From: Halorhabdus salina
Lineage (GTDB): Archaea > Halobacteriota > Halobacteria > Halobacteriales > Haloarculaceae
Length of the DNA: 64,000 bases
NCBI RefSeq assembly: GCF_013839425.1
Contig: NZ_JACDNP010000011.1
Coordinates: 1-64,000 of the forward strand
Direction: 5' to 3'
Positions 1 to 64,000 of the stretch are shown here, piece by piece. Under the pieces are notes generated by a model. That model did no database searches. It worked only from the letters and a program-made list of their open reading frames with translations, and was not told the origin of the DNA. Each line of letters begins with the position of its first letter. Position 1 is the stretch's first letter. Position numbers and translations under genes: made by a program.

Positions 1-165
1 GATAAATGCTGCAAGTGCGACGATGAAAGTAACCAACAGGAAGATCGAATTGACCCCAAGAAACAAAATAAGAGCACCTATTGATAATAGCCCGATGAAG
101 ATGATGGCGTCATACAACAATGTACTTTCAATACTCTCATTTTGGGCGACTGTATTTCCGACCAT
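1..165 (-). CDS. Small membrane protein, C-terminus outside window
   Basis: A minus-strand reading frame starts at ATG 165-163 and stays open to the window edge, giving 55 residues. It begins MVGNTVAQNES, followed by two hydrophobic stretches (about residues 20-37 and 41-55) typical of transmembrane helices. The DNA is much richer in A+T than the genes to its right, which suggests a recently acquired or otherwise atypical segment. A T-rich stretch just upstream (166-200) could hold its promoter. I do not recognise a family, and no function is proposed. Confidence 0.55.
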   Translation of the reverse strand, partial: MVGNTVAQNESIESTLLYDAIIFIGLLSIGALILFLGVNSIFLLVTFIVALAAFI

Positions 166-370
166 ACTGTTAAAAATGCATTAGAGTTGATAAATGTTTC
201 GCCAAAGGAGATGGGCGCGTTAAGTTAGAGACTCAGCTGTTCACGTTAGGCAGATGAAATCAATCGCCATACTGCGGTCTATTACAAGCGAAGATCGGTG
301 ATTTCGCCGCAACTGGGCGTTCGGTGCCATACGCGTGGGATGACAACCCGTCACGCAAAAACGTTCCGAG

Positions 371-1867
371 TCAGTCGTCGAGCGCGGTCTCGGGGCGATA
401 TTCCCGGCTGATAGCCTTCCACTTGCCCGTCGAGAAGCGGTAGTAGTTGCCCACCGCGGGGACGAGCGTCTCCCCCAGCAGTGCGACGTAGATGCCCCAG
501 ACACCGATCGGCGTCGTCGCACCGAGATAGGCCGCGGGGATCGAGACGCCGAACACGCCAAGCGCCTGATAGACGAAGGGCCAGTTGGTGTCGCCGCTGG
601 CGTCCAAGGCCCCGGCGATCGTGCTGTTGACCCCTTGTGGAACGATCGCGACGCACCCAGCCAGGACCATGCCGACGGCGATCGGGACGGCCCCGGATTC
701 GGTCCCGAACATGACGACGGCCGGTTCGGCGACGACAGCGACGATCGCCGCCGAGACGGTGTAGGTCGCGACTGCCATGTAGACGATCTCGCGGCCGTAA
801 ACCTCGGCAGTCCCCTCGTCGTCTTCGCCGAGGTGCTGGCCGACGAGACTGGAAGCAGCGAGTCCAAAGCCCCAGCCAGGGACGTTCATCAGCCCCCAGA
901 TTCGCCGGGTAACCGTGTAGGCTGCCAGCACGGTCGTCCCGAACATCCCGACGATGAACAGCATGGGAAAGCGGGCGACCGTCCAGGTCATGTTCCGGCC
1001 GACGACGGGCGTCCCGATCGAGACGATGTCCGTGATGTCGCCCCAGTGAAAGTACGTACCACGTGCCCCGATCGAGACGGGGAACTGACCGATGCCGGGG
1101 AGCCAGCCGACGATCAAGCCGACGACGAACAGCGTCGTAACCAGAACGTTCGCCAGGACAGTCCCCCAGGCTGCACCGGCCACGCCCATGCCGAGCCCGA
1201 AGATGAACACGCCGTTGAGAACGATGTTGAGGACCGCGCCACCGCCCCGGAGTATCATCGGGATCTGGGCGTCGTCGGCCCCGATGAGGACGCGGCTGCC
1301 CACGAGATTGAGCCCGGCGAAGGGCACGCCCAGGCCCAGGATCTTGAGGTAGGTCGCCCCGTACTCGACGACCTGGGTGTCGCTGTTGAGCAGACCGATG
1401 AGTTCACTGGGGAAAAGCCAGAACGCGGCGCCGACGGGGAGTGTGACTACCACGACGATCACGAAACTCGATCGGACGGCCTGACCTAATTGAGCGAACT
1501 CCTCGGCACCGAAACGCTGGGAAACCAACGCGATCGTCCCGGCAGCGAACCCGCCGCCGAAGGCAAACGCGAGCCCCCAGAACGGGCCGGCCAGCCCGAT
1601 CCCGGAGATCGCCGGCGTCGAAGCAGCCCCTGAGGCGACCCCGACCATCGCGACGTCGGCAGCATTTTTCGACATCCGGGCGATCCCGGTGACCACGCGC
1701 GGCCAGGAGAGATCCGTCGCTCGGCGTGCCCGGGCGCGGTCAACCAATCCGAGGCGAGCGAGTCCAAGTCCAATGAGGAGAATGACGCCACGGACCGGGT
1801 TCGCGCGGGCACCGGCACGCTTGAGTGACTGGGCGGCCCGACTGACTGCCGAACGGAGACCAGACAC
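371..1867 (-). CDS. MATE family efflux transporter
   Basis: This is a polytopic membrane protein of about 498 residues, normal for the MATE family, which exports drugs or metabolites in exchange for Na+ or H+. The family signature is visible near the start, where a TDLSWPRVVTGIARMSKNA segment leads into AADVAMVG, followed by about twelve hydrophobic helices. The frame is open back to a TTG at 1993, but residues 1-42 of that version are unlike the family. I prefer the GTG at 1867, which puts the conserved NPVRG and ARLGLVDR segment near the N-terminus. It is divergent from the hydrolase at 2042 and shares its intergenic region, which holds a near-symmetric TATA box. The substrate cannot be predicted. 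Confidence 0.85.
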   Translation of the reverse strand: MSGLRSAVSRAAQSLKRAGARANPVRGVILLIGLGLARLGLVDRARARRATDLSWPRVVTGIARMSKNAADVAMVGVASGAASTPAISGIGLAGPFWGLAFAFGGGFAAGTIALVSQRFGAEEFAQLGQAVRSSFVIVVVVTLPVGAAFWLFPSELIGLLNSDTQVVEYGATYLKILGLGVPFAGLNLVGSRVLIGADDAQIPMILRGGGAVLNIVLNGVFIFGLGMGVAGAAWGTVLANVLVTTLFVVGLIVGWLPGIGQFPVSIGARGTYFHWGDITDIVSIGTPVVGRNMTWTVARFPMLFIVGMFGTTVLAAYTVTRRIWGLMNVPGWGFGLAASSLVGQHLGEDDEGTAEVYGREIVYMAVATYTVSAAIVAVVAEPAVVMFGTESGAVPIAVGMVLAGCVAIVPQGVNSTIAGALDASGDTNWPFVYQALGVFGVSIPAAYLGATTPIGVWGIYVALLGETLVPAVGNYYRFSTGKWKAISREYRPETALDD

Positions 1868-2009
1868 GAAGTAATAGGTCGGAGTTTGTCGCCGGAAAAA
1901 GGCCTTCCTATCTCGAAGCGATCTGCAGTCGTCGATAGCTGGAATCGGTGGCTCCCCACCAAATGAATGACACTGAACAGCGTTGGAAGCCAAACAGCCA
2001 CAAAAATAG

Positions 2010-2019
2010 TTATATAAAA
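2010..2019 (+). promoter_or_regulatory. TATA box for the 2042 hydrolase
   Basis: The sequence TTATATAAAA lies with its centre about 27 bases upstream of the ATG at 2042, the spacing expected of an archaeal TATA box driving a leaderless transcript. This argues against the in-frame ATG at 2021, which would lie only a few bases from the TATA box. Because the core is nearly palindromic it might also serve the divergent MATE gene. Confidence 0.6.
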
Positions 2020-2041
2020 GGTGTGTGAAGTGAGGCTGAGG

Positions 2042-3829
2042 ATGGCGCTCACCGATATCAATGCGCGAACGGCGCTGTTCATTGTTGCACTTGTGCTGGT
2101 GCTAGTCGGCAGTGGCACAGCCTACTGGGTAGAAACGGACGGCCAGACAGTGGAAGTTCGGGACGTCCAGTTTGAGGCGACCAACGGGACCATGATGAGT
2201 GGGGAGTTGTACGTCCCACCGGATGCCTCGACGGCCGACCCGGCGCCGGGCATCCTTGCGACCCACGGCTACATCAACTATCACGAGACCCAATCGCCGT
2301 TTGCGATCGAGTACGCCAGACGCGGGTTCGTCGTGCTGGCGGTCGATCAGACGGGCCACGGCGGGTCCGATCCACCGGCGTTCGGCCACGGGTTCGGCGG
2401 CCCGCCGGCCCTGGAATATCTTCGATCGCTGTCGATGGTCGACACCGACAACATCGGCCTCGAAGGCCACTCGATGGGTGGCTGGGCAAGCGTCGTCGCC
2501 GCGGCCGTCCACCCTGACGGCTACGAGTCGATGGTGCTTGCAGGCTCATCGACAGGGTCGTTTGGTGCTCCGCCAGGGTCACCCGAGTTCCCGCGGAACC
2601 TCGCGGTGATCTACGGTGAGTACGAGGAGTTCCGGTACATGTGGGCAGTCGATAAAGCCCAGAACGTGCCTGACAGCGCGAAGCTCCAGAACGTCTTCGG
2701 GACTGACTCGACGATTCAGGAAGGAGAGACGTACGGCTCGATTGAGGACGGGACCGCCCGAAAACTCACCACGCCAGGGACGACCCATCCGGGGCTGCAT
2801 CTCTCACCGACCGCGACCGCCGACTCGATCGAGTGGTTCCAGCGAACCTTGGACGGCGAGGATTCGCTCCCGCCGGGCAACCAGACCTGGTACTTCAAAG
2901 AGTTGGGAACCCTGCTTGCGATGCTCGGCGGCATCCTGTTCATGTTTCCGCTCGGCTCGCTGCTGGTCGAACGGTACGACCGGGAAGCCTCGTTCAGCCG
3001 AGAACTACCCGAGTCAATCGGGATCGAGGGGGCAGCACGGATCGGGACGGCGATCGTCGCGTTCTTCCTGCCGATCGTGACCTACTATCACCTCCAAGAA
3101 TGGGGCTCGAGTACGTTCGAAGCCAGTGCATTGCTCCCCCAGACGATTACCACGGGCGTCGCGGTGTGGGCCACGTTCAACGCGATCGTCATCCTACTCG
3201 GCTTCGCAGCGTTCCACTACAGGAACGAAGGAACGTTCGCTGAGCTCCGGGCGTCTTACGGGCTGGGGACCGATAACGGCCTCCGGACAATTGGACGGGC
3301 AGCGCTGACAAGTATCGGCATCGTCGGTGGGCTGTACCTCCTGTTGTCGATCACCGAGTACCTGACCGGGCAGGGGATGCGCTTTTGGGTCTTCGGGATT
3401 CGTCCGCTGGAAACCTTCCAGTTCTGGATCTTCCTGCGGTACCTGATTCCGTTCACCGTGTTCTTCGTCGCACTCGGCATCCTGTTGCACGGTGAATTGC
3501 GCCCACGCGGCGGCTACGCGTCCTTCCGGAAGGAGATGGCGACCAACTGGGCACTGGTTGGCGGGCCATTCGTCCTCTTGCTGGCTGTCCAGTACGGGAC
3601 GCTGTTGGCGACCGGCTACCTGATGGACAACTTCCTGACGGCCGGCGTCGACCTGCTGACGATCCTTGCCTTCCAGTTCCTCGTCCTGTTGACGGTCGCG
3701 CCGCTAGTCTCGACGTACTTCTACCGGAAGACGGGCCGCATCTGGACGGGCGCGTTCACGAACGCCCTGTTCATCACCTGGGTTATCGTCGCTGGGACGG
3801 CAACCCACCATCCCATCGCAATCTTCTGA
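2042..3829 (+). CDS. Alpha/beta hydrolase with C-terminal membrane domain
   Basis: The 595-residue protein has an N-terminal transmembrane anchor (about residues 10-30), an extracytoplasmic alpha/beta-hydrolase domain (about 35-290) and five to seven further hydrophobic helices (about 290-590). The hydrolase domain shows the oxyanion strand ATHGYIN, the aspartate-containing VDQTGHGGSD loop and the nucleophile elbow GHSMGGWAS with serine in G-x-S-x-G. A late TTHPGLHLSP segment may supply the catalytic histidine. The combination resembles membrane-embedded dienelactone-hydrolase-like or peptidase-like enzymes of haloarchaea. The substrate is unknown. The start is placed by the TATA box at 2010-2019. 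The gene stands alone, divergent from the MATE exporter. Confidence 0.8.
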   Translation: MALTDINARTALFIVALVLVLVGSGTAYWVETDGQTVEVRDVQFEATNGTMMSGELYVPPDASTADPAPGILATHGYINYHETQSPFAIEYARRGFVVLAVDQTGHGGSDPPAFGHGFGGPPALEYLRSLSMVDTDNIGLEGHSMGGWASVVAAAVHPDGYESMVLAGSSTGSFGAPPGSPEFPRNLAVIYGEYEEFRYMWAVDKAQNVPDSAKLQNVFGTDSTIQEGETYGSIEDGTARKLTTPGTTHPGLHLSPTATADSIEWFQRTLDGEDSLPPGNQTWYFKELGTLLAMLGGILFMFPLGSLLVERYDREASFSRELPESIGIEGAARIGTAIVAFFLPIVTYYHLQEWGSSTFEASALLPQTITTGVAVWATFNAIVILLGFAAFHYRNEGTFAELRASYGLGTDNGLRTIGRAALTSIGIVGGLYLLLSITEYLTGQGMRFWVFGIRPLETFQFWIFLRYLIPFTVFFVALGILLHGELRPRGGYASFRKEMATNWALVGGPFVLLLAVQYGTLLATGYLMDNFLTAGVDLLTILAFQFLVLLTVAPLVSTYFYRKTGRIWTGAFTNALFITWVIVAGTATHHPIAIF

Positions 3830-4010
3830 GCTCGGGTCGGGGTTGGTGACCTCGTGCCGTGCTCGTTCTGATTCGGCCCAGCGGTCATACGGATTATTGT
3901 AGTGATTTACCAGTATCCGCCGACCCCGGGTCAGCGTCATCCGGAAATAATCGACGAATAATCCGAATCAATCCAGTCACTCGACGAAGTCCAAAGACGC
4001 CTCGTCTCAG

Positions 4011-4256
4011 TTACGGCACCACCTGCTCGCCCTCGTCGTCGATCACCCGAATCGCATCCACCGGGCAGGTTCGAGCAGCGAACTTCGCGTCCAACTCATC
4101 GCCTTCGGGCACGTCAAGCGTGACAACGCCGTCCTCGCTCTCGTCACCGCCGACGAGTATTGCCTTGCCGGCATCCTCGTCGCGCTCGAAGGCGTCGGAC
4201 TCGGCGACGCACTGGAACATCCCGATACAGGCGTCTCGATCGAATTCAATGCGCAT
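4011..4256 (-). CDS. Small ferredoxin, single-cluster type
   Basis: This is an acidic 81-residue ferredoxin. The N-terminal motif DACIGMFQC has cysteines at 10 and 16 with the usual middle cysteine replaced, and a late RTCPVDAI motif supplies Cys65 followed by proline. Three cysteines in this arrangement fit a [3Fe-4S] or incomplete [4Fe-4S] cluster, as in the small ferredoxins that serve P450s and other oxidoreductases. I chose ATG 4256-4254 because the sequence starts MRIEFDRDAC, the normal beginning of the family; upstream residues look non-coding. It is divergent from hel308, with about 90 bases between them. The redox partner is not evident from the neighbours. Confidence 0.8.
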   Translation of the reverse strand: MRIEFDRDACIGMFQCVAESDAFERDEDAGKAILVGGDESEDGVVTLDVPEGDELDAKFAARTCPVDAIRVIDDEGEQVVP

Positions 4257-4346
4257 GTGGGTGTGGTTGGTCCGGCGGCTCATAAACGCCGCCCACCTGG
4301 TGCACGAACGAACCCTTAAACCAGAGGACGACCCTATCCATGTCCA

Positions 4347-6803
4347 ATGGACGTTGCGGACATTCCGGGGGTCCCGTCGTGGTTGAAAGAGCACCTCCGC
4401 GAGCAGGGCATCGAGGAACTCTATCCACCCCAGGCAGAAGCCGTCGAGCGCGGCGTCACCGACGGCGAAAACCTGGTGGCCAGCGTGCCGACGGCCAGCG
4501 GGAAGACCCTAATCGCCGAACTCGCGATGTTCTCGGCGATTACGGACAGCCAAGACAATGGAGGAGACGACAGTGGCGAGACCGACGGGACAGCGCTGTA
4601 TATCGTCCCGCTGCGGGCCCTGGCCAGCGAGAAACGCGAAGAGTTCGAGCAGTTCGAAGCCTACGGCCTGGACGTGGGCGTCTCAACAGGCAACTACGAG
4701 AGCGACGGCGGGTGGCTCGCCGATAAAGACGTCGTCGTCGCCACCAGCGAGAAGGTAGATTCCCTCGTGCGAAACGACGCACCGTGGATCGACAACCTCG
4801 ATTGCGTTGTGGCCGACGAGGTACACCTCGTCGACGACGGCGAGCGCGGCCCAACCCTGGAAGTGACCCTCGCAAAACTTCGCAAGCGAAACCCGGCTCT
4901 CCAGACCGTGGCGCTGTCGGCGACGATCGGCAACGCGGACGCACTCGCGACGTGGCTGGACGCCGAGCTCGTCGACTCGACCTGGCGACCGATCGATCTC
5001 AAAAAGGGCGTCCACTACGGGCAGGCGCTCCATCTCGAAGACGGCAGTCAGAAACGACTTCCAGTCAGGGATAGCGAGAAGCAGACCGCCGCCATCGTTC
5101 GAGATACACTCGAAGACGACGGATCGACCCTTGTGTTCGTGAATTCGCGGCGAAACGCCGAGGCGGCCGCCAGACGCCTCGCTTCGACAACCGAGCCCCA
5201 TCTCGACAGTGAGGAGCGAGACCGACTCGCTGAGATCGCGGCCGAGATCCGGGAGGTCAGCGACACCGAGACTAGCGACGATTTGGCTTCGGCCGTCGAG
5301 GGCGGCGCGGCGTTCCACCACGCCGGCCTCTCCCGAGAACACCGCTCACTGGTCGAGGATGCCTTTCAGGAGCGGCTCGTGAAGGTGATCTCGGCGACAC
5401 CGACGCTGGCGGCGGGCGTCAACACACCCTCACGGCGCGTCGTCGTCAGAGACTGGCGACGCTACGACGGGACCGCCGGCGGAATGCAGCCACTCTCCGT
5501 CCTGGAGGTCCACCAGATGATGGGGCGGGCGGGCCGCCCGGGTCTGGATCCGTACGGCGAGGCACTGTTGCTCGCCAGCAGCCACGACGAACTCGACGAA
5601 CTGTTCGAGCGGTACGTCTGGGCTGATCCCGAACCGGTGCGCTCGAAACTCGCCGCCGAGCCAGCGCTGCGGACCCACATTCTCTCGACGGTCGCCTCCG
5701 GGTTTGCCAACTCCCGGGACGAACTACTGGAGTTCCTCGAGGCGACGCTGTATGCGAGCCAAACGACCGAAGGTGGCCGATTGGAGACGGTCGTCGACGA
5801 GGTGATCGCCTATCTGGAGGCGAACGAGTTCCTCACGCGCGAGGACGGGGACGGTCACCTGCGTGCCACCTCGATTGGCCAGACTGTCTCGCGGCTCTAC
5901 CTCGATCCGATGAGCGCGGCGGAGATGCTCGACGGACTCCGCGAATTTGAGCAGACAGCCAGCCAGCCAGCATCTCGATCGCCCCACGACGGGGAGACAG
6001 CCGCGGATGGCGAGCCGCCGGGCTTCGAGACCGCCAGCGAACTGGTGTCGGACGAACTCGACGATACCGACGATAGCTCCGGCCCGACAGCGATGGGACT
6101 GTACCACCTCGTCTCCCGGACGCCGGACATGTACGAACTGTATCTCCGGTCGGGCGACGAGGAGGAGTATTCCATGGAAGCATACGATCGCGAAGACGAG
6201 TTTCTCGGGGCGATGCCCAGCGAGTTCGAGGACAGCCGCTTCGAGGACTGGCTGTCGGCGTTGAAGACGGCCCGGTTGCTCGAAGACTGGGCGGACGAGT
6301 GCGAGGAAGGGGTGATCACGGACCGGTATGGCGTTGGCCCGGGCGACATCCGCGGAAAGGTCGAGACGGCGAGTTGGCTGCTCAACGCGGCAGAACGACT
6401 GGCAGGCGAGCAAGGTTTGGACGTAACGCCCGCGATTCGCGAGGCGCGCGTGCGCGTCGAACACGGGGTGCGCTCGGAACTGGTCGATCTGGCGGGCGTG
6501 CGCGGTGTTGGTCGCAAGCGCGCCCGCCGACTGTTCGCGGCTGGGATCGAGTCCCGTGAAGACCTGCGGGAGGCCAAGAAGGGGGTCGTCCTCGGTGCGT
6601 TGCGCGGCCGGGAGAAGACGGCCCAGAACATCCTGGAAAATGCCGGGCACCGCGATCCATCCATGGACGGCGTCGCACCGGTCGAGCCGGATGAAGCGCC
6701 ACCGGCGACTGGGGGCGGCCAGACGACCGCGAACGGGGCCGGCGAGGGCACTGGCGAGGAGGACGGATCGCCGGCCGACCAGTCCAGCCTGGGTGATTTC
6801 TGA
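4347..6803 (+). CDS. hel308: ATP-dependent DNA helicase Hel308
   Basis: The 818-residue superfamily 2 helicase unwinds 3'-5' and acts at stalled replication forks and in recombination. Motifs in order are the Q-motif region LYPPQAEAV, Walker A PTASGKT at residues 48-54, DEVH in the [11 protein letters not shown] strand, motif [11 protein letters not shown], and the motif VI segment [12 protein letters not shown] winged-helix and ratchet region follows, then a C-terminal helix-hairpin-helix ([16 protein letters not shown]) near residue 715. The last 60 residues are a low-complexity acidic tail ending QSSLGDF. That ending could be a PCNA-interacting peptide (Q-x-x-L-x-x-F fits). Its stop codon overlaps the ATG of cgi121, so the two are translationally coupled. 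Confidence 0.95.
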
Positions 6804-7333
6804 TGGAGGTCGTTGGGGGCCATCTCGAAATCGACGATCTCGACGCCGTTCTGGAGCGATTCGAAGCGATCGGGGCCGAACACGACGTGGCGGTCCAGGC
6901 CGTCGATGCGCGGTACGTCGCCGGCCTCAAACACCTCCAGCGGGCCTGCGAACTGGCTGATCGCGCACACGCACGCGAGGAGCTGATCGCCCGCGATCCC
7001 GCAGTGGAGATCCTGCTGTACGCGGCCGGTCGCCGACAGATCCAGGACGCCCTGACGATGGGTGTCTCCCGAGGCCAACAGCCGGCAGTCGTCGTCTGTC
7101 ACGCAGTCGGTGCCCGCGAGGAGGGGGACGACACCGCTGCCGACCGCGAGCGAGCGGCCTGTGAGGTGGTCGAGACGATGGCGTGTTTCGAACCGGCCGA
7201 GACACTCGGAATAGCTAATCCAGCGTTGATCGCCGACTTTTTCGACATTTCGGACGCCGAGCGGGCCGCAACCGATGCAACGCTGGCTGATCTGGTTCTC
7301 GAACGCGTCGCGATGCTGGTCGTCGAAAAGTAA
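6803..7333 (+). CDS. cgi121: KEOPS complex subunit Cgi121
   Basis: The protein is 176 residues and matches the haloarchaeal Cgi121 family. KEOPS (Kae1, Bud32, Pcc1, Cgi121) installs the universal t6A modification at position 37 of ANN-decoding tRNAs. Cgi121 binds tRNA and Bud32. The core segments EILLYAAGRRQIQDAL and MGVSRG followed by AVVVCHAVG are characteristic. The gene starts inside the stop codon of hel308 (TGATG overlap). Linkage of cgi121 and hel308 is common in haloarchaea but is probably organisational rather than functional. No other KEOPS gene is in this window. Confidence 0.85.
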   Translation: MEVVGGHLEIDDLDAVLERFEAIGAEHDVAVQAVDARYVAGLKHLQRACELADRAHAREELIARDPAVEILLYAAGRRQIQDALTMGVSRGQQPAVVVCHAVGAREEGDDTAADRERAACEVVETMACFEPAETLGIANPALIADFFDISDAERAATDATLADLVLERVAMLVVEK

Positions 7334-7353
7334 GGGGTAGCCTCGCGTGGACG

Positions 7354-7827
7354 TCAGGGAGCCTCGTCGATCAGCACGATCGCCTCCCCGTCGATGACGA
7401 CCTCGTCGTCGACCAGCACCTGCGTCGAGAGCTGGTAGCGCCCGCCATCGAGAGTGTCAGCTACTTCGACCTCGGCCGTTGCCCGGTCGCCGATCCGGAC
7501 GGGGCCCTTGAACTCGAAGTCCTGGGAGAGGTAGACGACAGTGCCGGGAAACCGAGCCAGGGCGGCGCTAATGAGCCCGCCGACGAGCATCCCGTGAGCG
7601 ATACGGCCGCCGAATCGCGTCTCGGCGGCGTAGTCGTCCTCGAGGTGGAGTGGATTGGTATCGCCGCTGGCTTCGGCGAATCTCACCACGTCGTCGTCAG
7701 TGATGTCCTTGCTGAACGTGACGCTATCTCCGACCGCCACGGCCTCGCTGTCCTCGACGGTTCGGTCCCACTCCCACCCAGGGAGATCGCTACCGCCCTC
7801 GACTGTCGGCTTCGGATTATCGCTCAT
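7354..7827 (-). CDS. maoC: MaoC-like (R)-specific enoyl-CoA hydratase
   Basis: This 157-residue hot-dog-fold protein carries the hydratase-2 motif: the FAEASGDTNPLHLEDDYA segment contains the catalytic Asp and His, followed by RIAHGMLVGGLIS. Such enzymes convert trans-2-enoyl-CoA to (R)-3-hydroxyacyl-CoA, the monomer used by PHA synthase (PhaJ role). The gene is convergent with cgi121 and divergent from phaR-phaP-phaE-phaC, with 218 bases between. This places it in the PHA locus, as in other PHA-producing haloarchaea. Supply of PHA precursors from beta-oxidation is inferred from the context. It could also act in general acyl-CoA metabolism. Confidence 0.85.
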   Translation of the reverse strand: MSDNPKPTVEGGSDLPGWEWDRTVEDSEAVAVGDSVTFSKDITDDDVVRFAEASGDTNPLHLEDDYAAETRFGGRIAHGMLVGGLISAALARFPGTVVYLSQDFEFKGPVRIGDRATAEVEVADTLDGGRYQLSTQVLVDDEVVIDGEAIVLIDEAP

Positions 7828-8045
7828 TGCAGGCGATCGTTCGACGGCCGGTTACTAAACTGTAGGGTGACACCACTATCTGGGCCTGCCTGTTTCGGAG
7901 CAAGCCAAAAACACCCGACTGCGGAGTATAGTACCCACGTAGGAACTAATAGGAGGTGAATTTAGGACCTCAATGGCATCTGATGGGGTTCAATGGTACT
8001 CAGAGGAAAGCTTATGTACTTGTAGATTGTATGTACAGTTGACCG

Positions 8046-8336
8046 ATGACAGACGAGGACGACGGCTTCCAATGGCCGCCCGCAATGTTCACGGAAGCGA
8101 GCGAGCAGGCGCTCGAACAACAGCAGGAGTTCCTTCGCCAGATGATGGGAGGAGGGGCGTCCGGGCTAGATATGAACCAGCTCGGGACGATGAGCCAGCT
8201 GGCGAATTTCAAGACCCGTGTGCAGAGCGGCGGTCGGATTAGCATCCCCGATGCCGAGCGCGAGGCGCTGGACATCGAAGAGGGGGATATCGTCCAGGCC
8301 GTCGTCCTGCCGGTCAAACGCAACCGGAGTGAGTAA
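8046..8336 (+). CDS. phaR: AbrB/SpoVT-type PHA regulator PhaR
   Basis: The 96-residue protein has an N-terminal half rich in Gln and Glu helices (residues 10-55) and a C-terminal swapped-hairpin AbrB domain (about 57-92; core FKTRVQSGGRISIPDAERE, then LDIEEGDIV). In Haloferax mediterranei the gene at this position encodes PhaR, a granule-associated autorepressor of phaRP; that assignment is taken from synteny. The N-terminal half probably mediates granule or phasin association. It is first in a tight operon: phaP starts 3 bases after its stop. A TATA-like GCTTATGT lies near 8010-8017, and a TGTAC (8015-8019) / GTACA (8033-8037) inverted repeat between it and the ATG could be an operator. Confidence 0.8.
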   Translation: MTDEDDGFQWPPAMFTEASEQALEQQQEFLRQMMGGGASGLDMNQLGTMSQLANFKTRVQSGGRISIPDAEREALDIEEGDIVQAVVLPVKRNRSE

Positions 8337-8339
8337 ATT

Positions 8340-8891
8340 ATGGCAGACTACACCGCACCAATCACGACCGCATTCGAACTACAGCGCGCATCGATCGAAC
8401 AGGGACAGTCCGCCCTCGAACAGGGCGTGCAGTTCCAGCAGCACATGAGCCAGGCAATGCTTGGCAGCTTCGAGAGCCAGGAGTCCGTCCAGCGTCGCAG
8501 CGTCGAGCTGAGCCAGACGGCCATCCACACGTATCTCGACACCCTCGAATCCAGCGTTCCCGGCGTCGAGCCGGCCGTCGAGGAACTCCGCAGCACCGTC
8601 GACGAGCAGTTCGAATTCCTGCTCGAGAACCACGCCGAGACCTTCGATGCCGTCGAAGAAGAGCTTAGCGAGGGCGTTGAGGCCTACGACGAGCTGTCGG
8701 CTGACTCCCTCGATGCCTTAGACGAGCAGCTCACGATGTTGATCGAGGCCCACGAGGACGTCGAAGCCCAGTCGGTCGACGTCGTCGAAGACATGGCTGA
8801 CCAGGTCGAAGACCTCCAACAGCAGGTCGAAGAAGTCCAAGAGCAGGTCCAGGACGTGCAGGAACAGGCCGCCCAAGCGGTCGAGGCCTGA
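8340..8891 (+). CDS. phaP: Phasin PhaP, PHA granule coat protein
   Basis: This is an acidic 183-residue protein, almost entirely alpha-helical and coiled-coil. Residues 130-183 are a run of heptad-like QxxxEEVQEQV repeats. It has no catalytic motif and no cysteine. Size, composition and position between phaR and phaE match the haloarchaeal phasin, which coats PHA granules, keeps them dispersed and affects their number. It follows phaR by 3 bases and precedes phaE by 43 bases. The assignment rests on synteny plus composition, since phasins diverge quickly in sequence. Confidence 0.8.
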   Translation: MADYTAPITTAFELQRASIEQGQSALEQGVQFQQHMSQAMLGSFESQESVQRRSVELSQTAIHTYLDTLESSVPGVEPAVEELRSTVDEQFEFLLENHAETFDAVEEELSEGVEAYDELSADSLDALDEQLTMLIEAHEDVEAQSVDVVEDMADQVEDLQQQVEEVQEQVQDVQEQAAQAVEA

Positions 8892-8934
8892 ACCGTCCCG
8901 TAGTTTTTTCTCGCATGCACGCACGATTCTACCC

Positions 8935-9483
8935 ATGAGCGACAAGAACACAGACGTACAAGAAGAGTGGAGTGGGATGGTCGAACAAATGAACGATGCG
9001 GTCGCCGAGTCCATGGAGCAGAACATGCAGGCCCAGGCGGCGTTCGTCGAGTCCTGGACGGAAGCGCTGTCAGATTCAGTACCCGAAGACGAGAATCTTG
9101 CCGAGGGTGTCGAGGGGTACAACCAGGCCTACGAAGTCTGGATGGATGCCGCCGAGCGGATGTTCGAGCGCTCGGGGGATGCGGCCCAGGGCGAGGATGT
9201 CGATCCCACGGAGTTTCGCGATATCTGGCTCCAATCGGCCAACGAGGCCTTCAAGGAGATTATGGGCACCAGCGCCTTCGCAGCGGCGAACGGGCAGCTG
9301 ATCGAGTCCATGATGGAGATGCGAGAACAGGCCGACGAGGTCAGCCAGGAGACGATCGCCGAAATGGGCTTCCCGACGCGAGGGGACGTCGAAGAAGTGG
9401 GTGAGCGCCTGCTCGAACTCGAACGGCGCCAACAGGACGTCGAGGAGAAACTCGACCGCGTCCTCGAGGCCATAGAGGAGTGA
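8935..9483 (+). CDS. phaE: Class III PHA synthase subunit PhaE
   Basis: The protein is 182 residues, acidic and helical, and matches the short haloarchaeal form of PhaE, the non-catalytic partner needed by PhaC for activity. Recognisable features are a Trp-containing N-terminal helix ([16 protein letters not shown]), a central [20 protein letters not shown] segment and a C-terminal coiled coil ([18 protein letters not shown]). The stop codon at 9481-9483 lies 5 bases before the phaC ATG. The two subunits are therefore made from one message in a coupled way. Confidence 0.85.
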
Positions 9484-9488
9484 TCAGC

Positions 9489-10856
9489 ATGGCCGACCCA
9501 ATGAGTGCCGCGCTGGACATCCAGCGTCGAGCCCTCGAAGAGATGACCGATGCCACCGAGACAGCCGCTGTGCTCGATGAGCGCCTCGAAACGATGGGTG
9601 ACGTCGAGGTCGGACAGACGCCAGCCGACGTCGTTTACGAGGAGAACAAGCTCGAACTCCTCCACTACGACGCCGAGGCGGCGGGTATCGACGTGCCCGA
9701 AGACGAACAGGAGAAAGTGCCGATTCTCCTGGTGTTTGCGCTGATCAACAAGCCGTACATCCTCGATCTGCAACCCGACCGGTCAGTGGTGCGTCGCCTG
9801 CTGGAGGCGGGTCACGACGTCTACATGATCGACTGGAACGAGCCCTCGCGGCTCGACCAGCACCTTACGCTCGACGATTACGTCAATCGGTACATCGAGA
9901 ATAGCGTTGACGTGGTCCGCGAGCGCTCGGGCCAGGACGCGATCAACCTGCTGGGGTACTGTATGGGCGGGACGATGAGTACGATGTACGCCGCGCTCAA
10001 TCCCGAGAAAGTCAACGCACTAGGCCTCCTGGCGGCCGGGCTGTACTTCGAGGAGAGCGGCGGCGTCCTGGAGATGTGGGGCGAGGAAGAGTACTACGAT
10101 CCGGCGGCCGTGACCGACGCCGTCGGGAACGTCCCCGCGGACTTCCTCGACGTCGGGTTCGCACTGATGGATCCGATCGACAACTACGTCACCAAGTACG
10201 TTCGCTTCGCCGAGAACGTCGACAACGAGGAGTTCGTGAAGAACTTCGCCCGCATGGAGCAGTGGCTCGACGAGGGCATCGACGTCGCCGGCACGACGTA
10301 CACACAGTTCCTCGAGAAGATCTATCAGGGCAACGAGCTCTACGAAAACGAATTGACCCTCGACGACGAGCACGTCGACATCGAGAACATCGACATGCCC
10401 GTCATCCAGATCCTCGGGGAGTACGACCACCTCGTCCCCCCGGCGGCGAGCAAGCCATTCAACGATGTTATCCCGAGCGAGGACACGCACATCATCGAGT
10501 ACTCGACCGGCCATATCGGCCTCTCAGTGTCCTCGAGTACCCACGAGGACGTCTGGCCCGAGGTCGCCGAGTGGTTCAGCGAGCGGTCACAGGTCGAGGC
10601 AGACGAGGCCGAGGAATCGGTTGCAGGAGACACAGCCGAGGAATCGGCCGAGGCAGACGAACGTGACACTGAGACGGCCGAGGCATCACCGGGCGTCGAG
10701 ACGGTCGACGGCATCGGCCCGACATACGCCGAACGACTGCAGGCGGCCGGTATCGAGACGGTCGAGGATTTGGCCGAATCGGATCCCGAAACGGTCGCCG
10801 AAGCCGCCGAGGCTCCGGTCGGGCGCGTCAAGGACTGGTTCGAAACGATCGAATAG
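9489..10856 (+). CDS. phaC: PHA synthase catalytic subunit PhaC with HhH-like tail
   Basis: The 455-residue class III PHA synthase polymerises (R)-3-hydroxyacyl-CoA. The lipase-like box is GYCMGG with the nucleophile Cys158. Downstream the Asp (GEYDHL) and His (STGHIGLSV) complete the triad. Haloarchaeal PhaC proteins are known to need an extended C-terminus. Here residues after about 360 form an acidic Glu/Ala-rich linker followed by a 50-residue unit with a helix-hairpin-helix-like core ([17 protein letters not shown], then VEDLAE). I chose ATG 9489 rather than the in-frame GTG at 9480 because a GGAGTGA ribosome site precedes it and the GTG would lie inside the phaE stop region. It is last in phaR-phaP-phaE-phaC. 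Confidence 0.92.
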
Positions 10857-11003
10857 CGCCCGTCTCGCCGGATTCGGGTGGCTGGTCTCGGCGCATTTGG
10901 GCGCCACCGGTCGCTTCATCAATCGTGGCAGCATCCGTTCGGTTTACTTTCACTTTGGTTTGGGAACCTTCTTGAGGGAGTGCGCACAACAGATGCTACC
11001 ATA

Positions 11004-14000
11004 ATGGCTCGCGCGGAGAACACGGAGTTTATCGATCTCTTCGAAGAGTTCTACCGGGATTACTACCGTAACGAGATCGGCGAACTCGCCCAGAAGTACC
11101 CCAACGAGCAAAAGTCCCTGTTCGTCGACTACCAGGACCTCTACCGGTTCGATCCCGACCTGGCCGAGGACTACCGAAACAAACCCGACCAGCTTCAGGA
11201 GTACGCCGAGGAGGCCCTCCGTCTCTTTGACCTGCCGATCGACGTGAAACTCGGCCAGGCCCACGTCCGAATGACCAACCTCCCGGAATCGATGGACATC
11301 CGGGACATTCGAGCCGACCACCGTGGCCAGCTCGTCAGCATCCAGGGCATTATCCGGAAAGCGACGGAAGTCCGGCCGAAGATCACCGACGCCGCCTTCG
11401 AGTGCCAGCGCTGTGGGACCCTCACCCGCATCCCCCAGTCCACGGGCGATTTTCAGGAACCCCACGAGTGCCAGGGCTGTGAACGCCAGGGTCCCTTCCG
11501 GATCAACTTCGATCAATCGGAGTTCATCGACGCCCAGAAGCTCCGCGTCCAGGAGTCACCCGAAGGACTTCGCGGCGGGGAGACGCCCCAGAACATCGAC
11601 GTCAATATCGAGGACGACATCACCGGCCACGTCACCGCAGGCGATCACGTCCGCGTGACGGGCGTCCTGAAACTCGATCAGCGGGGCAACGATCGGGAGA
11701 AGTCCCCGATGTTCGATGTCTACATGGACGGCGTCGACGTCGAGATCGAGGACGAAGAGTTCGAGGAGATGGACATCGACGAGGCCGACAAAAAGGAAAT
11801 CGTCGCCCTCTCGGAAGAACGGGACATCTACGAGCAGATGACCGCCTCCATCGCCCCCTCGATCTACGGCTACGACCAGGAGAAACTCGCGATCGCCCTC
11901 CAACTATTCTCTGGCGTGACAAAACATCTTCCTGACGAATCTCGGATTCGTGGCGATCTGCACGTACTTCTAATCGGGGACCCTGGTACGGGAAAATGTG
12001 TAAAATATGATACAAATATTCGGCTTGCCGACGGAACGACGAGAGCGATCGGTGGCCTCGTAGAGGCGAACCTCGACGATCCGAAACCTGTCGACGACGG
12101 CGTCTGGGATCACGCGTCGATTCAGTTACCGACGCTCACGCCTGACGGTACGATACGGACCGCGGAAGCGACGAAGGTCTGGAAACGGGAGGCTCCCGAA
12201 CACCTCTGCCGAATCCGGACAGAGAGCGGGCGGGAGCTCGACGTGACGCCTTCCCATCCCCTGTTCGTCCAGCAGGACGGGGGACCGACGGCGATGGAAG
12301 CGGAACAACTGGAGGAGGGACAGTTCGTCGCCACGCCGCGGTCAGTTCCGACGGCCGAGGACGATCGAATCGAGGCAGAGTATCGCAAGTCTCAATCGCC
12401 TAATGCAGTACGATTTTCCGCACCCGGGAGCTGGACGCCCTCACTGGCTCGACTCGTCGGGTACGTCGTCGCGGAAGGGCACGTCGTCCACCGGGAGGAC
12501 AACACGGCGGATCTCCGGATCACGAACGAGGACGAGCCAGTCCTGGCGGACGCTCGATCGGTTTTCGAGACGCTCGAGTTGCCCTACTCTGAGGACGTAC
12601 GAGCGGAATCCGGCATCGCTCGGCTCCGTTGTCACTCCAGCGAGTTCGTCAGCTTTCTCGAATCTATCGAGCCGGCGATCCTCGAAAACTCGGCACAGCA
12701 ACGCGTCCCCGAAGGGATCAAGCGGGCGAGCGATTCCATTCGTCGGGCGTTCCTCCGGGCGTACGTCGAAGGGGAAGGCCACGTGGCCGCGTCAGAGCGT
12801 GAACTCACGGTCGCCTCAATGAGTAAAGCGTTGCTCGAAGACGTTCGCGGCCTGCTCACTTCCCTCGGCATCGACGCGAGTATTCACGAACGCGTCAACG
12901 GGAGCTATCGTCTCCGTATCAGTGGAGCTGACTTCGGTCGCTACATTTCGGAGGTGGGCTTCGTCACCGACCGAAAGCAACTCGCGGCGGAGTCCTACGA
13001 TGGGACGGTCGGCAACACAAACCGAGATGTCGTTCCTGTTTCCGGAGAGACACTCCGAGAGGTTCGCGAAGCACTCGCGCTCACGCAATCGGACTGCAAC
13101 GTTCCCAGAACTACCTACCAGCACTACGAGCGCGGCGACCGAAATCCCAGCCGGGAATCGCTGCGGGCTGTCGTCGACGCGTTCGAGGAGCGACTGGCGT
13201 GGCTGAAAGACCGACAAGACGGGCTGGCTGGCGACAACTGGAAGACGATCGTTGAACTGCGGGACGAACTCGGGATCTCCCAGCAATCTCTCGCCGACAG
13301 CATGGACGTCACCCAGACAGCGGTTAGCTACTACGAGCGCAACGAGGTCGCTCCTGACGGCGGTGAAACGGTCGCCGCCAGCGGCGTCGTCCGTGACCGA
13401 CTCGAAACAGCCCTCGCCGTTGAATCCACCGTCGACCGCTTGGGCGACCTCGCCACGAACGACGTTCGCTGGGATCGAATCGAATCGATCGACGCAGTCG
13501 AGCCCGACGGCGAGTGGGTCTACGACCTGGAAGTCGCAGGCACGCACAGCTACGTCTCCAACGGTGTCGTCTCGCACAACTCCCAGATTCTGCAGTACAT
13601 TCGCCACATCGCCCCACGGTCAGTTTTCACATCGGGGAAGGGATCCAGTTCGGCCGGGCTGTGCGTCACCGGAGACACGCGGATCCAGACTGAAAACGGA
13701 TTCAGACGGATTCGAGAGGTGGTCGACAAGGAAATCCCCGATCCAGTCGACGCCGAGACGGCCGCCGAGCGGTCGATCGACGTCCAGACGTTCGATCAGG
13801 ACGACGGCGAGATGGAGTCCAGGGAGTCGAGTCACGTCTGGCGGATGCCCGAGAAGCCGACGCGGCGGATCGAGACCGAGTACGGCAAAGAGATCGAAGC
13901 GTCGGTCAACACGCCGGTGTTGACCTGCGGGGCGGATGGGATCGAATGGACCGAGGTATCGGACGTCGAGGCCGGTGATTTCGTGGCCGCGCCGCGCTTC

Positions 14001-16256
14001 GAGAATCCCGACCGTGCCGGGGTCGACATCCGGGAGTTCCTGACGCTGACAACGGAGAAACTGCTGCTCACCGAGGACTCCATTGAGTTCTTCCGGACGG
14101 CACTCCGCGAGGAGTTCGGCACGTTGCGAGACGCAGCTGCTGAACTGGATCTCTCGGAGGACTTCATCTACTTGCACTTGAAGAACCGACACGTCCCGCT
14201 CGCGAAGCTCGACCGGATGCTCGATGCCATCGACGCGACGCGGCCGGACGTCGAGTTCGATCGCCTGATGGTGCGTCACGGCGACTCCATCACGATCCCG
14301 GAGACCTTCGACGCGGACCTGATGTATCTGCTCGGGTTGGTCTTTGGCGACGGTGACATCTCGCTGGACCGCCGCGGCGAGAATCGCGGGATGGTCCGCA
14401 TCTCCAACGGGGACGAACGACTGCTCGAACGGGCCGCCGACATTTTCGAATCGAAGTTCGACAAGCGCCCGGAGATCGAACGCCAGGACGACCGCGTGCC
14501 ATCGATTCGGGTCAGCAACGTCACGATCGCCCGGTTGTTCGCGAACGCGGGGATGGAGACGCCGAAAGAAGACCTCTCGCTCGATCCGCGACTCACGACG
14601 GCCGAACACGCCGACGCCTTCCTGCGCGGGCTGATGGATGCTGACGGCTCAGTCTCGGTACGGGGTGAGAAAGGCGGATCAAGCGTCCTGCTGTCGACGA
14701 TCAGCGAGTCCCTGGCCGAGCAGGTCCAACTCATGCTTGAGTCCTACGGCGTGAAGGCTCGACTCAGGGAACGCGATCGGCGTGGAACGTCCGAGTTGGC
14801 CAGCGGCCACGAGATTGAATCCAAGCACGTCCAGTACTTCTTGGAGATGTACGGTGCGGAGATCGACAGCTACGCCGAAGCGATCGGCTTCGAGAGCGCC
14901 GAGAAGGCGGCTGCACTCGAATCGATCGTCCGCGAGGAACGACGCCAGCCCGAGAAGCTCCCGGTCGGGTCGGCGCTGGCCGCTGTCGATGGCGTCGCTG
15001 GGGCGCACTACGAGAACGTCAAACGCGGCGATAACCCGGGTCGCGCTCGCGCCAGGTCGATGCTCGCGGACATCGACCTCGGGCCGGTCGAACCGCTCGT
15101 CGAGGAAGCCGTCGAGGCCGACCTCCGGTGGGAGGAAGTCGTCGCTGCCGTCGACACCGGCGAGAAGGAAGTCTTCGACCTGACCGTTCCGGAGACGCAC
15201 AACTTCGTCGGCAACGGACTGGTCACGCACAACACGGCGGCTGCTGTTCGCGACGACTTCGGCGACGGTCAACAGTGGACGCTGGAGGCAGGAGCGCTGG
15301 TGTTGGCCGACCGTGGCATTGCGGCTGTCGACGAACTCGACAAGATGCGGTCGGAAGATAGGTCGGCCATGCACGAAGCCCTCGAGCAGCAGTCCATCAG
15401 CATCTCAAAGGCTGGCATCAACGCTACCCTCAAGTCCAGATGTTCTCTCCTTGGCGCGGCAAACCCCAAGTACGGCCGCTTCGACCAGTACGAACCCATT
15501 GGCGAGCAGATCGACCTCGAACCCGCGCTGATCTCGCGCTTTGATCTCATTTTCACGGTCACTGACGAACCTGACGAGGAGAAAGACGCCGAACTGGCCG
15601 AACACATCCTCCGGACGAACTACGCGGGCGAACTCAACACCCATCGCGAGCAGAACAGCACGCCGGATTACAGCGCCGAGGAGGTCGATAACGTCACTGA
15701 CACGGTCGCCCCGGAGATCGACCCCGAACTCCTCCGGAAGTACGTCGCTTACGCCAAGCGCAGTTGCTTCCCGACGATGACAGAGGAGGCCAAGGCCGCG
15801 ATCCGGGACTTCTACGTCGAATTGCGGACGAAGGGTTCGGGCGAGGACGCGCCGGTCCCCGTCACGGCCCGGAAACTGGAAGCACTGGTGCGCCTCGCGG
15901 AGGCCAGCGCACGCGTGCGTCTCTCCGATACTGTCGAAGAGGCGGACGCCGAGCGCGTCATCGGGATCGTCCGGTCCTCCCTGGAGGACATCGGGATCGA
16001 CCCTGAGACGGGCGAACTCGACGCCGACGTGGTCGAAACGGGCACCTCCAAGTCCCAGCGCGATCGGATCAAGAACATTCGGGGGATCATCTCGGATATC
16101 GAGGAGGAGTACGACGAGGGCGCACCCGTCGACGTCGTGATCGAACGGGCAGAAGAGGTCGGCATGGAGGCCAGCAAGGCCGAACACGAAATCGAGAAAC
16201 TCAAACAGCAGGGCGAGGTCTACGAACCACGGAACGATCACTTGCGGACAACGTGA
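11004..16256 (+). CDS. mcm: MCM replicative helicase with two inteins
   Basis: The 1750-residue precursor becomes a normal 698-residue MCM once two inteins are removed. The exteins comprise an N-terminal domain with a CxxC / CxxC zinc ribbon (about residues 134-160) and hexamer-contact OB fold. The AAA+ core follows: Walker A GDPGTGK is interrupted directly after lysine by intein 1, and the GKGSSSAGL / TAAAVRDD junction by intein 2. Walker B is DELDKM and the arginine-finger region is SRFDLIF. A C-terminal winged-helix segment ends the protein. Start ATG 11004 gives MARAENTEFIDLFEEFY, the usual MCM beginning. MCM is the 3'-5' replicative helicase, so splicing should be needed for function. 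It sits between the PHA operon and tfb. Confidence 0.95.
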   Translation: MARAENTEFIDLFEEFYRDYYRNEIGELAQKYPNEQKSLFVDYQDLYRFDPDLAEDYRNKPDQLQEYAEEALRLFDLPIDVKLGQAHVRMTNLPESMDIRDIRADHRGQLVSIQGIIRKATEVRPKITDAAFECQRCGTLTRIPQSTGDFQEPHECQGCERQGPFRINFDQSEFIDAQKLRVQESPEGLRGGETPQNIDVNIEDDITGHVTAGDHVRVTGVLKLDQRGNDREKSPMFDVYMDGVDVEIEDEEFEEMDIDEADKKEIVALSEERDIYEQMTASIAPSIYGYDQEKLAIALQLFSGVTKHLPDESRIRGDLHVLLIGDPGTGKCVKYDTNIRLADGTTRAIGGLVEANLDDPKPVDDGVWDHASIQLPTLTPDGTIRTAEATKVWKREAPEHLCRIRTESGRELDVTPSHPLFVQQDGGPTAMEAEQLEEGQFVATPRSVPTAEDDRIEAEYRKSQSPNAVRFSAPGSWTPSLARLVGYVVAEGHVVHREDNTADLRITNEDEPVLADARSVFETLELPYSEDVRAESGIARLRCHSSEFVSFLESIEPAILENSAQQRVPEGIKRASDSIRRAFLRAYVEGEGHVAASERELTVASMSKALLEDVRGLLTSLGIDASIHERVNGSYRLRISGADFGRYISEVGFVTDRKQLAAESYDGTVGNTNRDVVPVSGETLREVREALALTQSDCNVPRTTYQHYERGDRNPSRESLRAVVDAFEERLAWLKDRQDGLAGDNWKTIVELRDELGISQQSLADSMDVTQTAVSYYERNEVAPDGGETVAASGVVRDRLETALAVESTVDRLGDLATNDVRWDRIESIDAVEPDGEWVYDLEVAGTHSYVSNGVVSHNSQILQYIRHIAPRSVFTSGKGSSSAGLCVTGDTRIQTENGFRRIREVVDKEIPDPVDAETAAERSIDVQTFDQDDGEMESRESSHVWRMPEKPTRRIETEYGKEIEASVNTPVLTCGADGIEWTEVSDVEAGDFVAAPRFENPDRAGVDIREFLTLTTEKLLLTEDSIEFFRTALREEFGTLRDAAAELDLSEDFIYLHLKNRHVPLAKLDRMLDAIDATRPDVEFDRLMVRHGDSITIPETFDADLMYLLGLVFGDGDISLDRRGENRGMVRISNGDERLLERAADIFESKFDKRPEIERQDDRVPSIRVSNVTIARLFANAGMETPKEDLSLDPRLTTAEHADAFLRGLMDADGSVSVRGEKGGSSVLLSTISESLAEQVQLMLESYGVKARLRERDRRGTSELASGHEIESKHVQYFLEMYGAEIDSYAEAIGFESAEKAAALESIVREERRQPEKLPVGSALAAVDGVAGAHYENVKRGDNPGRARARSMLADIDLGPVEPLVEEAVEADLRWEEVVAAVDTGEKEVFDLTVPETHNFVGNGLVTHNTAAAVRDDFGDGQQWTLEAGALVLADRGIAAVDELDKMRSEDRSAMHEALEQQSISISKAGINATLKSRCSLLGAANPKYGRFDQYEPIGEQIDLEPALISRFDLIFTVTDEPDEEKDAELAEHILRTNYAGELNTHREQNSTPDYSAEEVDNVTDTVAPEIDPELLRKYVAYAKRSCFPTMTEEAKAAIRDFYVELRTKGSGEDAPVPVTARKLEALVRLAEASARVRLSDTVEEADAERVIGIVRSSLEDIGIDPETGELDADVVETGTSKSQRDRIKNIRGIISDIEEEYDEGAPVDVVIERAEEVGMEASKAEHEIEKLKQQGEVYEPRNDHLRTT
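11997..13580 (+). other. Intein 1 in MCM Walker A (CDC21-a site), 528 aa
   Basis: The insert starts with Cys332 of the precursor, directly after GDPGTGK, and ends in HN followed by extein Ser. It is in frame and 528 codons long. Block A begins CVKYDTNIRLADG; block B contains TPSHPLF; block G ends VVSHN. Two LAGLIDADG-type blocks (LARLVGYVVAEG near 12446 and FLRAYVEGEG near 12748) mark a DOD homing endonuclease. Between the endonuclease and the C-terminal splicing block lie two helix-turn-helix segments of XRE type (about 13053-13180 and 13257-13355). Both endonuclease blocks retain acidic residues (Glu), so activity is possible but unproven. Confidence 0.93.
13662..15233 (+). other. Intein 2 in MCM (CDC21-b site), 524 aa
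   Basis: The second intein starts at Cys887 after the extein sequence SSSAGL and ends LVTHN before extein Thr. It is 524 codons long and in frame. Only 27 extein residues separate it from intein 1. The N-terminal block is CVTGDTRIQTENG; the endonuclease blocks are LLGLVFGDGD (near 14325) and FLRGLMDADG (near 14620), both with intact Asp, so this homing endonuclease looks complete. A helix-turn-helix-like segment (about 14104-14232) lies upstream of the endonuclease core and a second possible one near 14965-15080. The position is the known b site of archaeal Cdc21/MCM inteins. Confidence 0.93.
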
Positions 16257-16275
16257 TCGGAGTGGTCCGTGGTGA

Positions 16276-17193
16276 TCAATCGCCGTCAGCTTTTGCGGTA
16301 GTGGCTCCGCCCTCACCCATCGCCGCATCGCAAATATCCTGGTACGTCGACCGAAGTGTGGCTGGCGCGACGCCCGCGACGTCGGCAGCCTGTTGCTGGG
16401 TCACGTCGGCCCCGTGTTCGCGGGCGGCGGTGTACAGACAGGCGGCGGCGACGCCGCTGGGAGCGCGGCCACCAGCAAGGGTTCGATCCACGACGATCGC
16501 CGCGAACTCGGTCGCTCGGCGCTCGATCGCCGGATCGAGATCCAACTGGTCGGCAAAGCGGGGCAGATATTCACGCGGGTCGATCGGTCCCGTATCGAGC
16601 CCGAGTTCCTGATTGAGTGCGGCGTAGGCGACCGTCAACTCGTCGCTGCTCGCCTGGGCGACGGCCGTCACCTCCTCGACCATGCGTGAGACGTCCGCCG
16701 TCCGACAGACGGCATAGACAGTTGCGGCCGCCATGCCTTCGATCGTCCGACCGTGTAACAGCCCGGCATCCTGTCCAGCCTCAAAGAGAACACACGCGTC
16801 GTCCCGGAAGCTGTCTGTGAGGGATAATTGATCGACGAGCCGCCGGATCTCCATCATGCCGTACATGCGGTTCCGGTCGGCCTTCGAGGCCGTCCGGGAA
16901 CGGCGATGCTGGCGGCGAAGTCGGGCCATTCGGCGTCGCCGTCGCGGCGGAGCACCGCGATCGCGACCGATCCGGGTCGAGAATCCGCGATCGTGTCTGG
17001 CACGCGAGAGCGGGGGGCCGGTCCGGCGGCGCTGCTCGCCGTCGGCGTCCTCGAAGGTTCGCCATTCAGGACCAGGGTCGATGCGTGATTCGTCGACGAC
17101 CAAGCCACAGTCGGTACAGATCGTTTCGCGGTCGCGACGCGACAGTTCGCTGTCGCATTCCGGGCATTGCCCGGTCGAGCGTGGAGGGTGCAC
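16276..17193 (-). CDS. tfb: Transcription initiation factor TFB
   Basis: This is a 305-residue archaeal homologue of TFIIB, which bridges TBP-bound promoters and RNA polymerase. The N-terminal zinc ribbon has Cys10, Cys13, Cys26 and Cys29. A B-reader region (EWRTFEDADG) and an Arg-rich linker follow, with RRRRRMARLRRQHRRSR near 80-100. Two cyclin repeats of about 90 residues each complete the protein; the second includes TQQQAADVAGVAPATLRSTYQDI. Haloarchaea keep several TFB paralogues with distinct promoter sets; which one this is cannot be told here. It is convergent with mcm, with 19 bases between stops. Confidence 0.93.
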   Translation of the reverse strand: MHPPRSTGQCPECDSELSRRDRETICTDCGLVVDESRIDPGPEWRTFEDADGEQRRRTGPPLSRARHDRGFSTRIGRDRGAPPRRRRRMARLRRQHRRSRTASKADRNRMYGMMEIRRLVDQLSLTDSFRDDACVLFEAGQDAGLLHGRTIEGMAAATVYAVCRTADVSRMVEEVTAVAQASSDELTVAYAALNQELGLDTGPIDPREYLPRFADQLDLDPAIERRATEFAAIVVDRTLAGGRAPSGVAAACLYTAAREHGADVTQQQAADVAGVAPATLRSTYQDICDAAMGEGGATTAKADGD

Positions 17194-17256
17194 GGTGGCT
17201 GAGAAGAGTAAATTGAACGTAATTAATCCATTGATACTACATTCTGGAGTGAACGT

Positions 17257-17679
17257 TCAGAGATGGTCGACAATTGCATCGGCGAGAGTCGTGTGCTCGT
17301 CCTTCGAGACGGTCGGTCGGCCGCGAAACAACGCGTGAATCGGGCCAGCAGCGTCGTCTTCGAAGCGCGGGACGATGTGGGCGTGAACGTGTGGGACCTC
17401 CTGGCCGGCGGCCTCGCCATTGTTGACGGCGACGGTTGTTGCCGGTGCATCCACGGCGGCTTCGACGGCCGGGACGACGTCGTGGACGGCGTCGTAGAAG
17501 CCCGACGCCGTTTCGGCAGGAACGTCGTCGAGTTGTTCGTAGTGGGCCTTGGGGACGACAAGCGTATGCCCTTTGGCAAGCGGATTCGCATCCAGGAACG
17601 CCAGAGCATCGGGCGTCTCGTGGACGGTGTGGCTGGGTACGTCCTCAGCGACGATCGCACAGAACACGCAGTCTGTCAT
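17257..17679 (-). CDS. HIT-family nucleotide hydrolase or transferase
   Basis: The 140-residue protein starts MTDCVFC, with a CxxC pair common in this family for zinc binding. It carries the histidine triad as PHVHAHIVPRF near residue 100, and the FLDANPLAKGHTLVVPK segment is typical. HIT proteins hydrolyse nucleotide conjugates such as AMP-lysine, Ap4A or adenosine phosphoramidate. It is divergent from the galT-like gene at 17762; the two share a short intergenic region. The physiological substrate is not predictable. Confidence 0.9.
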   Translation of the reverse strand: MTDCVFCAIVAEDVPSHTVHETPDALAFLDANPLAKGHTLVVPKAHYEQLDDVPAETASGFYDAVHDVVPAVEAAVDAPATTVAVNNGEAAGQEVPHVHAHIVPRFEDDAAGPIHALFRGRPTVSKDEHTTLADAIVDHL

Positions 17680-17761
17680 GGTAGAAGGGTGGCGTCCCCA
17701 GCCCAAAAACCGCCGGGTCCCGCCTAGCTTTTTGAGTACGCTATACGAAGGTGATATCAGC

Positions 17762-18769
17762 ATGTCATTCCAGTTCGATCCCGAGGTCCAGGCGACGTGG
17801 TTCCACAGCCCCCTAGAGGACTTCGAGGAGGTATCCGTCGAGACAGAGGTCCGCCGGGACCCACTCACCGGCCGACAGAGTCGTATCGTCTCGGAGAACT
17901 TCGTCCGGCCGGACGGTCAACCGGACATCGACGCGGTCGTCAACGACGACGAGGGCTGTTTCTTCTGTCCCGAAATGGTGACCGACGCGACCCCGACCTA
18001 TCCCGACTGGGTGGGCTTCGACCGTGGATCATGGGGTGAAGCGACCTCGTTCCCGAATCTCAACCCGTACGGCGATCACTCCAACGTCGTCGTCCTCACT
18101 GACGATCATTACGTCCCGATCGAGGAGTTCACCGTCCAGCAGTTCACCGACGGGCTAGCAGCTGCTTTGGAGTTCGTCGACGTCGCCTTCGAGTCCGACG
18201 CCGCCGACGAGTACGCCTCGATCAACATGAATTTCCTGCGACCGGCGGGTAGCAGTATTATCCACCCCCACATGCAGACCTTAGTCGACGAGTGTGGGAC
18301 CAATCGTCAGGCCGAACGGGCCGAAGCCGCCCGTGCCTACCGGGATGAACACGACGAGAACTACTGGGAGACCCTTCTCGCGGAGACCGCAGATAGCGAT
18401 CGTCATATCGGTTCGACGGGAGACGTCGAGTGGCTGGCACCCTACGCACCGAAACACCACCGCCACGTCCGCGGGGTCGCCCCTGACGTGACCGTCCCAG
18501 ATCCGGACGATCCCGTCGTCGAAGACTTCGCAGAGGGGATCGTCTCGATACTGGAATACTTCGGGTCGGCAGGACACAATAGCTTCAACCTCGCGGTGAC
18601 ACTACAGGACGACGATCCGGCGAACCCGCCCGTCGTCGATCTGGTTGCCCGGTCGGTGTTCGATCAGTACTACTGGTCAGACTCGCCGTTCTTCGTCACA
18701 CTCCACGACGAGAGTGTCGTGGACGTACCGCCGGAAGAGTACGCAAGAGAGGCCGTTGAGTTTCTCTAA
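17762..18769 (+). CDS. galT: Galactose-1-phosphate uridylyltransferase-like protein
   Basis: The 335-residue protein belongs to the HIT superfamily, GalT branch. It has a CFFC zinc pair near residue 65, the NPYGDHSNVVVLTDDH segment, and the active-site-like SSIIHPHMQTL motif near 160-170. Bacterial GalT has HPHxQ, which is matched here as HPHMQ. GalT swaps UMP between UDP-glucose and galactose-1-phosphate in the Leloir pathway. No other Leloir gene is nearby, so it may act on another sugar phosphate. A TATA-like GCTATACG lies near 17740, about 22-25 bases before the ATG. I chose ATG 17762 (MSFQFDPEVQ); longer forms run into the promoter and the divergent HIT gene. Confidence 0.8.
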   Translation: MSFQFDPEVQATWFHSPLEDFEEVSVETEVRRDPLTGRQSRIVSENFVRPDGQPDIDAVVNDDEGCFFCPEMVTDATPTYPDWVGFDRGSWGEATSFPNLNPYGDHSNVVVLTDDHYVPIEEFTVQQFTDGLAAALEFVDVAFESDAADEYASINMNFLRPAGSSIIHPHMQTLVDECGTNRQAERAEAARAYRDEHDENYWETLLAETADSDRHIGSTGDVEWLAPYAPKHHRHVRGVAPDVTVPDPDDPVVEDFAEGIVSILEYFGSAGHNSFNLAVTLQDDDPANPPVVDLVARSVFDQYYWSDSPFFVTLHDESVVDVPPEEYAREAVEFL

Positions 18770-18800
18770 GTGATTGCCCGCGGCCGGCGTCGGTCTGCCG

Positions 18801-19028
18801 TCACTCGAGTAGCGGCATCGCGATGCCGAAGATCAACGGGGCGAACAAACCGATCAAAATACCGGCGATCTCCATGTCGAGCAACAGTCCCGCTTCCCAG
18901 TCGGGGAGCGAGCCGACGACGGCCGGACCGACAACGTGACCGAGACCGCCGATCAGGAACATCGCTGCCCCGAGGATGAAACCGCGTCGTGCCAGCGAGG
19001 GATAATTCAGATTCTGTGTCGTTGACAT
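18801..19028 (-). CDS. Small haloarchaeal membrane protein (75 aa)
   Basis: The protein has two transmembrane helices: residues 16-36 (FILGAAMFLIGGLGHVVG) and 50-72 (MEIAGILIGLFAPLIFGIA). The N-terminus MSTTQNLNYPSLARRG is short and basic. It resembles small conserved haloarchaeal membrane proteins of unknown function. The ATG at 19028 is favoured over the ATG at 19094 because the intervening stretch is AT-rich and promoter-like, with TATAACC near 19040. It is convergent with the galT-like gene. Confidence 0.7.
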   Translation of the reverse strand: MSTTQNLNYPSLARRGFILGAAMFLIGGLGHVVGPAVVGSLPDWEAGLLLDMEIAGILIGLFAPLIFGIAMPLLE

Positions 19029-19118
19029 CGTTTCGGATTTTATAACCTTGGTAAAAAGACTTTCGTCACGACGGCGGCGAACAGAAAAGGTCATAGGACC
19101 TGCTACGAGAGAATACGT

Positions 19119-19349
19119 ATGCTCGACATTGTCCTCGAACAGCTTACGACAGTTCTCTACGCAGCCATCGCTGGTCTCCTGAGCGTCGGCGGCTTTCTGG
19201 TCGAATCCGCAGGCATCGACACGCTCATGGCCGGCCAGAGTATGCTGGGTGCCTGGGAAGCAGTCGTCGGGATCCTGTTACTCGTCGCCGGCGTGAAACT
19301 GGTTCGCGAGAAGGTACTGGTCGAGTTTGTCGACGCTTCCGAGGCCTGA
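19119..19349 (+). CDS. Small membrane protein (76 aa)
   Basis: This protein has two hydrophobic helices (about residues 8-31 and 44-65), MLDIVLEQLTTVLYAAIAG at the N-terminus and an acidic cytoplasmic tail ending VDASEA. It is divergent from the 75-residue membrane protein at 18801-19028, with 90 bases between starts. No family is recognised. The codon choice (GC-ending) looks like that of its neighbours, so it is probably a real gene. Confidence 0.6.
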   Translation: MLDIVLEQLTTVLYAAIAGLLSVGGFLVESAGIDTLMAGQSMLGAWEAVVGILLLVAGVKLVREKVLVEFVDASEA

Positions 19350-19402
19350 ATCAAGGGTTGTTACCGCACAGCTGGACAGTCAATTTCACGGAGTCCAATA
19401 GT

Positions 19403-20392
19403 TCACCAGCGATGGTGTACGGTGTCGTAGAGATATTTCTCGTAGATGTCCCTGACTGCGCCGTGGGTTTCGTGTGAGAGCGGATCGAAATCCGCGGAAG
19501 CGGCGTTCTGCTCGACGTGTGCCGGCGTCGTCGAGCCGGGGATGACCGTCGAGACGGCGTCGAAGTCCAGAATCCACCGGAGCGTGAACTGGGCCATCGT
19601 CATGTCGTCGGGAACGTATGGGCGCAGCTCGTCGACAGCGTCCAGTCCTGCCTCGAAGGGAACACCGGCGAAGGTCTCACCACCGGCGCGACCGACCCCG
19701 GCGTCGACGCCCTCCTCGGCGGCAGTCCTGCGGTGGTCGTCCTCGCCGAAGTCCTCGACGCCCTCGAAGGCGTCTGCGAGCAGCCCCGATGCCAGCGGGA
19801 CACGCACGATGATCCCGACGTCGTGGGCGGCCGCCCGCTCGAAGAACCGCTCGGCGGGGCGATGGCGGAACGGGTTGAAGATGAGCTGGACCGTCTCGAC
19901 GACGGGATACTCGATGGCCTTGGCCGCTTCTTCGACCTTCTCGACGCTGACACCGGCGTGGGCGATCTCGCCTTCCTCGCGCAGTTGCTCCAGCGTTTCG
20001 AACGTGGTTGGGTCATAGAAGGCCTGCGTCTCCGGGCAGTGCAACTGGACGAGGTCAAGGGTCTCGACACCGAGGCGCTCTTTCGAGCCCGCGATCGAGT
20101 CCCGGAGCCCGTCCGCCGAGTGGCCACCGTCCTCGTCGGGGGCGGCCTTCGTCGGGACGAAGACGTCATCGCGACCCACCTCGGAAAGCACCTCGCCGAT
20201 GAGTCGTTCGGCCCGACCGTTACCGTACACTTCCGCCGTGTCGAGCAGATTGACACCTGCATCGAGGGCTGTGCGGATCGCGTCGCTGGCCTGTTCGTCA
20301 CTAACTGATTCCCAGGAGGGGCCGACGTTCCACGTGCCGAGACCGATCGCCGAGACGTCGCGTTGGGTCGAACCGAGTGGACGGTACTCCAT
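19403..20392 (-). CDS. Aldo/keto reductase
   Basis: The 329-residue (beta/alpha)8 oxidoreductase starts MEYRPLGSTQRDVSAIGLGTW, the normal beginning of the family. The catalytic Asp and Tyr lie in LLDTAEVYGNG (residues 49-59), and Lys in PTKAAPDEDGG. The GVSVEKVEEA segment and the C-terminal cofactor motif VIPGSTTPAHVEQN are present. Such enzymes reduce aldehydes or ketones with NAD(P)H. The substrate is unknown. The longer open frame to 20737 runs opposite ileS and is not coding. It is divergent from ileS, with about 120 bases between starts. Confidence 0.9.
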   Translation of the reverse strand: MEYRPLGSTQRDVSAIGLGTWNVGPSWESVSDEQASDAIRTALDAGVNLLDTAEVYGNGRAERLIGEVLSEVGRDDVFVPTKAAPDEDGGHSADGLRDSIAGSKERLGVETLDLVQLHCPETQAFYDPTTFETLEQLREEGEIAHAGVSVEKVEEAAKAIEYPVVETVQLIFNPFRHRPAERFFERAAAHDVGIIVRVPLASGLLADAFEGVEDFGEDDHRRTAAEEGVDAGVGRAGGETFAGVPFEAGLDAVDELRPYVPDDMTMAQFTLRWILDFDAVSTVIPGSTTPAHVEQNAASADFDPLSHETHGAVRDIYEKYLYDTVHHRW

Positions 20393-20514
20393 ACGTGGAC
20401 GATCGGGTGCCGCCGCGAAAAAGCCGAGGGTCGTTTCGGGGACAGCGGCCACTGGGAAGACCGGGGGCGCGTGGGATCGATTCTCATTTAATGCCGGCGG
20501 CAGTGTAAACGGGT

Positions 20515-23500
20515 ATGACAGACGCCGAGGACCACGCCCCGGAGTCGCCGCCGGCCTACGACCGGTTCGGCGACGTGGCCGACCAGTACGATCCCGACAG
20601 CGTCCACGAGCGGGTGGTCGCCCACTGGGATGCCGTCGACGCCTACGAGCAGACCAAGGATCATCGATCCGACGGCGAGGATTTCTTCTTCGTCGACGGC
20701 CCGCCCTACACCTCCGGGGCAGCCCACATGGGCACAACCTGGAACAAGACGCTAAAGGACGTCTACATCCGGTATCTCCGGATGCAAGGCTACGACGTGA
20801 CCGATCGGCCGGGCTATGACATGCACGGCCTGCCCATCGAGACGAAGGTCGAGGAGAAACTCGACTTCGAGAACAAAAAGGACATCCAGGAGTTCGGCGA
20901 GGAGGCGTTCATCGAGGAGTGCAAGGACTTCGCCGAGGAGCAACTCGTCGGCCTCCAGGAGGACTTCGAGTCCTTCGGCGTCTGGATGGACTGGGACAAC
21001 CCCTACAAGACGATCTCTCCGGAGTACATGGAGGGTGCCTGGTGGGGCTTTTCCCAGGCCCACGAGCGCGGTCTGGTCGAGCAAGGCAAACGGTCGATTT
21101 CGCAGTGTCCCCGGTGTGAAACTGCCATCGCCAACAACGAGGTCGAGTACGAGGACGTTTCGGACCCGTCGATCTACGTCAAATTCGACTTACAGGACCG
21201 CGAGGGCAGCCTCGTCATCTGGACGACGACGCCCTGGACGATCCCCGCGAACACCTTCGTCGCGGTCGACGAGGAGTTGACGTACCAGGGTGTCCGTGCC
21301 CACAAGGGGGACGACAGCGAGGTTCTCTGGATCGCCGAGTCCTGCGTCGAGGACGTCCTCTCGAAGGGGCGCTACGATGACTACGAAGTAATCGACCAGG
21401 CGACCGGCGAGGAGATGGTCGGCTGGAAATACGAACACCCACTGCGGGAGGCAGTCCCCGACGCGCCCGAGGGCGAAGACGCACTGCAGGTCTACACCGC
21501 CGACTACGTCGAGGCCGACCGGACTGGGCTGGTCCACTCAGCGCCCGGCCACGGTGAGGAGGACTTTGCGCGTGGCGAGGACCTCGGCCTGGACGTGTTC
21601 TGTCCGGTCGGTGGCAACGGTGTCTACGACGAATCGGCCGGTGCCTACGCCGGTCAGTTCGTCAAGGACGCCGACGAGACGATCATGGACGACCTCGAAG
21701 CGAACGGCAATCTCCTCTCTCGCGGGACGACCCACCACAGCTATGGCCACTGCTGGCGGTGTGACACGGGAATCATCCAGATCGTCACCGACCAGTGGTT
21801 CATCACGGTCACGGACATCAAAGACGAGATGCTCGCAAACATCGAGGACAGCGAGTGGCATCCCGACTGGGCGCGGGACAATCGCTTCCGGGACTTCGTC
21901 GAGGAAGCGCCCGACTGGAACGTTTCCCGGCAGCGGTACTGGGGGATCCCCCTGCCAATTTGGCTTCCGAGCGAGGCGCGAAGCGCCTCGGAACCGTCGA
22001 GCGGGCAGGGCCCGCGAGACCCGGTCGAGTGGAGCGGCGATATGGACGACGCCATCGTCATCGGCGACCGGGAGGAACTCGCCGATCGGGTCGATCAGGA
22101 CATCGATTCCGAGACGGTCGACCTCCACAAGGGGACCGTCGACGAGTTGACGATCACCGAGGACGGGGTGACCTACGAGCGTGTCCCGGACGTCTTCGAT
22201 GTCTGGCTCGACTCCTCTGTGGCCTCCTGGGGAACGCTGAACTACCCGGATCAGACCGAGGACTTCGAGGAACTGTGGCCCGCCGATCTCATCATGGAGG
22301 CCCACGACCAGACTCGCGGGTGGTTCTGGTCCCAGCTCGGGATGGGGACCGCGGCGGTCGGTGAGATCCCCTACGACGAGGTGTTGATGCACGGCTACGC
22401 GCTGATGCCCGATGGCCGCGGGATGTCCAAATCGAAGGGCATCACCGTCGAGCCACAGGAGGCCATCGACGAGGGCGGGGCGGATCCGATGCGGGCGTTC
22501 CTGCTTGCCCAGAACCCCCAGGGCGAGGACATGCGCTTCTCCTGGGAGGGGATGGACTCGATGGGGCGCAACCTCAACATCCTCTGGAACGTCTTCCGGT
22601 TCCCGCTGCCGTACATGCGGATAGATGGGTTCGACCCAGCGGAAATCACCGTCGAGGACGCAGATCTCGAAGAAATAGACGAATGGGTCCTCTCGCGACT
22701 CCAGACCGTCGAGGCCGAGATGACCGAACACTTCGAGGATCGCCGGCAGGACCGGGCCATCGAGACGTTGATGGACTTCGTCGTCGAAGACGTCTCCCGC
22801 TTCTACGTCCAGGCCGTCCGCGATCGCGTCTGGCAAGAGGGCGATGATGGCTCGAAGGAGGCCGCCTACGCCACCCTCTATCGCGTCCTCGAAGAGACCG
22901 TCGCACTGCTGGCCCCGTTCACGCCGTTCATCGCCGAGGAGATCTACCAGTATCTGACGGGCGACGCCGGCTACGACACGGTCCACATGTGTGACTGGCC
23001 GGAACCCGATGGGACGTTGCGGGACGTGGGCCTGGAAGACGAGATCGAAGTCGTCCGGGCCGTCGAGGAGGCTGGCTCGAACGCCCGCCAACAGGCCGAA
23101 CGGAAGCTCCGATGGCCGGTCAAGCGCGTCGTGGTCGACGTCGACGACCAGGAAGTCGGTGGCTCCATCGAGTTGCAGGCCGGTCTCCTGGCTGACCGCC
23201 TGAATGCACGGTCGATCGAGGTCGTCGGCCCCGAGGAGGAATGGGGCGAACTCACCTACAGCGCCGAGGCTGACATGAGCAAACTCGGCCCCGCGTTCGG
23301 CGACGACGCCGGCACAATCATGAACGCGCTCAACGATGCCAGCGTCGCCGAGCCGACGGTCGCGGCCCTGGAGTCGGCCGTTGGGAGCGAGTTGGACCAA
23401 GGTGTCGATCTCGAGGCGGAGATGGTCGAGTTCGTCCGCAACACACCCGAAGGTGTCGCGAGCACGGAGTTCGAGGCCCTGGATGGCGGTGGCGTGGTCT

Positions 23501-23784
23501 ACGTCGACACCACGCTGACCGAAGACATCGAGAGCGAGGGCTACGCTCGCGAGGTGATCCGCCGGGTCCAGGAGATGCGCAAGGACCTCGATCTGGAGAT
23601 GGACGCGAGAATTCGCGTCGAATACGAGATTGCGGACGACCGGGTGGCGGAACTGGTCAAAGAGCGCGAGGACCTCATCGCCGAAGAGGTCCGGGCCGAC
23701 GCCTTCGGCGGCGTCAAAGACGGATACCGAAAAGAGTGGGAGATCGAGGGTGTCGACGCGGAAATCGCGGTCGCGGAAGTCTGA
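20515..23784 (+). CDS. ileS: Isoleucyl-tRNA synthetase
   Basis: The 1089-residue class I synthetase charges tRNA-Ile. The HIGH-like motif is PPYTSGAAHMGT (residues 62-73) and KMSKS appears as GRGMSKSKG (near 638-646). The CP1 editing domain has WTTTPWTIPANT. A CPRCE zinc motif and the anticodon-binding domain (after about 720) follow. The C-terminal part is the long archaeal/eukaryal form. One oddity: about 20 residues between PLPIW and EWSGDMDDA (nucleotides 21970-22021) are encoded by two adjacent palindromes and look inserted. The reading frame is kept. Confidence 0.96.
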   Translation: MTDAEDHAPESPPAYDRFGDVADQYDPDSVHERVVAHWDAVDAYEQTKDHRSDGEDFFFVDGPPYTSGAAHMGTTWNKTLKDVYIRYLRMQGYDVTDRPGYDMHGLPIETKVEEKLDFENKKDIQEFGEEAFIEECKDFAEEQLVGLQEDFESFGVWMDWDNPYKTISPEYMEGAWWGFSQAHERGLVEQGKRSISQCPRCETAIANNEVEYEDVSDPSIYVKFDLQDREGSLVIWTTTPWTIPANTFVAVDEELTYQGVRAHKGDDSEVLWIAESCVEDVLSKGRYDDYEVIDQATGEEMVGWKYEHPLREAVPDAPEGEDALQVYTADYVEADRTGLVHSAPGHGEEDFARGEDLGLDVFCPVGGNGVYDESAGAYAGQFVKDADETIMDDLEANGNLLSRGTTHHSYGHCWRCDTGIIQIVTDQWFITVTDIKDEMLANIEDSEWHPDWARDNRFRDFVEEAPDWNVSRQRYWGIPLPIWLPSEARSASEPSSGQGPRDPVEWSGDMDDAIVIGDREELADRVDQDIDSETVDLHKGTVDELTITEDGVTYERVPDVFDVWLDSSVASWGTLNYPDQTEDFEELWPADLIMEAHDQTRGWFWSQLGMGTAAVGEIPYDEVLMHGYALMPDGRGMSKSKGITVEPQEAIDEGGADPMRAFLLAQNPQGEDMRFSWEGMDSMGRNLNILWNVFRFPLPYMRIDGFDPAEITVEDADLEEIDEWVLSRLQTVEAEMTEHFEDRRQDRAIETLMDFVVEDVSRFYVQAVRDRVWQEGDDGSKEAAYATLYRVLEETVALLAPFTPFIAEEIYQYLTGDAGYDTVHMCDWPEPDGTLRDVGLEDEIEVVRAVEEAGSNARQQAERKLRWPVKRVVVDVDDQEVGGSIELQAGLLADRLNARSIEVVGPEEEWGELTYSAEADMSKLGPAFGDDAGTIMNALNDASVAEPTVAALESAVGSELDQGVDLEAEMVEFVRNTPEGVASTEFEALDGGGVVYVDTTLTEDIESEGYAREVIRRVQEMRKDLDLEMDARIRVEYEIADDRVAELVKEREDLIAEEVRADAFGGVKDGYRKEWEIEGVDAEIAVAEV
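21970..22021 (+). repeat. Two palindromes inserted in frame within ileS
   Basis: Within ileS the DNA contains GAGGCGC-GAA-GCGCCTC directly followed by GCGGGC-AGG-GCCCGC. Each could form a perfect hairpin with a 3-base loop. Together they encode about 17-20 residues (segment SEARSASEPSSGQGPRD) unlike the surrounding synthetase sequence. Similar short stem-loop units occur just after ileS and downstream of tRNA-Lys. It reads as an in-frame insertion of palindromic filler. Confidence 0.6.
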
Positions 23785-24056
23785 GATCGGCGCGAGTATA
23801 CGCGGCCCCTGGCCGCGTTTCTCTCGGCGCGAACGGCGGAGCCGTGAGCGCCGAGGTTTTTTGGTCCAGATTTTTGCCGCGAGAGGGTGGCCGAGTGGAA
23901 CGAGGCCGCCGGGCACTCGAACGGCGACGCCGTGAGAGTGGTGCCCGAAGCGAGTTTTGCGAGCGAGGACACCCGAGCGGCAAAAAGGTGGTGGCGGGAT
24001 CGAGGGGATCGAGGAAGTCTAACAGCCGTCCACTGTGTCGGGGAGTCCGAGGCTAG
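23785..24056. repeat. Intergenic region of short inverted repeats after ileS
   Basis: The 272 bases between ileS and the pilin-like gene (which end tail to tail) carry no convincing gene. They hold several short inverted units, for example CGCGGCC-CCT-GGCCGCG and GGCG-(N)-CGCC around AACGGCGGAGCCGTG. Two TTTTTTGG / TTTTTGCC runs near 23858-23880 could terminate ileS transcription. A GGTGGCCGAGTGG word mimics a tRNA D-arm but no tRNA folds. Confidence 0.45.
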
Positions 24057-25493
24057 CTACTCCTCGTATATCGTCACGTTCCGAAACTGTGAGATACCGT
24101 TTCCACCCGCGTCATCGTCGTTAACGAAGACAAGATGAGTGACGGTTTCGCCATTGGATGCCAGCGCCGACGAAGCGTCGATCTCGTAGCGGACCCAACC
24201 GTCGCCGCTCGAATAGGCTGGATTGGCCTCACTGGCCCACGACTGATTGCCGTAGAAGCGCACGAACCGCGATTCCGTCTCTGATTCGTCGGTTTCCAGG
24301 CCGACGCCGTGGATCTCACCCTGGCTCGTTGCGTTGAATTCGACCGCGAGGACGGTCTTGTCGGTGACGGTTTTGTTGATCGGCACGTACGTCCACGTGT
24401 TTTCCGAGAGAGTCAGCTTCGCGTTGTCGTCGCTGACCGCCGTGCCGAAGTCCTTGTCCTGCGTGCCGTAGCTCCGAACGGGTTCGGTGACAGTGGCCCC
24501 GTCGACACTGAATTCGAACTGTATCGACGAATCCTGCGAGAGTGATTCGTAGGCGCGGATATTCCGGAACTGGGAATTACTCGGCCGTTTAGTTTCGTTG
24601 TCGACGTCGTTGACGAGGGCAAGGGAGGGAGTCTGCCCGTGCAGTGATCGGTCATAAAGTTCCCCGACAGGGATCTCGTAGTGCACCCAACCATCTCCAG
24701 TCTCGTACTCGCCGTACTCGATGCCCCAGGGCTGTGAGCCGAGCAACGTGAAAATCCGGTTACTGGAGATGCTGTCGTCGGTCTCGAAGCCGATCCCGTG
24801 GATTTCCCCGGCGTTCGTCGCTCGAAAGTCAAATTCCAGGACCGTTTGGGCAGTGACGTTGTACTCGAAGTCGAGTAGCTTCCAGGTGTTGTTCTTGAGA
24901 GTGACCTCTCTTTCCCCCATCGTAGACGTGAATTCGGCATCGGCATCCTGTCCGCCGCCGTACGATCGAACAGTCGTCGCGTCGAATCGAAGATAGGCGG
25001 GGACCGTGCCCTCCCGGGGCGGCGTTGCTGTGTACACGAGCGAAGATGTATCACCCTGCTCCCAGACGAGTTGAGCGTCCTGGGACGCTGCCGGATACAG
25101 TGGGCCGATCTGCGTCCCGGCAGCGAGACGCTGGTCGGCGACGAACGCCGAGAGCGGATACGACCGCCCATCGAGTCGGACAGACAGGCGATCGACGTCG
25201 ATGGTATCGCCGTTCTGATGGCGGATGACGAGCCCATTATCGGCAGTATAGTCCGTCTCGAAGGACGCTATCGGTGGCTCCGCTTGGAACGGTTCGGCGA
25301 GACCGAGTGCAAATATAGAGACGGTGATCCCGAGGGCGATCGCGATCGCGACCAGCAGCACGTTCGCCACGACGGGTGTCATGGCCCGGTCGCCCCCAGT
25401 CTGGTCTGGCCGTCGCGAGCGTAGATCGTCGTCTCGAGGAGGGGACTCGTCAGTGCCACCCACGAAAGCAGTCAACTCACCACCGATTCGCAT
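24057..25493 (-). CDS. Pilin-like surface protein with two tandem domains
   Basis: The 478-residue protein begins with a hydrophilic leader of about 37 residues (with RSRRP) ending DRA, then MTPVVANVLLVAIAIALGI. This is the class III (type IV pilin) signal of haloarchaea, with cleavage expected between Ala37 and Met38. The extracellular part has two copies of a beta-rich domain, about residues 165-310 and 330-478. Both share NxTW...T.VLE(F/V)(D/E)F(R/N)AT, then EIHG(I/V)G(F/L)ETD, a Trp in QPW or QSW, GDGW(V)xYEI, and SQFRN(I/V). The pattern resembles non-catalytic carbohydrate-binding modules attached to bacterial polysaccharidases. I infer an adhesive or substrate-binding pilus subunit. It is convergent with ileS and divergent from the MFS gene. 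Confidence 0.75.
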   Translation of the reverse strand: MRIGGELTAFVGGTDESPPRDDDLRSRRPDQTGGDRAMTPVVANVLLVAIAIALGITVSIFALGLAEPFQAEPPIASFETDYTADNGLVIRHQNGDTIDVDRLSVRLDGRSYPLSAFVADQRLAAGTQIGPLYPAASQDAQLVWEQGDTSSLVYTATPPREGTVPAYLRFDATTVRSYGGGQDADAEFTSTMGEREVTLKNNTWKLLDFEYNVTAQTVLEFDFRATNAGEIHGIGFETDDSISSNRIFTLLGSQPWGIEYGEYETGDGWVHYEIPVGELYDRSLHGQTPSLALVNDVDNETKRPSNSQFRNIRAYESLSQDSSIQFEFSVDGATVTEPVRSYGTQDKDFGTAVSDDNAKLTLSENTWTYVPINKTVTDKTVLAVEFNATSQGEIHGVGLETDESETESRFVRFYGNQSWASEANPAYSSGDGWVRYEIDASSALASNGETVTHLVFVNDDDAGGNGISQFRNVTIYEE

Positions 25494-25565
25494 AGCCTAC
25501 CTTACGCAACCACCCCCAAAGTAATTGGGTGCGACGACAGCGAGACAGCAGAAAGCCGAAAGCGA

Positions 25566-26864
25566 GTGTCGGAAGACTTTACCGCCTCTCTGAGAGGAAT
25601 ACCGATAGAGGTGACGGGTAACCGAGACGACGATCGAGGGGGATTAGTGTCGGGGAGCAGAGGGACGCTGCTGGTGAGCGTCGCCGCCGGCTGGTTTCTC
25701 GCGCTCGGGTTGCGCTTCGTGCTGCCAGCCATCTTGCCGACGATCACAGCGTCGTTCCCCGCGACGACCGAAACCCAGGCCGGACTGGCGGTTACGGTCC
25801 TGTGGGCCGCCTACGGCGTCCTGCAGTTCCCGGCGGGGATCACCGCCGATCGAATCGGCGAAGGACGGGTTCTGACGGCGAGCCTGCTGCTTTCGGCTGT
25901 CGGCGTGCTCGCCTTTTCCGTGACGCCGACCTTCTCGTTGTTCGTGCTCGCGATGGGGCTATTCGGGGCCGCAACCGGCCTGTACGGCCCGCCACGTGGA
26001 ACCTTGCTCACACGGGTGTTCGACAGCCGTGCCGATCGGGCGCTCGGCGCGACGCTGGCCGCCGGGAGCCTCGGTGCAGCCGTCCTCCCGGCACTTGCGG
26101 CGGTACTCGTCGAGGGACTCGGCTGGCGGACGACGCTTGCGCTCACCGCGCCCGGGTTCGTCGTCGCTGCACTGTTCGTCTATCGGAGCACACAGAGACC
26201 CGACGGGCAACCGGATGGGGAACGCGCGGACGGCAGTTCGAGCGCCAAGGAAGGCGGCCCGTCGGTCCTGGGCGCGATCAAAATCGCCGGACAGTCAGTC
26301 TGTCGCTATCGGACAGGACTCGCGGTCCTTGCAGCGATCATCATGTACTTTGGCTATCAGGGAGTTACCGCGCTGGCGACGACATACCTCGTCACGGAGA
26401 AGGGATTCGCCCAGTCCGGCGCAGGCGTATTATTCGGCGGCCTGTTCGTCGTCGGCGCACTGTCCCAGTGGCTAGCCGGGAGAGTCGCCCAGCAGCGGCG
26501 ATCAGCCCGCGTCCTTGCGGCCATCGCTGCAGTGAGCGTCCTCCCGCTGGTCGGGCTGGTCGTCTTCGAAAATCGGCTCCTCGTGGCCGCGAGCACGCTC
26601 TTAATCGGCGTTCGGATGGGATTCGCACCGGTTTCGAACGCGTTCATCATCGACCACCTACCGGCCGAAGTCGAAGGGACGGCCTGGGGGACGGTCAGGA
26701 CCGCCCTGTTCGTCGTGAGTTCCGTCGCTTCGACGGTCGTCGGCGTGCTCGCTGACGCCGGCCAGTTCGACGGCGCAATCCTCCTGTTGGCCGGCCTGAC
26801 CGGGGGCGCGGCAGGCATCTACCTAACATTGCCGTCCTGTGAGTTCTCCAGCGGACTTCGGTGA
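25566..26864 (+). CDS. MFS transporter, probable exporter
   Basis: This 432-residue polytopic protein has twelve predicted helices. The MFS loop 2-3 motif appears as GITADRIGEGRV, and the first helix has GWFLALGLRFVLPAI. A hydrophilic central loop (about 205-232, RPDGQPDGERADG) divides the two halves. It begins with GTG at 25566; no ATG is available nearby. The substrate cannot be predicted. The last residues and stop run into the remnant of nikR that follows, so the C-terminus may have been altered. Confidence 0.85.
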   Translation: MSEDFTASLRGIPIEVTGNRDDDRGGLVSGSRGTLLVSVAAGWFLALGLRFVLPAILPTITASFPATTETQAGLAVTVLWAAYGVLQFPAGITADRIGEGRVLTASLLLSAVGVLAFSVTPTFSLFVLAMGLFGAATGLYGPPRGTLLTRVFDSRADRALGATLAAGSLGAAVLPALAAVLVEGLGWRTTLALTAPGFVVAALFVYRSTQRPDGQPDGERADGSSSAKEGGPSVLGAIKIAGQSVCRYRTGLAVLAAIIMYFGYQGVTALATTYLVTEKGFAQSGAGVLFGGLFVVGALSQWLAGRVAQQRRSARVLAAIAAVSVLPLVGLVVFENRLLVAASTLLIGVRMGFAPVSNAFIIDHLPAEVEGTAWGTVRTALFVVSSVASTVVGVLADAGQFDGAILLLAGLTGGAAGIYLTLPSCEFSSGLR

Positions 26865-27015
26865 CCGTCACCATAAGCCGCGGCCTGCCAAAGCGGCGTC
26901 ATCGAGCACGTCGAGTCACTCCCGACTGGCGTCCCGGAGACCTCACTGCGCCTGCTGTCGCCGTGCTCCTCGGCGAACTGGCCCCAAGCCGTCCACTATT
27001 GACGGTTGGCACCGT
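26863..27015 (-). pseudogene. Decayed partial copy of nikR 5' region
   Basis: This stretch matches the region from 27872 to 28088, which encodes the N-terminal half of nikR and its promoter. Shared words in the same order include GACCGTCACC, GACTGGCGTCCCGGA, GCCGTGCTCCT(C)GGCGAACTG (one to two mismatches) and a promoter-side CCGT..TATT.ACGGTTGGCA. About 60 bases present in the intact copy are missing. No reading frame survives. It is a degenerate duplicate lying about 1 kb from the better copy. Confidence 0.7.
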
Positions 27016-27137
27016 GGTTGCGGAACTCACAGAGTCTCCCGATCGTCGCGGGTCGCTAGCATTGTAGACACACCTGACCAACCCCGTTTCAGGACGGAAA
27101 ACGACGGTGCCTGGAGCCCGGATACGAACCGCCCTCA

Positions 27138-27630
27138 ATGGGTCGAACAGAAGGGGTGTTCTCTTCGGAGTACTGCGCCGGGATCGGACCCAACGAGGAT
27201 AGTGAAATACTGGTCGACGCGCTGTCGTATGACGCCACTGAGGACGCCCGGATTCTGGAACTGGGCTGTAGCTCGGGCCGGCATCTCGAAGCCCTCCGGC
27301 GGGCCAGCTATGAGAACCTGACCGGAGTCGACCTCAACCACGATGCACTGGACGTGATGGCCGAGTACTTCCCCCGGACCGTTGAGCCGGGGACCTTCCA
27401 TATCGGCGCGATCGAGGATATCCTACCCGAGTTGGAAACAGGAGCCTTCGACGTGGTCTACTCGGCCGAGACGCTCAAACACGTCCACCCCGAGGAGACG
27501 GTCGTCTTCGAGAAAGTACTCCGGGTGACCGACGATCTGCTGGTCACCGCCGAGAACGGCGGCAACGCCCCGACCGGGGACGCTCGGGCGCGGACGTGTC
27601 TGGCGTCAACGGCGAGTTCCCGCGCTATCA
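27138..27630 (+). pseudogene. Broken class I SAM-dependent methyltransferase
   Basis: The frame starting MGRTEGVFSSEYCAGI shows methyltransferase motif I (ILELGCSSGRHLEAL), the acidic loop TGVDLNHDALDVMAEYF, and motif IV region FDVVYSAETLKHVHPEE. After DDLLVTAENGGN the frame is lost. Sequence in another frame ([10 protein letters not shown] from about 27601) continues the expected protein, so there is an indel near 27575-27595. At 27628 the gene collides with the 3' end of the opposite nikR and stops resembling a methyltransferase. The long continuation of the first frame to 28265 is antisense to nikR and not coding. The target is unknown. Confidence 0.75.
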
Positions 27631-28049
27631 CTCGACGAGGTCCTGGCCGTCGTCCATCGGCAGCACGGAGTAACTACCGTCTGAATGTTTGTTGTCGCCC
27701 GAATCGAGCCGACGACCGTCGATATCGATTCGAGCGACCCATCGAGGACGAACAATTCGAGACAGAAGTTGTCGCCGACGTGGGTGTGGAAATTGGATTC
27801 GACGACGTCGTCGAATGCGTGGCGTATTTCCATCATATCGGACTCGACGCTGCCGGCCTGGTAGTCAAACAGGACCGTCACCGTTGCCATCAGTCGTCGG
27901 CCCTCGAGAGACTGGTCGTCGAATTCGTCGAGCAAGTCGCGACTGGCGTCCCGGATGACTTCGCTGCGACCGCTATAGCCGTGTTCCTCAGCGAACTGAT
28001 CGAGACGCTCGACCAGGTTGTCGGGCATCGAGACACTGACGATGGGCAT
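27628..28049 (-). pseudogene. nikR: NikR-type nickel-responsive regulator, frameshifted C-terminus
   Basis: The first 120 or so residues are a good NikR: ribbon-helix-helix DNA-binding domain ([19 protein letters not shown]) and ACT-like nickel domain. The metal ligands are His77, His88, His90 and Cys96, matching E. coli His76/87/89 and Cys95. After [11 protein letters not shown] the frame shifts. The expected ending [14 protein letters not shown]-stop is present one frame over, stopping at 27628-27630. A one-base loss near 27672-27680 explains it; the running frame instead stops at 27606. Only the last strand is affected, so partial function is possible. TATA-like TTAATATC lies near 28070-28077, so ATG 28049 is preferred. 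Confidence 0.75.
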
Positions 28050-28208
28050 AGGGAAAGGCACAGCCGTCCGATATTAACGGTTGGCATCAGCCCCTCGATC
28101 GGAGCGCCCGGCTCAGCGATCGTCCGAAATTTCAGAAGAAGCGTTCCAGAGCGATGTCGACGGACTCGAACACGTCGACATCGAGTGAGCGGGCAGTACC
28201 CGAACGCA

Positions 28209-29057
28209 TTACAGTGCGTCGGCGATCACGGGGGCGACGCTGACGTCGCTGACGATCCGTTCTAGGGTGTCCGTGGCGTACATCTCGTCGACACCGGCTC
28301 GGAGAAGTTTGCTCCAGGCGCCACTGGCAAGCAGCGGGTGAACACAGGTCGCATAGATGCGTTCGGCACCGCGGTCGTCGGCTGCCGTCGCAGCGGTTGC
28401 CATCGTCGCACCCGTCGCGACGAAGTCATCGATGAGAACGACGTCCCGTCCGTCGACGCTCGTTTCGGTCGGTGCAATGGTTTCGGGCGTTCCGGTTCCG
28501 GCGGCCGGGTCGAGATGGTCGGCCACGCCGGTTCCGTGGCCATCTCTGACGGACTCGGCCAGCGGGTATGCCTGCTCGTCAGTGGCCAAAAAGAGCGGGT
28601 CGACCAGCCCGGACGGCAGCGGTTCGGCCAGCCGACCGGACGCATCGACGGCCGTCGCCGGCACTTCGAACATCGACGTGGCGTTTTTCTCGTGGGGGTT
28701 GACCGTGATGACCCGGTCGGTCCCTGGCGAGAGCGCCCGCGCGACGGTCGACAGCGAGACGATATCGCCCGGTCGATACTTTCGGTTCTGGCGGGCATAG
28801 CCCGGGTAGGGAACAACGGTGATTACTTCCTCAGCGCCGGCCTGGCGGGCGGCATCCTGTAAGAGGAGTGCCTCGATGTGGGCGTCGTTCGAGACCGTCG
28901 AAATGACGACGATGGCCCGACCGTCGATCGATTCGGTAACCTGCACGTTCAATTCGCCATCGGGGAAATGCTTCACCTCGGCAGCGCCGAGCGGTTCGCC
29001 GGTTGCCGCGGCGATCCTGGCCGCCAGCGTCTGGGAAGCCGACCCGCTGAGGATCAT
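28209..29057 (-). CDS. prs: Ribose-phosphate pyrophosphokinase (PRPP synthase)
   Basis: The 282-residue enzyme makes PRPP from ribose-5-phosphate and ATP for nucleotide, histidine and tryptophan synthesis. It shows the KHFPDGELNV segment, the Arg-containing VVPYPGYARQNRKYRPGD loop and the PRPP-binding motif VVLIDDFVATGATM near residue 205-218. The archaeal class lacks the bacterial regulatory flag. I chose ATG 29057 (MILSGSASQTLAARIA). It lies 41 bases after the stop of the beta-propeller gene on the same strand, so the two probably form an operon. Confidence 0.93.
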   Translation of the reverse strand: MILSGSASQTLAARIAAATGEPLGAAEVKHFPDGELNVQVTESIDGRAIVVISTVSNDAHIEALLLQDAARQAGAEEVITVVPYPGYARQNRKYRPGDIVSLSTVARALSPGTDRVITVNPHEKNATSMFEVPATAVDASGRLAEPLPSGLVDPLFLATDEQAYPLAESVRDGHGTGVADHLDPAAGTGTPETIAPTETSVDGRDVVLIDDFVATGATMATAATAADDRGAERIYATCVHPLLASGAWSKLLRAGVDEMYATDTLERIVSDVSVAPVIADAL

Positions 29058-29098
29058 ATGCGTTCGGTGGCGACGGCCGGTAAACCCGTTTTCGGTTT

Positions 29099-29941
29099 TC
29101 AAGCCGTCGATCCGGCGACCGCTAGGCTAGTGACGTCCGTGAGACCCAGCGATCGTGATCGCCAGCCCTCCGCGCCGTCTTTAGCGGCCGGTGGATCGAC
29201 GAGAATCGTCCCGAAATCGGTGACAGCGATCGGGCCCTGGGCGTATCCCACATCGACGATTGGTTCGTCAACCGGGAGCGAGCGGCGTTGCCACGCGTCG
29301 TCTCCACGCTCGAAGAGACCCGTCTCGCCGACAGCATGAGATCGCTGTCCATCAGAAGCGAGGGCACTGAACGCTCCTTCCTGCTCGCGAGTCCAGCTGC
29401 CGTCTCCGTAGGCGTAGAGCCCGTCGTCGGTCCCGGCCAGCGGAACGTCGCCGGCGGCAACGTCCCGGACGTTCGTGAGTCCAGTTCGCTCGACACTCGA
29501 TCCTGTCAGTCGATACGCGCCGTCTGGGGCTGCGACCCACTCACCGTCGATAGCGGACACGTCCGTGACCTGGCCTATCGACTGCCAGCCCTCGCCGTCG
29601 TAGCGCGCCAGGTTCCCGTCAGAGCCGGCCGCGATCGGGTCGCCGTCAGGACCAGTCGCGGTTGGCTCGCCGTCGAGTCCCACCGCGACTGCCGGACCGA
29701 ACCCAAGGTCCTCGAAGGTTTCCTCGCCGTGAGTAGCTCGATAGATCCCTTCGTCAGTTGCAATCACAACGCACGTCTCGTCGGCGGCAACCGAGTGTAC
29801 TCGACCGCCCCGGAGCAATCGAAACCGGCCGACCCGGTCGTCGGAGATCGCAACCAGCGTCACACCGAGTCCCGCCCCGACGTAAACATCTCTTTTCCCG
29901 CGTCGATCGGCGTAGATCCGATCTTCCGCCATCTCGCCCAT
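29099..29941 (-). CDS. HVO_0234-type beta-propeller protein
   Basis: The 280-residue protein has repeated blade-like strands, for example VHSVAADETCVVIATDEGIYRA, DVSAIDGEWVAAPDGAYRLTG and DVAAGDVPLAGTDDGLYAYGDG, spaced about 40 residues apart. This fits a six-bladed beta-propeller. It matches the conserved haloarchaeal family that sits next to prs (HVO_0234 beside HVO_0235 in Haloferax volcanii). No enzymatic residues are recognised and its role is unknown. An alternative ATG is 9 bases downstream at 29932. It is followed by prs on the same strand. Confidence 0.8.
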   Translation of the reverse strand: MGEMAEDRIYADRRGKRDVYVGAGLGVTLVAISDDRVGRFRLLRGGRVHSVAADETCVVIATDEGIYRATHGEETFEDLGFGPAVAVGLDGEPTATGPDGDPIAAGSDGNLARYDGEGWQSIGQVTDVSAIDGEWVAAPDGAYRLTGSSVERTGLTNVRDVAAGDVPLAGTDDGLYAYGDGSWTREQEGAFSALASDGQRSHAVGETGLFERGDDAWQRRSLPVDEPIVDVGYAQGPIAVTDFGTILVDPPAAKDGAEGWRSRSLGLTDVTSLAVAGSTA

Positions 29942-30002
29942 GTGTGGACCTCGTCAGGAATCACCGAAAGGGTATCGACTCGCCGGCACTCGATCGGCGG
30001 GA

Positions 30003-30560
30003 CTACCACCAGACGAGATTCTCGGCATCGGCGGGTTTGGCCACGACCTCGAGGATCCGCGAGTCGAAGAAATTCCGACTGTTTGCCGCCTCGACAACGA
30101 GGATCGTGTCTGCGCCCTCGCCAGTGCCCGCGATCGAGAGCACCCGGTCGCCAGCGTCGAGCAGGCCCGCATCACAGGCCATCAGGGGGCACTCGACGGC
30201 GACTTTCGTCCCCTGGCCGAACAGCCGCAACACGTCGGCGACGAGTTCGTGCGCCGAGAACCCCTCTTTCTTTGCGATAGCCGATCCCAGATTGCTGAAC
30301 ACCATCGGGCCGGTGAAGACCTCGCCACCGGCAGCTTCGATCGTCTCGATATGTTCGTCTCCCAGTTCCTGCTCGTTGTCCTCGTCGTATCCATAGGCAT
30401 GGCCGACGACAACGAGGTCCTCGCCGAAGCGCTCGGCTGCCTTTGCGCCCGTCTCGCCGGCAGTCGAAGCCACGCAAACGGCGTCGATCGCTTCGTCTTC
30501 CGCGTACGCGAGTGCGTCGTCGAGTACTGTGTCCGTGTCCAACTCGTCAGTGTGGATCAT
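30003..30560 (-). CDS. Pyruvate kinase C-terminal-like domain protein
   Basis: The 185-residue single-domain protein resembles the alpha/beta domain found at the C-terminus of pyruvate kinase. It shows AVCVASTAGETGAKAAERF near the start, DLVVVGHAYGYDEDNEQEL, then VFTGPMVFSNLGSAIAKK. It lacks the catalytic barrel, so it is not a pyruvate kinase. Stand-alone members are widespread in archaea and have no firm function. Small-molecule or phosphate binding is likely. I chose ATG 30560 (MIHTDELDTDTV). It lies upstream of the beta-propeller/prs pair on the same strand, with 61 bases between. Confidence 0.75.
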   Translation of the reverse strand: MIHTDELDTDTVLDDALAYAEDEAIDAVCVASTAGETGAKAAERFGEDLVVVGHAYGYDEDNEQELGDEHIETIEAAGGEVFTGPMVFSNLGSAIAKKEGFSAHELVADVLRLFGQGTKVAVECPLMACDAGLLDAGDRVLSIAGTGEGADTILVVEAANSRNFFDSRILEVVAKPADAENLVWW

Positions 30561-31088
30561 CGTGTGGACCTGGGCTCGCCCGCCCGCTATAGATTTCTGT
30601 TTCGATCGGCGATGGAGCGCTTGTCTAGGCTCCCTGTTGGCACCCAACCAGCAGCCCGACCCCCGTTTCGAGTGGATCCCGTGGAACGCGTGGAACGCGA
30701 TTTCCCCTGGAGATGGTGATCGCTGGATTCCGGTCGTGCGACCCCGTTCGAAGAGGAGTTAGGCAGTATCCGACGGTACAGCGGTCGTTTCCAAGCTGAC
30801 TGCGGCACTTTGACATGCTAACGCTTCACGTTCGATCTGAAATCGAGGGGTTCGAAAGGGGGGCTGTCGTGCGGGCGTCAGACATATGGCTGGGGTTCGA
30901 TGACGTCCCGGATGGGCTCAAATGAGTGGACTGTCCCGAAGCTGGATGGCAGCCGGCCCGTAGGAGTTGAGACCGATTCAAGACGGAATCGTGACAGCGA
31001 TCGTGCGCCAGTCCGATGGCAGTCGGGTGAGGAGACGAATGACTCCACGCGGGGAACGTTTATGCGGCCGCCGGTCGGCCTGTTGCAC
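30561..31088. other. Gene-poor interval of about 530 bases
   Basis: I find no supported gene here. Short open frames exist on both strands but they have arginine- and proline-rich shadow compositions and no family resemblance. The right end holds a TATA-like GTTTATG at about 31058-31064, placed to serve the tiny gene at 31089. Confidence 0.5.
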
Positions 31089-31178
31089 ATGAGCACGGCA
31101 ACGAAAGTCGTCCTGGTGACAGTCGGAGTCTCGGCGCTGTTGGCGCTTGCGCTGATCGCGAACGTGGCGTTGGCCTGA
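31089..31178 (+). CDS. Tiny single-helix membrane protein (29 aa)
   Basis: The protein starts with MSTATKVVLVTVGVSALLAL and ends NVALA; almost all of it is one transmembrane helix. A TATA-like GTTTATG lies 25-30 bases upstream of the ATG, the normal spacing for a leaderless haloarchaeal gene. The frame is open further upstream to 30900, but that part is arginine-rich and unlike a protein. No function is known. Its size makes the call tentative. Confidence 0.45.
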   Translation: MSTATKVVLVTVGVSALLALALIANVALA

Positions 31179-31189
31179 ACACCGCAGTC

Positions 31190-31545
31190 GGCAGACCGTC
31201 GAAGTGGCTCACGTCTCCGATTCGCTCCCGCTTTTCGAAACCCAGTTCGGCGGTGCCGAGCCACGGGTCGAGTGCATCGAACCCCCACGTCGTCGGAAAG
31301 TCCTGTTCGCAGTGTTCTCTGTATGCCACCACCAACGACTCGGGATCGTCATCTGGACAGATACTCACGATGAGTTCGAGCAGTAGAGTCGGTGTCAATT
31401 CATCGGATGAGTCGGTGAATGACTTTTCCTGGCGGACATCAGCCTGATCGGTGCGGAAATGTCTCATGTATAAATTATCCTCCTGGAGAATCGCCTGCTC
31501 ACCCTTCTCAGTGAATGTGTGCATTCCACACGTCCCGAGCGGACG
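31190..31545 (-). pseudogene. Remnant of a winged-helix regulator fused to unknown sequence
   Basis: Just after an in-frame stop the translation reads RPLGTCGMHTFTEKGEQAIL. This fits the end of the wing and last strand of PhiH1-like haloarchaeal winged-helix proteins, whose usual pattern is PLG-x-G-x-Y-x-(I/F)TE-(K/R)GE. The recognition helices upstream are missing, cut off at the 3' end of the lipoprotein gene (31546). Downstream the frame stays open with a plausible acidic sequence (LTPTLLLELIVSICPDDDPE and following) before losing protein character near 31190. I read it as a 5'-truncated gene. An ATG at 31524 could still allow translation. Confidence 0.45.
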
Positions 31546-32490
31546 TCACTCGGCCCCGGAGTCACCTGATTCGACACGGACATTCGCAGGGACCTGTGGC
31601 ACCGCTGGAAGAGCAACCGGCCGTGGCTCGAACTCGTAACTGAAGTCATACCGGTTTTCAGTGTCGTTTCGTTGGGCGACAATACGCTCGGTGGCAGAAA
31701 CAATCAGCCCATCAGTCGTGATTCGAACGGTTGCGTTGTATGCCACAACGTTCCCAGCGTCGAACAGTTTCCCACCGGCGTATCGGTCAGCACGAAGCGT
31801 GACGGAGCTGGTGGTCTCTCCGTCGTCAACACTGGTGATACTGAAGTTCCCGCGCCGGAGTGCCCCTCGGAGCGGACTCGTCGCTGTCGAGAGCCCACGG
31901 AGCGATCGGTCGAACAGGTCGGTTCGGTTCCGGCTGTTGTCCAGCGTGACGTTCCCACCGGAGACGGTAGACTGTCTGACAACCGTCTCATTGGCGGCAA
32001 TGACAGTCGTGCTGTTCTGTGCCTCATTTTCGGCCGTACGCTGGCTCTGTGCGACGTACAGAACCCGTTTGAGATTCGCTTCGGCCGTCACTCGCACCGA
32101 TGCAACGACGGAAAGGTTGCGGATTGTCGTGTTCGTCTGATGAGTCACGACACCCGGTGTTTCGATCGCGTTTGCCTGGTGTGTACGGAGTAGCCGTGTG
32201 ACGTTACGAATGCCTGTGTCGGTCAGTCCCGGAGGGAGCTGATCGGGTCCAGCCGCGGTCGATGTTGCAGTCGTCGTCGGTGTCGCTGTTGGGGAGTCGA
32301 CGGCCGACGGTGCCGTCGGCGATAGTGATGGGGTCGGCGTCTGTGTCACCGACGGCGTCGGGGTGGTAGGTTGTGCTGTTGTGGGCGTCGATGAATCGGT
32401 GTCCGACAAGCTCGCACAACCGGACAGCGCGACGAGGACGAGCAATCCAACTGCGAGAGCGGTTCTGTACGGCCGTCTGGTGGAGGGCAT
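31546..32490 (-). CDS. Secreted lipoprotein, DUF7537-like
   Basis: The 314-residue protein has a signal peptide with lipobox LVALSGC (cysteine near residue 25) for membrane anchoring by a lipid. A Thr/Pro/Ser-rich linker (about 26-85) would be exposed and possibly O-glycosylated. The C-terminal region is beta-rich, resembling a LolA-like or outer lipoprotein fold, with many NxT/NxS sites for N-glycosylation. Such lipoproteins are common in haloarchaea and of unknown role. ATG 32490 gives MPSTRRPYRTALAVGLLVL, a normal signal sequence. Confidence 0.8.
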   Translation of the reverse strand: MPSTRRPYRTALAVGLLVLVALSGCASLSDTDSSTPTTAQPTTPTPSVTQTPTPSLSPTAPSAVDSPTATPTTTATSTAAGPDQLPPGLTDTGIRNVTRLLRTHQANAIETPGVVTHQTNTTIRNLSVVASVRVTAEANLKRVLYVAQSQRTAENEAQNSTTVIAANETVVRQSTVSGGNVTLDNSRNRTDLFDRSLRGLSTATSPLRGALRRGNFSITSVDDGETTSSVTLRADRYAGGKLFDAGNVVAYNATVRITTDGLIVSATERIVAQRNDTENRYDFSYEFEPRPVALPAVPQVPANVRVESGDSGAE

Positions 32491-32636
32491 GCGCCACACA
32501 CTTTGTGACCCGACGTAAAAATTCGACGATACACGCCATTCAGCGACGATACACTCGGTAGGTGTTCCGTCTTGGCCGATTGCGAAGTACCGTCCCGATG
32601 TATTACCCTCTGCGGTGAGTTGCGTGCTGACCCACG

Positions 32637-33686
32637 TTAAAAGTGGATCAGCGGCTTGATCATCCCATCGTCTTTGGTCTCCATCATCTCGAAGGCCGTC
32701 TGGATCTCGTCGAACTCGAATTCGTGGGTGGTCATCTTCGTCGGGTCGACCTTCCCTTGATCGAGCAGGCGGAGCAGGCGCTGGATGCGCAGGCGGCCGC
32801 CCGGACAGAGGTCCGTGACGATGTCGATCTCGGCCATCCCGACGCCCCACTCGGCGCGCGGGATCTTCCGGAACTCGCCCTCACCGTGATACCCGACGTT
32901 CGAGACCGTGCCGCCGGGCTTCGTGACTTTGATGCAGTCCTGCAGTGTCTCATCGGCGCCCAGGGCCTCGATAGCCACGTCGACGCCATCGCCGTCCGTC
33001 AGGTCCATGATCTCCTCGGCGGGGTCGACTTCACCGAAGTCGACGACGTCCGTCGCGCCGTACTCGCGGGCGAGGTCCTTCCGTTCGGGAACCGTCTCGA
33101 CAGCGATGATCCGTCCGGCACCCTGCAACTCGGCACCCTTGGTCGCCATCAGGCCGACAGGGCCCTGTGCGAAGACGGCGACGGTCCCCCCCATCGGAAT
33201 GTCACCGCGTTCGGCACCGGCGAAGCCGGTCGAGAGCATGTCCGCGACATAGGCTGCTTCGTGGTCGGTGACGCCCTCGGGAATTTTCGCGAGGTTCCCG
33301 TCGGCGTCGTTGATGTGGACGTACTCCGCGAAGGTACCGTCCTTGACGTTGGCGAACTTCCAGCCGCCAAGGGCCTGATTGGACTGGGAGGGATGACCGT
33401 CCTGGGCCGCCAGGGAATTCCAGTCGGGCGTGATCGCGCCGACTGCGACACGATCACCGGGTTCGAAATGTTCGACCTCACTGCCGACTTCGTCGACGAC
33501 GCCGACGATTTCGTGACCCAGCGTCAGATCCTCGCGCTCACCGATCGCGCCGTGGACTGTATGGCAGTCGGAGGTGCAAATCAGCCCCTCGGTGGGTTCG
33601 AGGATCGCGTCCATCGGTCCCGGCTCCGGGCGTTCTTTTTCGACTATTGCCGTTTCGCCGATCTCGCGCATAACAAACGCTTTCAT
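32637..33686 (-). CDS. Zinc-dependent secondary alcohol dehydrogenase
   Basis: The 349-residue medium-chain dehydrogenase closely resembles the Thermoanaerobacter brockii / Clostridium NADP-dependent secondary alcohol dehydrogenases. Zinc ligand candidates are Cys37, His58 and Glu59. The four-cysteine structural zinc lobe is absent and replaced by AITPDWNSLAAQDG, as in that group. GGWKFANVKDGTFAEY and CPGGRLRIQRLLRL are shared landmarks. The nucleotide-binding GPVGLMA lies near residue 175, followed by RIIAVE. The acidic Glu after the second strand favours NAD over NADP, an inference. It probably interconverts alcohols with ketones or aldehydes. A TATA box and an inverted repeat lie just upstream. 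Confidence 0.92.
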   Translation of the reverse strand: MKAFVMREIGETAIVEKERPEPGPMDAILEPTEGLICTSDCHTVHGAIGEREDLTLGHEIVGVVDEVGSEVEHFEPGDRVAVGAITPDWNSLAAQDGHPSQSNQALGGWKFANVKDGTFAEYVHINDADGNLAKIPEGVTDHEAAYVADMLSTGFAGAERGDIPMGGTVAVFAQGPVGLMATKGAELQGAGRIIAVETVPERKDLAREYGATDVVDFGEVDPAEEIMDLTDGDGVDVAIEALGADETLQDCIKVTKPGGTVSNVGYHGEGEFRKIPRAEWGVGMAEIDIVTDLCPGGRLRIQRLLRLLDQGKVDPTKMTTHEFEFDEIQTAFEMMETKDDGMIKPLIHF

Positions 33687-33691
33687 GGTGC

Positions 33692-33732
33692 GTACGACTG
33701 AACGTACAAATCCAACTATTATAAATTATAGT
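33692..33732 (-). promoter_or_regulatory. Promoter and possible operator of the alcohol dehydrogenase
   Basis: On the minus strand an AATTTATAATA TATA-type box (about 33718-33730) lies 30-45 bases before the ATG at 33686. Between them is the inverted repeat GTACG-N6-CGTAC (33692-33707). The repeat would overlap the transcription start, where a repressor would act. No regulator gene adjoins it, so its factor is unknown. Confidence 0.4.
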
Positions 33733-33873
33733 TCTCACCAGGGATGTGACATTACAGCTGGCAGTTCCACGACCGGACTCCCGTCAGCAGCCGACAATCC
33801 ATGACAAAAGTTGCATTGTGGATCGGTTTTCCGGGTCGTCTCTGTTGGAGTCGCTACTGATTGCTCACCCGTT

Positions 33874-33923
33874 TTAGGCAAGCCAAAACTTCGAAAGGGT
33901 CTTATTTATTTAGGCGAGCCTAA
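33874..33923 (+). promoter_or_regulatory. Iron-type operator and promoter of the uptake operon
   Basis: The perfect palindrome TTAGGCGAGCCTAA (33910-33923) overlaps the region between a TATA-like CTTATTTATTT (33901-33911) and the ATG at 33929. It matches the known motif of the DtxR-like iron-dependent repressors (Idr1/Idr2) of haloarchaea, with TTAGG and CCTAA arms. A second, imperfect copy TTAGGCAAGCCAAA sits at 33874-33887. The placement predicts repression when metal is plentiful and induction of the operon on iron starvation. Confidence 0.75.
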
Positions 33924-33928
33924 TCCAT

Positions 33929-35131
33929 ATGGAGCCCAAATCCGACGACGCACGCACTCCGACGCGACGACGATTGTTGCAGTACAGCGGCGCGGCGGTC
34001 GCAAGCGGTTTACTGGCCGGTTGTCTGGGCACGAGCGCCGATACCACGACGGAAGGCGGGTCGCAGACAGACACGGCAACGCAAACACGGACGGAGACGC
34101 CGACAGGAACCGACACGGAACCCACCACCGAATCGACGCCTGAATCCGATTCCGTCTCGCTCGTCCCGGTCGGCGAGGTCAGTTTCGAAGACGTCCCCGA
34201 GACCTGGATCGCGAACAACGGTAGCTGGGCGGACATGGGGATCGCGCTCGGCCAGGACCCCCCGAAGGGCGTCTGGCTCCCGAACCGATATCACACCCAG
34301 TACTACAACGAGATCCCGGGCGTGTCCGTCGACAAGTCCGGGATCGAGCGTCTCTCCCAGGACGGCGTGAGCAAGGAGCGCTTCTTCGCGATCGACGCCG
34401 ATGTCCACGTGATCGATCCGAACTTCATCACGAACCGATTCAGCTGGACTGACGACGACATCGCGGCGGTCGAACGCGAGGTCGGCCCCTTTTTCGGCAA
34501 CAGTATCTTCTCCCGCAGCTACGCCTGGCACGACGACTACCGATACTACACGCTCATGGAGGCCTTCGAGAAGCTCGCGGCCGTCTTCGACGAGCGCGAG
34601 CGTTACGAGGCGTTCATCGGGATTCACGACGACTTCCAGGCCGAGCTGGCACCCGTCGTCCCCGGACTCGGCGACCGGCCCGCGGCGGCGGTTCTCTGGG
34701 CCGGCGGCGACGAACCAGAGGAGTTCTTCCCCTACGTGATCGACGACGGGACGAGCTTCAAGCACCTGCGGGATCTCGGCGTCAGGGACGCGCTCGCCAG
34801 CACTGACGTCAAGGACTTCCACAGCTCCCGGGGGGCCATCGACTTCGAGACGCTGCTGTCGGTCGATCCCGAGGTCATTCTGCTGCGCGGCCAGGAGGCC
34901 AAGTCCGGCGCGGAGTTCCGAAACTCCGTCGTGGCGTTCCTCGAGGACCACTCGGTCGCGAGCCAGTTGACGGCCGTCGAGAACGGCGACGTCTACCGGG
35001 CCGGCCCGCTCTATCAGGGGCCGATCACGAACCTGGTCGTGACCGAGCGCCTCGCACGGGCACTCTACGGCGCCGACGGCGAACTGTTCGACCGCGAACG
35101 CGTCGCCAACGTCGTCAACGGAGCGTTCTGA
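33929..35131 (+). CDS. Iron-type ABC transporter substrate-binding lipoprotein 1
   Basis: The 400-residue protein carries a twin-arginine-like N-terminus (TRRRLLQYSGAAVASGL) and lipobox LLAGC, so it is exported folded and lipid-anchored. A Thr-rich acidic linker (about 35-75) precedes a type III substrate-binding fold of the FecB/BtuF kind, with the long inter-domain helix DYRYYTLMEAFEKLAAVF. Ligands for this class are iron-siderophore, haem or cobalamin. The operator upstream favours iron. It is the first gene of a five-gene operon; the next starts one base after its stop. Confidence 0.85.
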   Translation: MEPKSDDARTPTRRRLLQYSGAAVASGLLAGCLGTSADTTTEGGSQTDTATQTRTETPTGTDTEPTTESTPESDSVSLVPVGEVSFEDVPETWIANNGSWADMGIALGQDPPKGVWLPNRYHTQYYNEIPGVSVDKSGIERLSQDGVSKERFFAIDADVHVIDPNFITNRFSWTDDDIAAVEREVGPFFGNSIFSRSYAWHDDYRYYTLMEAFEKLAAVFDERERYEAFIGIHDDFQAELAPVVPGLGDRPAAAVLWAGGDEPEEFFPYVIDDGTSFKHLRDLGVRDALASTDVKDFHSSRGAIDFETLLSVDPEVILLRGQEAKSGAEFRNSVVAFLEDHSVASQLTAVENGDVYRAGPLYQGPITNLVVTERLARALYGADGELFDRERVANVVNGAF

Positions 35132-35132
35132 G

Positions 35133-36407
35133 ATGGCTGATGACCAATTCCCGGCGGAAGCGGATGGAGACGCTGGACTGACCAGGCGGGCATGGCTCGC
35201 GGGCGGAACGGCACTTCTCAGTGGGGGCCTGCTGGCCGGCTGTCTGAGCGGCGAGGATGAGACGGGGACACCAACCCGCAGCGACGACGAGACGGACACC
35301 CTAACCGAACCCGAATCGACGGCCGAAACCACGACGGACTCGACCGAGGCGCGGACAGCCGAGTCCTATTCCGTTTCGATGGCCCCAATGGGTGAGGTGA
35401 CCTTCGAGGAGACGCCCGCGGACATCTTCACGATAATGAGTCCCTACGCCGAGATGGCACTCGCCCTCGGCCGGGGTGCGGACGTCAACGCCGTCTACGC
35501 CGCCGAGTACACGAACTCGCTGATGGACGCCATCACGGCACCACTCGAGGGTGTCTCCGTCGACTGGAGTGACTGCTACGACTCCTGGAACCCCAGCAAG
35601 GAGACGGTCTACGATCTTGACAGCGACGTCCACCTTGCCGATCCCGCTCACGTGGTCACGATGGGCAAGTGGGAGCACGCGGACATCGAGGAGGTCGCGG
35701 AAGGCGTCGCGCCGTGGTTCGGCAACAAGTTCAGCGCCGAACACGGCACACCGCCCGAATCCTACGCCGACAGCTACGAGTATTACACCCTCTGGGAGAC
35801 CTTCGGTCACGTTGCCGCAGTCCTCCAGGAACAAGAGCGCTACAAGGCCCTTCGACGTGAGCACGAGGCGCTGGTGTCGACGATCCGGGAGGGACTGCCC
35901 CCGGAATCGGAGCGCCCGACGGTCACGATGGTCCTGCCCTCGACGAGCGACGACACGATGTGGGTCTACGACGTGAACGGCCCGGGGTATCACGCCGCCC
36001 ACTCCCGGCCGCTGGGCGCGGTCGACGCCTTCACCGAGAACGACGGCGTCGGCAGCGGCACGCAGATCGACTACGAGGAGCTCCTTGCGGCCGATCCGGA
36101 CGTCCTCGTGATCCTCGGTGGCATCGTCGACGCCCACGACATGCCCGCAATTCGAGAGACGCTCGCCGACGATCCCGTCGCCAGCGCAGTCAGTGCGGTC
36201 CAGAACGACCGGATCTACGCTCAAGCCGGGAGACACCAGGGCCCCCTGCTGAACCTCTTCCAGCTCGAGATGGGCGCAAAGCAACTCTATCCCGAGCACT
36301 TCGGCGCGTGGCCGCGCTACGAGTCCGGCCCGTACCCCGATCTCTCGGCCGACGAACAGCTGTTCGATCACCAGCGGGTCGCCGCCACCATCACCGGGGA
36401 CACGTAA
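35133..36407 (+). CDS. Iron-type ABC transporter substrate-binding lipoprotein 2
   Basis: This 424-residue paralogue of the preceding gene has the same layout: Tat-like leader (LTRRAWLAGGTALLSGG), lipobox LLAGC, acidic Thr-rich linker and FecB/BtuF fold with EYYTLWETFGHVAAVL. The two proteins share the architecture and landmarks such as a (M/V)GEV(S/T)FE start of the mature domain and WFGNKF/FFGNSI. They differ enough to suggest distinct ligands or forms of the siderophore. It follows by one base and precedes the flavoprotein by 2 bases. Confidence 0.85.
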   Translation: MADDQFPAEADGDAGLTRRAWLAGGTALLSGGLLAGCLSGEDETGTPTRSDDETDTLTEPESTAETTTDSTEARTAESYSVSMAPMGEVTFEETPADIFTIMSPYAEMALALGRGADVNAVYAAEYTNSLMDAITAPLEGVSVDWSDCYDSWNPSKETVYDLDSDVHLADPAHVVTMGKWEHADIEEVAEGVAPWFGNKFSAEHGTPPESYADSYEYYTLWETFGHVAAVLQEQERYKALRREHEALVSTIREGLPPESERPTVTMVLPSTSDDTMWVYDVNGPGYHAAHSRPLGAVDAFTENDGVGSGTQIDYEELLAADPDVLVILGGIVDAHDMPAIRETLADDPVASAVSAVQNDRIYAQAGRHQGPLLNLFQLEMGAKQLYPEHFGAWPRYESGPYPDLSADEQLFDHQRVAATITGDT

Positions 36408-36409
36408 CG

Positions 36410-37336
36410 ATGTCCGATCACGACCTATCGCATTCGGAGGAAGGCGCCGAGCACGACGTGGTCGTCGTCGGTGGCGGCCCGGCCGGCTGTTCGGCGGGCG
36501 TGTTCACGGCCCGGTACGGCCTGGACACGCTCGTCCTCGATCGTGGACGGTCGTCGCTCGGGCAGTGCGCCGTCGTCGAGAACTACCCTGGGTTCCCCGA
36601 CGGGATCGGTGTGGAAACGCTGTCGACCCTCCTCGAGGACCACGCCGCGGAAGCCGGCTGTGAAATCACCCCGGAACTCGTCGAGCGCGTTGACCGCCGT
36701 CCTGACGGCCCTGGGTTCCTCGTCGAGACGGCGACCGGAACCACTCACACCGCCGCCCGGATCATTGCGGCGACGCGCTACGGCGGCGAATATCTCCGGC
36801 CCGCTCTCGAGGACGACGCTTTCGAGACACTCGACGGGAACGACGGCCGGGGCAGACTCGACCGATCGTATCCGGACCGTGACGGGGCGACGCCCGTCGA
36901 GGGGCTCTACGTCGCCTCGCCCTCGAAGGCGGCGGATCGACAGGCGATCGTCGCCGCCGGCCGCGGCGCTCGCGTCGGGATCGCGGTCGTCGAAGCCGCC
37001 CGCCGCGATCGGGGGTACCCGCCCGCCCTCGCGGCTTCCTACGACTGGGTTCGCCCTGAGGAGGGACGTGCTGAGGAGTGGGGCGAGCGCGAGACCTGGC
37101 GGGCATCCATCGCCGAGCGGTGGCCGGACGACCACACAGTGGATCGACGCCGGTACGTCGAACTCCGGGAACGGGAGATCGACCGTCGTCTCGCAGCGTA
37201 TCGCTCGGCCGAGGAGATCGAATCGACAGCCCAACGCGGTCAGCGACGATTGCTCGACCGTCTCGATGAGGACCTGGTACTCGAACGGGCCGCGGAGATC
37301 GCGGCCGACCGTGACGCGGTGGAGGTGTCCACCTGA
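36410..37336 (+). CDS. Thioredoxin-reductase-like flavoprotein lacking NADPH domain
   Basis: The 308-residue protein has the FAD-binding Rossmann motif VVVVGGGPAGCSAG (residues 17-30), the VENYPGF loop of thioredoxin reductases and a closing FAD segment PVEGLYVASPSKAADRQ. Only about 50 residues lie between the IIAAT strand and that closing segment, where thioredoxin reductases have a 130-residue NADPH domain with the redox CxxC. Both are absent. A charged C-terminal helical extension of about 100 residues follows instead. In an iron operon it may reduce or release iron from a chelator using another electron donor; this is inference. It sits between the binding proteins and the permease. Confidence 0.75.
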   Translation: MSDHDLSHSEEGAEHDVVVVGGGPAGCSAGVFTARYGLDTLVLDRGRSSLGQCAVVENYPGFPDGIGVETLSTLLEDHAAEAGCEITPELVERVDRRPDGPGFLVETATGTTHTAARIIAATRYGGEYLRPALEDDAFETLDGNDGRGRLDRSYPDRDGATPVEGLYVASPSKAADRQAIVAAGRGARVGIAVVEAARRDRGYPPALAASYDWVRPEEGRAEEWGERETWRASIAERWPDDHTVDRRRYVELREREIDRRLAAYRSAEEIESTAQRGQRRLLDRLDEDLVLERAAEIAADRDAVEVST

Positions 37337-37338
37337 GC

Positions 37339-38493
37339 ATGGCGGGCGAACCGACGACGCGCGACCGGCTCGCCTCGCGGTTCGGCCGGCTCTCCCGGGT
37401 CGATAGCTCGCTGGTCAGCCTCTGTCTCGCCAGCGTCATCGTGGTGCTGGTCGCCGGGTTCGTCCAGATCCGCTACGGGGACTTCGCGATGACGTGGGGG
37501 AAAGCGTGGGCGGCCGTCTCCGACCCGAACGTCCTCTTCAGCGTCCAGGCCTGGAAGGGGTTCCTGCTCGGCGGGGAGTTACCCGAACTGTCACACCAGA
37601 GCTTGATCGTCTGGGACATGCGCATCCCGCGGGTGATCGTGGCCGTCTTCGTCGGGATGAACCTCGCCGTCTCGGGAGCGATCTTCCAGGCCGTGACCCG
37701 GAACGAACTCGCGAGTCCATTCATCCTCGGGGTCTCCTCGGGGGCCGGGCTCGCGATCTTGTTCACACTCGTGGTCATCCCCGGCGTGACGATCGTCGTC
37801 CCCTTGCTCGTCGCCGAGTTGCAGGTCTCCACGTCGATGCTGTTGCCGGTGTTCGCCGCCGTGGGCGGCGTCCTCGCGTTCGTGATCGTCTACGCTATCG
37901 CCTGGAAGAACGGCACCTCGCCGGTCCGGTTGGTGCTTGCGGGCGTGATCGTCAGTACGGTCTTTGGCAGCCTCCAGCGCGCCATGTTCTTCTTTGCCGA
38001 CGATCTCGGGGTCGTCCAGTCAGCCATCGCCTGGATCACCGGCTCGCTGACCGGCACCGACTGGGAGCAGGTCCGGATGGTCCTGCCCTGGTCGGTGATC
38101 GCGCTGGCACTCGCAGTGCTCTCCGCCCGACAGTTGAACGTCCTCCTACTGGGTGAGCGGACAGCGAGCTCGCTGGGCATGCGCGTCGAACGCGTCCGTT
38201 TTGCCCTCTCCGGGGTTGCGGTCCTCGCCGCCGCGGCGAGCATCGCCGTCGCGGGCATCGTCGGGTTCGTCGGGCTGATCGTCCCGCACATGGTCCGGAA
38301 CATCGTCGGCAGCGACTACCGGAAGCTGATCGTCGGCTGCCTGTTCGTCGGCCCGGCGCTAATGGTCGCCGCCGACGTGGGTGCCAGACTTGCCCTGTCG
38401 GTCCAGATCCCCGTCGGTATCGTGACCGGCCTCGTCGGCGGGCCGTACTTCCTCTATCTGATGCGCAAACAGGAATCCATGGGTGAAATATGA
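37339..38493 (+). CDS. FecCD-type ABC transporter permease
   Basis: This 384-residue membrane protein belongs to the FecCD/BtuC family with about ten helices. Family landmarks include RIPRVIVAVFVGMNLAVSG, GAIFQAVTRNELASPFILG, LLGERTASSLGM and GFVGLIVPHMVRNIVG. The last lies next to the ATPase-coupling loop. It would form a homodimer that passes the chelate across the membrane. Its end overlaps the ATPase gene start by 4 bases. Confidence 0.93.
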   Translation: MAGEPTTRDRLASRFGRLSRVDSSLVSLCLASVIVVLVAGFVQIRYGDFAMTWGKAWAAVSDPNVLFSVQAWKGFLLGGELPELSHQSLIVWDMRIPRVIVAVFVGMNLAVSGAIFQAVTRNELASPFILGVSSGAGLAILFTLVVIPGVTIVVPLLVAELQVSTSMLLPVFAAVGGVLAFVIVYAIAWKNGTSPVRLVLAGVIVSTVFGSLQRAMFFFADDLGVVQSAIAWITGSLTGTDWEQVRMVLPWSVIALALAVLSARQLNVLLLGERTASSLGMRVERVRFALSGVAVLAAAASIAVAGIVGFVGLIVPHMVRNIVGSDYRKLIVGCLFVGPALMVAADVGARLALSVQIPVGIVTGLVGGPYFLYLMRKQESMGEI

Positions 38494-39413
38494 CAGACGA
38501 GAACACACCACAGACAGACGGCGGCAGTCAGGTCTTCCAGCCGCCAGGGACAGACGCCGACATCCCTAGCGCGGCCATCGATGAAGACGACCAGCCGGCC
38601 GATCCAGCCGCCGGAGCGGCCGCCGAGTTCGTCGGCGAGGATATCGTCGCAGGGTATCCCACCAGTGCGGAACCGGTCATCGACGGTGCCACGATCCGGC
38701 TCCCGCCGGGGGAAGTGACCGCCTTGGTCGGCCCGAACGGCAGCGGCAAGAGCACGCTGTTGGCCGGACTGGCCGACCAGCTCGATATCGACGCGGGCAC
38801 CGTCCTGCTCGACGGCGAGGACATCCACGCGCTGGAGGCGACGGAACTCGCCCGTAAGCTGGGGTTGCTCTCCCAGGAGAACGTCGCGCCGAACAGCCTC
38901 GCTGTCGAGGAATTGGTGGCCCACGGTCGGTATCCCCACCGCGGCTTTTTCGAGTCGCTCTCGCCGGCCGATCGGGCAGCGATCGACGAGGCGATCGAGA
39001 CTGCCGGGGTCGAACACCTCCGGGACCGCGAGGTCGGAAATCTCAGCGGCGGCCAGGCACAGCTGGTCTGGATCGCCATGGTCCTCGCCCAGGACACCGA
39101 CGTCCTTCTACTCGACGAGCCGACGACGTTCCTCGATATGCACCATCAGCTCGAAGTCATGGAGATCGTCGAGCGACTCCGGGACGACGGCGACGTGACC
39201 GTCGGGATCGTCCTCCACGACATCGAGCAAGCGGCCCGGTATGCTGACCACGTTGTCGTGTTGGATGACGGCGGAATCTACGATCGGGGCCCACCAGAGG
39301 CAGTGATCACGGCGGCGATGCTCGCCGAGGTGTTCGGTGTCGAGGCCAGAGTGACAGCGACCGACGACGGGCCGCGGGTGACGCCGTTGCGGGCGGTTCA
39401 CGACGGCGAGTGA
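38490..39413 (+). CDS. FepC-type ABC transporter ATP-binding protein
   Basis: The 307-residue ATPase has an acidic N-terminal extension of about 45 residues, Walker A GPNGSGKST (near 81-89), Q-loop LLSQENVAPNS, signature NLSGGQAQLVWIAM, Walker B VLLLDEPTTFLD and a switch His in VLHDIEQAARY. It powers the FecCD-type permease next to it. The overlap of the two genes (ATGA) indicates coupled translation. It is the last gene of the iron operon. Confidence 0.93.
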   Translation: MTDENTPQTDGGSQVFQPPGTDADIPSAAIDEDDQPADPAAGAAAEFVGEDIVAGYPTSAEPVIDGATIRLPPGEVTALVGPNGSGKSTLLAGLADQLDIDAGTVLLDGEDIHALEATELARKLGLLSQENVAPNSLAVEELVAHGRYPHRGFFESLSPADRAAIDEAIETAGVEHLRDREVGNLSGGQAQLVWIAMVLAQDTDVLLLDEPTTFLDMHHQLEVMEIVERLRDDGDVTVGIVLHDIEQAARYADHVVVLDDGGIYDRGPPEAVITAAMLAEVFGVEARVTATDDGPRVTPLRAVHDGE

Positions 39414-39543
39414 CGCCGAGACCGGCTCGATTCCCGCGAACGCGCCGAATGTCGTTGCGATCACGACAGCAGTTCGACGGCCAACTTATATATAACGGCC
39501 TGTCGAGCGTTACCACGACACATCCGTTCCAGGGTGACCGACG

Positions 39544-40399
39544 ATGGTAACCGACGCGTTCGTCGATCTAGTTGGAACAAACCCGATCGTCCAGGCGCTG
39601 GTCGGTGGGATCGTCATCGCCCTGATGAACCTGCTTGGCGCGTCGCTCGTGCTCGTCTGGCGCGATCCGAGCGAGCGCGCCCTGGACGGCGCGCTGGGAT
39701 TCGCTGCCGGCGTGATGATGGCGGCGGCGTTCACCAGCCTGATCGTTCCCGGGATCGACGCAACCGAAATCCTGGTGCCGGGCGTCGCCGCCGACGGACT
39801 CCTGGGGCCGCTGCCGGTCCTGATTGGGATCGCGCTGGGCGCACTCGTGCTCGATCGTGGTGACGCTCTGGTTCCCCACGCCCACATCCTGCTGACGGGA
39901 CGTAAACGCGCCGACGCGGCCGGCCAGTCGGAATCCCTGCCGATCGACGACCCCCGGATCGCCTCCGTTGTCCTGTTCATCCTGGCGATCACACTCCACA
40001 ACGTGCCGCAGGGACTGGCCGTGGGGGTCGGCTTTGGCTCGGGAGATGTCGGCGGGGCGCTCGCCCTGATGCTGGCGATCGGGATTCAGAACATTCCCGA
40101 GGGATTGCCGTCTCCATCGCGGCGATCAACGCCGGACTCGATCGGCGGCTCTATGCGGCGGTCGCCGGCATTCGTGCGGGCGTCGTGGAGATCCCGCTGG
40201 CCGTGATCGGCGCCGTCGCCGTCACGGTCGCCACCCCGCTACCCCCTACGCGATGGGGTTTGCGGCGGGCGCAATGTTGTTCGTCATTAGTGATGAGATC
40301 GTCCCCGAGACCCACACGCGGGGCAACGAGCGCATCGCGACGCTGGGCACGATGGCCGGCATCTTCGTGATGCTATATCTGGATGTCGCACTGGGGTAA
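39544..40399 (+). pseudogene. ZIP-family zinc transporter with two frameshifts
   Basis: The frame starting MVTDAFVDLVGTNPIV is a ZIP (ZupT-like) metal transporter with helix IV HNVPQGLAVGVGFGSG and helix V GIQNIPEG. Just after EGL, at about 40107, one base is missing and the expected AVSIAAINAG continues one frame over. A second missing base in a C-run near 40241-40246 shifts the frame again, after which GFAAGAMLFVISDEIVPETH ends correctly at TAA 40397-40399. All expected protein is present, so this is a recent break or sequencing error. A TATA-like CTTATATATAAC lies at 39485-39496. Confidence 0.8.
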
Positions 40400-40424
40400 A
40401 TTGTGTAGCAACCGAGATGCTTGA

Positions 40425-41402
40425 TTACGATTCGAGGGCAGCATCTGGTCGCTCCTCGAACAGCATATCGAGGAACATCGCCTCGAATCGCTCGCTGTCG
40501 AGAGACTCGACGACGCGGGTTCGTGGTTCTGTCTCCGTCACACCCAATTCGTCGACCGACGTGTATCCGCGGGTCAGTCCCTCGCGTTCGTCCACGTCGA
40601 CCGCGTACGTCCCCGTCTCCTCGATGAGAGCGGGTTCGACGAGTGCCGCCACCAGTGCCGAATCAGGCTGCGTGACGACGTCTCGGCCCATCGCCTCGCG
40701 GTTGAATTCTCGTACCTGCGTCGTGATGTCGGTGAAGAATGCTGCGAGGGAAGTGTCCGGACCGGATTCGATCCGCTCGAGCGTTTCGGGGCCGAAATCG
40801 GTATCGCGGACAGTCAGCCCCCAGTCGAACAACGTTACATCGAAGTTGTTCAAGACGATTTTTGTCGCGTCTGGGTCGGCCCAGAAGTTGTACTCAGCGG
40901 CTGGGGTGATATTGCCCAAGCAATTGACGTTCCCGCCCATGACCCAGACCTCGTCGAGCAACTCGTCGAGGTGCGGTTCCTTCTTGTAGGCGAGGGCGAC
41001 GTTCGTCAGCGGGGCAATACAGGCAAGCGTGATCTCGCCGGGGTTCGCCCGCGCCTGCTCGACGATGTAATCGACGGCGAATTGTTCGCCCGAGTCGATT
41101 CCAGTGTCGGGGAAACGGTCGCCGCCGAGGCCGCCTTCGCCGTGGATGTGCTCGGCGAACTCGTGGTCCTTCTGGAGCGGTGAGCGGGCGCCCTCGTAGA
41201 TAGTCACGTCGTCCTCGGCACCCGCGAGTTCGAGGGTCCGTTTGGCGTTCTCGACCTGGTGGTCGAACGCGACGTTGCCAGCACAGATCGTAATGCCGGT
41301 GACGTCGATTCGGTCGGATAACAGGCCCATCAACAGGGCCTGCGTGTCGTCGCCAGCCGTGTCCGTGTCGATGATAACCGCTCGCTCGTCTGGAAGAGAC
41401 AT
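40425..41402 (-). CDS. Inosine-uridine preferring nucleoside hydrolase
   Basis: The 325-residue enzyme cleaves ribonucleosides to base and ribose. The calcium-binding DTDTAGDDTQAL motif is at residues 11-22, with IAPLTNVALAYKKEP and the VWVMGGNVNCLGN strand further on. A late AEYNFWADPDATKIV segment supplies substrate contacts. I chose ATG 41402 (MSLPDERAVIIDTD). A ribokinase remnant lies directly upstream on the same strand. A hydrolase plus ribokinase would form a nucleoside salvage pair, now broken. Confidence 0.9.
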   Translation of the reverse strand: MSLPDERAVIIDTDTAGDDTQALLMGLLSDRIDVTGITICAGNVAFDHQVENAKRTLELAGAEDDVTIYEGARSPLQKDHEFAEHIHGEGGLGGDRFPDTGIDSGEQFAVDYIVEQARANPGEITLACIAPLTNVALAYKKEPHLDELLDEVWVMGGNVNCLGNITPAAEYNFWADPDATKIVLNNFDVTLFDWGLTVRDTDFGPETLERIESGPDTSLAAFFTDITTQVREFNREAMGRDVVTQPDSALVAALVEPALIEETGTYAVDVDEREGLTRGYTSVDELGVTETEPRTRVVESLDSERFEAMFLDMLFEERPDAALES

Positions 41403-41470
41403 ACCCCAAACCTTGGCCAGGGGACAAATGACTGTTTGGCCCACCGCCGCTTGAAGGACCCCACGCCGCG

Positions 41471-41679
41471 TCAGAGCGAACGATTCGATCGCATCTCGGC
41501 CTGGAATGCAGGGGCACCCTCGTAGTCCGTATACGCAAGCCCACCAGTCCGACCGAGGAACGTCGCAGTTCCGACGGGATCGATTCCCTCAGCGAGTGCC
41601 ACTCCGAACCACGCGTCGAACGCATTCCCGGCACCCGTCGTGTCGACGCCAGCGACATCCGGGGCCGGGCGACGACTCA
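41471..41679 (-). pseudogene. 3' fragment of a PfkB-family ribokinase
   Basis: About 65 residues survive, starting RRPAPDVAGVDTTGAGNAF, which is the C-terminal PfkB signature (the catalytic Asp of DTTGAGD is replaced by Asn). It ends EMRSNRSL-stop. Everything upstream of that belongs to the next gene on the same strand (DUF6159, ending at 41677), so the kinase lost its first three quarters. Its neighbour, a nucleoside hydrolase, releases ribose, the likely former substrate. Confidence 0.8.
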
Positions 41680-42534
41680 AATCCGGCCACCAACCATGCC
41701 GGCCGATCCCTGACTCTCGACCCCCAGCCGGCTGAAATCCATGTCCTCGAAGAACTCCGGTGCTTCCTGCTCGGTCGCATAGACGTATAGCGCGGTCTTG
41801 GCGATCCCAGTCAATGCCTGGCCGATCAAGAACGCAAGCAGGATGGCCGTGCCGCCGACCGCTGCCGTCGCGAGGATCACGGCCAGCCCCGATCCGGGCA
41901 CCGCCAGGAAGGTCACGGTCGCCACGGCGACGCCGCCGAGCACGAGCAGGAATGTGACGATCGAGATCGCCGACAACGCCCCCAGTGACTCGCCCCACGT
42001 GTTTCGAATCGTCCGCCCGCTCTGTTTGAACATGCCCGTGATCGAGGTCTCCTCGAAGACGATCACCGGCACGATGAAGTAGGTCATGACGCCCCACGCC
42101 AGACTGAACACCGCGGCGAGGATCGTCCCTGCGAGATCACTTGACTCCTCGATCGCCCGGATGATGACGCCGACAATGGCGGCGATGATCGCCCAGGCTA
42201 GGAGTTGCCACTTTTTCGACCAGGCGACTGCCAGGCACTCCCGTATTGTCGGCGCTTCACCCCGGAAGGTGCGCCGCGTCGCCGCGACCAGTGCTGCCGT
42301 AAAAAACGACGCGACGAACGTCTCGACGACATAGACGACGAACAGGGTCGCATACAGTACCGGCCCTGGCTCGGGATCGACCATGAACAGTCCGCCGAAC
42401 AACGTCAGCATGAACGCCAGCCCGGCCAGTCCACCCAACAGGGGGAAGGCGAGCAGTTTCGGGTGCGCTCGGAGGACCCGGCCGCTACGCCGTGCCAGTC
42501 CGAATCCGGTCGAGATGCGTCTGAAGAATCCCAT
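41677..42534 (-). CDS. DUF6159-type membrane protein
   Basis: The 285-residue protein has five or six transmembrane helices, with MGFFRRISTGFGLARRSGRVL as an amphipathic, basic start and AHPKLLAFPLLGG before the first helix. FFTAALVAATRRTFRGEAP and the AWGVMTYFIVPVIVFEETS segment are typical of this family of unknown function. Its C-terminus lies at the junction with the ribokinase fragment and may have been trimmed or extended. It lies 36 bases downstream of the small membrane gene on the same strand. Confidence 0.8.
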   Translation of the reverse strand: MGFFRRISTGFGLARRSGRVLRAHPKLLAFPLLGGLAGLAFMLTLFGGLFMVDPEPGPVLYATLFVVYVVETFVASFFTAALVAATRRTFRGEAPTIRECLAVAWSKKWQLLAWAIIAAIVGVIIRAIEESSDLAGTILAAVFSLAWGVMTYFIVPVIVFEETSITGMFKQSGRTIRNTWGESLGALSAISIVTFLLVLGGVAVATVTFLAVPGSGLAVILATAAVGGTAILLAFLIGQALTGIAKTALYVYATEQEAPEFFEDMDFSRLGVESQGSAGMVGGRI

Positions 42535-42570
42535 CGTTCAGGACGCCCATCTCCCGTTGCCCATATGAAG

Positions 42571-42792
42571 CTATTCCTTCTGACCCTCCCGAATACCCTC
42601 GATGAGCAGCGCAACGATCGCCGCGCCAAGCACCACTGTCAGCACGATCAGCGCCACCGTCCCGAGAAGCCCCTCACCGAGGACTGACGGCACTGTCGCC
42701 CCCAACCCAGCCCACAGTATCGCCAGCAAGATTCCGAGGATCGTCCGCTGGGTCGAGGCGGCGAGCGTTCCGCCGGCCGTATCTGTCGCCAT
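42571..42792 (-). CDS. Small membrane protein (73 aa)
   Basis: The protein has two hydrophobic helices (about 17-36 and 42-65) and a charged end EGIREGQKE. It starts MATDTAGGTLAASTQRTIL. It precedes the DUF6159 gene on the same strand with a 36-base gap, so the two may be co-transcribed. No family is recognised. Confidence 0.6.
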   Translation of the reverse strand: MATDTAGGTLAASTQRTILGILLAILWAGLGATVPSVLGEGLLGTVALIVLTVVLGAAIVALLIEGIREGQKE

Positions 42793-42849
42793 GCGGCACA
42801 GATATAGTCACTGACACAAATAAATATCGTAGTTGACTCGGTCGCTCAC

Positions 42850-43245
42850 TCACTGGAAGGGGTCGCGCCGACCGGCCGTGCCGTCCTGGCGATGGTGAAG
42901 CACGATCGGGTTGCCGTCCGGATCGGCCACCGTCGCCATGTCACAGACGCCGGTATCGATCGGTTCTTGGAAGACCGCCTGCCCGTCTTCACTGATCTCT
43001 TCGACTGCCGATTCGACGTCATCGACGGCGAGGGCGACCGCCGCCCCGCCGGGACCTGGCTCGCTGTCTGCTTCGGAATCGAGTTCGTTCAGCGCGAGCG
43101 TCGTCGGTCGGGCCGCGAACTCCGCCCACCCGAACTCCTCGAGATGCTCCTCCATCTCCAGTCCGAGCGTGTCCCGATAAAAGGGAATGGCCGTCTCGAG
43201 GTCGGTGACGTTGTACTGGACAAAATCGACTGCCTTGGCGTCCAT
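42850..43245 (-). CDS. VOC-family (glyoxalase-like) protein
   Basis: The 131-residue protein has the double beta-alpha-beta-beta-beta pattern of the vicinal oxygen chelate superfamily: VQYNVTDLETAIPFYRDTLGL, then AVALAVDDVESAVEEI and the closing ATVADPDGNPIVLHHR with a metal-ligand Glu/His position. Members include glyoxalases, dioxygenases and resistance proteins, so the reaction cannot be assigned. ATG 43245 (MDAKAVDFVQYN) is preferred over 43260. It is the first gene beyond the fixX island. Confidence 0.82.
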   Translation of the reverse strand: MDAKAVDFVQYNVTDLETAIPFYRDTLGLEMEEHLEEFGWAEFAARPTTLALNELDSEADSEPGPGGAAVALAVDDVESAVEEISEDGQAVFQEPIDTGVCDMATVADPDGNPIVLHHRQDGTAGRRDPFQ

Positions 43246-43302
43246 GGGGCTCGATCGCAAGGGTGGGGCTTATCGGTTGTGAAAATTCGGTGGACAGATT
43301 AT

Positions 43303-43362
43303 CCGTACTTGTAGGAGACGCCGCTCCCGTTCTCGGGGTACTCCCAGACGACGGTGCCGTGC
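43303..43362. repeat. Left copy of 60-bp direct repeat (fixX 3' end)
   Basis: Sixty bases match 44575-44634 with two visible differences (43311 and 43354). On the minus strand they encode the last part of the ferredoxin FixX, including VSYKYG, followed here by TAA (43301-43299). No upstream fixX sequence remains on this side. With the copy at 44575 it brackets a 1.27-kb segment, like attL and attR of an integrated element. Confidence 0.85.
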
Positions 43363-43375
43363 ATTCGAGAGTCGA

Positions 43376-43631
43376 TCAGCGGTGCTCGTCGATCCACGCA
43401 CAGAACGCCTCGAAGTCCTCGGCACCGGCGTCGGTCGCGATGTCACGGAGCGTTCCGATACTGATTGAAACGTGATCCGGAACGGTCACGATACGGGGTC
43501 CGTCTATTTTTGCTTCTTCGGAGGTACCCAGCGCAAGATCAGATGGTCTCCCGTGGTACGTACGTGCTGAAACCCGCCGACGTTGACCAGAACCTTGTAT
43601 ATTCTTCACCAGAAAAGTCCCGCGTGACCAT
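43376..43631 (-). pseudogene. hicA: HicA toxin gene broken by two frameshifts
   Basis: Three frames together spell a normal HicA mRNA interferase. MVTRDFSGEEYTR starts at ATG 43631. VLVNVGGFQHVRTTGDHLIL with the catalytic-type His continues in a second frame. VTVPDHVSISIGTLRDIA through CAWIDEHR-stop lies in a third. Two small indels (near 43590 and 43515) explain this. It begins two bases after the hicB stop on the same strand, the standard hicB-hicA order for some pairs. The toxin should be inactive. Confidence 0.75.
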
Positions 43632-43633
43632 CG

Positions 43634-43909
43634 TTATCGCAACACGTCTGGGAGTTCGTCATCCTGAGATCGGGCTGTCTCAGGATCGACGCCCAGTTCC
43701 TGGAGTTCCTCGTCTGTGGGCTCGTGTCCGCCGTCATCTTCGACGGCCGTGACGACGTCGTCCAAGTTCGCGAGGGCACCCTCTCGTGTCTCGCTTTGCG
43801 CGCTAACACCAATCTCAAGGTCGCGAGCTGTCCACTGACCGTCGGGATTTTTCAGGAGTCGGATCTCCCGATTGGGGGCGTCAGCGTCACCATAATTGGC
43901 TCGCGACAT
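43634..43909 (-). CDS. hicB: HicB-like antitoxin
   Basis: The 91-residue protein has the HicB partial RNase H fold pattern: IRLLKNPDGQWTARDLEIGV, then SQSETREGALANLDDVVTAV-like core (SAQSETREGALANLD). The acidic end EPTDEELQELGVDPETARS is typical of haloarchaeal HicB. It neutralises HicA and represses the operon in active pairs. The toxin partner directly downstream is frameshifted, so this is now an orphan antitoxin. ATG 43909 (MSRANYGDADAPN) is chosen; the upstream extension overlaps the Mrr-like gene. Confidence 0.8.
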   Translation of the reverse strand: MSRANYGDADAPNREIRLLKNPDGQWTARDLEIGVSAQSETREGALANLDDVVTAVEDDGGHEPTDEELQELGVDPETARSQDDELPDVLR

Positions 43910-43958
43910 ACTGCTGATAGGCCGGCGAGTGACAAAATGCTTCGGTACGAGAGACTTG

Positions 43959-44408
43959 TCAGTTCCCAGGTAGTATTTTTCGAAGTCCTCTACGAAGCAC
44001 CCTTCCAAGACTCACCTCACGTAGTGTTGGCTCAGTTAGAGCGATAACGAAATCATCAGCTTCGTTTTCTTTAATGGTACGAGCGAACGCTGTAGAGTCC
44101 ATCAATTGGATACCCAATGATTGGGCTTTTCGTCTCGCTCCCTCAGTGAATTCACTCGTTGTTACGATGATTATTTTATCAATATCGCTTCTCGCTGCAA
44201 GTTCAGTATGCGCTTCTACGTGAGTCTTGTTTACGGGATTTTCGATGGCATGGCGATGACATTGGATCGCTTTCACTGTATCACCGTCCGGACCTGATTT
44301 GACACACTTTACGTGGATATCGTTTGCAATTATTGAGGTATTCCATCCTTGGCGTTGCCACACCCCTCCGACAATTTTTCGAAAGTCATCGTGATTTACA
44401 TTCCTCAT
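43959..44408 (-). CDS. Mrr-type restriction endonuclease-like protein
   Basis: The 149-residue protein resembles the Mrr/type IV nuclease domain: NHDDFRKIVGGVWQRQGW at the start, then DIHVKCV, VKAIQCHRHAIENPV and IIIVTTSEFTEGARRKAQ. The usual catalytic E/Q-x-K triad position reads QCH, so the lysine is replaced and activity is doubtful. A TATA-like TGTATATATTC at 44445-44455 sits too close to ATG 44444 but well for ATG 44408, which I prefer. The DNA is AT-richer than the neighbours. It lies within the segment bracketed by the 60-bp repeats. Confidence 0.65.
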   Translation of the reverse strand: MRNVNHDDFRKIVGGVWQRQGWNTSIIANDIHVKCVKSGPDGDTVKAIQCHRHAIENPVNKTHVEAHTELAARSDIDKIIIVTTSEFTEGARRKAQSLGIQLMDSTAFARTIKENEADDFVIALTEPTLREVSLGRVLRRGLRKILPGN

Positions 44409-44570
44409 CCGGGCTTCAAGCTCTCCAGCTGATAGCTCACACATGTGTATATATTCGAGTTAGCCATAGGAAAATCCATCCCAGAGAAGATATCGTTATA
44501 ACCGAGACACAACGTCTTCTAATTCAGAACAGTCTCCGTATTCCAGCCCGCTATATATGCCTGTGATTTC

Positions 44571-44888
44571 CTACCCGTACTTATAGGAGACGCCGCTCCC
44601 GTTCTCGGGGTACTCCCAGACGACGTTGCCGTGCGAGCAGGCCCACCGGCAACTGCCACACTCCAGGCAGTTCTCGTAGGCGATGGTCGGCACGCCCTCG
44701 TCCTCTTCTTCCCGCCAGACGTTGGCGGGACAGACAGAGACGCAGTCGTAGGTGACACACTTCTCCTCGCAGATCCCGGGCAGTTCCACGTCGAGGTGGG
44801 AGTCGCCGGGGTCCTCGTACTTGACCGTGTACAGGCGGTCTTCGATCGAGGGCTGTTCGACGTCGGGGGTTGATGGTTGTGCGCTCAT
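44571..44888 (-). CDS. fixX: FixX-type ferredoxin
   Basis: The 105-residue ferredoxin has two cysteine groups: CEEKCVTYDCVSVCP (about residues 40-54) and CLECGSCRWACSHG (about 73-86). It accepts electrons from the flavoprotein-quinone oxidoreductase FixC. The end GSGVSYKYG-TAG is part of the 60-bp repeat 44575-44634, whose second copy at 43303 keeps a VSYKYG-TAA ending. The C-terminus was therefore probably rebuilt by an insertion. It is last in fixA-fixB-fixC-fixX, four bases after fixC. Confidence 0.9.
   Translation of the reverse strand: MSAQPSTPDVEQPSIEDRLYTVKYEDPGDSHLDVELPGICEEKCVTYDCVSVCPANVWREEEDEGVPTIAYENCLECGSCRWACSHGNVVWEYPENGSGVSYKYG
44575..44634. repeat. Right copy of 60-bp direct repeat, within fixX
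   Basis: This is the copy of the direct repeat that forms the 3' end of the intact fixX gene, starting just inside its stop codon (TAG at 44573-44571). The other copy is at 43303-43362; the offset is 1272 bases. The match is colinear with no gap. It reads as one half of a pair of attachment-like sites. Confidence 0.85.
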
Positions 44889-44892
44889 GAGT

Positions 44893-46305
44893 CTAGCGGA
44901 ACAGCTTTCGGTATTTCCAGGCTTTCTTCGCCGCGCCCAGGTACCCGCCCATCGCGGAGACGACTCGCTTGCGAGCGGATTTCGTGTGGCGGGTCTTCGA
45001 ATCGTCGTCCATCCGGAAGTATTCGGTCTCGGCGTCGGCCAACGCTTTGGGCAGATCATCAAAGAGGAACTCCCGGTCCTCGGCCGCGGTGTCTAAGAAC
45101 CACCCGTAGTGGTTCAGGTTGTCCATGACGTAGGAGTCGGCCAGTGCGTCCTCGTAGTCGGCGAGGGCTCTCGCGTCCGTTCGACCGGCCGCCAGCGCAT
45201 CGGCGACGGCTTTGCCGGCCTGGAAGCCACTCTCGACGGCCATGTTCGTCCCTTCCAGGTGCAGGCCGTTGTTGAGGACGAGGCCCGCAGCATCGCCCGT
45301 GATGACGGCCCCGTCGTGGACGAGGTCGGGCATCGCTTCCGGGCCGCCCTCGGGGATCGCGTGGGCGGAGTACTCGATCATCCGGCCACCCTTGATGAGC
45401 GGTGCGACCGCGGGGTGGGACTTGAATTCGTCGAGCACTTCATCAGGCGTGCGCTCGTCGTGGACAGCGTCCTCGATTGAGTAGACAACGCCGATCGAGA
45501 GGGTTCGTTTGTTCGTGTAGATGAACCCGCCGCCGACGGCATCGCCCACTGCACCGTCGCCGAAGTAGTGGATCGCCGCTCCTTCCTCGTCGGTGAGGTG
45601 GAAGCGATCCTCGATGGTCTCCCGATCGTACTTGCGGACCTCTTTGGCGGAGACGGCGACGTCCTCGCGGTGCTGGGGATCGGCCAGTCCAGCGCCCTCG
45701 CTGACCAGCGAGTTTGCCCCTTCGGCGAGGACGACCGTCGGCGCGTGAAGCTGTCCGTCTGGGCGGTCGGTCTCGACGCCGGCGATCGCGCCGTCCTCGC
45801 GAACGAGATCGGTCACGGTCGTCTCGGTGATGAGCGTCGCGCCGGCCTCGACGGCCTGCTCGGCGAACCACTCGTCGAAGTTCCCGCGCAGGACCATCCA
45901 GGAGTCGTTGTGTGGCTCCTCCTTCCAGGCGCCCGGTTGCATCGAGATCTCGGTGGCGTCGCCCTCCTCACTCAGCATCGAGAAGGTCTTCTCGGCGACG
46001 AAGCGCTCCTTGGGAGCGTCATCGAAGTCGGTCAACTCCCGAATCCGGGGCGTGAACATGATTCCGCCGAAGACGTTTTTCGTCCCCGGGGAGTTGCCCC
46101 GCTCCAGCATGATGACATCCTTGTCCTCGCGGGCGAGCGTCAACGCGGCGGCGCTGCCGGCCAGGCCCGCACCGACGATAATCGCGTCGAACTCGCCGTC
46201 GTAATTGGGCGTCTCGGTCTGGGGCGTCGGCATCGTCGGCCCCTCGCTCTCGGCGGTTTCGGGCTCCGGTCCGGCGTCCTCGCCGGATTGGGCGTCGGTA
46301 CTCAT
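44893..46305 (-). CDS. fixC: FixC: FAD-dependent ETF-quinone oxidoreductase type
   Basis: The 470-residue flavoprotein has an acidic N-terminus (about 1-35), then the FAD motif FDAIIVGAGLAGSAAAL and ERGNSPGTKNVFGG. The PEGGPEAMPDLVHDGAVITGDAAG segment closes the FAD site. It belongs to the GR2 family with ETF:quinone oxidoreductases and geranylgeranyl reductases. With FixAB and FixX it moves electrons between ETF, quinone and ferredoxin, possibly by bifurcation. Its start overlaps the fixB stop by 3 bases. The 4Fe-4S partner is the separate FixX protein downstream. Confidence 0.92.
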   Translation of the reverse strand: MSTDAQSGEDAGPEPETAESEGPTMPTPQTETPNYDGEFDAIIVGAGLAGSAAALTLAREDKDVIMLERGNSPGTKNVFGGIMFTPRIRELTDFDDAPKERFVAEKTFSMLSEEGDATEISMQPGAWKEEPHNDSWMVLRGNFDEWFAEQAVEAGATLITETTVTDLVREDGAIAGVETDRPDGQLHAPTVVLAEGANSLVSEGAGLADPQHREDVAVSAKEVRKYDRETIEDRFHLTDEEGAAIHYFGDGAVGDAVGGGFIYTNKRTLSIGVVYSIEDAVHDERTPDEVLDEFKSHPAVAPLIKGGRMIEYSAHAIPEGGPEAMPDLVHDGAVITGDAAGLVLNNGLHLEGTNMAVESGFQAGKAVADALAAGRTDARALADYEDALADSYVMDNLNHYGWFLDTAAEDREFLFDDLPKALADAETEYFRMDDDSKTRHTKSARKRVVSAMGGYLGAAKKAWKYRKLFR

Positions 46306-47342
46306 GCTGTCACCTCCTGGGCGTCGAGACGCTCACGCAGGATCTCGATGAGTTCGGGCAGCACGTCGGCGTAGTCGGCAACGATCCCGTAGTCTGCATT
46401 CTCGAAGATCGGCGCGTTGGCATCGTTGTTGATCGCGATCACCGTCTCGGAGTCGTCCATCCCTTCGACGTGCTGGATCGCCCCGGAGATACCGACCGCG
46501 ATGTAGAGTTTCGGCCGGACGGTCTTGCCGGTCTGGCCGACCTGACGGGCGGGTTCGATCCAGCCTTCTTCGACGACTTCGCGGGTCGCCGCGACCTCGC
46601 CGCCGAGTAGATCTGCCAGGTCCCACAGCGGGTCGACGTCGCCCTCTAGGCCCATGCCGCCGGCGACGACGATTTCGGCATCGGTGATGTCCGCGACGTC
46701 ACCGACCTCGCGTTCGAGTACCTCGGTAAGCGTCTCGTCTTCGCCGACGACGACCTCGACGTCTTCGACAGCCCCCTCTTGGCTCTCGTCCGGCTCGGGC
46801 GCGTCGAAAACGCCGGGCCTGACGGTCGACATCTGCGGGCGGTGATTCGGACAGATGATCGTCGCCAGGGCGTCCCCGCCAAAGGCAGGCCGGCGCATCT
46901 CGTATTGCTCGTCGGTGATCTCGAGTTCCGTCGTGTCGGCGGTCAGCCCGGCGTGGGTCGGTACCGCGACACGACCGGCGAAGTCCCGACCGGTGTGAGT
47001 CCCGCCGATCAGCGCGATGTCGGGCTTGCGGACTTCGACTAAGTGGCGGAACTGCTCACCGTAGGGATCGGCGCGGTAGGGCTCGAAGGCCGGATCGTCC
47101 GCGACGAGCACCCGATCCGCGCCGCGAGCGATCGCTTCCTCGGGGATGTCCGTCTCGCGGACGGCCTCGCCCATGACCAACGCGACCAAGTCCTCGTCTT
47201 TCTGATCGGCCAACTCTCGGCCCTTGCCGAGCAACTCCCAGGTCACGCCGGCGACGTCGCCAGCGTGTTGTTCGACGAACACCCAGACGTCTGAGTGAGC
47301 CTCGACATCGGCCGCCGTGTCGGCGTCAGCACCGGCGGCCAT
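46302..47342 (-). CDS. fixB: Electron transfer flavoprotein alpha subunit (FixB)
   Basis: The 346-residue ETF alpha subunit has an N-terminal alpha/beta domain (VWVFVEQHAGDVAGVTWELL) and a C-terminal FAD domain with the signature YIAVGISGAIQHVEGM and SETVIAINNDANAPIFENADYG split over residues 275-315. The FAD-binding GQTGKTVRP loop precedes it. The start is ATG 47342 (MAAGADADTAADVEAH); longer frames run opposite the fixA gene. It is preceded by fixA with one base between and overlaps fixC. Confidence 0.93.
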   Translation of the reverse strand: MAAGADADTAADVEAHSDVWVFVEQHAGDVAGVTWELLGKGRELADQKDEDLVALVMGEAVRETDIPEEAIARGADRVLVADDPAFEPYRADPYGEQFRHLVEVRKPDIALIGGTHTGRDFAGRVAVPTHAGLTADTTELEITDEQYEMRRPAFGGDALATIICPNHRPQMSTVRPGVFDAPEPDESQEGAVEDVEVVVGEDETLTEVLEREVGDVADITDAEIVVAGGMGLEGDVDPLWDLADLLGGEVAATREVVEEGWIEPARQVGQTGKTVRPKLYIAVGISGAIQHVEGMDDSETVIAINNDANAPIFENADYGIVADYADVLPELIEILRERLDAQEVTA

Positions 47343-47343
47343 C

Positions 47344-48123
47344 TCAGAGCACCTCCACGATGTGATCAGCGAGCTCCTCGACGCCTTCGACCATCTCCTG
47401 TTCGCGCGGGACTGGCTCTGCAGTGGCCATTCCGCCGACCTGGGTCGGCGAGACTGCCAGCCCGACCTCGTCTTCGACGCCGATGTCGGCGGCCGACCAC
47501 TCGACCGGCTCGAAGTCCGTCTCGGCGTAGATCTTCCGGTGGAGACCGGCGGTCCGTGGCTCGTTCTCGCCGAATTCCATGGCAACGACCACCGGAAGGT
47601 CGGCGGCAACCCGCTCGTAGCCACCTTCGACATCGCGTTTCGCGACGAGGCGGTCCTCTTCGGGGCGCGGTTCGAGTCCCTCGACGTAGGTGAGCTGTGC
47701 CCAGTCGTTGTGGGCGGCGATGCCCGGCGGGACCTGCCCGGTCGAGGAGTCCGTCGTTTCCTCGCCGCCAAAGACGACGTCGGCGTCGAGTTCCTCGGCT
47801 GCTCGAGCCAGCGCGAGGCTTGTCGGCCAGGTGTCGCTGCCACCGAAGGCCCGGTCAGTCAGCAACACGGCGTTGTCGGCGCCCATACCGACAGCGACCT
47901 GCAGTACCTCGTCCGCGCTTGCCGGCCCCATCGTCACGGCGGTGACAGTGCCACCGACCACGTCCCGGACTTCGAGTGCCGCCTCGACAGCGTTGTAGTC
48001 CGGCGAGTTCATGACGGCCTCGGCGTCCGCCCGGTTGAGGATCCCCGTCTCGGGGTCGATCGAGACCTCGTCGGCGTCAGGTACCTGCTTGACGCAGACA
48101 ACGATATTCCATCCGTCGGTCAT
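47344..48123 (-). CDS. fixA: Electron transfer flavoprotein beta subunit (FixA)
   Basis: The 259-residue ETF beta subunit begins MTDGWNIVVCVKQVPD, with VTAVTMGPASADEVLQVAVGMGAD (two joined blocks) for the nucleotide-binding region and FGGEETTDSSTGQVPPGIAAH. In bifurcating ETFs this subunit binds the second FAD and NADH. It is the first gene of fixA-fixB-fixC-fixX, read right to left. Upstream are CTATATAG (48139-48146) and CTTAAG (48151-48156); the second is better spaced for a leaderless start. Confidence 0.93.
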   Translation of the reverse strand: MTDGWNIVVCVKQVPDADEVSIDPETGILNRADAEAVMNSPDYNAVEAALEVRDVVGGTVTAVTMGPASADEVLQVAVGMGADNAVLLTDRAFGGSDTWPTSLALARAAEELDADVVFGGEETTDSSTGQVPPGIAAHNDWAQLTYVEGLEPRPEEDRLVAKRDVEGGYERVAADLPVVVAMEFGENEPRTAGLHRKIYAETDFEPVEWSAADIGVEDEVGLAVSPTQVGGMATAEPVPREQEMVEGVEELADHIVEVL

Positions 48124-48138
48124 CAGTGGTTTGACCCC

Positions 48139-48156
48139 CTATATAGTGGGCTTAAG
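48139..48156 (-). promoter_or_regulatory. Promoter region of the fix operon
   Basis: Two TATA-like boxes lie upstream of the fixA ATG (48123-48121): CTATATAG at 48139-48146 and, on the minus strand, CTTAAG at 48151-48156. The second is about 30 bases from the ATG, the usual distance in haloarchaea. The remaining 200 bases to 48355 show no gene. A CCATATATTGGGG word near 48336-48348 may belong to the next gene's terminator. Confidence 0.4.
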
Positions 48157-48355
48157 ATGCGATTCACATCGGGAGAACTGTTCCTAACGATAGTAAATGA
48201 CAGCGCGATTCCCAGCGCGTGAAAACGCCGTCTACACGAATCCGGGATGTATCACGACAGTTCCCTCACCAGATTCGAGATGCATCACGGTCTTTTTTAA
48301 TCACGGATATGGAATGTATCCAGGGATTCGAAACCCCATATATTGGGGGAGAGTA

Positions 48356-48631
48356 TCACGAGGACTCGACCGTCTGGGCGTAGTCGTGTAGTTCGGTGGC
48401 GAGTTCTCGGGCCTGATCGGCCGACAGTTCGACGGTCTCGGCGTGAGCAGGCAGGGCTTGGAGTACAGTGTTATCGAGTTCGAGTTGGAGTTGGACGTGC
48501 TCCGGGTCCGTCCGAGCAGCCGTGACGTTCAAGACGGCGGGCGCGCGTTCGTCGAACCCGTGACCCTCGACGCGGGCGTCCAGGAGGTCGAAGGTCGTGT
48601 ACGCATTCACCGTGAGGATACGATCGGCCAT
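48356..48631 (-). CDS. DUF6360-type haloarchaeal protein
   Basis: The 91-residue protein begins MADRILTVNAYTTFDLLDA and contains HVQLQLELDNTVLQAL and LSADQARELATELHDYA. It matches a small haloarchaeal family of unknown function. It has no membrane segment or cysteine. The gene is single, between the fix operon and the lipoprotein gene, all on the minus strand but with separate spacing. Confidence 0.75.
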   Translation of the reverse strand: MADRILTVNAYTTFDLLDARVEGHGFDERAPAVLNVTAARTDPEHVQLQLELDNTVLQALPAHAETVELSADQARELATELHDYAQTVESS

Positions 48632-48716
48632 GGAAACAGTGATGGTCGATCGACCTTAGGCGTGACGTCCGAGACAACGGGCCGGAACCACGTCGCCGGG
48701 GCACCGAACCTTGGCG

Positions 48717-49442
48717 TCAACTGGACGTTGCGTCCTCGGGAATGGTAATCGAGACGTCCGTCCCGTAGTTCTCCAGCGTGTACGTCACGTCCACGTCGAC
48801 AGTCTGGCCATCGCTGGAGGCCGTCAGGCTTACTTCGGATCGCTTCGGGAGGGAGTCCTCCGTTCGGACGTACTGGGTCAGTTCCATCTCGTCGATGTCA
48901 CCAGCCGAAAGTTGGCTGGTCCCCGACTGCTGGCTGAGCAGGTCCTCGACGGCTTTCTTGGTGGGATCGATCCGGATCTCGTAGACTTCAGTGCCATCGA
49001 TCGTCGTCGTTCCTTCCAGGGTCACGTCCGAGGAGTCCATAAGATCGCGCTGGTTCTCTAGGACAGTCCCGCTGTCCCAGAGGTTCTGCTCGGAGATATC
49101 CTGGGTCCGCCAGAGCATATTCGTTTTCTGGTACATCGTCGGCCCGTCGACGTACTGGACGATCTCCTGGCCGTTGACCGTCATATTCATCCGCATCCGC
49201 TTGGCGTCCTCGTCAACCGCGCCGGTGGCCTCCGCGGAGATCGTCCGGCCGTCACCCGAGGCCGACATTTCCATCTGGAACTCGTAGGTCGAGACGTCCG
49301 CTACGGCGTCCATCGACTGTTCCTGGATCGTGGCGACTTCGCCGGTCGGCCCGCTGTCACCACCACCGCCGGGCAACGCCGAACACCCACTCAACGCGAC
49401 CAATACTGTCAGGGCGACTGCGAGGAGGGCTCGCGATCGCAT
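48717..49442 (-). CDS. LolA-like lipoprotein
   Basis: The 241-residue protein has a signal peptide MRSRALLAVALTVLVALSGC with lipobox cysteine at 20, then a Gly-rich linker and a beta-rich domain. The pattern STYEFQMEMSASGDGRTI, then MYQKTNMLWRTQDI and VYEIRIDPTKKAVEDLLSQ resembles the haloarchaeal lipoproteins with a LolA/DUF6612-type fold. A surface-anchored role is likely; the ligand is unknown. ATG 49442 is chosen because it begins the signal peptide directly. Confidence 0.8.
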   Translation of the reverse strand: MRSRALLAVALTVLVALSGCSALPGGGGDSGPTGEVATIQEQSMDAVADVSTYEFQMEMSASGDGRTISAEATGAVDEDAKRMRMNMTVNGQEIVQYVDGPTMYQKTNMLWRTQDISEQNLWDSGTVLENQRDLMDSSDVTLEGTTTIDGTEVYEIRIDPTKKAVEDLLSQQSGTSQLSAGDIDEMELTQYVRTEDSLPKRSEVSLTASSDGQTVDVDVTYTLENYGTDVSITIPEDATSS

Positions 49443-49514
49443 AGATCGAGCCTGGACCGCCCCCATCAAAAATCTTCTAGTTCGACAATGATGTCAGTGA
49501 GAATCGGATCCCGG

Positions 49515-51290
49515 TTAGTCGTCGGCGGGCAACGGCTCGCCCTGCCCGTCCGTCGGCGCTGGCGAGTCGTCCATGTTGTCGTCGTCCGCGTAGGGATACC
49601 ACGTCTTCTTCGTGTTGTGCATGTACGGGTCCTCGTAGTCGGTTTCTTCCGGGTCCAGTAGTTCGCCGAGTTCGTCCTCGTCGCGTGCCTCGACGAATTC
49701 CCGGAAGGTCTCGCCCGCCTCACGTTCGGTCTCGAAGTCAGCAATGAGATTGGCGATGGCACCCGGGACTTCGTCAGCAGCCACACGCATCTCGATCCAG
49801 TCGGCGAAGCGTGGGTCCTCGCCGAGGCCGCCACCAAGCCCGATATCGAACGCCTCAACCGGGTCGCCGTCCTTGCGGGTCTTCATGCCCCGGAGGGAGA
49901 CGTCGGCGATCTGTGGCTGAGCACACGAGGCCGTACACCCCGAAAGGTGGATGTGGAACTCCTCGTGATCGGCAGGCAACTCGACGTTGTCTTTGAGCCA
50001 GCGGGCGTACCGGACCTGGCGGTTCTTGGTCTCGACGATCGACAGCGAGCAGAACTCCGTGCCCGTACAGGCGATCGAACCGCGCATGAACGGCGAGGGG
50101 TCCGGCGAATAGTCTTCGAGCAGGGGTTCGTCCAGCAGCGCATCGAGGTTCTCTTCGGGGACATCAGTGACGATAATATTCTGTCGCTGGGTGAGCCGGA
50201 CCTCGCCACTGCCGTACTCTGCGGCGAGGTCGGCCAGTTCGAGGGTGTCCTCGGCACCCATCCGCCCGACGAGAACGTTCAGGCCGACGTAGTAGTTGCC
50301 GTCGGCCTGCTCGTGAACGCCGACGTGGTCGTTATGACCGTCCTGGCTCCCGGTGTTGTAGGTGTACTCATCGCGAAGATCCTCGCCCGCAGTATGAAGG
50401 TCGAAGTCCACGAAGTCCTCCTGGAGAACTCGGCGGATCTTCTCGACGCCCCACTCGTCGACGAGGAACTTGATCCGGGCGTTGTAGCGGTTCTCGCGGT
50501 CGCCATGTTCGCGGAAGAGCGCCGAGAGCCCGCCCGCCACTTCGTCGGCGTTGTCCGGGCGAACGAACACATCGATGTCCCGCGCAAGCCGGGGTTCCTT
50601 CCGAGAGAGACCACCGCCGACCCGGACGTTAAAGCCCGTGACCGTCTCGCCATCGATTTCCTTGCGTGCGGGTTCGAGCGCGAGGTCGTTGATATCGCCC
50701 TGGCCACAGCCCTCCGTACAGCCCGTGACCGAGACTTTCCACTTTCGGGGGAGGTTCGTGTGGTCCTCGTCACCTTTGAACGTATCGTGGAGGTCACGAG
50801 CGATCGGCCAGGCATCGACGAGTTCCTGCTTGTCCTTGCCGGCGACCGGACAGCCGACGATGTTCCGCCAGGAGTCCCCGCAGGCCTGCTGAGTCGAGAG
50901 ACCATTGTCCTCGAGTTTCTCGAAGATCTCGGGAACGTCTTCCAGCTTGATCCAGTGGAGTTGGATCGACTGGCGAGTCGTCCAGTCACAGTAGGCCTCG
51001 CCGAATTCGGGGTTCTCGACGGGGCCAGTCGCGTACTCCTTGGCGATTTCGCCGACGACCCGCAGCTGTCCGGGCTCGATGACGCCGTTTGGCGTCCCGA
51101 TCCGCATCATGAAGTAGCTCTCCTGGCCGGCCCGCTGGTGGTACAGCCCCCACCACTTGAAGCGCTCGAACCAGGCGTCTTCTTCGTCCTCGGGGATCGA
51201 GTCCCATCCCTCCTCGGCGAACTCCATGAGGTGGTCGCGTATTTCGTTCCCGTAGACTTCGTCCTTCCAGCGCTCGACGTCAGTAGGCAT
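49515..51290 (-). CDS. nirA: Ferredoxin-dependent nitrite (or sulfite) reductase
   Basis: The 591-residue protein carries a duplicated sulfite/nitrite reductase fold with siroheme and a 4Fe-4S cluster. Cluster cysteines are CTGTEFC (near 395) and, about 40 residues on, GCTASC. The first half has GCTEGCGQGDIND. Arg/Lys-rich substrate contacts (TRQSIQLHWI, LTQRQNIIVTDV) are present. It reduces nitrite to ammonia for assimilation, with ferredoxin as donor. Sulfite reduction is the alternative. No nitrate reductase or transporter lies in the window. ATG 51290 (MPTDVERWKDEVYG) is chosen; the longer frame runs into non-coding sequence. Confidence 0.92.
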   Translation of the reverse strand: MPTDVERWKDEVYGNEIRDHLMEFAEEGWDSIPEDEEDAWFERFKWWGLYHQRAGQESYFMMRIGTPNGVIEPGQLRVVGEIAKEYATGPVENPEFGEAYCDWTTRQSIQLHWIKLEDVPEIFEKLEDNGLSTQQACGDSWRNIVGCPVAGKDKQELVDAWPIARDLHDTFKGDEDHTNLPRKWKVSVTGCTEGCGQGDINDLALEPARKEIDGETVTGFNVRVGGGLSRKEPRLARDIDVFVRPDNADEVAGGLSALFREHGDRENRYNARIKFLVDEWGVEKIRRVLQEDFVDFDLHTAGEDLRDEYTYNTGSQDGHNDHVGVHEQADGNYYVGLNVLVGRMGAEDTLELADLAAEYGSGEVRLTQRQNIIVTDVPEENLDALLDEPLLEDYSPDPSPFMRGSIACTGTEFCSLSIVETKNRQVRYARWLKDNVELPADHEEFHIHLSGCTASCAQPQIADVSLRGMKTRKDGDPVEAFDIGLGGGLGEDPRFADWIEMRVAADEVPGAIANLIADFETEREAGETFREFVEARDEDELGELLDPEETDYEDPYMHNTKKTWYPYADDDNMDDSPAPTDGQGEPLPADD

Positions 51291-51379
51291 GTACGCACTA
51301 CTAGACTGGGCCACGTAAACGACCGGGTATCTCGTCAAGCCTCCCGCCCTCTCCCGGAAAGCAGCGAGTATTGCTGGCT

Positions 51380-51691
51380 TCAGGCTCGCGGCGTGCGAAC
51401 GTGGCCCGTGGCGAGCGAGGCAAAGCGACGGTCCGGCCCGACGATTCGGCCGACGGGAAGCCATCCCGAGACGGCACTTTCCCCACAGGTCACGCACTGG
51501 CCAGCAGCCCGAACGAGTACAGCCGGGCCGGCCGCGTCGACGTCGACGAATCCCTCAATCAGAAAATCAGCCGTCTCACAGCCACAAACATCGTGGTCGG
51601 CGAGTTGCCAGAGTTCACTCACGGAGACGACGCGCTCGTCATCGACGCTGATCCAAGCGCCGTCGTCCAGAATCCGCACGGCGGTTGTCAT
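51380..51691 (-). CDS. Small zinc-ribbon-like protein (103 aa)
   Basis: The protein starts MTTAVRILDDGAWISVDDE and has two cysteine pairs, CGC near residue 36 and CVTCGE near 66, suitable for one zinc. The SVSELWQLADHDVCGCETADF segment looks like a compact domain. It is an uncharacterised haloarchaeal protein. It lies just upstream of nirA on the same strand (90 bases), so a shared role in nitrogen assimilation is possible but unproven. Confidence 0.6.
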   Translation of the reverse strand: MTTAVRILDDGAWISVDDERVVSVSELWQLADHDVCGCETADFLIEGFVDVDAAGPAVLVRAAGQCVTCGESAVSGWLPVGRIVGPDRRFASLATGHVRTPRA

Positions 51692-52016
51692 TGGCGGGCC
51701 TTCGGGGGCCTCGTTGGTGTAGGCGTCGCCCCGGACAAGCATCGCCGCAATTTGGACGGGCTGTAGGAGGACGTATCGGCAATTCGTCGCCAGCCCGGCG
51801 GCCAGGGCTGGCAAACAGCAGCGAGTGTCGCGTCACTGGTATCGGAAGCTATTGCTGCTAGACGGGAGTTCGGGTAGTGATTACCACTGCGAGCGGCCTT
51901 ATACGCCTGTAGCCGGTATGGTCGAGTGATGATCGAGAGTGCCGACGTCCCCGTCGGGCAGGCCTCGGCCGCCGGCGGGGCTGGGCTTGGCCGTCGCGGA
52001 CTGGAGGGATCGACAG

Positions 52017-52127
52017 ATGAGTGACACAGAGACCGACCACCTCGACAACGTCGAAGATGGGTGTGGCTGTGCCGAGGTGTGGGAGCACCTCTCCGAGGAG
52101 CGAGAGGCGGAAGCCGCCGGCGACTGA
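52017..52127 (+). CDS. Tiny Cys-containing protein (36 aa)
   Basis: The protein begins MSDTETDHLDNVEDGCGCAE and ends in a charged helix (LSEEREAEAAGD). The GCGC cysteine pair could bind a metal, alone or as a dimer. Strong GC-ending codon use and an acidic composition support a real gene. It lies 47 bases before the DUF7119-type gene on the same strand and may be co-transcribed. The function is unknown. Confidence 0.5.
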   Translation: MSDTETDHLDNVEDGCGCAEVWEHLSEEREAEAAGD

Positions 52128-52174
52128 CCGGCGACCGGACGTTTTTACCCTCGCATGACCTGAATTGCACACGA

Positions 52175-52873
52175 ATGAGCGACGAGACGCCGGCCCCGGG
52201 CCTGCCAACCGACCGCGAGTCACCAGTCGGCCAACCGGTGATTCGTGGGGATCCGGAGGCGACCGGCGAGCATGCCGACCGCGCCGTGAAGTTCGATCCG
52301 GACGATCCACAGAGCGTTCAGGAGGCTGCCGAGACCGTGCGGTCGTTCGCCGAAAACACCGTGGGCGACGAAGACAGCGTCTACATGCTCCGCGGCGCAG
52401 CCGCCTGTGCAGCGCTGGTCAGAGGTGTCGGCTCCTACAAGGCCGCGGCCGAGCGGGCCGGCGGCGAAACGACCGTCTCGTTCGTCCGGAAGTGGTCACG
52501 GGTGCACGATCTGCCGCGGTCGATCCGGCGTCACGTCGCAAAAGGCGAGATCGCCCCGACGGCAGCCAAGCACATCGCCCGCGTCGGCGGACCGGCTCGG
52601 TTCCTGCTGGCCTTTGCCGCCCTGGATCACGACTTGACCGTTCGGGAGGTGCGCTCGCTGGCGAGCGACATCAACGAGGGAGTGAGTCCGGTGACGGCAC
52701 TGGCTCGGGACGGGTACCGGCTCGGCGAGATTTCGGTCACACTTCCGACCGACGCCTACTGTGAACTCCGGCGTCGTGCCTCACTGGAGGATGAATCGCC
52801 GGGCGAGTTGATCGCTGCGGCACTGGCAGAGCATTACGATGCAGTCGGTGCATCCGATCGTCGACAACCGTAA
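52175..52873 (+). CDS. DUF7119-type protein with ParB-like helix-turn-helix
   Basis: The 232-residue protein has an acidic proline-rich start, a helical middle (SYKAAAERAGGETTVSFVRKW) and a segment LPRSIRRHVAKGEIAPTAAKHIARVGG (two overlapping helices). The last resembles the helix-turn-helix of ParB/KorB-like DNA-binding proteins. The C-terminal part ISVTLPTDAYCELRRRASLE may form a ribbon-helix-helix-like unit. It is a conserved haloarchaeal family of unknown role, next to tRNA-Lys. A DNA-binding function is inferred. Confidence 0.7.
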   Translation: MSDETPAPGLPTDRESPVGQPVIRGDPEATGEHADRAVKFDPDDPQSVQEAAETVRSFAENTVGDEDSVYMLRGAAACAALVRGVGSYKAAAERAGGETTVSFVRKWSRVHDLPRSIRRHVAKGEIAPTAAKHIARVGGPARFLLAFAALDHDLTVREVRSLASDINEGVSPVTALARDGYRLGEISVTLPTDAYCELRRRASLEDESPGELIAAALAEHYDAVGASDRRQP

Positions 52874-52907
52874 GGACTTAGCCGGCGACTCCCCCAGATT
52901 TGCTTGA

Positions 52908-52981
<74 letters not shown>

Positions 52982-53193
52982 CTCATGTGGCGCTCGCAAA
53001 CTCGCGAGCGTAGCGAGGTTCGAACGGAGTGACGGACCTCGAATGCGAGCGGTGAAACCGCGAGCGCCTGCTGTGCGTTGCCGGTGGGATTGAATCAGGG
53101 AGTGGGAGGTGAGTGAGCGGTGCGAGGTCGCGAAGCGACCTCGAAAAGCCGAACGGCGTAGCTGTGAGGCAGCGAGCGAACGGGAACGACCGT

Positions 53194-53456
53194 GGTTCAA
53201 TTCCCATCCGGCCCGTGAGACTTCTGCGAACGACAGTGAGCAGTGTCGAACACATGCGGTGGGAATTGAAGCCGGGAAGTCGCAGCCCCGGAAGCGCAGC
53301 GAACGCAGTGAGCGAGCATCCCGGAACGTCTTCACTCGGTTCAATTTCTGAACGACGCCAGCGTCGTTCAGCGTTCGCGGATTCGTCGAATCCGCTCACT
53401 CCCATCCGGCCCGTGAGACTTCTGCGAACGACAGTGAGTCGTGTCGAACGCATGCG
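53194..53456. repeat. Repeated tRNA-Lys 3' ends with shared flank
   Basis: The last 22 bases of the tRNA recur at 53194-53215, and the last 13-14 recur at 53400-53413. Both copies are followed by the same flank of about 45 bases (TGAGACTTCTGCGAACGACA, GTGAG, then GTGTCGAAC.CATGCGG) with few differences, a period of about 198 bases. The sequence between them contains hairpins such as AACGACG-CCAG-CGTCGTT and GCGGATTC-GT-CGAATCCGC. No gene is present in 52982-53525. The pattern fits scars of elements that integrated at the tRNA gene. Confidence 0.7.
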
Positions 53457-53525
53457 GAGAAATTAGTGGAGACTTGAAGCGTGCGGGAGACAGGATTGAA
53501 CGATCTATGGGGCCTCTGACGGACT

Positions 53526-54197
53526 TCAGCGAACCTGATCGAGCGCGGCCAGGGCCTCTGCAGCTTCCCGAACGGTTTCGAGTGCGTCACGCGCCCGCCG
53601 TGGGTCGTCGGTAGTTTCGGCCTGCCGGGCGAACGTAGCCAAAGTCTTGACCAGTGATTCACGGGCCGACTGGAGGTTGCCTGCGGGTGCCTCAGACGCG
53701 CGCTCAGTCTGCTCGCGTCCGGTCGTTGGATCGATCGTCGGCACTTCGACTCGATCAGCCTCCGGTGTCGCTGTGCCGCTGGCGGGATGGGCTCCCGAGG
53801 ACCCCGGTTGCGGTGCCGAGGGCTGGTCATCGGCTGTTCCCTGTTCCCGGGTTTCGCTCACAGGCTCAGTTTGTGCCTCCACGCTAGACTGGTCCGGTGT
53901 CCCCGACCGGTCCGTTTCGGCTTGAGTGTTGGCGGCCGCGGATTGGGCTTGCTGGTCGGCCTGCTCGTCGGTCGCCCCTCCGTCATCGGCCTCGACCGAT
54001 TGCTGGCAGGTGGGACAGAATTCCTGGCCGTCGTACCGGAAGATGGGGTCGCCACACTGCTCACAGTGGCCGTCGGTCATCGTCGCCCCTTTCAGGAGAA
54101 GGTCGCTCATGTGTTCGGTCGCCTCGCGCTTGCGTTGCTCCTGTTCGTACTGCTCGCGCAAGCGTTCCCGCTCGGCTTCCTCATCGAAGTCACTCAT
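53526..54197 (-). CDS. SSSCA1/Auto_anti-p27-type zinc protein
   Basis: The 223-residue protein starts MSDFDEEAERERLREQYEQ, a charged helix, followed by HMSDLLLKGATMTDGHCEQCGDP and FRYDGQEFCPTCQ. This is the zinc-binding p27 domain (CxxC...CxxC) shared by archaea and eukaryotes. A disordered acidic Gln/Ser/Thr-rich middle (about 80-170) leads to a C-terminal helical segment. The domain's archaeal role is unclear. ATG 54197 begins the usual first helix. Confidence 0.8.
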   Translation of the reverse strand: MSDFDEEAERERLREQYEQEQRKREATEHMSDLLLKGATMTDGHCEQCGDPIFRYDGQEFCPTCQQSVEADDGGATDEQADQQAQSAAANTQAETDRSGTPDQSSVEAQTEPVSETREQGTADDQPSAPQPGSSGAHPASGTATPEADRVEVPTIDPTTGREQTERASEAPAGNLQSARESLVKTLATFARQAETTDDPRRARDALETVREAAEALAALDQVR

Positions 54198-54379
54198 ATG
54201 CGTATCTAGGGCTGTCCAACGGGCATAGACGTTGCGACCCACACGCAGGGATACCGCCGGCGTCTGATCGGAACGCGACAAAGAGCAAGACTGGGGGCGG
54301 ATCTGTCGATTCACCGCGGGTGTAGACGAAGCGATCGTTTCGATGCCGTGTCAACTGCATCTATGCAGGTAGGCCACAG

Positions 54380-54417
54380 AGCACGGAGACACGAACACGG
54401 AGACACGAACACGGAGA
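54380..54417. repeat. 14-bp tandem repeat, about 2.7 copies
   Basis: The unit CACGGAGACACGAA is repeated perfectly at 54380-54393 and 54394-54407 and partly at 54408-54417. It lies just before the permease remnant and encodes nothing recognisable. It may be a slippage product. Confidence 0.7.
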
Positions 54418-54419
54418 CA

Positions 54420-54790
54420 GAAGGCGACTCACTCGTCGAATACGGCATCGAGGATCACCCACCGGTGGGTCGATCAGTCCTGCTGGGGATCCAGAACACC
54501 CTGCCGATCGGGGCGAACATTGTGGTGCCGCTGGTCCTGGTAGACCTGATGGAAATGCGCGCCGACGTGACCGTGAACTGCGTCAGACCCTGCTTCGTCG
54601 CCAGGGGGTCCAGCTGGCCGTCGGTGGCATCATTGCCTTCGTCTACGGCATCGGGCACGCGCGAGGAACGTGGCTTGGTCGCTTGAGAGGAGTGACCGAG
54701 GGCAAAGACGAGGTCACGTCGGCAGTCGAATGGGTGTCGGAACGCGTCGGCGTCAAACCACCGTTCTCGGGAGGCGAAGTCGAATCAGTG
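54420..54790 (+). pseudogene. Permease N-terminal remnant joined to an unknown coding fragment
   Basis: Translation from about 54432 reads SLVEYGIEDHPPVGRSVLLG, then IQNTLPIGANIVVPLVLVD, which matches the start of xanthine/uracil permeases (nucleobase:cation symporters) up to the first helix. From about 54575 a different frame reads ELRQTLLRRQGVQLAVGGII, then AFVYGIGHARGTWLGRL, a membrane-helix C-terminal fragment that I do not recognise. It runs into the 3' end of the opposite sugar porter at 54791. Both are broken. The permease lost nearly all of its length. Confidence 0.55.
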
Positions 54791-56170
54791 TCAGTCTGTC
54801 AGCGAGACGTTATCCCGGAGGTCGCTTTCGATCGCTTCCAGGGACCGGCCTTTCGTCTCGGGGACGAGTCCGTAAGTAAAGGCAAAGGCCACCGCGCTGA
54901 AGACGCCGAACAGCCAGAACGTCGCCGACGGGCCGATGTTAGCGGTCAGGATCGGGAACGACAGCGCGACTGCCAGGTTGGCAACCCAGTTGGTGACCGT
55001 TGCGATCCCCTCGGCGGACCCGCGGACGGCAAGCGGGTAGATCTCCGAGATGAGCAACCAGAAGACCGGGCCCAGTCCGATCGCGAAGAAGGAGATATAC
55101 AGCATGAGACAGATCGTCGCCGTGATACTGAGGACGCCAGAGAGGCCCGGAAGGTAGAAGACGACACCCAGGATCGCCAGTGTGACCGTCATGCCAGCAG
55201 TCCCGACGAGCAACAGCGCCCGACGGCCGACCCGGTCGATGTACACCATCGCGACGACGGTCATCGCGACGTTGACGACGCCGATCCCGACAGTCGCGAG
55301 GATCGAAGCCGCGCTCCCGATGCCAGTCGATTCGAGGATCGTCGGCGCGTAGTACATCACGGCGTTGATCCCGGTGATCTGCTGGAGGATCGCCAGGCCG
55401 ATCCCGACGATGAGTGCCGGGCGCAGCCAGGGTTCGAAGAGTTGCTGGAGACGCGTCCCGGATTCACGCTCGACAGTCTCTCTGATCTCTTCGAGTTCTT
55501 GCTCGACACTTCCCTGTCGGGTCCGCCGGAGCACCGCTTTGGCGCGTTCGGGCTTGCCGTGGCTGTAAAGCCACCGCGGGCTCTCGGGCATCTTCAGGAC
55601 GCCGATCCCGAGGATAACCGCGGGGACCATGCCGGCCCCGAGCATCCACCGCCACGCGCCGCTGCCGGCAAAGGCGTAGTTCACGAAGTACGACAAAAGG
55701 ATACCAATCGTGACCATTAGCTGGTGCATCGAGGTAAGGGCACCACGGATTCGTGGCGGCGCGATCTCGGAGATGTACAGCGGGCCCACGACGGAGGCAA
55801 AGCCGATCGCGAGGCCGTCGATGAGTCGGCCAGCCACGAGGACGGGTACCGTCGGCGCAACGGCCATCAGGAACGAGCCCGCGAAGAACACGCCAGCCGA
55901 CAGCATGATGAGCCGTCGCCGTCCCATGCGGTCGGCCAGCCGTCCGCCCAGTGCCGCCCCGGTCGCGGCACCTGCCATCGCCCCACTCACGACGATGCCC
56001 TCGACCAGCGCCGACATCTGGAAGGTATCGTTGATGAACAGGATCGCCCCGGAGATGATCCCGGTGTCGAAACCAAAGAGCAAGCCGTTCAACGCGGCCA
56101 TCGCCGAGACCAGGTACACGAACCGATCCCCATCGCCACTCAATACGTTTTGAACGACAGTTGTCGACAT
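54791..56170 (-). CDS. Sugar porter family MFS transporter
   Basis: The 459-residue protein has twelve helices and the sugar porter signatures: GGRLADRMGRRRLI after helix 2, PESPRWLYSHGKPERA at the end of helix 6, VYIDRVGRRALL in the second half and LVPETKGRSLEAIE at the C-terminus. QQITGINAVMYYAPTI in helix 7 is the sugar-binding segment. It probably imports a hexose or pentose with H+ or Na+. It is the nearest confident gene on the same strand as fbp, about 1 kb apart. Confidence 0.93.
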   Translation of the reverse strand: MSTTVVQNVLSGDGDRFVYLVSAMAALNGLLFGFDTGIISGAILFINDTFQMSALVEGIVVSGAMAGAATGAALGGRLADRMGRRRLIMLSAGVFFAGSFLMAVAPTVPVLVAGRLIDGLAIGFASVVGPLYISEIAPPRIRGALTSMHQLMVTIGILLSYFVNYAFAGSGAWRWMLGAGMVPAVILGIGVLKMPESPRWLYSHGKPERAKAVLRRTRQGSVEQELEEIRETVERESGTRLQQLFEPWLRPALIVGIGLAILQQITGINAVMYYAPTILESTGIGSAASILATVGIGVVNVAMTVVAMVYIDRVGRRALLLVGTAGMTVTLAILGVVFYLPGLSGVLSITATICLMLYISFFAIGLGPVFWLLISEIYPLAVRGSAEGIATVTNWVANLAVALSFPILTANIGPSATFWLFGVFSAVAFAFTYGLVPETKGRSLEAIESDLRDNVSLTD

Positions 56171-57174
56171 ACAGTCCCGCGATCGCCAATTGTCACGGTT
56201 AAGCCCTCCGGGGATTCCCGCATAATACTGTGAGGGTCAATTATGGCTGTTTTCGGTTCGATAAAGGTCCCGAAAAATAAAATATAGAAGTAGATGTTCG
56301 GCGTCTTTTTTACCAGACTGGAAAGTGTTCCCACCCCGCAGATCCGCCGATCGATAGCCGACACTTGCTCGCGCGCGGTGTAGAATAGTGTTTTCGTCCG
56401 TCACCCGAACGCGATCGATAGCGTTCGAACGTGCGTCGGTGCACGGTAGGCCAGGGACGTCGTCACAGTCATACATCGGCCACAACTGGCAACACAGCCG
56501 CGGGATTGTGGGGCCGCTCGGACCGATAGCGTCTGCCGTCATCGAGTACGAAACAGGCGTTCCGCCGGCCATCCTCGATGACACGGCTGTTCGGGTCGAT
56601 AGCGACGTCGATCAGTCCCTCGAGAACGGTGATATCGATCGTCTCGGCCGCCAGATTCACTCCCGGCACGCGGCCCGTCGTGATCCACTCGTCGGGGACC
56701 CCGCCGGTCGGCGCGGGACACGAGCCAGTCGCGGTCGACTGTCTAGAACACAACCCGCTCTGTCGCCCGAACAGAAGGCCGATCACGCCGCCGACGGAAA
56801 GCATCAACAGGGCCGGCGAGACGGCCTATCTACGCGTGAGTCGCCGGAGCCGAGAGTTGCGTCGTGTGCGTCCCTGACTCTGTAACTGTGGCAGGATCGT
56901 CGACGGGATAGACGCCGTCGCCGGGTCCGACCGGCAGCCGAGAGGATCGGGTACCGTCAACGGCTCGGCCGTTTCGCGTCCCCATCACGTCAGCCTCGAC
57001 GACGAGAGCGGTCCGAAGTTGCCTGGGCGTCCTGCCGTGCTGGTCGTCGATCCGGGCGGCGTCGGCTGCTGCCCGAATTCCTGCTCGCCGAAGTTTCGTG
57101 GACACAACACCGCGTGTGTACGGGGCCAGCGTTCGAATCGAGACCGACAGCCAGAATGGCGCTCTGTCAGTCAA
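56171..57174. other. One-kilobase interval without a confident gene
   Basis: Minus-strand frames here are short and interrupted. One (56469-56807) has a hydrophobic start and a segment ETIDITVLEGLIDVAIDPNS that looks protein-like. Another, starting with TTG at 57174 right after the fbp stop, contains RRAGIRAAADAARIDDQHG and YPVDDPATVTESGTHTT. Neither matches a family I recognise. They may be pieces of one or two decayed genes that once followed fbp. An AT-rich stretch at 56260-56310 may hold a promoter or terminator. Confidence 0.45.
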
Positions 57175-58059
57175 TTATCGGGCGTCTTCGAAGCGCTCGA
57201 CGAGCGGTTCGTTGCCGATAGCCAGCGGCGACCTGGCGTGCAGATTCTCGACCGACGAATCCAACAAAGAGCCGGTCTCATCCGAGGATGCCCCGCCGGC
57301 AGCCTCGACGATGTAGCTGACTGGGACCGCTTCGAACTGGTGACGTGGCTTGCCGTTCGGATAAGACTCGACCGACGGGTAGGCGTAGATACCGCCGTTG
57401 GCAAGAATTCGCGGGAGATCCATGATTACCGCGCCGGTATACCGGAGTTTGTACTCGTTTCGGACCGCATCGGCAAAGGCCTGGAAGTCCTCGTCCCACT
57501 CCCACTCGCGCCCGCCAAGGGCGAAGATCGTCGGCTCGTCGGGGACGGTTACGTCCGAGCGCAGTACCGTCGGCGTCCCGCCTTCGAGAAGATACTCCGT
57601 GACGGTGTGGTTGCGAGCGGTGATCATCACCGTCGTCGGACCGAAGGTGACGACTGCCGCGGCGATCAGGTCCGCCCCCGCCGCGGGAAGCGGGGCGTCG
57701 TAGATCCCGACGATCGTGCCGAGACCGTTGTTCGACGCCAGATTTCCGGAGCCATCGAGCGGATCGACAGCGACCGAGAGGCCGTCGCCGTCGCCGACCA
57801 CACCTTCCCGTTCCTCGCTGGCGTAGGCACCGACGCCCTCGAGGGCGAGTAGGCGCTCTCCGAGGACGCGATCCGTGAACAGATCTGCCGCCAATTGGGT
57901 CTCGCCACTGGGGTTCTCGGAATCGACAGCGTGCCGGTGGGATCCGAGTGCGTCCCTGATCGCGGGCGTCGTTGCGGCGACCGTCGTGAAAATTCGAGTG
58001 ACGGCAGTCCGGGTCTTCTCGGGATCCGTCTCTTTGGCTCCGGCGTCGATAACCGGCAT
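57175..58059 (-). CDS. fbp: Fructose-1,6-bisphosphatase, class I
   Basis: The 294-residue enzyme removes the 1-phosphate in gluconeogenesis. The metal-binding motif is VDPLDGSGNLASNNGLGTIV, with the Glu pair in ASEEREG before it and the substrate segment KLRYTGAVIMDLPRILANGG. YPNGKPRHQFEAVP precedes the C-terminal Glu-containing VEAAGGASS. This bacterial-type class I form is found in several haloarchaea. ATG 58059 (MPVIDAGAKETDPEK) is chosen. It lies 106 bases after metY on the same strand. Confidence 0.92.
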   Translation of the reverse strand: MPVIDAGAKETDPEKTRTAVTRIFTTVAATTPAIRDALGSHRHAVDSENPSGETQLAADLFTDRVLGERLLALEGVGAYASEEREGVVGDGDGLSVAVDPLDGSGNLASNNGLGTIVGIYDAPLPAAGADLIAAAVVTFGPTTVMITARNHTVTEYLLEGGTPTVLRSDVTVPDEPTIFALGGREWEWDEDFQAFADAVRNEYKLRYTGAVIMDLPRILANGGIYAYPSVESYPNGKPRHQFEAVPVSYIVEAAGGASSDETGSLLDSSVENLHARSPLAIGNEPLVERFEDAR

Positions 58060-58165
58060 TGTACGTGATCGGAACGCGACCCCGGTATTGAGGCTTGTGA
58101 ATTCGGCGACCTGTTCCAGCTGTAAAACGTTGTCACACCGCAACCGTCATCAACGGATCGAGGTG

Positions 58166-59461
58166 CTACCGCGTCGACCAGGCGATCGCCTGGTCGAGGT
58201 CGTGAATGATGTCGTCACGATCTTCGAGGCCAACCGACAGCCGCACCATATCGTCGGTGACGCCGGCGGCAGCCTTCTCGTCGTCGGTAAGTTGCTGGTG
58301 GGTCGTCGAGGCCGGGTGGATGATCAGCGTCTTGGCGTCGCCGACGTTCGCGAGCAGACTGGCGAGTTCGGTCGATTCGACCGTGTTGCGGGCGGCCTCG
58401 TAGCCGGCTTCGAGCCCGAACGTGATCATGCCACCGTAGCCACCCTCGAGGTACTTGCTGGCTTCCTCGTACGTTTCGTGGCTCTCCAGACCGGGGTAGT
58501 TGACCCACGCGACGTCATCGTGGTCGTCCAAGAACTCGGCAACAGCGAGTGCGTTCTCGCTGTGGCGCTCCATCCGCATCGGCAGCGTTTCCAGGCCCTG
58601 GATGGTCTCCCAGGCGTCGAAGGGGGCCTGCTGGTTGCCCAGGTCTCGCAAGCCGCGGGCGATCGCGGCGTAGGTGAACGCGGCCTCGCCAAAGCGCTCC
58701 CGGAAGTTGACGCCGTGGTAAGCCGGGTTGTCCTGTGCGATCTCGGGGTACTTCTCGGCGTACTCGTCCCAGGGGAACGAGCCACCGTCGACGAGGATAC
58801 CGCCGACGGTCGTCCCGGAGCCGTGGATCCACTTCGTCGTCGAGTTCCAGACGAGATCCGCACCGTGCTCGATCGGATTCGAGAGATACGGCGTCGCGAA
58901 CGTGTTGTCGACGAACAGCGGGACGCCGTGATCGTGGGCGATGTCGGCGATCCGCTCGATATCCGGCGTCACGAGCGCGGGATTGCCGATGGTTTCGAGG
59001 TGAACGTAGGCAGTGTCGTCGTCGATGGCCTCGTCGTAGGCCTCGTAATCGAGCGTGTCGACGAATCGGGCCTCGACGCCGTTGCGTGGCGCAGTGTGGG
59101 TGAAGTAGGTGTACGTCCCGCCGTACAGCGCCGAGGCAGTGACGATGTTGTCTCCGACATCTGCAAGCAAGAAGGTCGCCAAGTTGAGTGCGGCCATCCC
59201 CGAGGACGTGGCGACGGCACCGACGCCACCCTCGAGTTTCGCTAAGCGCTGCTGGAGGAGGGAGTTGGTCGGGTTCATCAGCCGCGAGTAGATGTGACCC
59301 TCCTTCTCCAAGGCGAACTGCTTTGCCGCGTCTTCACTGTCCTCGAAAACGTAGCTGGTCGTCTGATAGAGCGGCGGGGCGCGTGCGCCCGTCGCCGCGT
59401 CGGGTTCCTCCTGCCCGACGTGCAATGCGTCCGTGTGGAAGCCGCGATCGTCGTCGCTCAT
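58166..59461 (-). CDS. metY: O-acetylhomoserine sulfhydrylase type PLP enzyme
   Basis: The 431-residue enzyme belongs to the Cys/Met metabolism PLP family. The PLP lysine is in NSTTKWIHGSGTTVGG (near residue 210). Other landmarks are TTSYVFEDSEDAAKQFAL, SSGMAALNLATFLLADVGD and the FVDNTFATPYLSNPIEHGAD aspartate region. The C-terminus has LIIHPASTTHQQL and VRLSVGLEDRDDIIHDLDQA. It forms homocysteine from O-acetylhomoserine and sulfide. TATA-like CTTATACA lies near 59488-59495, about 30 bases before ATG 59461. Confidence 0.93.
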   Translation of the reverse strand: MSDDDRGFHTDALHVGQEEPDAATGARAPPLYQTTSYVFEDSEDAAKQFALEKEGHIYSRLMNPTNSLLQQRLAKLEGGVGAVATSSGMAALNLATFLLADVGDNIVTASALYGGTYTYFTHTAPRNGVEARFVDTLDYEAYDEAIDDDTAYVHLETIGNPALVTPDIERIADIAHDHGVPLFVDNTFATPYLSNPIEHGADLVWNSTTKWIHGSGTTVGGILVDGGSFPWDEYAEKYPEIAQDNPAYHGVNFRERFGEAAFTYAAIARGLRDLGNQQAPFDAWETIQGLETLPMRMERHSENALAVAEFLDDHDDVAWVNYPGLESHETYEEASKYLEGGYGGMITFGLEAGYEAARNTVESTELASLLANVGDAKTLIIHPASTTHQQLTDDEKAAAGVTDDMVRLSVGLEDRDDIIHDLDQAIAWSTR

Positions 59462-59592
59462 AGCGACTGGACCTACGGCACCATCCGTTGTATAAGTGCG
59501 GTACCGCCCCCCGGATTGGCCGCCGTCGGCGACAGCCGTCGAGATTCGCCGGTATCGAAACGCGCCCACGTGACCGTCGCGACACAGCTACG

Positions 59593-59688
59593 GTCATCCG
59601 AACATCCTCATGCACAGTCATCCGAACATCCTGATCCACAATCACCCGAACATCCTGAACCACAGTCACCCGAACGTCCGGATCGTCA
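59593..59688. repeat. 24-bp tandem repeat, four copies, at the polD stop
   Basis: Four adjacent 24-base units lie at 59593-59616, 59617-59640, 59641-59664 and 59665-59688. Each has the core TC(A/C)(T/C)CCGAAC(A/G)TCC. The last unit overlaps the end of the DNA polymerase D small-subunit gene and includes its stop codon. On the minus strand the other three units repeat the FG-stop ending in the same frame, so the gene end is multiplied. Confidence 0.9.
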
Positions 59689-61312
59689 GGAACTCGCCGG
59701 CGTCACTTTCGTCTAAGGAATCGAGGTGAACGATCGGCGCGTAGCCGACATCGGGGTCGATGTTGACGCTCTCCTGGAAGCCGGTCTGGCGCTGCCAGCA
59801 GGCGCTGTTGATCGTCAACACGTTGTGATAGGTGCCGTACCCGAGTTTGTGGACGTGCCCGGCGTGGAAAATATCCGGGACGTCGTCGATGATCATGTAG
59901 TCGCGTTCCTCCGGCGCAATCCGGGTGTGACCGCCAAACTGCGGGGCGACGTGGCGTTTCTTGAGGAGTTGCCCCATCGCTTTGTGGGGTTCGTCGTAAC
60001 TTGCCTTCTCCTCGGGCAGTTCGGCGATAACCTCATCGAGGGACACACCGTGATACATGAGCACGTCGACGCCTTCGACCGTGACCGTCGACGGGTTACC
60101 CGTAATCGTCGCGTCGTGGGCCGACATGATCTCTCGGAGTTCCTCGTCGAAGGCCGGCTGAGGTTCGGCCAGGCGGACGGCGTCGTGATTGCCCGGGATC
60201 ATCACGATCTCCATGTCCCCGGGCACGTCTTTGAGGTACTCGGCGAAGGCCTCGTACTGGTCGTATATGTCGATAATGTTCAGTTCCTCGTCCTGGTCGG
60301 GATAGACACCGACGCCCTCGACCATGTCGCCGCCGATCAGGAGATATTCGACGTGACTGGCCGCCGGTTCGTGCAGCCAGGCGGCGAACTCCTGCCAGGC
60401 AGTCTCGTCGAACTCCTGGCTGCCAACGTGAAGGTCGCTGATCAGTGCGGCACTGACTGCTCGGTCGGCCGTCGACGGTTCGAACGTCCGCGGGATGTCG
60501 GGGAAGTAAAGGGAGTCAACAAAGAGGATCCCGCCGTCGTCGGCCAGCGTCCCCTCGACGGCGATGATCTCGTCGTAGAGAAGTTCGTCGACGAGGTCGG
60601 CGAACTCCCGATCTTTCATCACCAGTGCCGGGAAGGTGCCATTGGTGTCTTCGAGGTCGATCAACCAGTGACCGCTGGCCGTCGAGCGAATATCCGAGAC
60701 CATGCCGACGATCGCAGCCTCGCTCCCGCCCGGCATGGATTCGACGGCGTTGGTCGGCCGATGATTGACCCGGCCACGGAGTTGTCCCGACAGTCGTTCG
60801 TACCGATCCTTGAAGACGGCCAGAAAGTCGGCGTATTCGCCGGTCCCGGTCGAGCGGCCGGTGACATCTCCGGCGATTGCGGGCTCGATCGGGTCCCGCA
60901 CACTCGCGTCAGTAACCCCCTCCGTTTCGACTGGAGACACCCCACCATTGTCGATCGATTTCGGATCGGTATTTCCAGTTGAAACAGAGGGGGTCGATTG
61001 GGGCTGATCCGAAGCGTGGTGTTCACTGTCAGTGTTGTCGACATCGACGACGGGAGAATCCGGTACTGGACGGGAGTCATCGACGGCCTGGCGGGCATGG
61101 TCGACGGTTAGTTTGATTGCCGTATCGGGGACGGCTTCGAGTGCGCCTTCGATCGCGGCGTCAGTATCGGTCGCGTCCGCCAGAATCGTCACGGCTTCTC
61201 GATCCGCGTTGTACCCACGGCTCGCGAGTTCGTTGACGATTCTGGCGGGCGTCTCGCGAGGCACAGTTCCACTCGGGCCCCCAGTCAGCAAAAGCATGGC
61301 GGTCGGGGCCAT
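59666..61312 (-). CDS. polD1: DNA polymerase D small subunit (DP1)
   Basis: The 548-residue protein is the exonuclease subunit of archaeal PolD. A helical N-terminus (MAPTAMLLLTGGPSGTVPRE, then ARIVNELASRGYN) and acidic linker precede an OB fold (about 215-310). The Mre11-like phosphoesterase follows: ALISDLHVGSQEF, LLIGGDMVEGVG, IPGNHDAVRL, MYHGVSLDEV and HAGHVHKLGYG carry the metal-binding residues. The last residues TIRTFG lie in a 24-bp tandem repeat. ATG 61312 is chosen. It neighbours sec11 and orc1, the conserved oriC1 gene set. Confidence 0.95.
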   Translation of the reverse strand: MAPTAMLLLTGGPSGTVPRETPARIVNELASRGYNADREAVTILADATDTDAAIEGALEAVPDTAIKLTVDHARQAVDDSRPVPDSPVVDVDNTDSEHHASDQPQSTPSVSTGNTDPKSIDNGGVSPVETEGVTDASVRDPIEPAIAGDVTGRSTGTGEYADFLAVFKDRYERLSGQLRGRVNHRPTNAVESMPGGSEAAIVGMVSDIRSTASGHWLIDLEDTNGTFPALVMKDREFADLVDELLYDEIIAVEGTLADDGGILFVDSLYFPDIPRTFEPSTADRAVSAALISDLHVGSQEFDETAWQEFAAWLHEPAASHVEYLLIGGDMVEGVGVYPDQDEELNIIDIYDQYEAFAEYLKDVPGDMEIVMIPGNHDAVRLAEPQPAFDEELREIMSAHDATITGNPSTVTVEGVDVLMYHGVSLDEVIAELPEEKASYDEPHKAMGQLLKKRHVAPQFGGHTRIAPEERDYMIIDDVPDIFHAGHVHKLGYGTYHNVLTINSACWQRQTGFQESVNIDPDVGYAPIVHLDSLDESDAGEFLTIRTFG

Positions 61313-61427
61313 CCTCGGTTGATCCTGAATGTCCCCGTTCGACACGAAGAGCCTGCAGGAAAGGCCAGGCCTCAATGACACCCGCGAAGGGAAGAATTGT
61401 TACCGTCGGGGCCAAAACGGGGGTGCG

Positions 61428-62312
61428 ATGAGTGATCCCCCCGACGATAGCGAGCAGACTGGCCCCGGAGTCGATCGACACGGGGACCCTCCCAGATCTG
61501 ATCCCGATCGTGCGTATCCGGGGGGCACCCAAGACCGGCGATACGACGAGTCGACCCGAGGGAACGACGGCGTGTCGGGCGAACAGCACGACGAAGACTC
61601 GCCAGTCGTCCGCGACCGCACCCAGCCTGGCTCGACGAGTAGCGATCGGCCGCCCACGATGCCGGGAAGCGGGAACACATCGACGCGAGCCGACCGAATT
61701 TTACGTTACCTCTTCGATATCGCGAGCAGCATCTTCGTCGTCGCGGCGATCGGGGGACTGCTGTTTGCCGCCAGCGGTGTCTGGCCGCCACTGGTCGCCA
61801 TCGAGAGCGGCAGCATGAACCCGCACATGCAGAAAGGAGATCTGGTGTTCGTCATGGAAGAGCAGCGATTCCCCGGGGCTGGTGCTGAAAGCGAAAGTGG
61901 AGTTGTCACTGCCGCTGCCGGGGCCGATACCGGGTATCGAATGTTCGGTAAGTACGGTGACGTCATCGTTTATCAGCCGTACGGTAGTACCGAAGAGACA
62001 CCGATCATTCATCGGGCAATGCTCTGGGTGGATGAAGGCGAAAATTGGTACGAGAGAGCAGACTCGAAATACGTCGGGAACGCCGACTCCTGTGCGGAGC
62101 TGAACTACTGTCCGGCCCCACATGCCGGGTTCATCACGAAGGGAGACAACCCAGCCACGAACGATGTATACGATCAAGTGATGGGCCTCTCTAAGCCCGT
62201 CAAGCCATCCTGGATCATGGGGACGGCAGAAAAACGAATCCCGTGGCTCGGCCAGGTTCGATTGATGTCCGGCGCTGGCAGTGCCAGTTCGATCAACGCG
62301 ACTGGAAGCTGA
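61428..62312 (+). CDS. sec11: Signal peptidase I, archaeal type
   Basis: The 294-residue membrane protease removes signal peptides outside the membrane. A long acidic disordered N-terminus (about 1-85) precedes the anchor helix FDIASSIFVVAAIGGLLFA. The catalytic Ser129 is in ESGSMNPHM. The archaeal His replaces the bacterial lysine in PIIHRAMLWV, and the Asp follows in FITKGDNPATND. ATG 61428 (MSDPPDDSEQTG) is chosen. It is convergent with orc1 and divergent from polD1. Confidence 0.92.
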   Translation: MSDPPDDSEQTGPGVDRHGDPPRSDPDRAYPGGTQDRRYDESTRGNDGVSGEQHDEDSPVVRDRTQPGSTSSDRPPTMPGSGNTSTRADRILRYLFDIASSIFVVAAIGGLLFAASGVWPPLVAIESGSMNPHMQKGDLVFVMEEQRFPGAGAESESGVVTAAAGADTGYRMFGKYGDVIVYQPYGSTEETPIIHRAMLWVDEGENWYERADSKYVGNADSCAELNYCPAPHAGFITKGDNPATNDVYDQVMGLSKPVKPSWIMGTAEKRIPWLGQVRLMSGAGSASSINATGS

Positions 62313-62339
62313 GATTCGAAAGCCGTCGCCTCGGCAGTA

Positions 62340-63914
62340 TTACTGGTCGAACCGCGCCTGGATAAACGGTTGGACGTCCTCGATATCGCCCAGACGCGAA
62401 TCCGAATGCAGGACGGTCTCGGTTTCCTCGATCGGTACTGAGAGACTGATCTCTTTTGTCCGACCATACCGCCCCTTCGAGACGACGACGGCGTTGACAA
62501 TGCCCAACATGTCGAGTTCGGAAATGAGATCAGTGACGCGGCGCTGGGTGAGGACATCGGCGTCGATCTCCTCGCAAAGTCGCTTGTAGATGTTGTACAC
62601 TTCGCCAGTGTTGATGTTGTGGACGCCGTTTTTCTCCAGCAGGATGATCGAATAGAGGACGAGTTTCGACTGCGTCGGGAGCGTCCGGACGACCTCGACG
62701 ACCCGATCCAGTTCGATTTTCTCCTGGGCTTGCCGGACGTGATCTTCGTCAACGATATCGGTCTGACCTCGCTCGGCCAGTTCACCGGCCGTCCGGAGAA
62801 GATCGAGTGCTCGGCGGGCATCGCCGTGTTCCTGGGCTGCGAAAGCAGCACACAACGGGATGACGTCGTCCGAAAGTGCGCCGTCCTTGAATGCGACGTT
62901 CGAGCGCGCCTGGAGGATGTCCCGTAGTTGGTTGGCGTCGTAAGGGGGAAACACGATCTCCTCCTCGCCGAGACTCGACTTGACACGAGGGTCAAGAAAG
63001 TCGGTAAACTTCAGATCGTTACTTATCCCCATGATCGAGACGCGGGAGTATTCCAGTTCCGAGTTCATCCGCGAGAGATTATACAGCGTGTCGTCACCGC
63101 TTTTCTCGACGAGTTTGTCGATTTCGTCGAGCATGATGACGACGACGCGTTCGGTGTAATCGACGGCGTCGAAAAACGTGTTGTAAACGCGGTCTGTCGG
63201 CCACCCCGTCATCGGAACCTCCTCGAAGCCGTCACGATCCTCCCGTAAGGACTCGATTTGAGCGTCAATTTCCTCGATAGACTCGAACTGAAGACCCTCG
63301 AGTGCGTCCGGATCCGACTCGGCGCGCTCTTGCTGGTCAGTCAGGTCGTCGATCCGCTCGTCGATGAATTCTTTGTTTTGTTCGACAAATTTGTTGGCAA
63401 GTTGTGCAAGAACCCGATACTGGGTGTCTGTCACTTCACAATTGATGTACTGGACATCGCAAGGGACCTCGTATTTCTGGGAGGTGTGCTCGAGTTCTTC
63501 GCTGACAAACTTTGCACTGGCCGTTTTGCCGGTCCCCGTCTTCCCGTAGATCAGAATATTTGAGGGCGTATCTCCACGGAGTGCGGCAACGAGAATCGTT
63601 GCGATGTTGTTGATCTGTTCCTCACGATGGGGGAGCTTCCGGGGCGTGTAGGACGGTCTGAGAACCTCTTTGTTCTCGAAAATCGGCTCGCCACTGAGCA
63701 GGTCGTCGAACAGACCACGGGAGGCCTCGTCTGTCTCGGACTCCTCCTCTAAGACGAGCTCGTCGAGGAGGTCCGAACGTGTTTCTCGGTCGGATGGTTC
63801 TCCCGACCGCTCCGACGACTCCCGATCTGGATTGTCCGACGGTGACTGTTCCTGCTGGTGGTCGCCCGTGCCATTCGCGTCTGCGTCGGCGTCTGTATCG
63901 TCCGTATTTTGCAT
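62340..63914 (-). CDS. orc1: Origin recognition protein Orc1/Cdc6
   Basis: The 524-residue initiator has an acidic N-terminal tail (about 1-75), the FENKEVLRPSYTPRKLPHRE segment split by a DNA-contact region, Walker A YGKTGTGKTAS (near 123-133), Walker B VVVIMLDEIDKL and sensor 1 GISNDLKF. An insertion of about 70 residues rich in Asp, Glu and Arg (around 190-250) is typical of haloarchaeal Orc1. The C-terminal winged helix recognises origin boxes. ATG 63914 is chosen. It marks the origin at the window's right end. Confidence 0.95.
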   Translation of the reverse strand: MQNTDDTDADADANGTGDHQQEQSPSDNPDRESSERSGEPSDRETRSDLLDELVLEEESETDEASRGLFDDLLSGEPIFENKEVLRPSYTPRKLPHREEQINNIATILVAALRGDTPSNILIYGKTGTGKTASAKFVSEELEHTSQKYEVPCDVQYINCEVTDTQYRVLAQLANKFVEQNKEFIDERIDDLTDQQERAESDPDALEGLQFESIEEIDAQIESLREDRDGFEEVPMTGWPTDRVYNTFFDAVDYTERVVVIMLDEIDKLVEKSGDDTLYNLSRMNSELEYSRVSIMGISNDLKFTDFLDPRVKSSLGEEEIVFPPYDANQLRDILQARSNVAFKDGALSDDVIPLCAAFAAQEHGDARRALDLLRTAGELAERGQTDIVDEDHVRQAQEKIELDRVVEVVRTLPTQSKLVLYSIILLEKNGVHNINTGEVYNIYKRLCEEIDADVLTQRRVTDLISELDMLGIVNAVVVSKGRYGRTKEISLSVPIEETETVLHSDSRLGDIEDVQPFIQARFDQ

Positions 63915-64000
63915 GACGAGGGCCCCCTTTTTCGGGTGGAAATCCGCACGCACATTCGGTATATCGGGTAGAGACGGCCGAGAGTGGTGATATCCGCAAA
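63915..64000. other. Edge of replication origin with candidate origin recognition box
   Basis: Upstream of orc1 lies, on the minus strand, TTTCCACCCGAAAAAGGGGG (63942-63923). Haloarchaeal origin recognition boxes have a TTTCCAC-like core and a run of Gs (the G-string), and both features are here. An AT-richer stretch GTATATCG (63959-63966) follows. The rest of the origin, with inverted boxes and a DNA-unwinding element, would lie beyond the window. Confidence 0.55.

Follow-up and report, generated by a model that had tools for sequence, protein, structure and literature searches.

The archaeal pilins described so far are mostly small, with no obvious binding module, and little is known of how archaeal pili select what to stick to. 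In bacteria, PilC of the Streptococcus sanguinis type 4 pili is a minor-pilin adhesin with Ig-like and ConA-like lectin modules, whose glycan binding and structure have been shown experimentally (PMC9934059). Raynaud et al. (2021) catalogued over 1,200 bacterial modular pilins in 264 architectures, among which PA14 and lectin-like modules are common (PMC8179133); their survey was built on the bacterial N-terminal domain IPR012902, and archaea are absent from its main text. Among archaeal pilins, UpsA of Sulfolobus has been proposed to recognise glycans (PMC7064770); the region proposed to do so is part of the small pilin domain itself, and no module is grafted onto it.

A gene of Halorhabdus salina encodes a protein that shares the design of the bacterial modular pilins and is probably a modular type IV pilin adhesin with outward-facing, glycan-binding tandem domains. 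Like PilC, it is a pilin with grafted C-terminal β-sandwich modules, and by analogy it is best read as an archaeal counterpart of lectin-bearing PilC; as proposed for UpsA, an archaeal pilin would be recognising glycans. PilC is bacterial, has a ConA-like lectin fold in one copy and is understood from experiment, whereas the protein described here, as read from sequence and prediction, pairs an archaeal pilin with two tandem copies of another, uncatalogued domain of CBM-like fold.

The gene lies on the minus strand at positions 24057..25493 of the window, the 64,000-nucleotide stretch of DNA that was analysed, with its open reading frame exactly where the first-pass annotation had placed it; it begins with ATG and encodes 478 amino acids plus a stop codon. 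All its parts are given below in window coordinates on that strand. Residues 1-37 (25383..25493) form a leader ending in a class III signal, GGDRA followed by MTPVVANVLLVAIAIALGITVS, in which the motif R36-A37/M38-T39 precedes hydrophobic residues and fits a [KR][GA]-type site; cleavage would fall between A37 and M38. The 37-residue leader is followed by the hydrophobic N-terminal helix of the pilin (residues 38-66, 25296..25382), which reads MTPVVANVLLVAIAIALGITVSIFALGLAE and is predicted to be helical at residues 40-64. Both family models of this region scored over their cut-offs: Pilin_N (PF07790) matched residues 36-110 in Pfam (E = 4.3e-11; 43.9 bits against a gathering cut-off of 25.2), and the archaellin/pilin N-terminal model TIGR02537 matched in NCBIfam (E = 1.2e-5). 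The class III signal claimed in the first-pass annotation is thus borne out. The annotation had passed over residues 67-167 (24993..25295), an ordinary pilin β domain that Pilin_N covers as far as residue 110. Among solved structures, the Haloferax volcanii pilus subunit 8fj5 is the nearest in sequence (E = 8e-11), and the full-length 478-residue AlphaFold model (mean pLDDT 79.5) aligned with 8fj5_A over 132 columns (TMt 0.51, E = 1.6e-5). Because the matching part comprises helix 40-64 together with the strands of residues 76-156, the model indicates that the protein is a complete pilin rather than one with a mere pilin-like signal. The two proteins have the pilin module in common, but 8fj5 lacks a C-terminal extension. 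In most haloarchaeal relatives the pilin body, from the helix to the first C-terminal domain, spans 113-128 residues; it is somewhat longer in two.

Behind the pilin body lie two predicted all-β domains of about 140 residues, domain 1 at residues 172-317 (24543..24980) and domain 2 at residues 336-478 (24060..24488), separated by a linker at residues 318-335 (24489..24542). A bacteria-dominated profile of the domain matched them at E = 4e-50 and 2e-42, respectively. The first-pass annotation had recognised two domains correctly but had drawn their limits at 165-310 and 330-478. Its claim that they resemble each other holds: they are 43% identical, a whole-genome search with domain 1 recovered domain 2 at E = 4e-24, and both contain the motifs EIHG(I/V)G, GDGW(V)xYEI (here GDGWVxYEI) and SQFRN. 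Domain 2 is the more diverged of the two and lacks the IPVG loop in the alignment; in the full-length model its region is predicted β with pLDDT mostly 84-96.

Searches of Pfam, NCBIfam and PDB assigned the domain to no described family. Neither copy scored above cut-off in Pfam or NCBIfam, and no significant relative was found in PDB by sequence or profile. The CBM30 profile (PF21582) did not match the window protein and matched 3 of 90 relatives weakly at E ≤ 0.1 (best E = 0.0013), and a similarly weak CBM_4_9 match (E = 0.004) occurred in one of 21 full-length haloarchaeal proteins. Both faint signals agree with the predicted fold. Modelled with AlphaFold from an alignment of 90 domain copies, domain 1 consists mainly of β strands (pLDDT 91.5, pTM 0.87). 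A comparison with CBM folds had been proposed in the first-pass annotation, and when the model was run against PDB with Foldseek, the nearest folds were indeed CBMs and surface glycan-binding proteins. The top match was CBM30 (E = 1e-4, TM 0.44-0.49), followed among the best by surface glycan-binding protein B (SGBP-B, TM 0.53), CBM4-2, CBM29, CBM16 and CBM86. CBM30, CBM4 and SGBP-B, the nearest solved folds, were matched with probability 1.0, but at TM-scores of a modest 0.4-0.5 and 8-17% identity, with no significant Pfam match for the window protein. Almost all of the nearest solved folds are carbohydrate-binding, which supports a carbohydrate-binding type of fold for the modelled domain; sugar binding itself we infer from this fold. 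W204, T217, G252, D296 and D298 are invariant across the 90 copies, and Q182, D183, N202, G229, E230, G233, I234, G235, Q254, Y263, Y272, F309 and N311 are nearly so. The conserved W204, W256, Y263, Y272, Q182/D183, E230/H232 and D296/D298 count in favour of glycan binding. Taken as modelled, the domain is probably an uncatalogued carbohydrate-binding one.

Among haloarchaea, 392 genomes of the class were sampled, and 20 of them, from 10 of 86 genera, carry the domain; a single-sequence query and the bacteria-dominated profile retrieved the same 20 carriers. In this sample it was found on pilins only: Pilin_N was present in all 21 full-length members scanned, namely those from the 20 carrier genomes and one from Halorientalis marina. 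The members of Salinarchaeum and of four genomes within the genus carry the domain twice, all others once. In a tree of the domain (139 columns, poorly resolved) the haloarchaeal rows cluster, with two changes and none of 500 shuffles as low. This clustering is compatible with one origin, such as a single transfer from bacteria, but does not prove it.

The same domain is present in unrelated secreted bacterial proteins. A scan of 84,980 prokaryote genomes with a narrow pattern from a five-row alignment gave 163 confirmed places, the best 80 of which fall in Bacteroidota, Planctomycetota, Cyanobacteriota, Chloroflexota, Verrucomicrobiota and haloarchaea, among others. We rejected a viral origin, as viral contigs yielded no relative of the domain and the BFVD fold matches were generic tail-protein β sandwiches. 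Among the bacterial owners are subtilases, reprolysin-type metalloproteases, multicopper oxidases, RTX proteins and RHS proteins; MAM, fn3, F5/8C or Ig-like modules and T9SS tails are frequent in them. In the 20 that were scanned we found several proteases and no recognised glycoside hydrolase or lyase domain. The first-pass annotation had likened the pattern to carbohydrate-binding modules of polysaccharide-degrading enzymes; the likeness extends to the fold, but descent from such enzymes is disfavoured because these 20 owners have no recognised domain of either kind. Many owners are T9SS proteins of about 830 residues whose N-terminal half is unannotated, with no Pfam or PDB match in the one examined; this half could still be an enzyme.

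The family of about 830 residues, represented by L036 (6204-8720, plus strand) and many similar Bacteroidota loci, is T9SS-secreted, carries the domain behind an unannotated N-terminal half of about 440 residues and sometimes occurs as neighbouring paralogues. In a Verrucomicrobiia protein (L098, 5589-8414, plus strand) the domain is C-terminal and accompanied by a sub-threshold match to the bacterial prepilin N-methylation motif (E = 0.002); judged from its sequence, this is possibly an independent bacterial pilin-type fusion. The domain is also found on plasmids of Glaciecola (L034, within a YD-repeat protein) and Gloeothece (L035, in a cadherin-like protein), which makes plasmids a possible transfer route.

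The ligand could instead be a protein, because in bacteria the domain often sits on proteases and, among the owners scanned, on no known CAZyme. The product would then still be a modular pilin adhesin, with domains binding proteins, or a peptide or collagen-like matrix, in the manner of the vWA module of S. sanguinis PilB, which binds proteins (PMC8179133). Such a ligand would suit the prevalence of subtilases and reprolysins with MAM, fn3 and F5/8C modules among the bacterial owners, and the protein-binding β sandwiches of meprin alpha and the gingipain adhesin domain appear lower in the Foldseek list. The CBM TM-scores of 0.4-0.5 also leave room for it, and β-sandwich jelly rolls occur in protein-binding domains too. 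We nevertheless regard protein binding as rather unlikely: the top structural neighbours are overwhelmingly carbohydrate-binding, and the conserved residues include aromatic and acidic ones that would suit a putative sugar site.

Is the protein part of a pilus at all? The gene itself is real and conserved. Three other genomes of the genus carry it intact beside ileS, and it evolves at a dN/dS of about 0.2 (0.24 overall in a codon comparison with the closest relative, at 82% protein identity), which excludes a chance open reading frame. By part, this closest pair gave 0.11 for the helix, 0.13 for domain 1 and 0.26 for domain 2, with the leader and linker looser; for the linker the two closest pairs gave 0.56-0.75, a rough estimate since the stretch is short. 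No pilus genes adjoin it; next to it lie ileS and an MFS transporter gene. A conserved pilus operon is ruled out, relatives within the genus sharing only ileS and neighbours. Elsewhere in the genome there are four PilB/T2SSE-type secretion ATPases over cut-off, one A24 prepilin peptidase gene and 11 Pilin_N matches. The missing operon would agree with a pilin-like N-terminus acting as a membrane anchor for a surface receptor or substrate-binding protein that joins no pilus, like the Sulfolobus bindosome proteins; class III signals are found on archaeal sugar-binding proteins (reviews PMC4187195 and PMC2910488). We consider such a receptor improbable, however, as the pilin module is complete, including a β domain that matches the H. 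volcanii pilus subunit, the relatives examined have no conserved solute-transport operon beside the gene, and archaeal pilin genes normally can stand alone (PMC4858521).

The proposal of the first-pass annotation that glycan binding serves substrate capture, with the pilus tethering the cell to insoluble polysaccharide being degraded, would suit the CBM-like fold, the several GH5 genes in two carriers of the genus and the presence of Salinarchaeum laminariae among the carriers, but it went unsupported and is very improbable, a substrate-holding role being not favoured for Halorhabdus salina because GH5 and GH18 are both absent from its genome and from that of its closest relative, and the carriers show no significant enrichment (GH5 in 4 of 20 carriers versus 45 of 372 others, p = 0.23; GH18, p = 0.24; either, p = 0.12; 20 carriers give little power, and two families fall short of all polysaccharidases).

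For the pilin adhesin with glycan-binding tandem domains, we propose the following course. The preprotein would be inserted into the membrane and lose its leader to the prepilin peptidase, which would cut between A37 and M38. The N-terminal helix and the pilin domain would then become part of a type IV pilus, with assembly proceeding through the helix as in other pilins. As the grafted tandem module is bulky, the protein would most likely be a low-abundance (minor) subunit at or near the tip, an argument made before for bacterial modular pilins (PMC8179133, PMC9934059). The two C-terminal β-sandwich domains would be displayed outward to bind glycans, and their presence in two copies may give avidity. 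Likely targets would be polysaccharides or glycoproteins on surfaces, in biofilm matrix or on other cells; adhesion to glycans of the matrix or of the cell surface is no less likely a use than holding substrate. The pili of Halorhabdus salina may thus grip sugars on surfaces or other cells, and a separable, well-folding domain on a pilin makes the adhesin directly testable.

Bacteria already provide examples of a glycan-binding module on a pilin, and in Sulfolobus a pilin has been proposed to recognise glycans (PMC7064770); the archaeal modular form and the uncatalogued domain in it appear to be new. The first-pass annotation knew of no such fusion in archaea. This stands for archaea, as a limited search of the open full-text literature turned up no description of archaeal modular pilins or of the domain, but the principle itself is familiar from the lectin-bearing pilins of bacteria (PMC9934059, PMC8179133). 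If our reading is right, the modular-pilin principle reaches beyond bacteria into archaea, and an uncatalogued, probably carbohydrate-binding domain is shared by Bacteroidota, Planctomycetota, Cyanobacteriota, Chloroflexota and haloarchaea. We put forward more tentatively, as a possibility we would not yet bet on, that modular pilins serve haloarchaea as a system of interchangeable glycan-binding adhesins and that the domain defines a new, broadly distributed CBM family.

Modular pilins look like a general haloarchaeal feature. A sample of 15 genomes contained about a dozen Pilin_N genes in frames longer than 300 residues, some of them clearly extended at the C-terminus and others owing their length merely to a frame that continues upstream. 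Outside the window, the same genome encodes a second modular pilin of 623 residues (L131, 10235-12106, plus strand), in which Pilin_N is followed by PKD-PA14-PKD-PA14 (PA14, E = 4e-38) and whose gene overlaps an upstream surface-protein gene. The PA14 domain is present in many sugar-binding adhesins. It is also among the carbohydrate-binding modules listed for bacterial modular pilins (PMC8179133). Two other haloarchaea encode pilin-like proteins with long repetitive C-terminal stretches (L159, 1026-2177, plus strand; L161, 439-1644, minus strand), in which repeats such as DATVEGAVNAEKVA and DGTVSADESVYVRD resemble those of bactofilin and other polymer-forming β helices.
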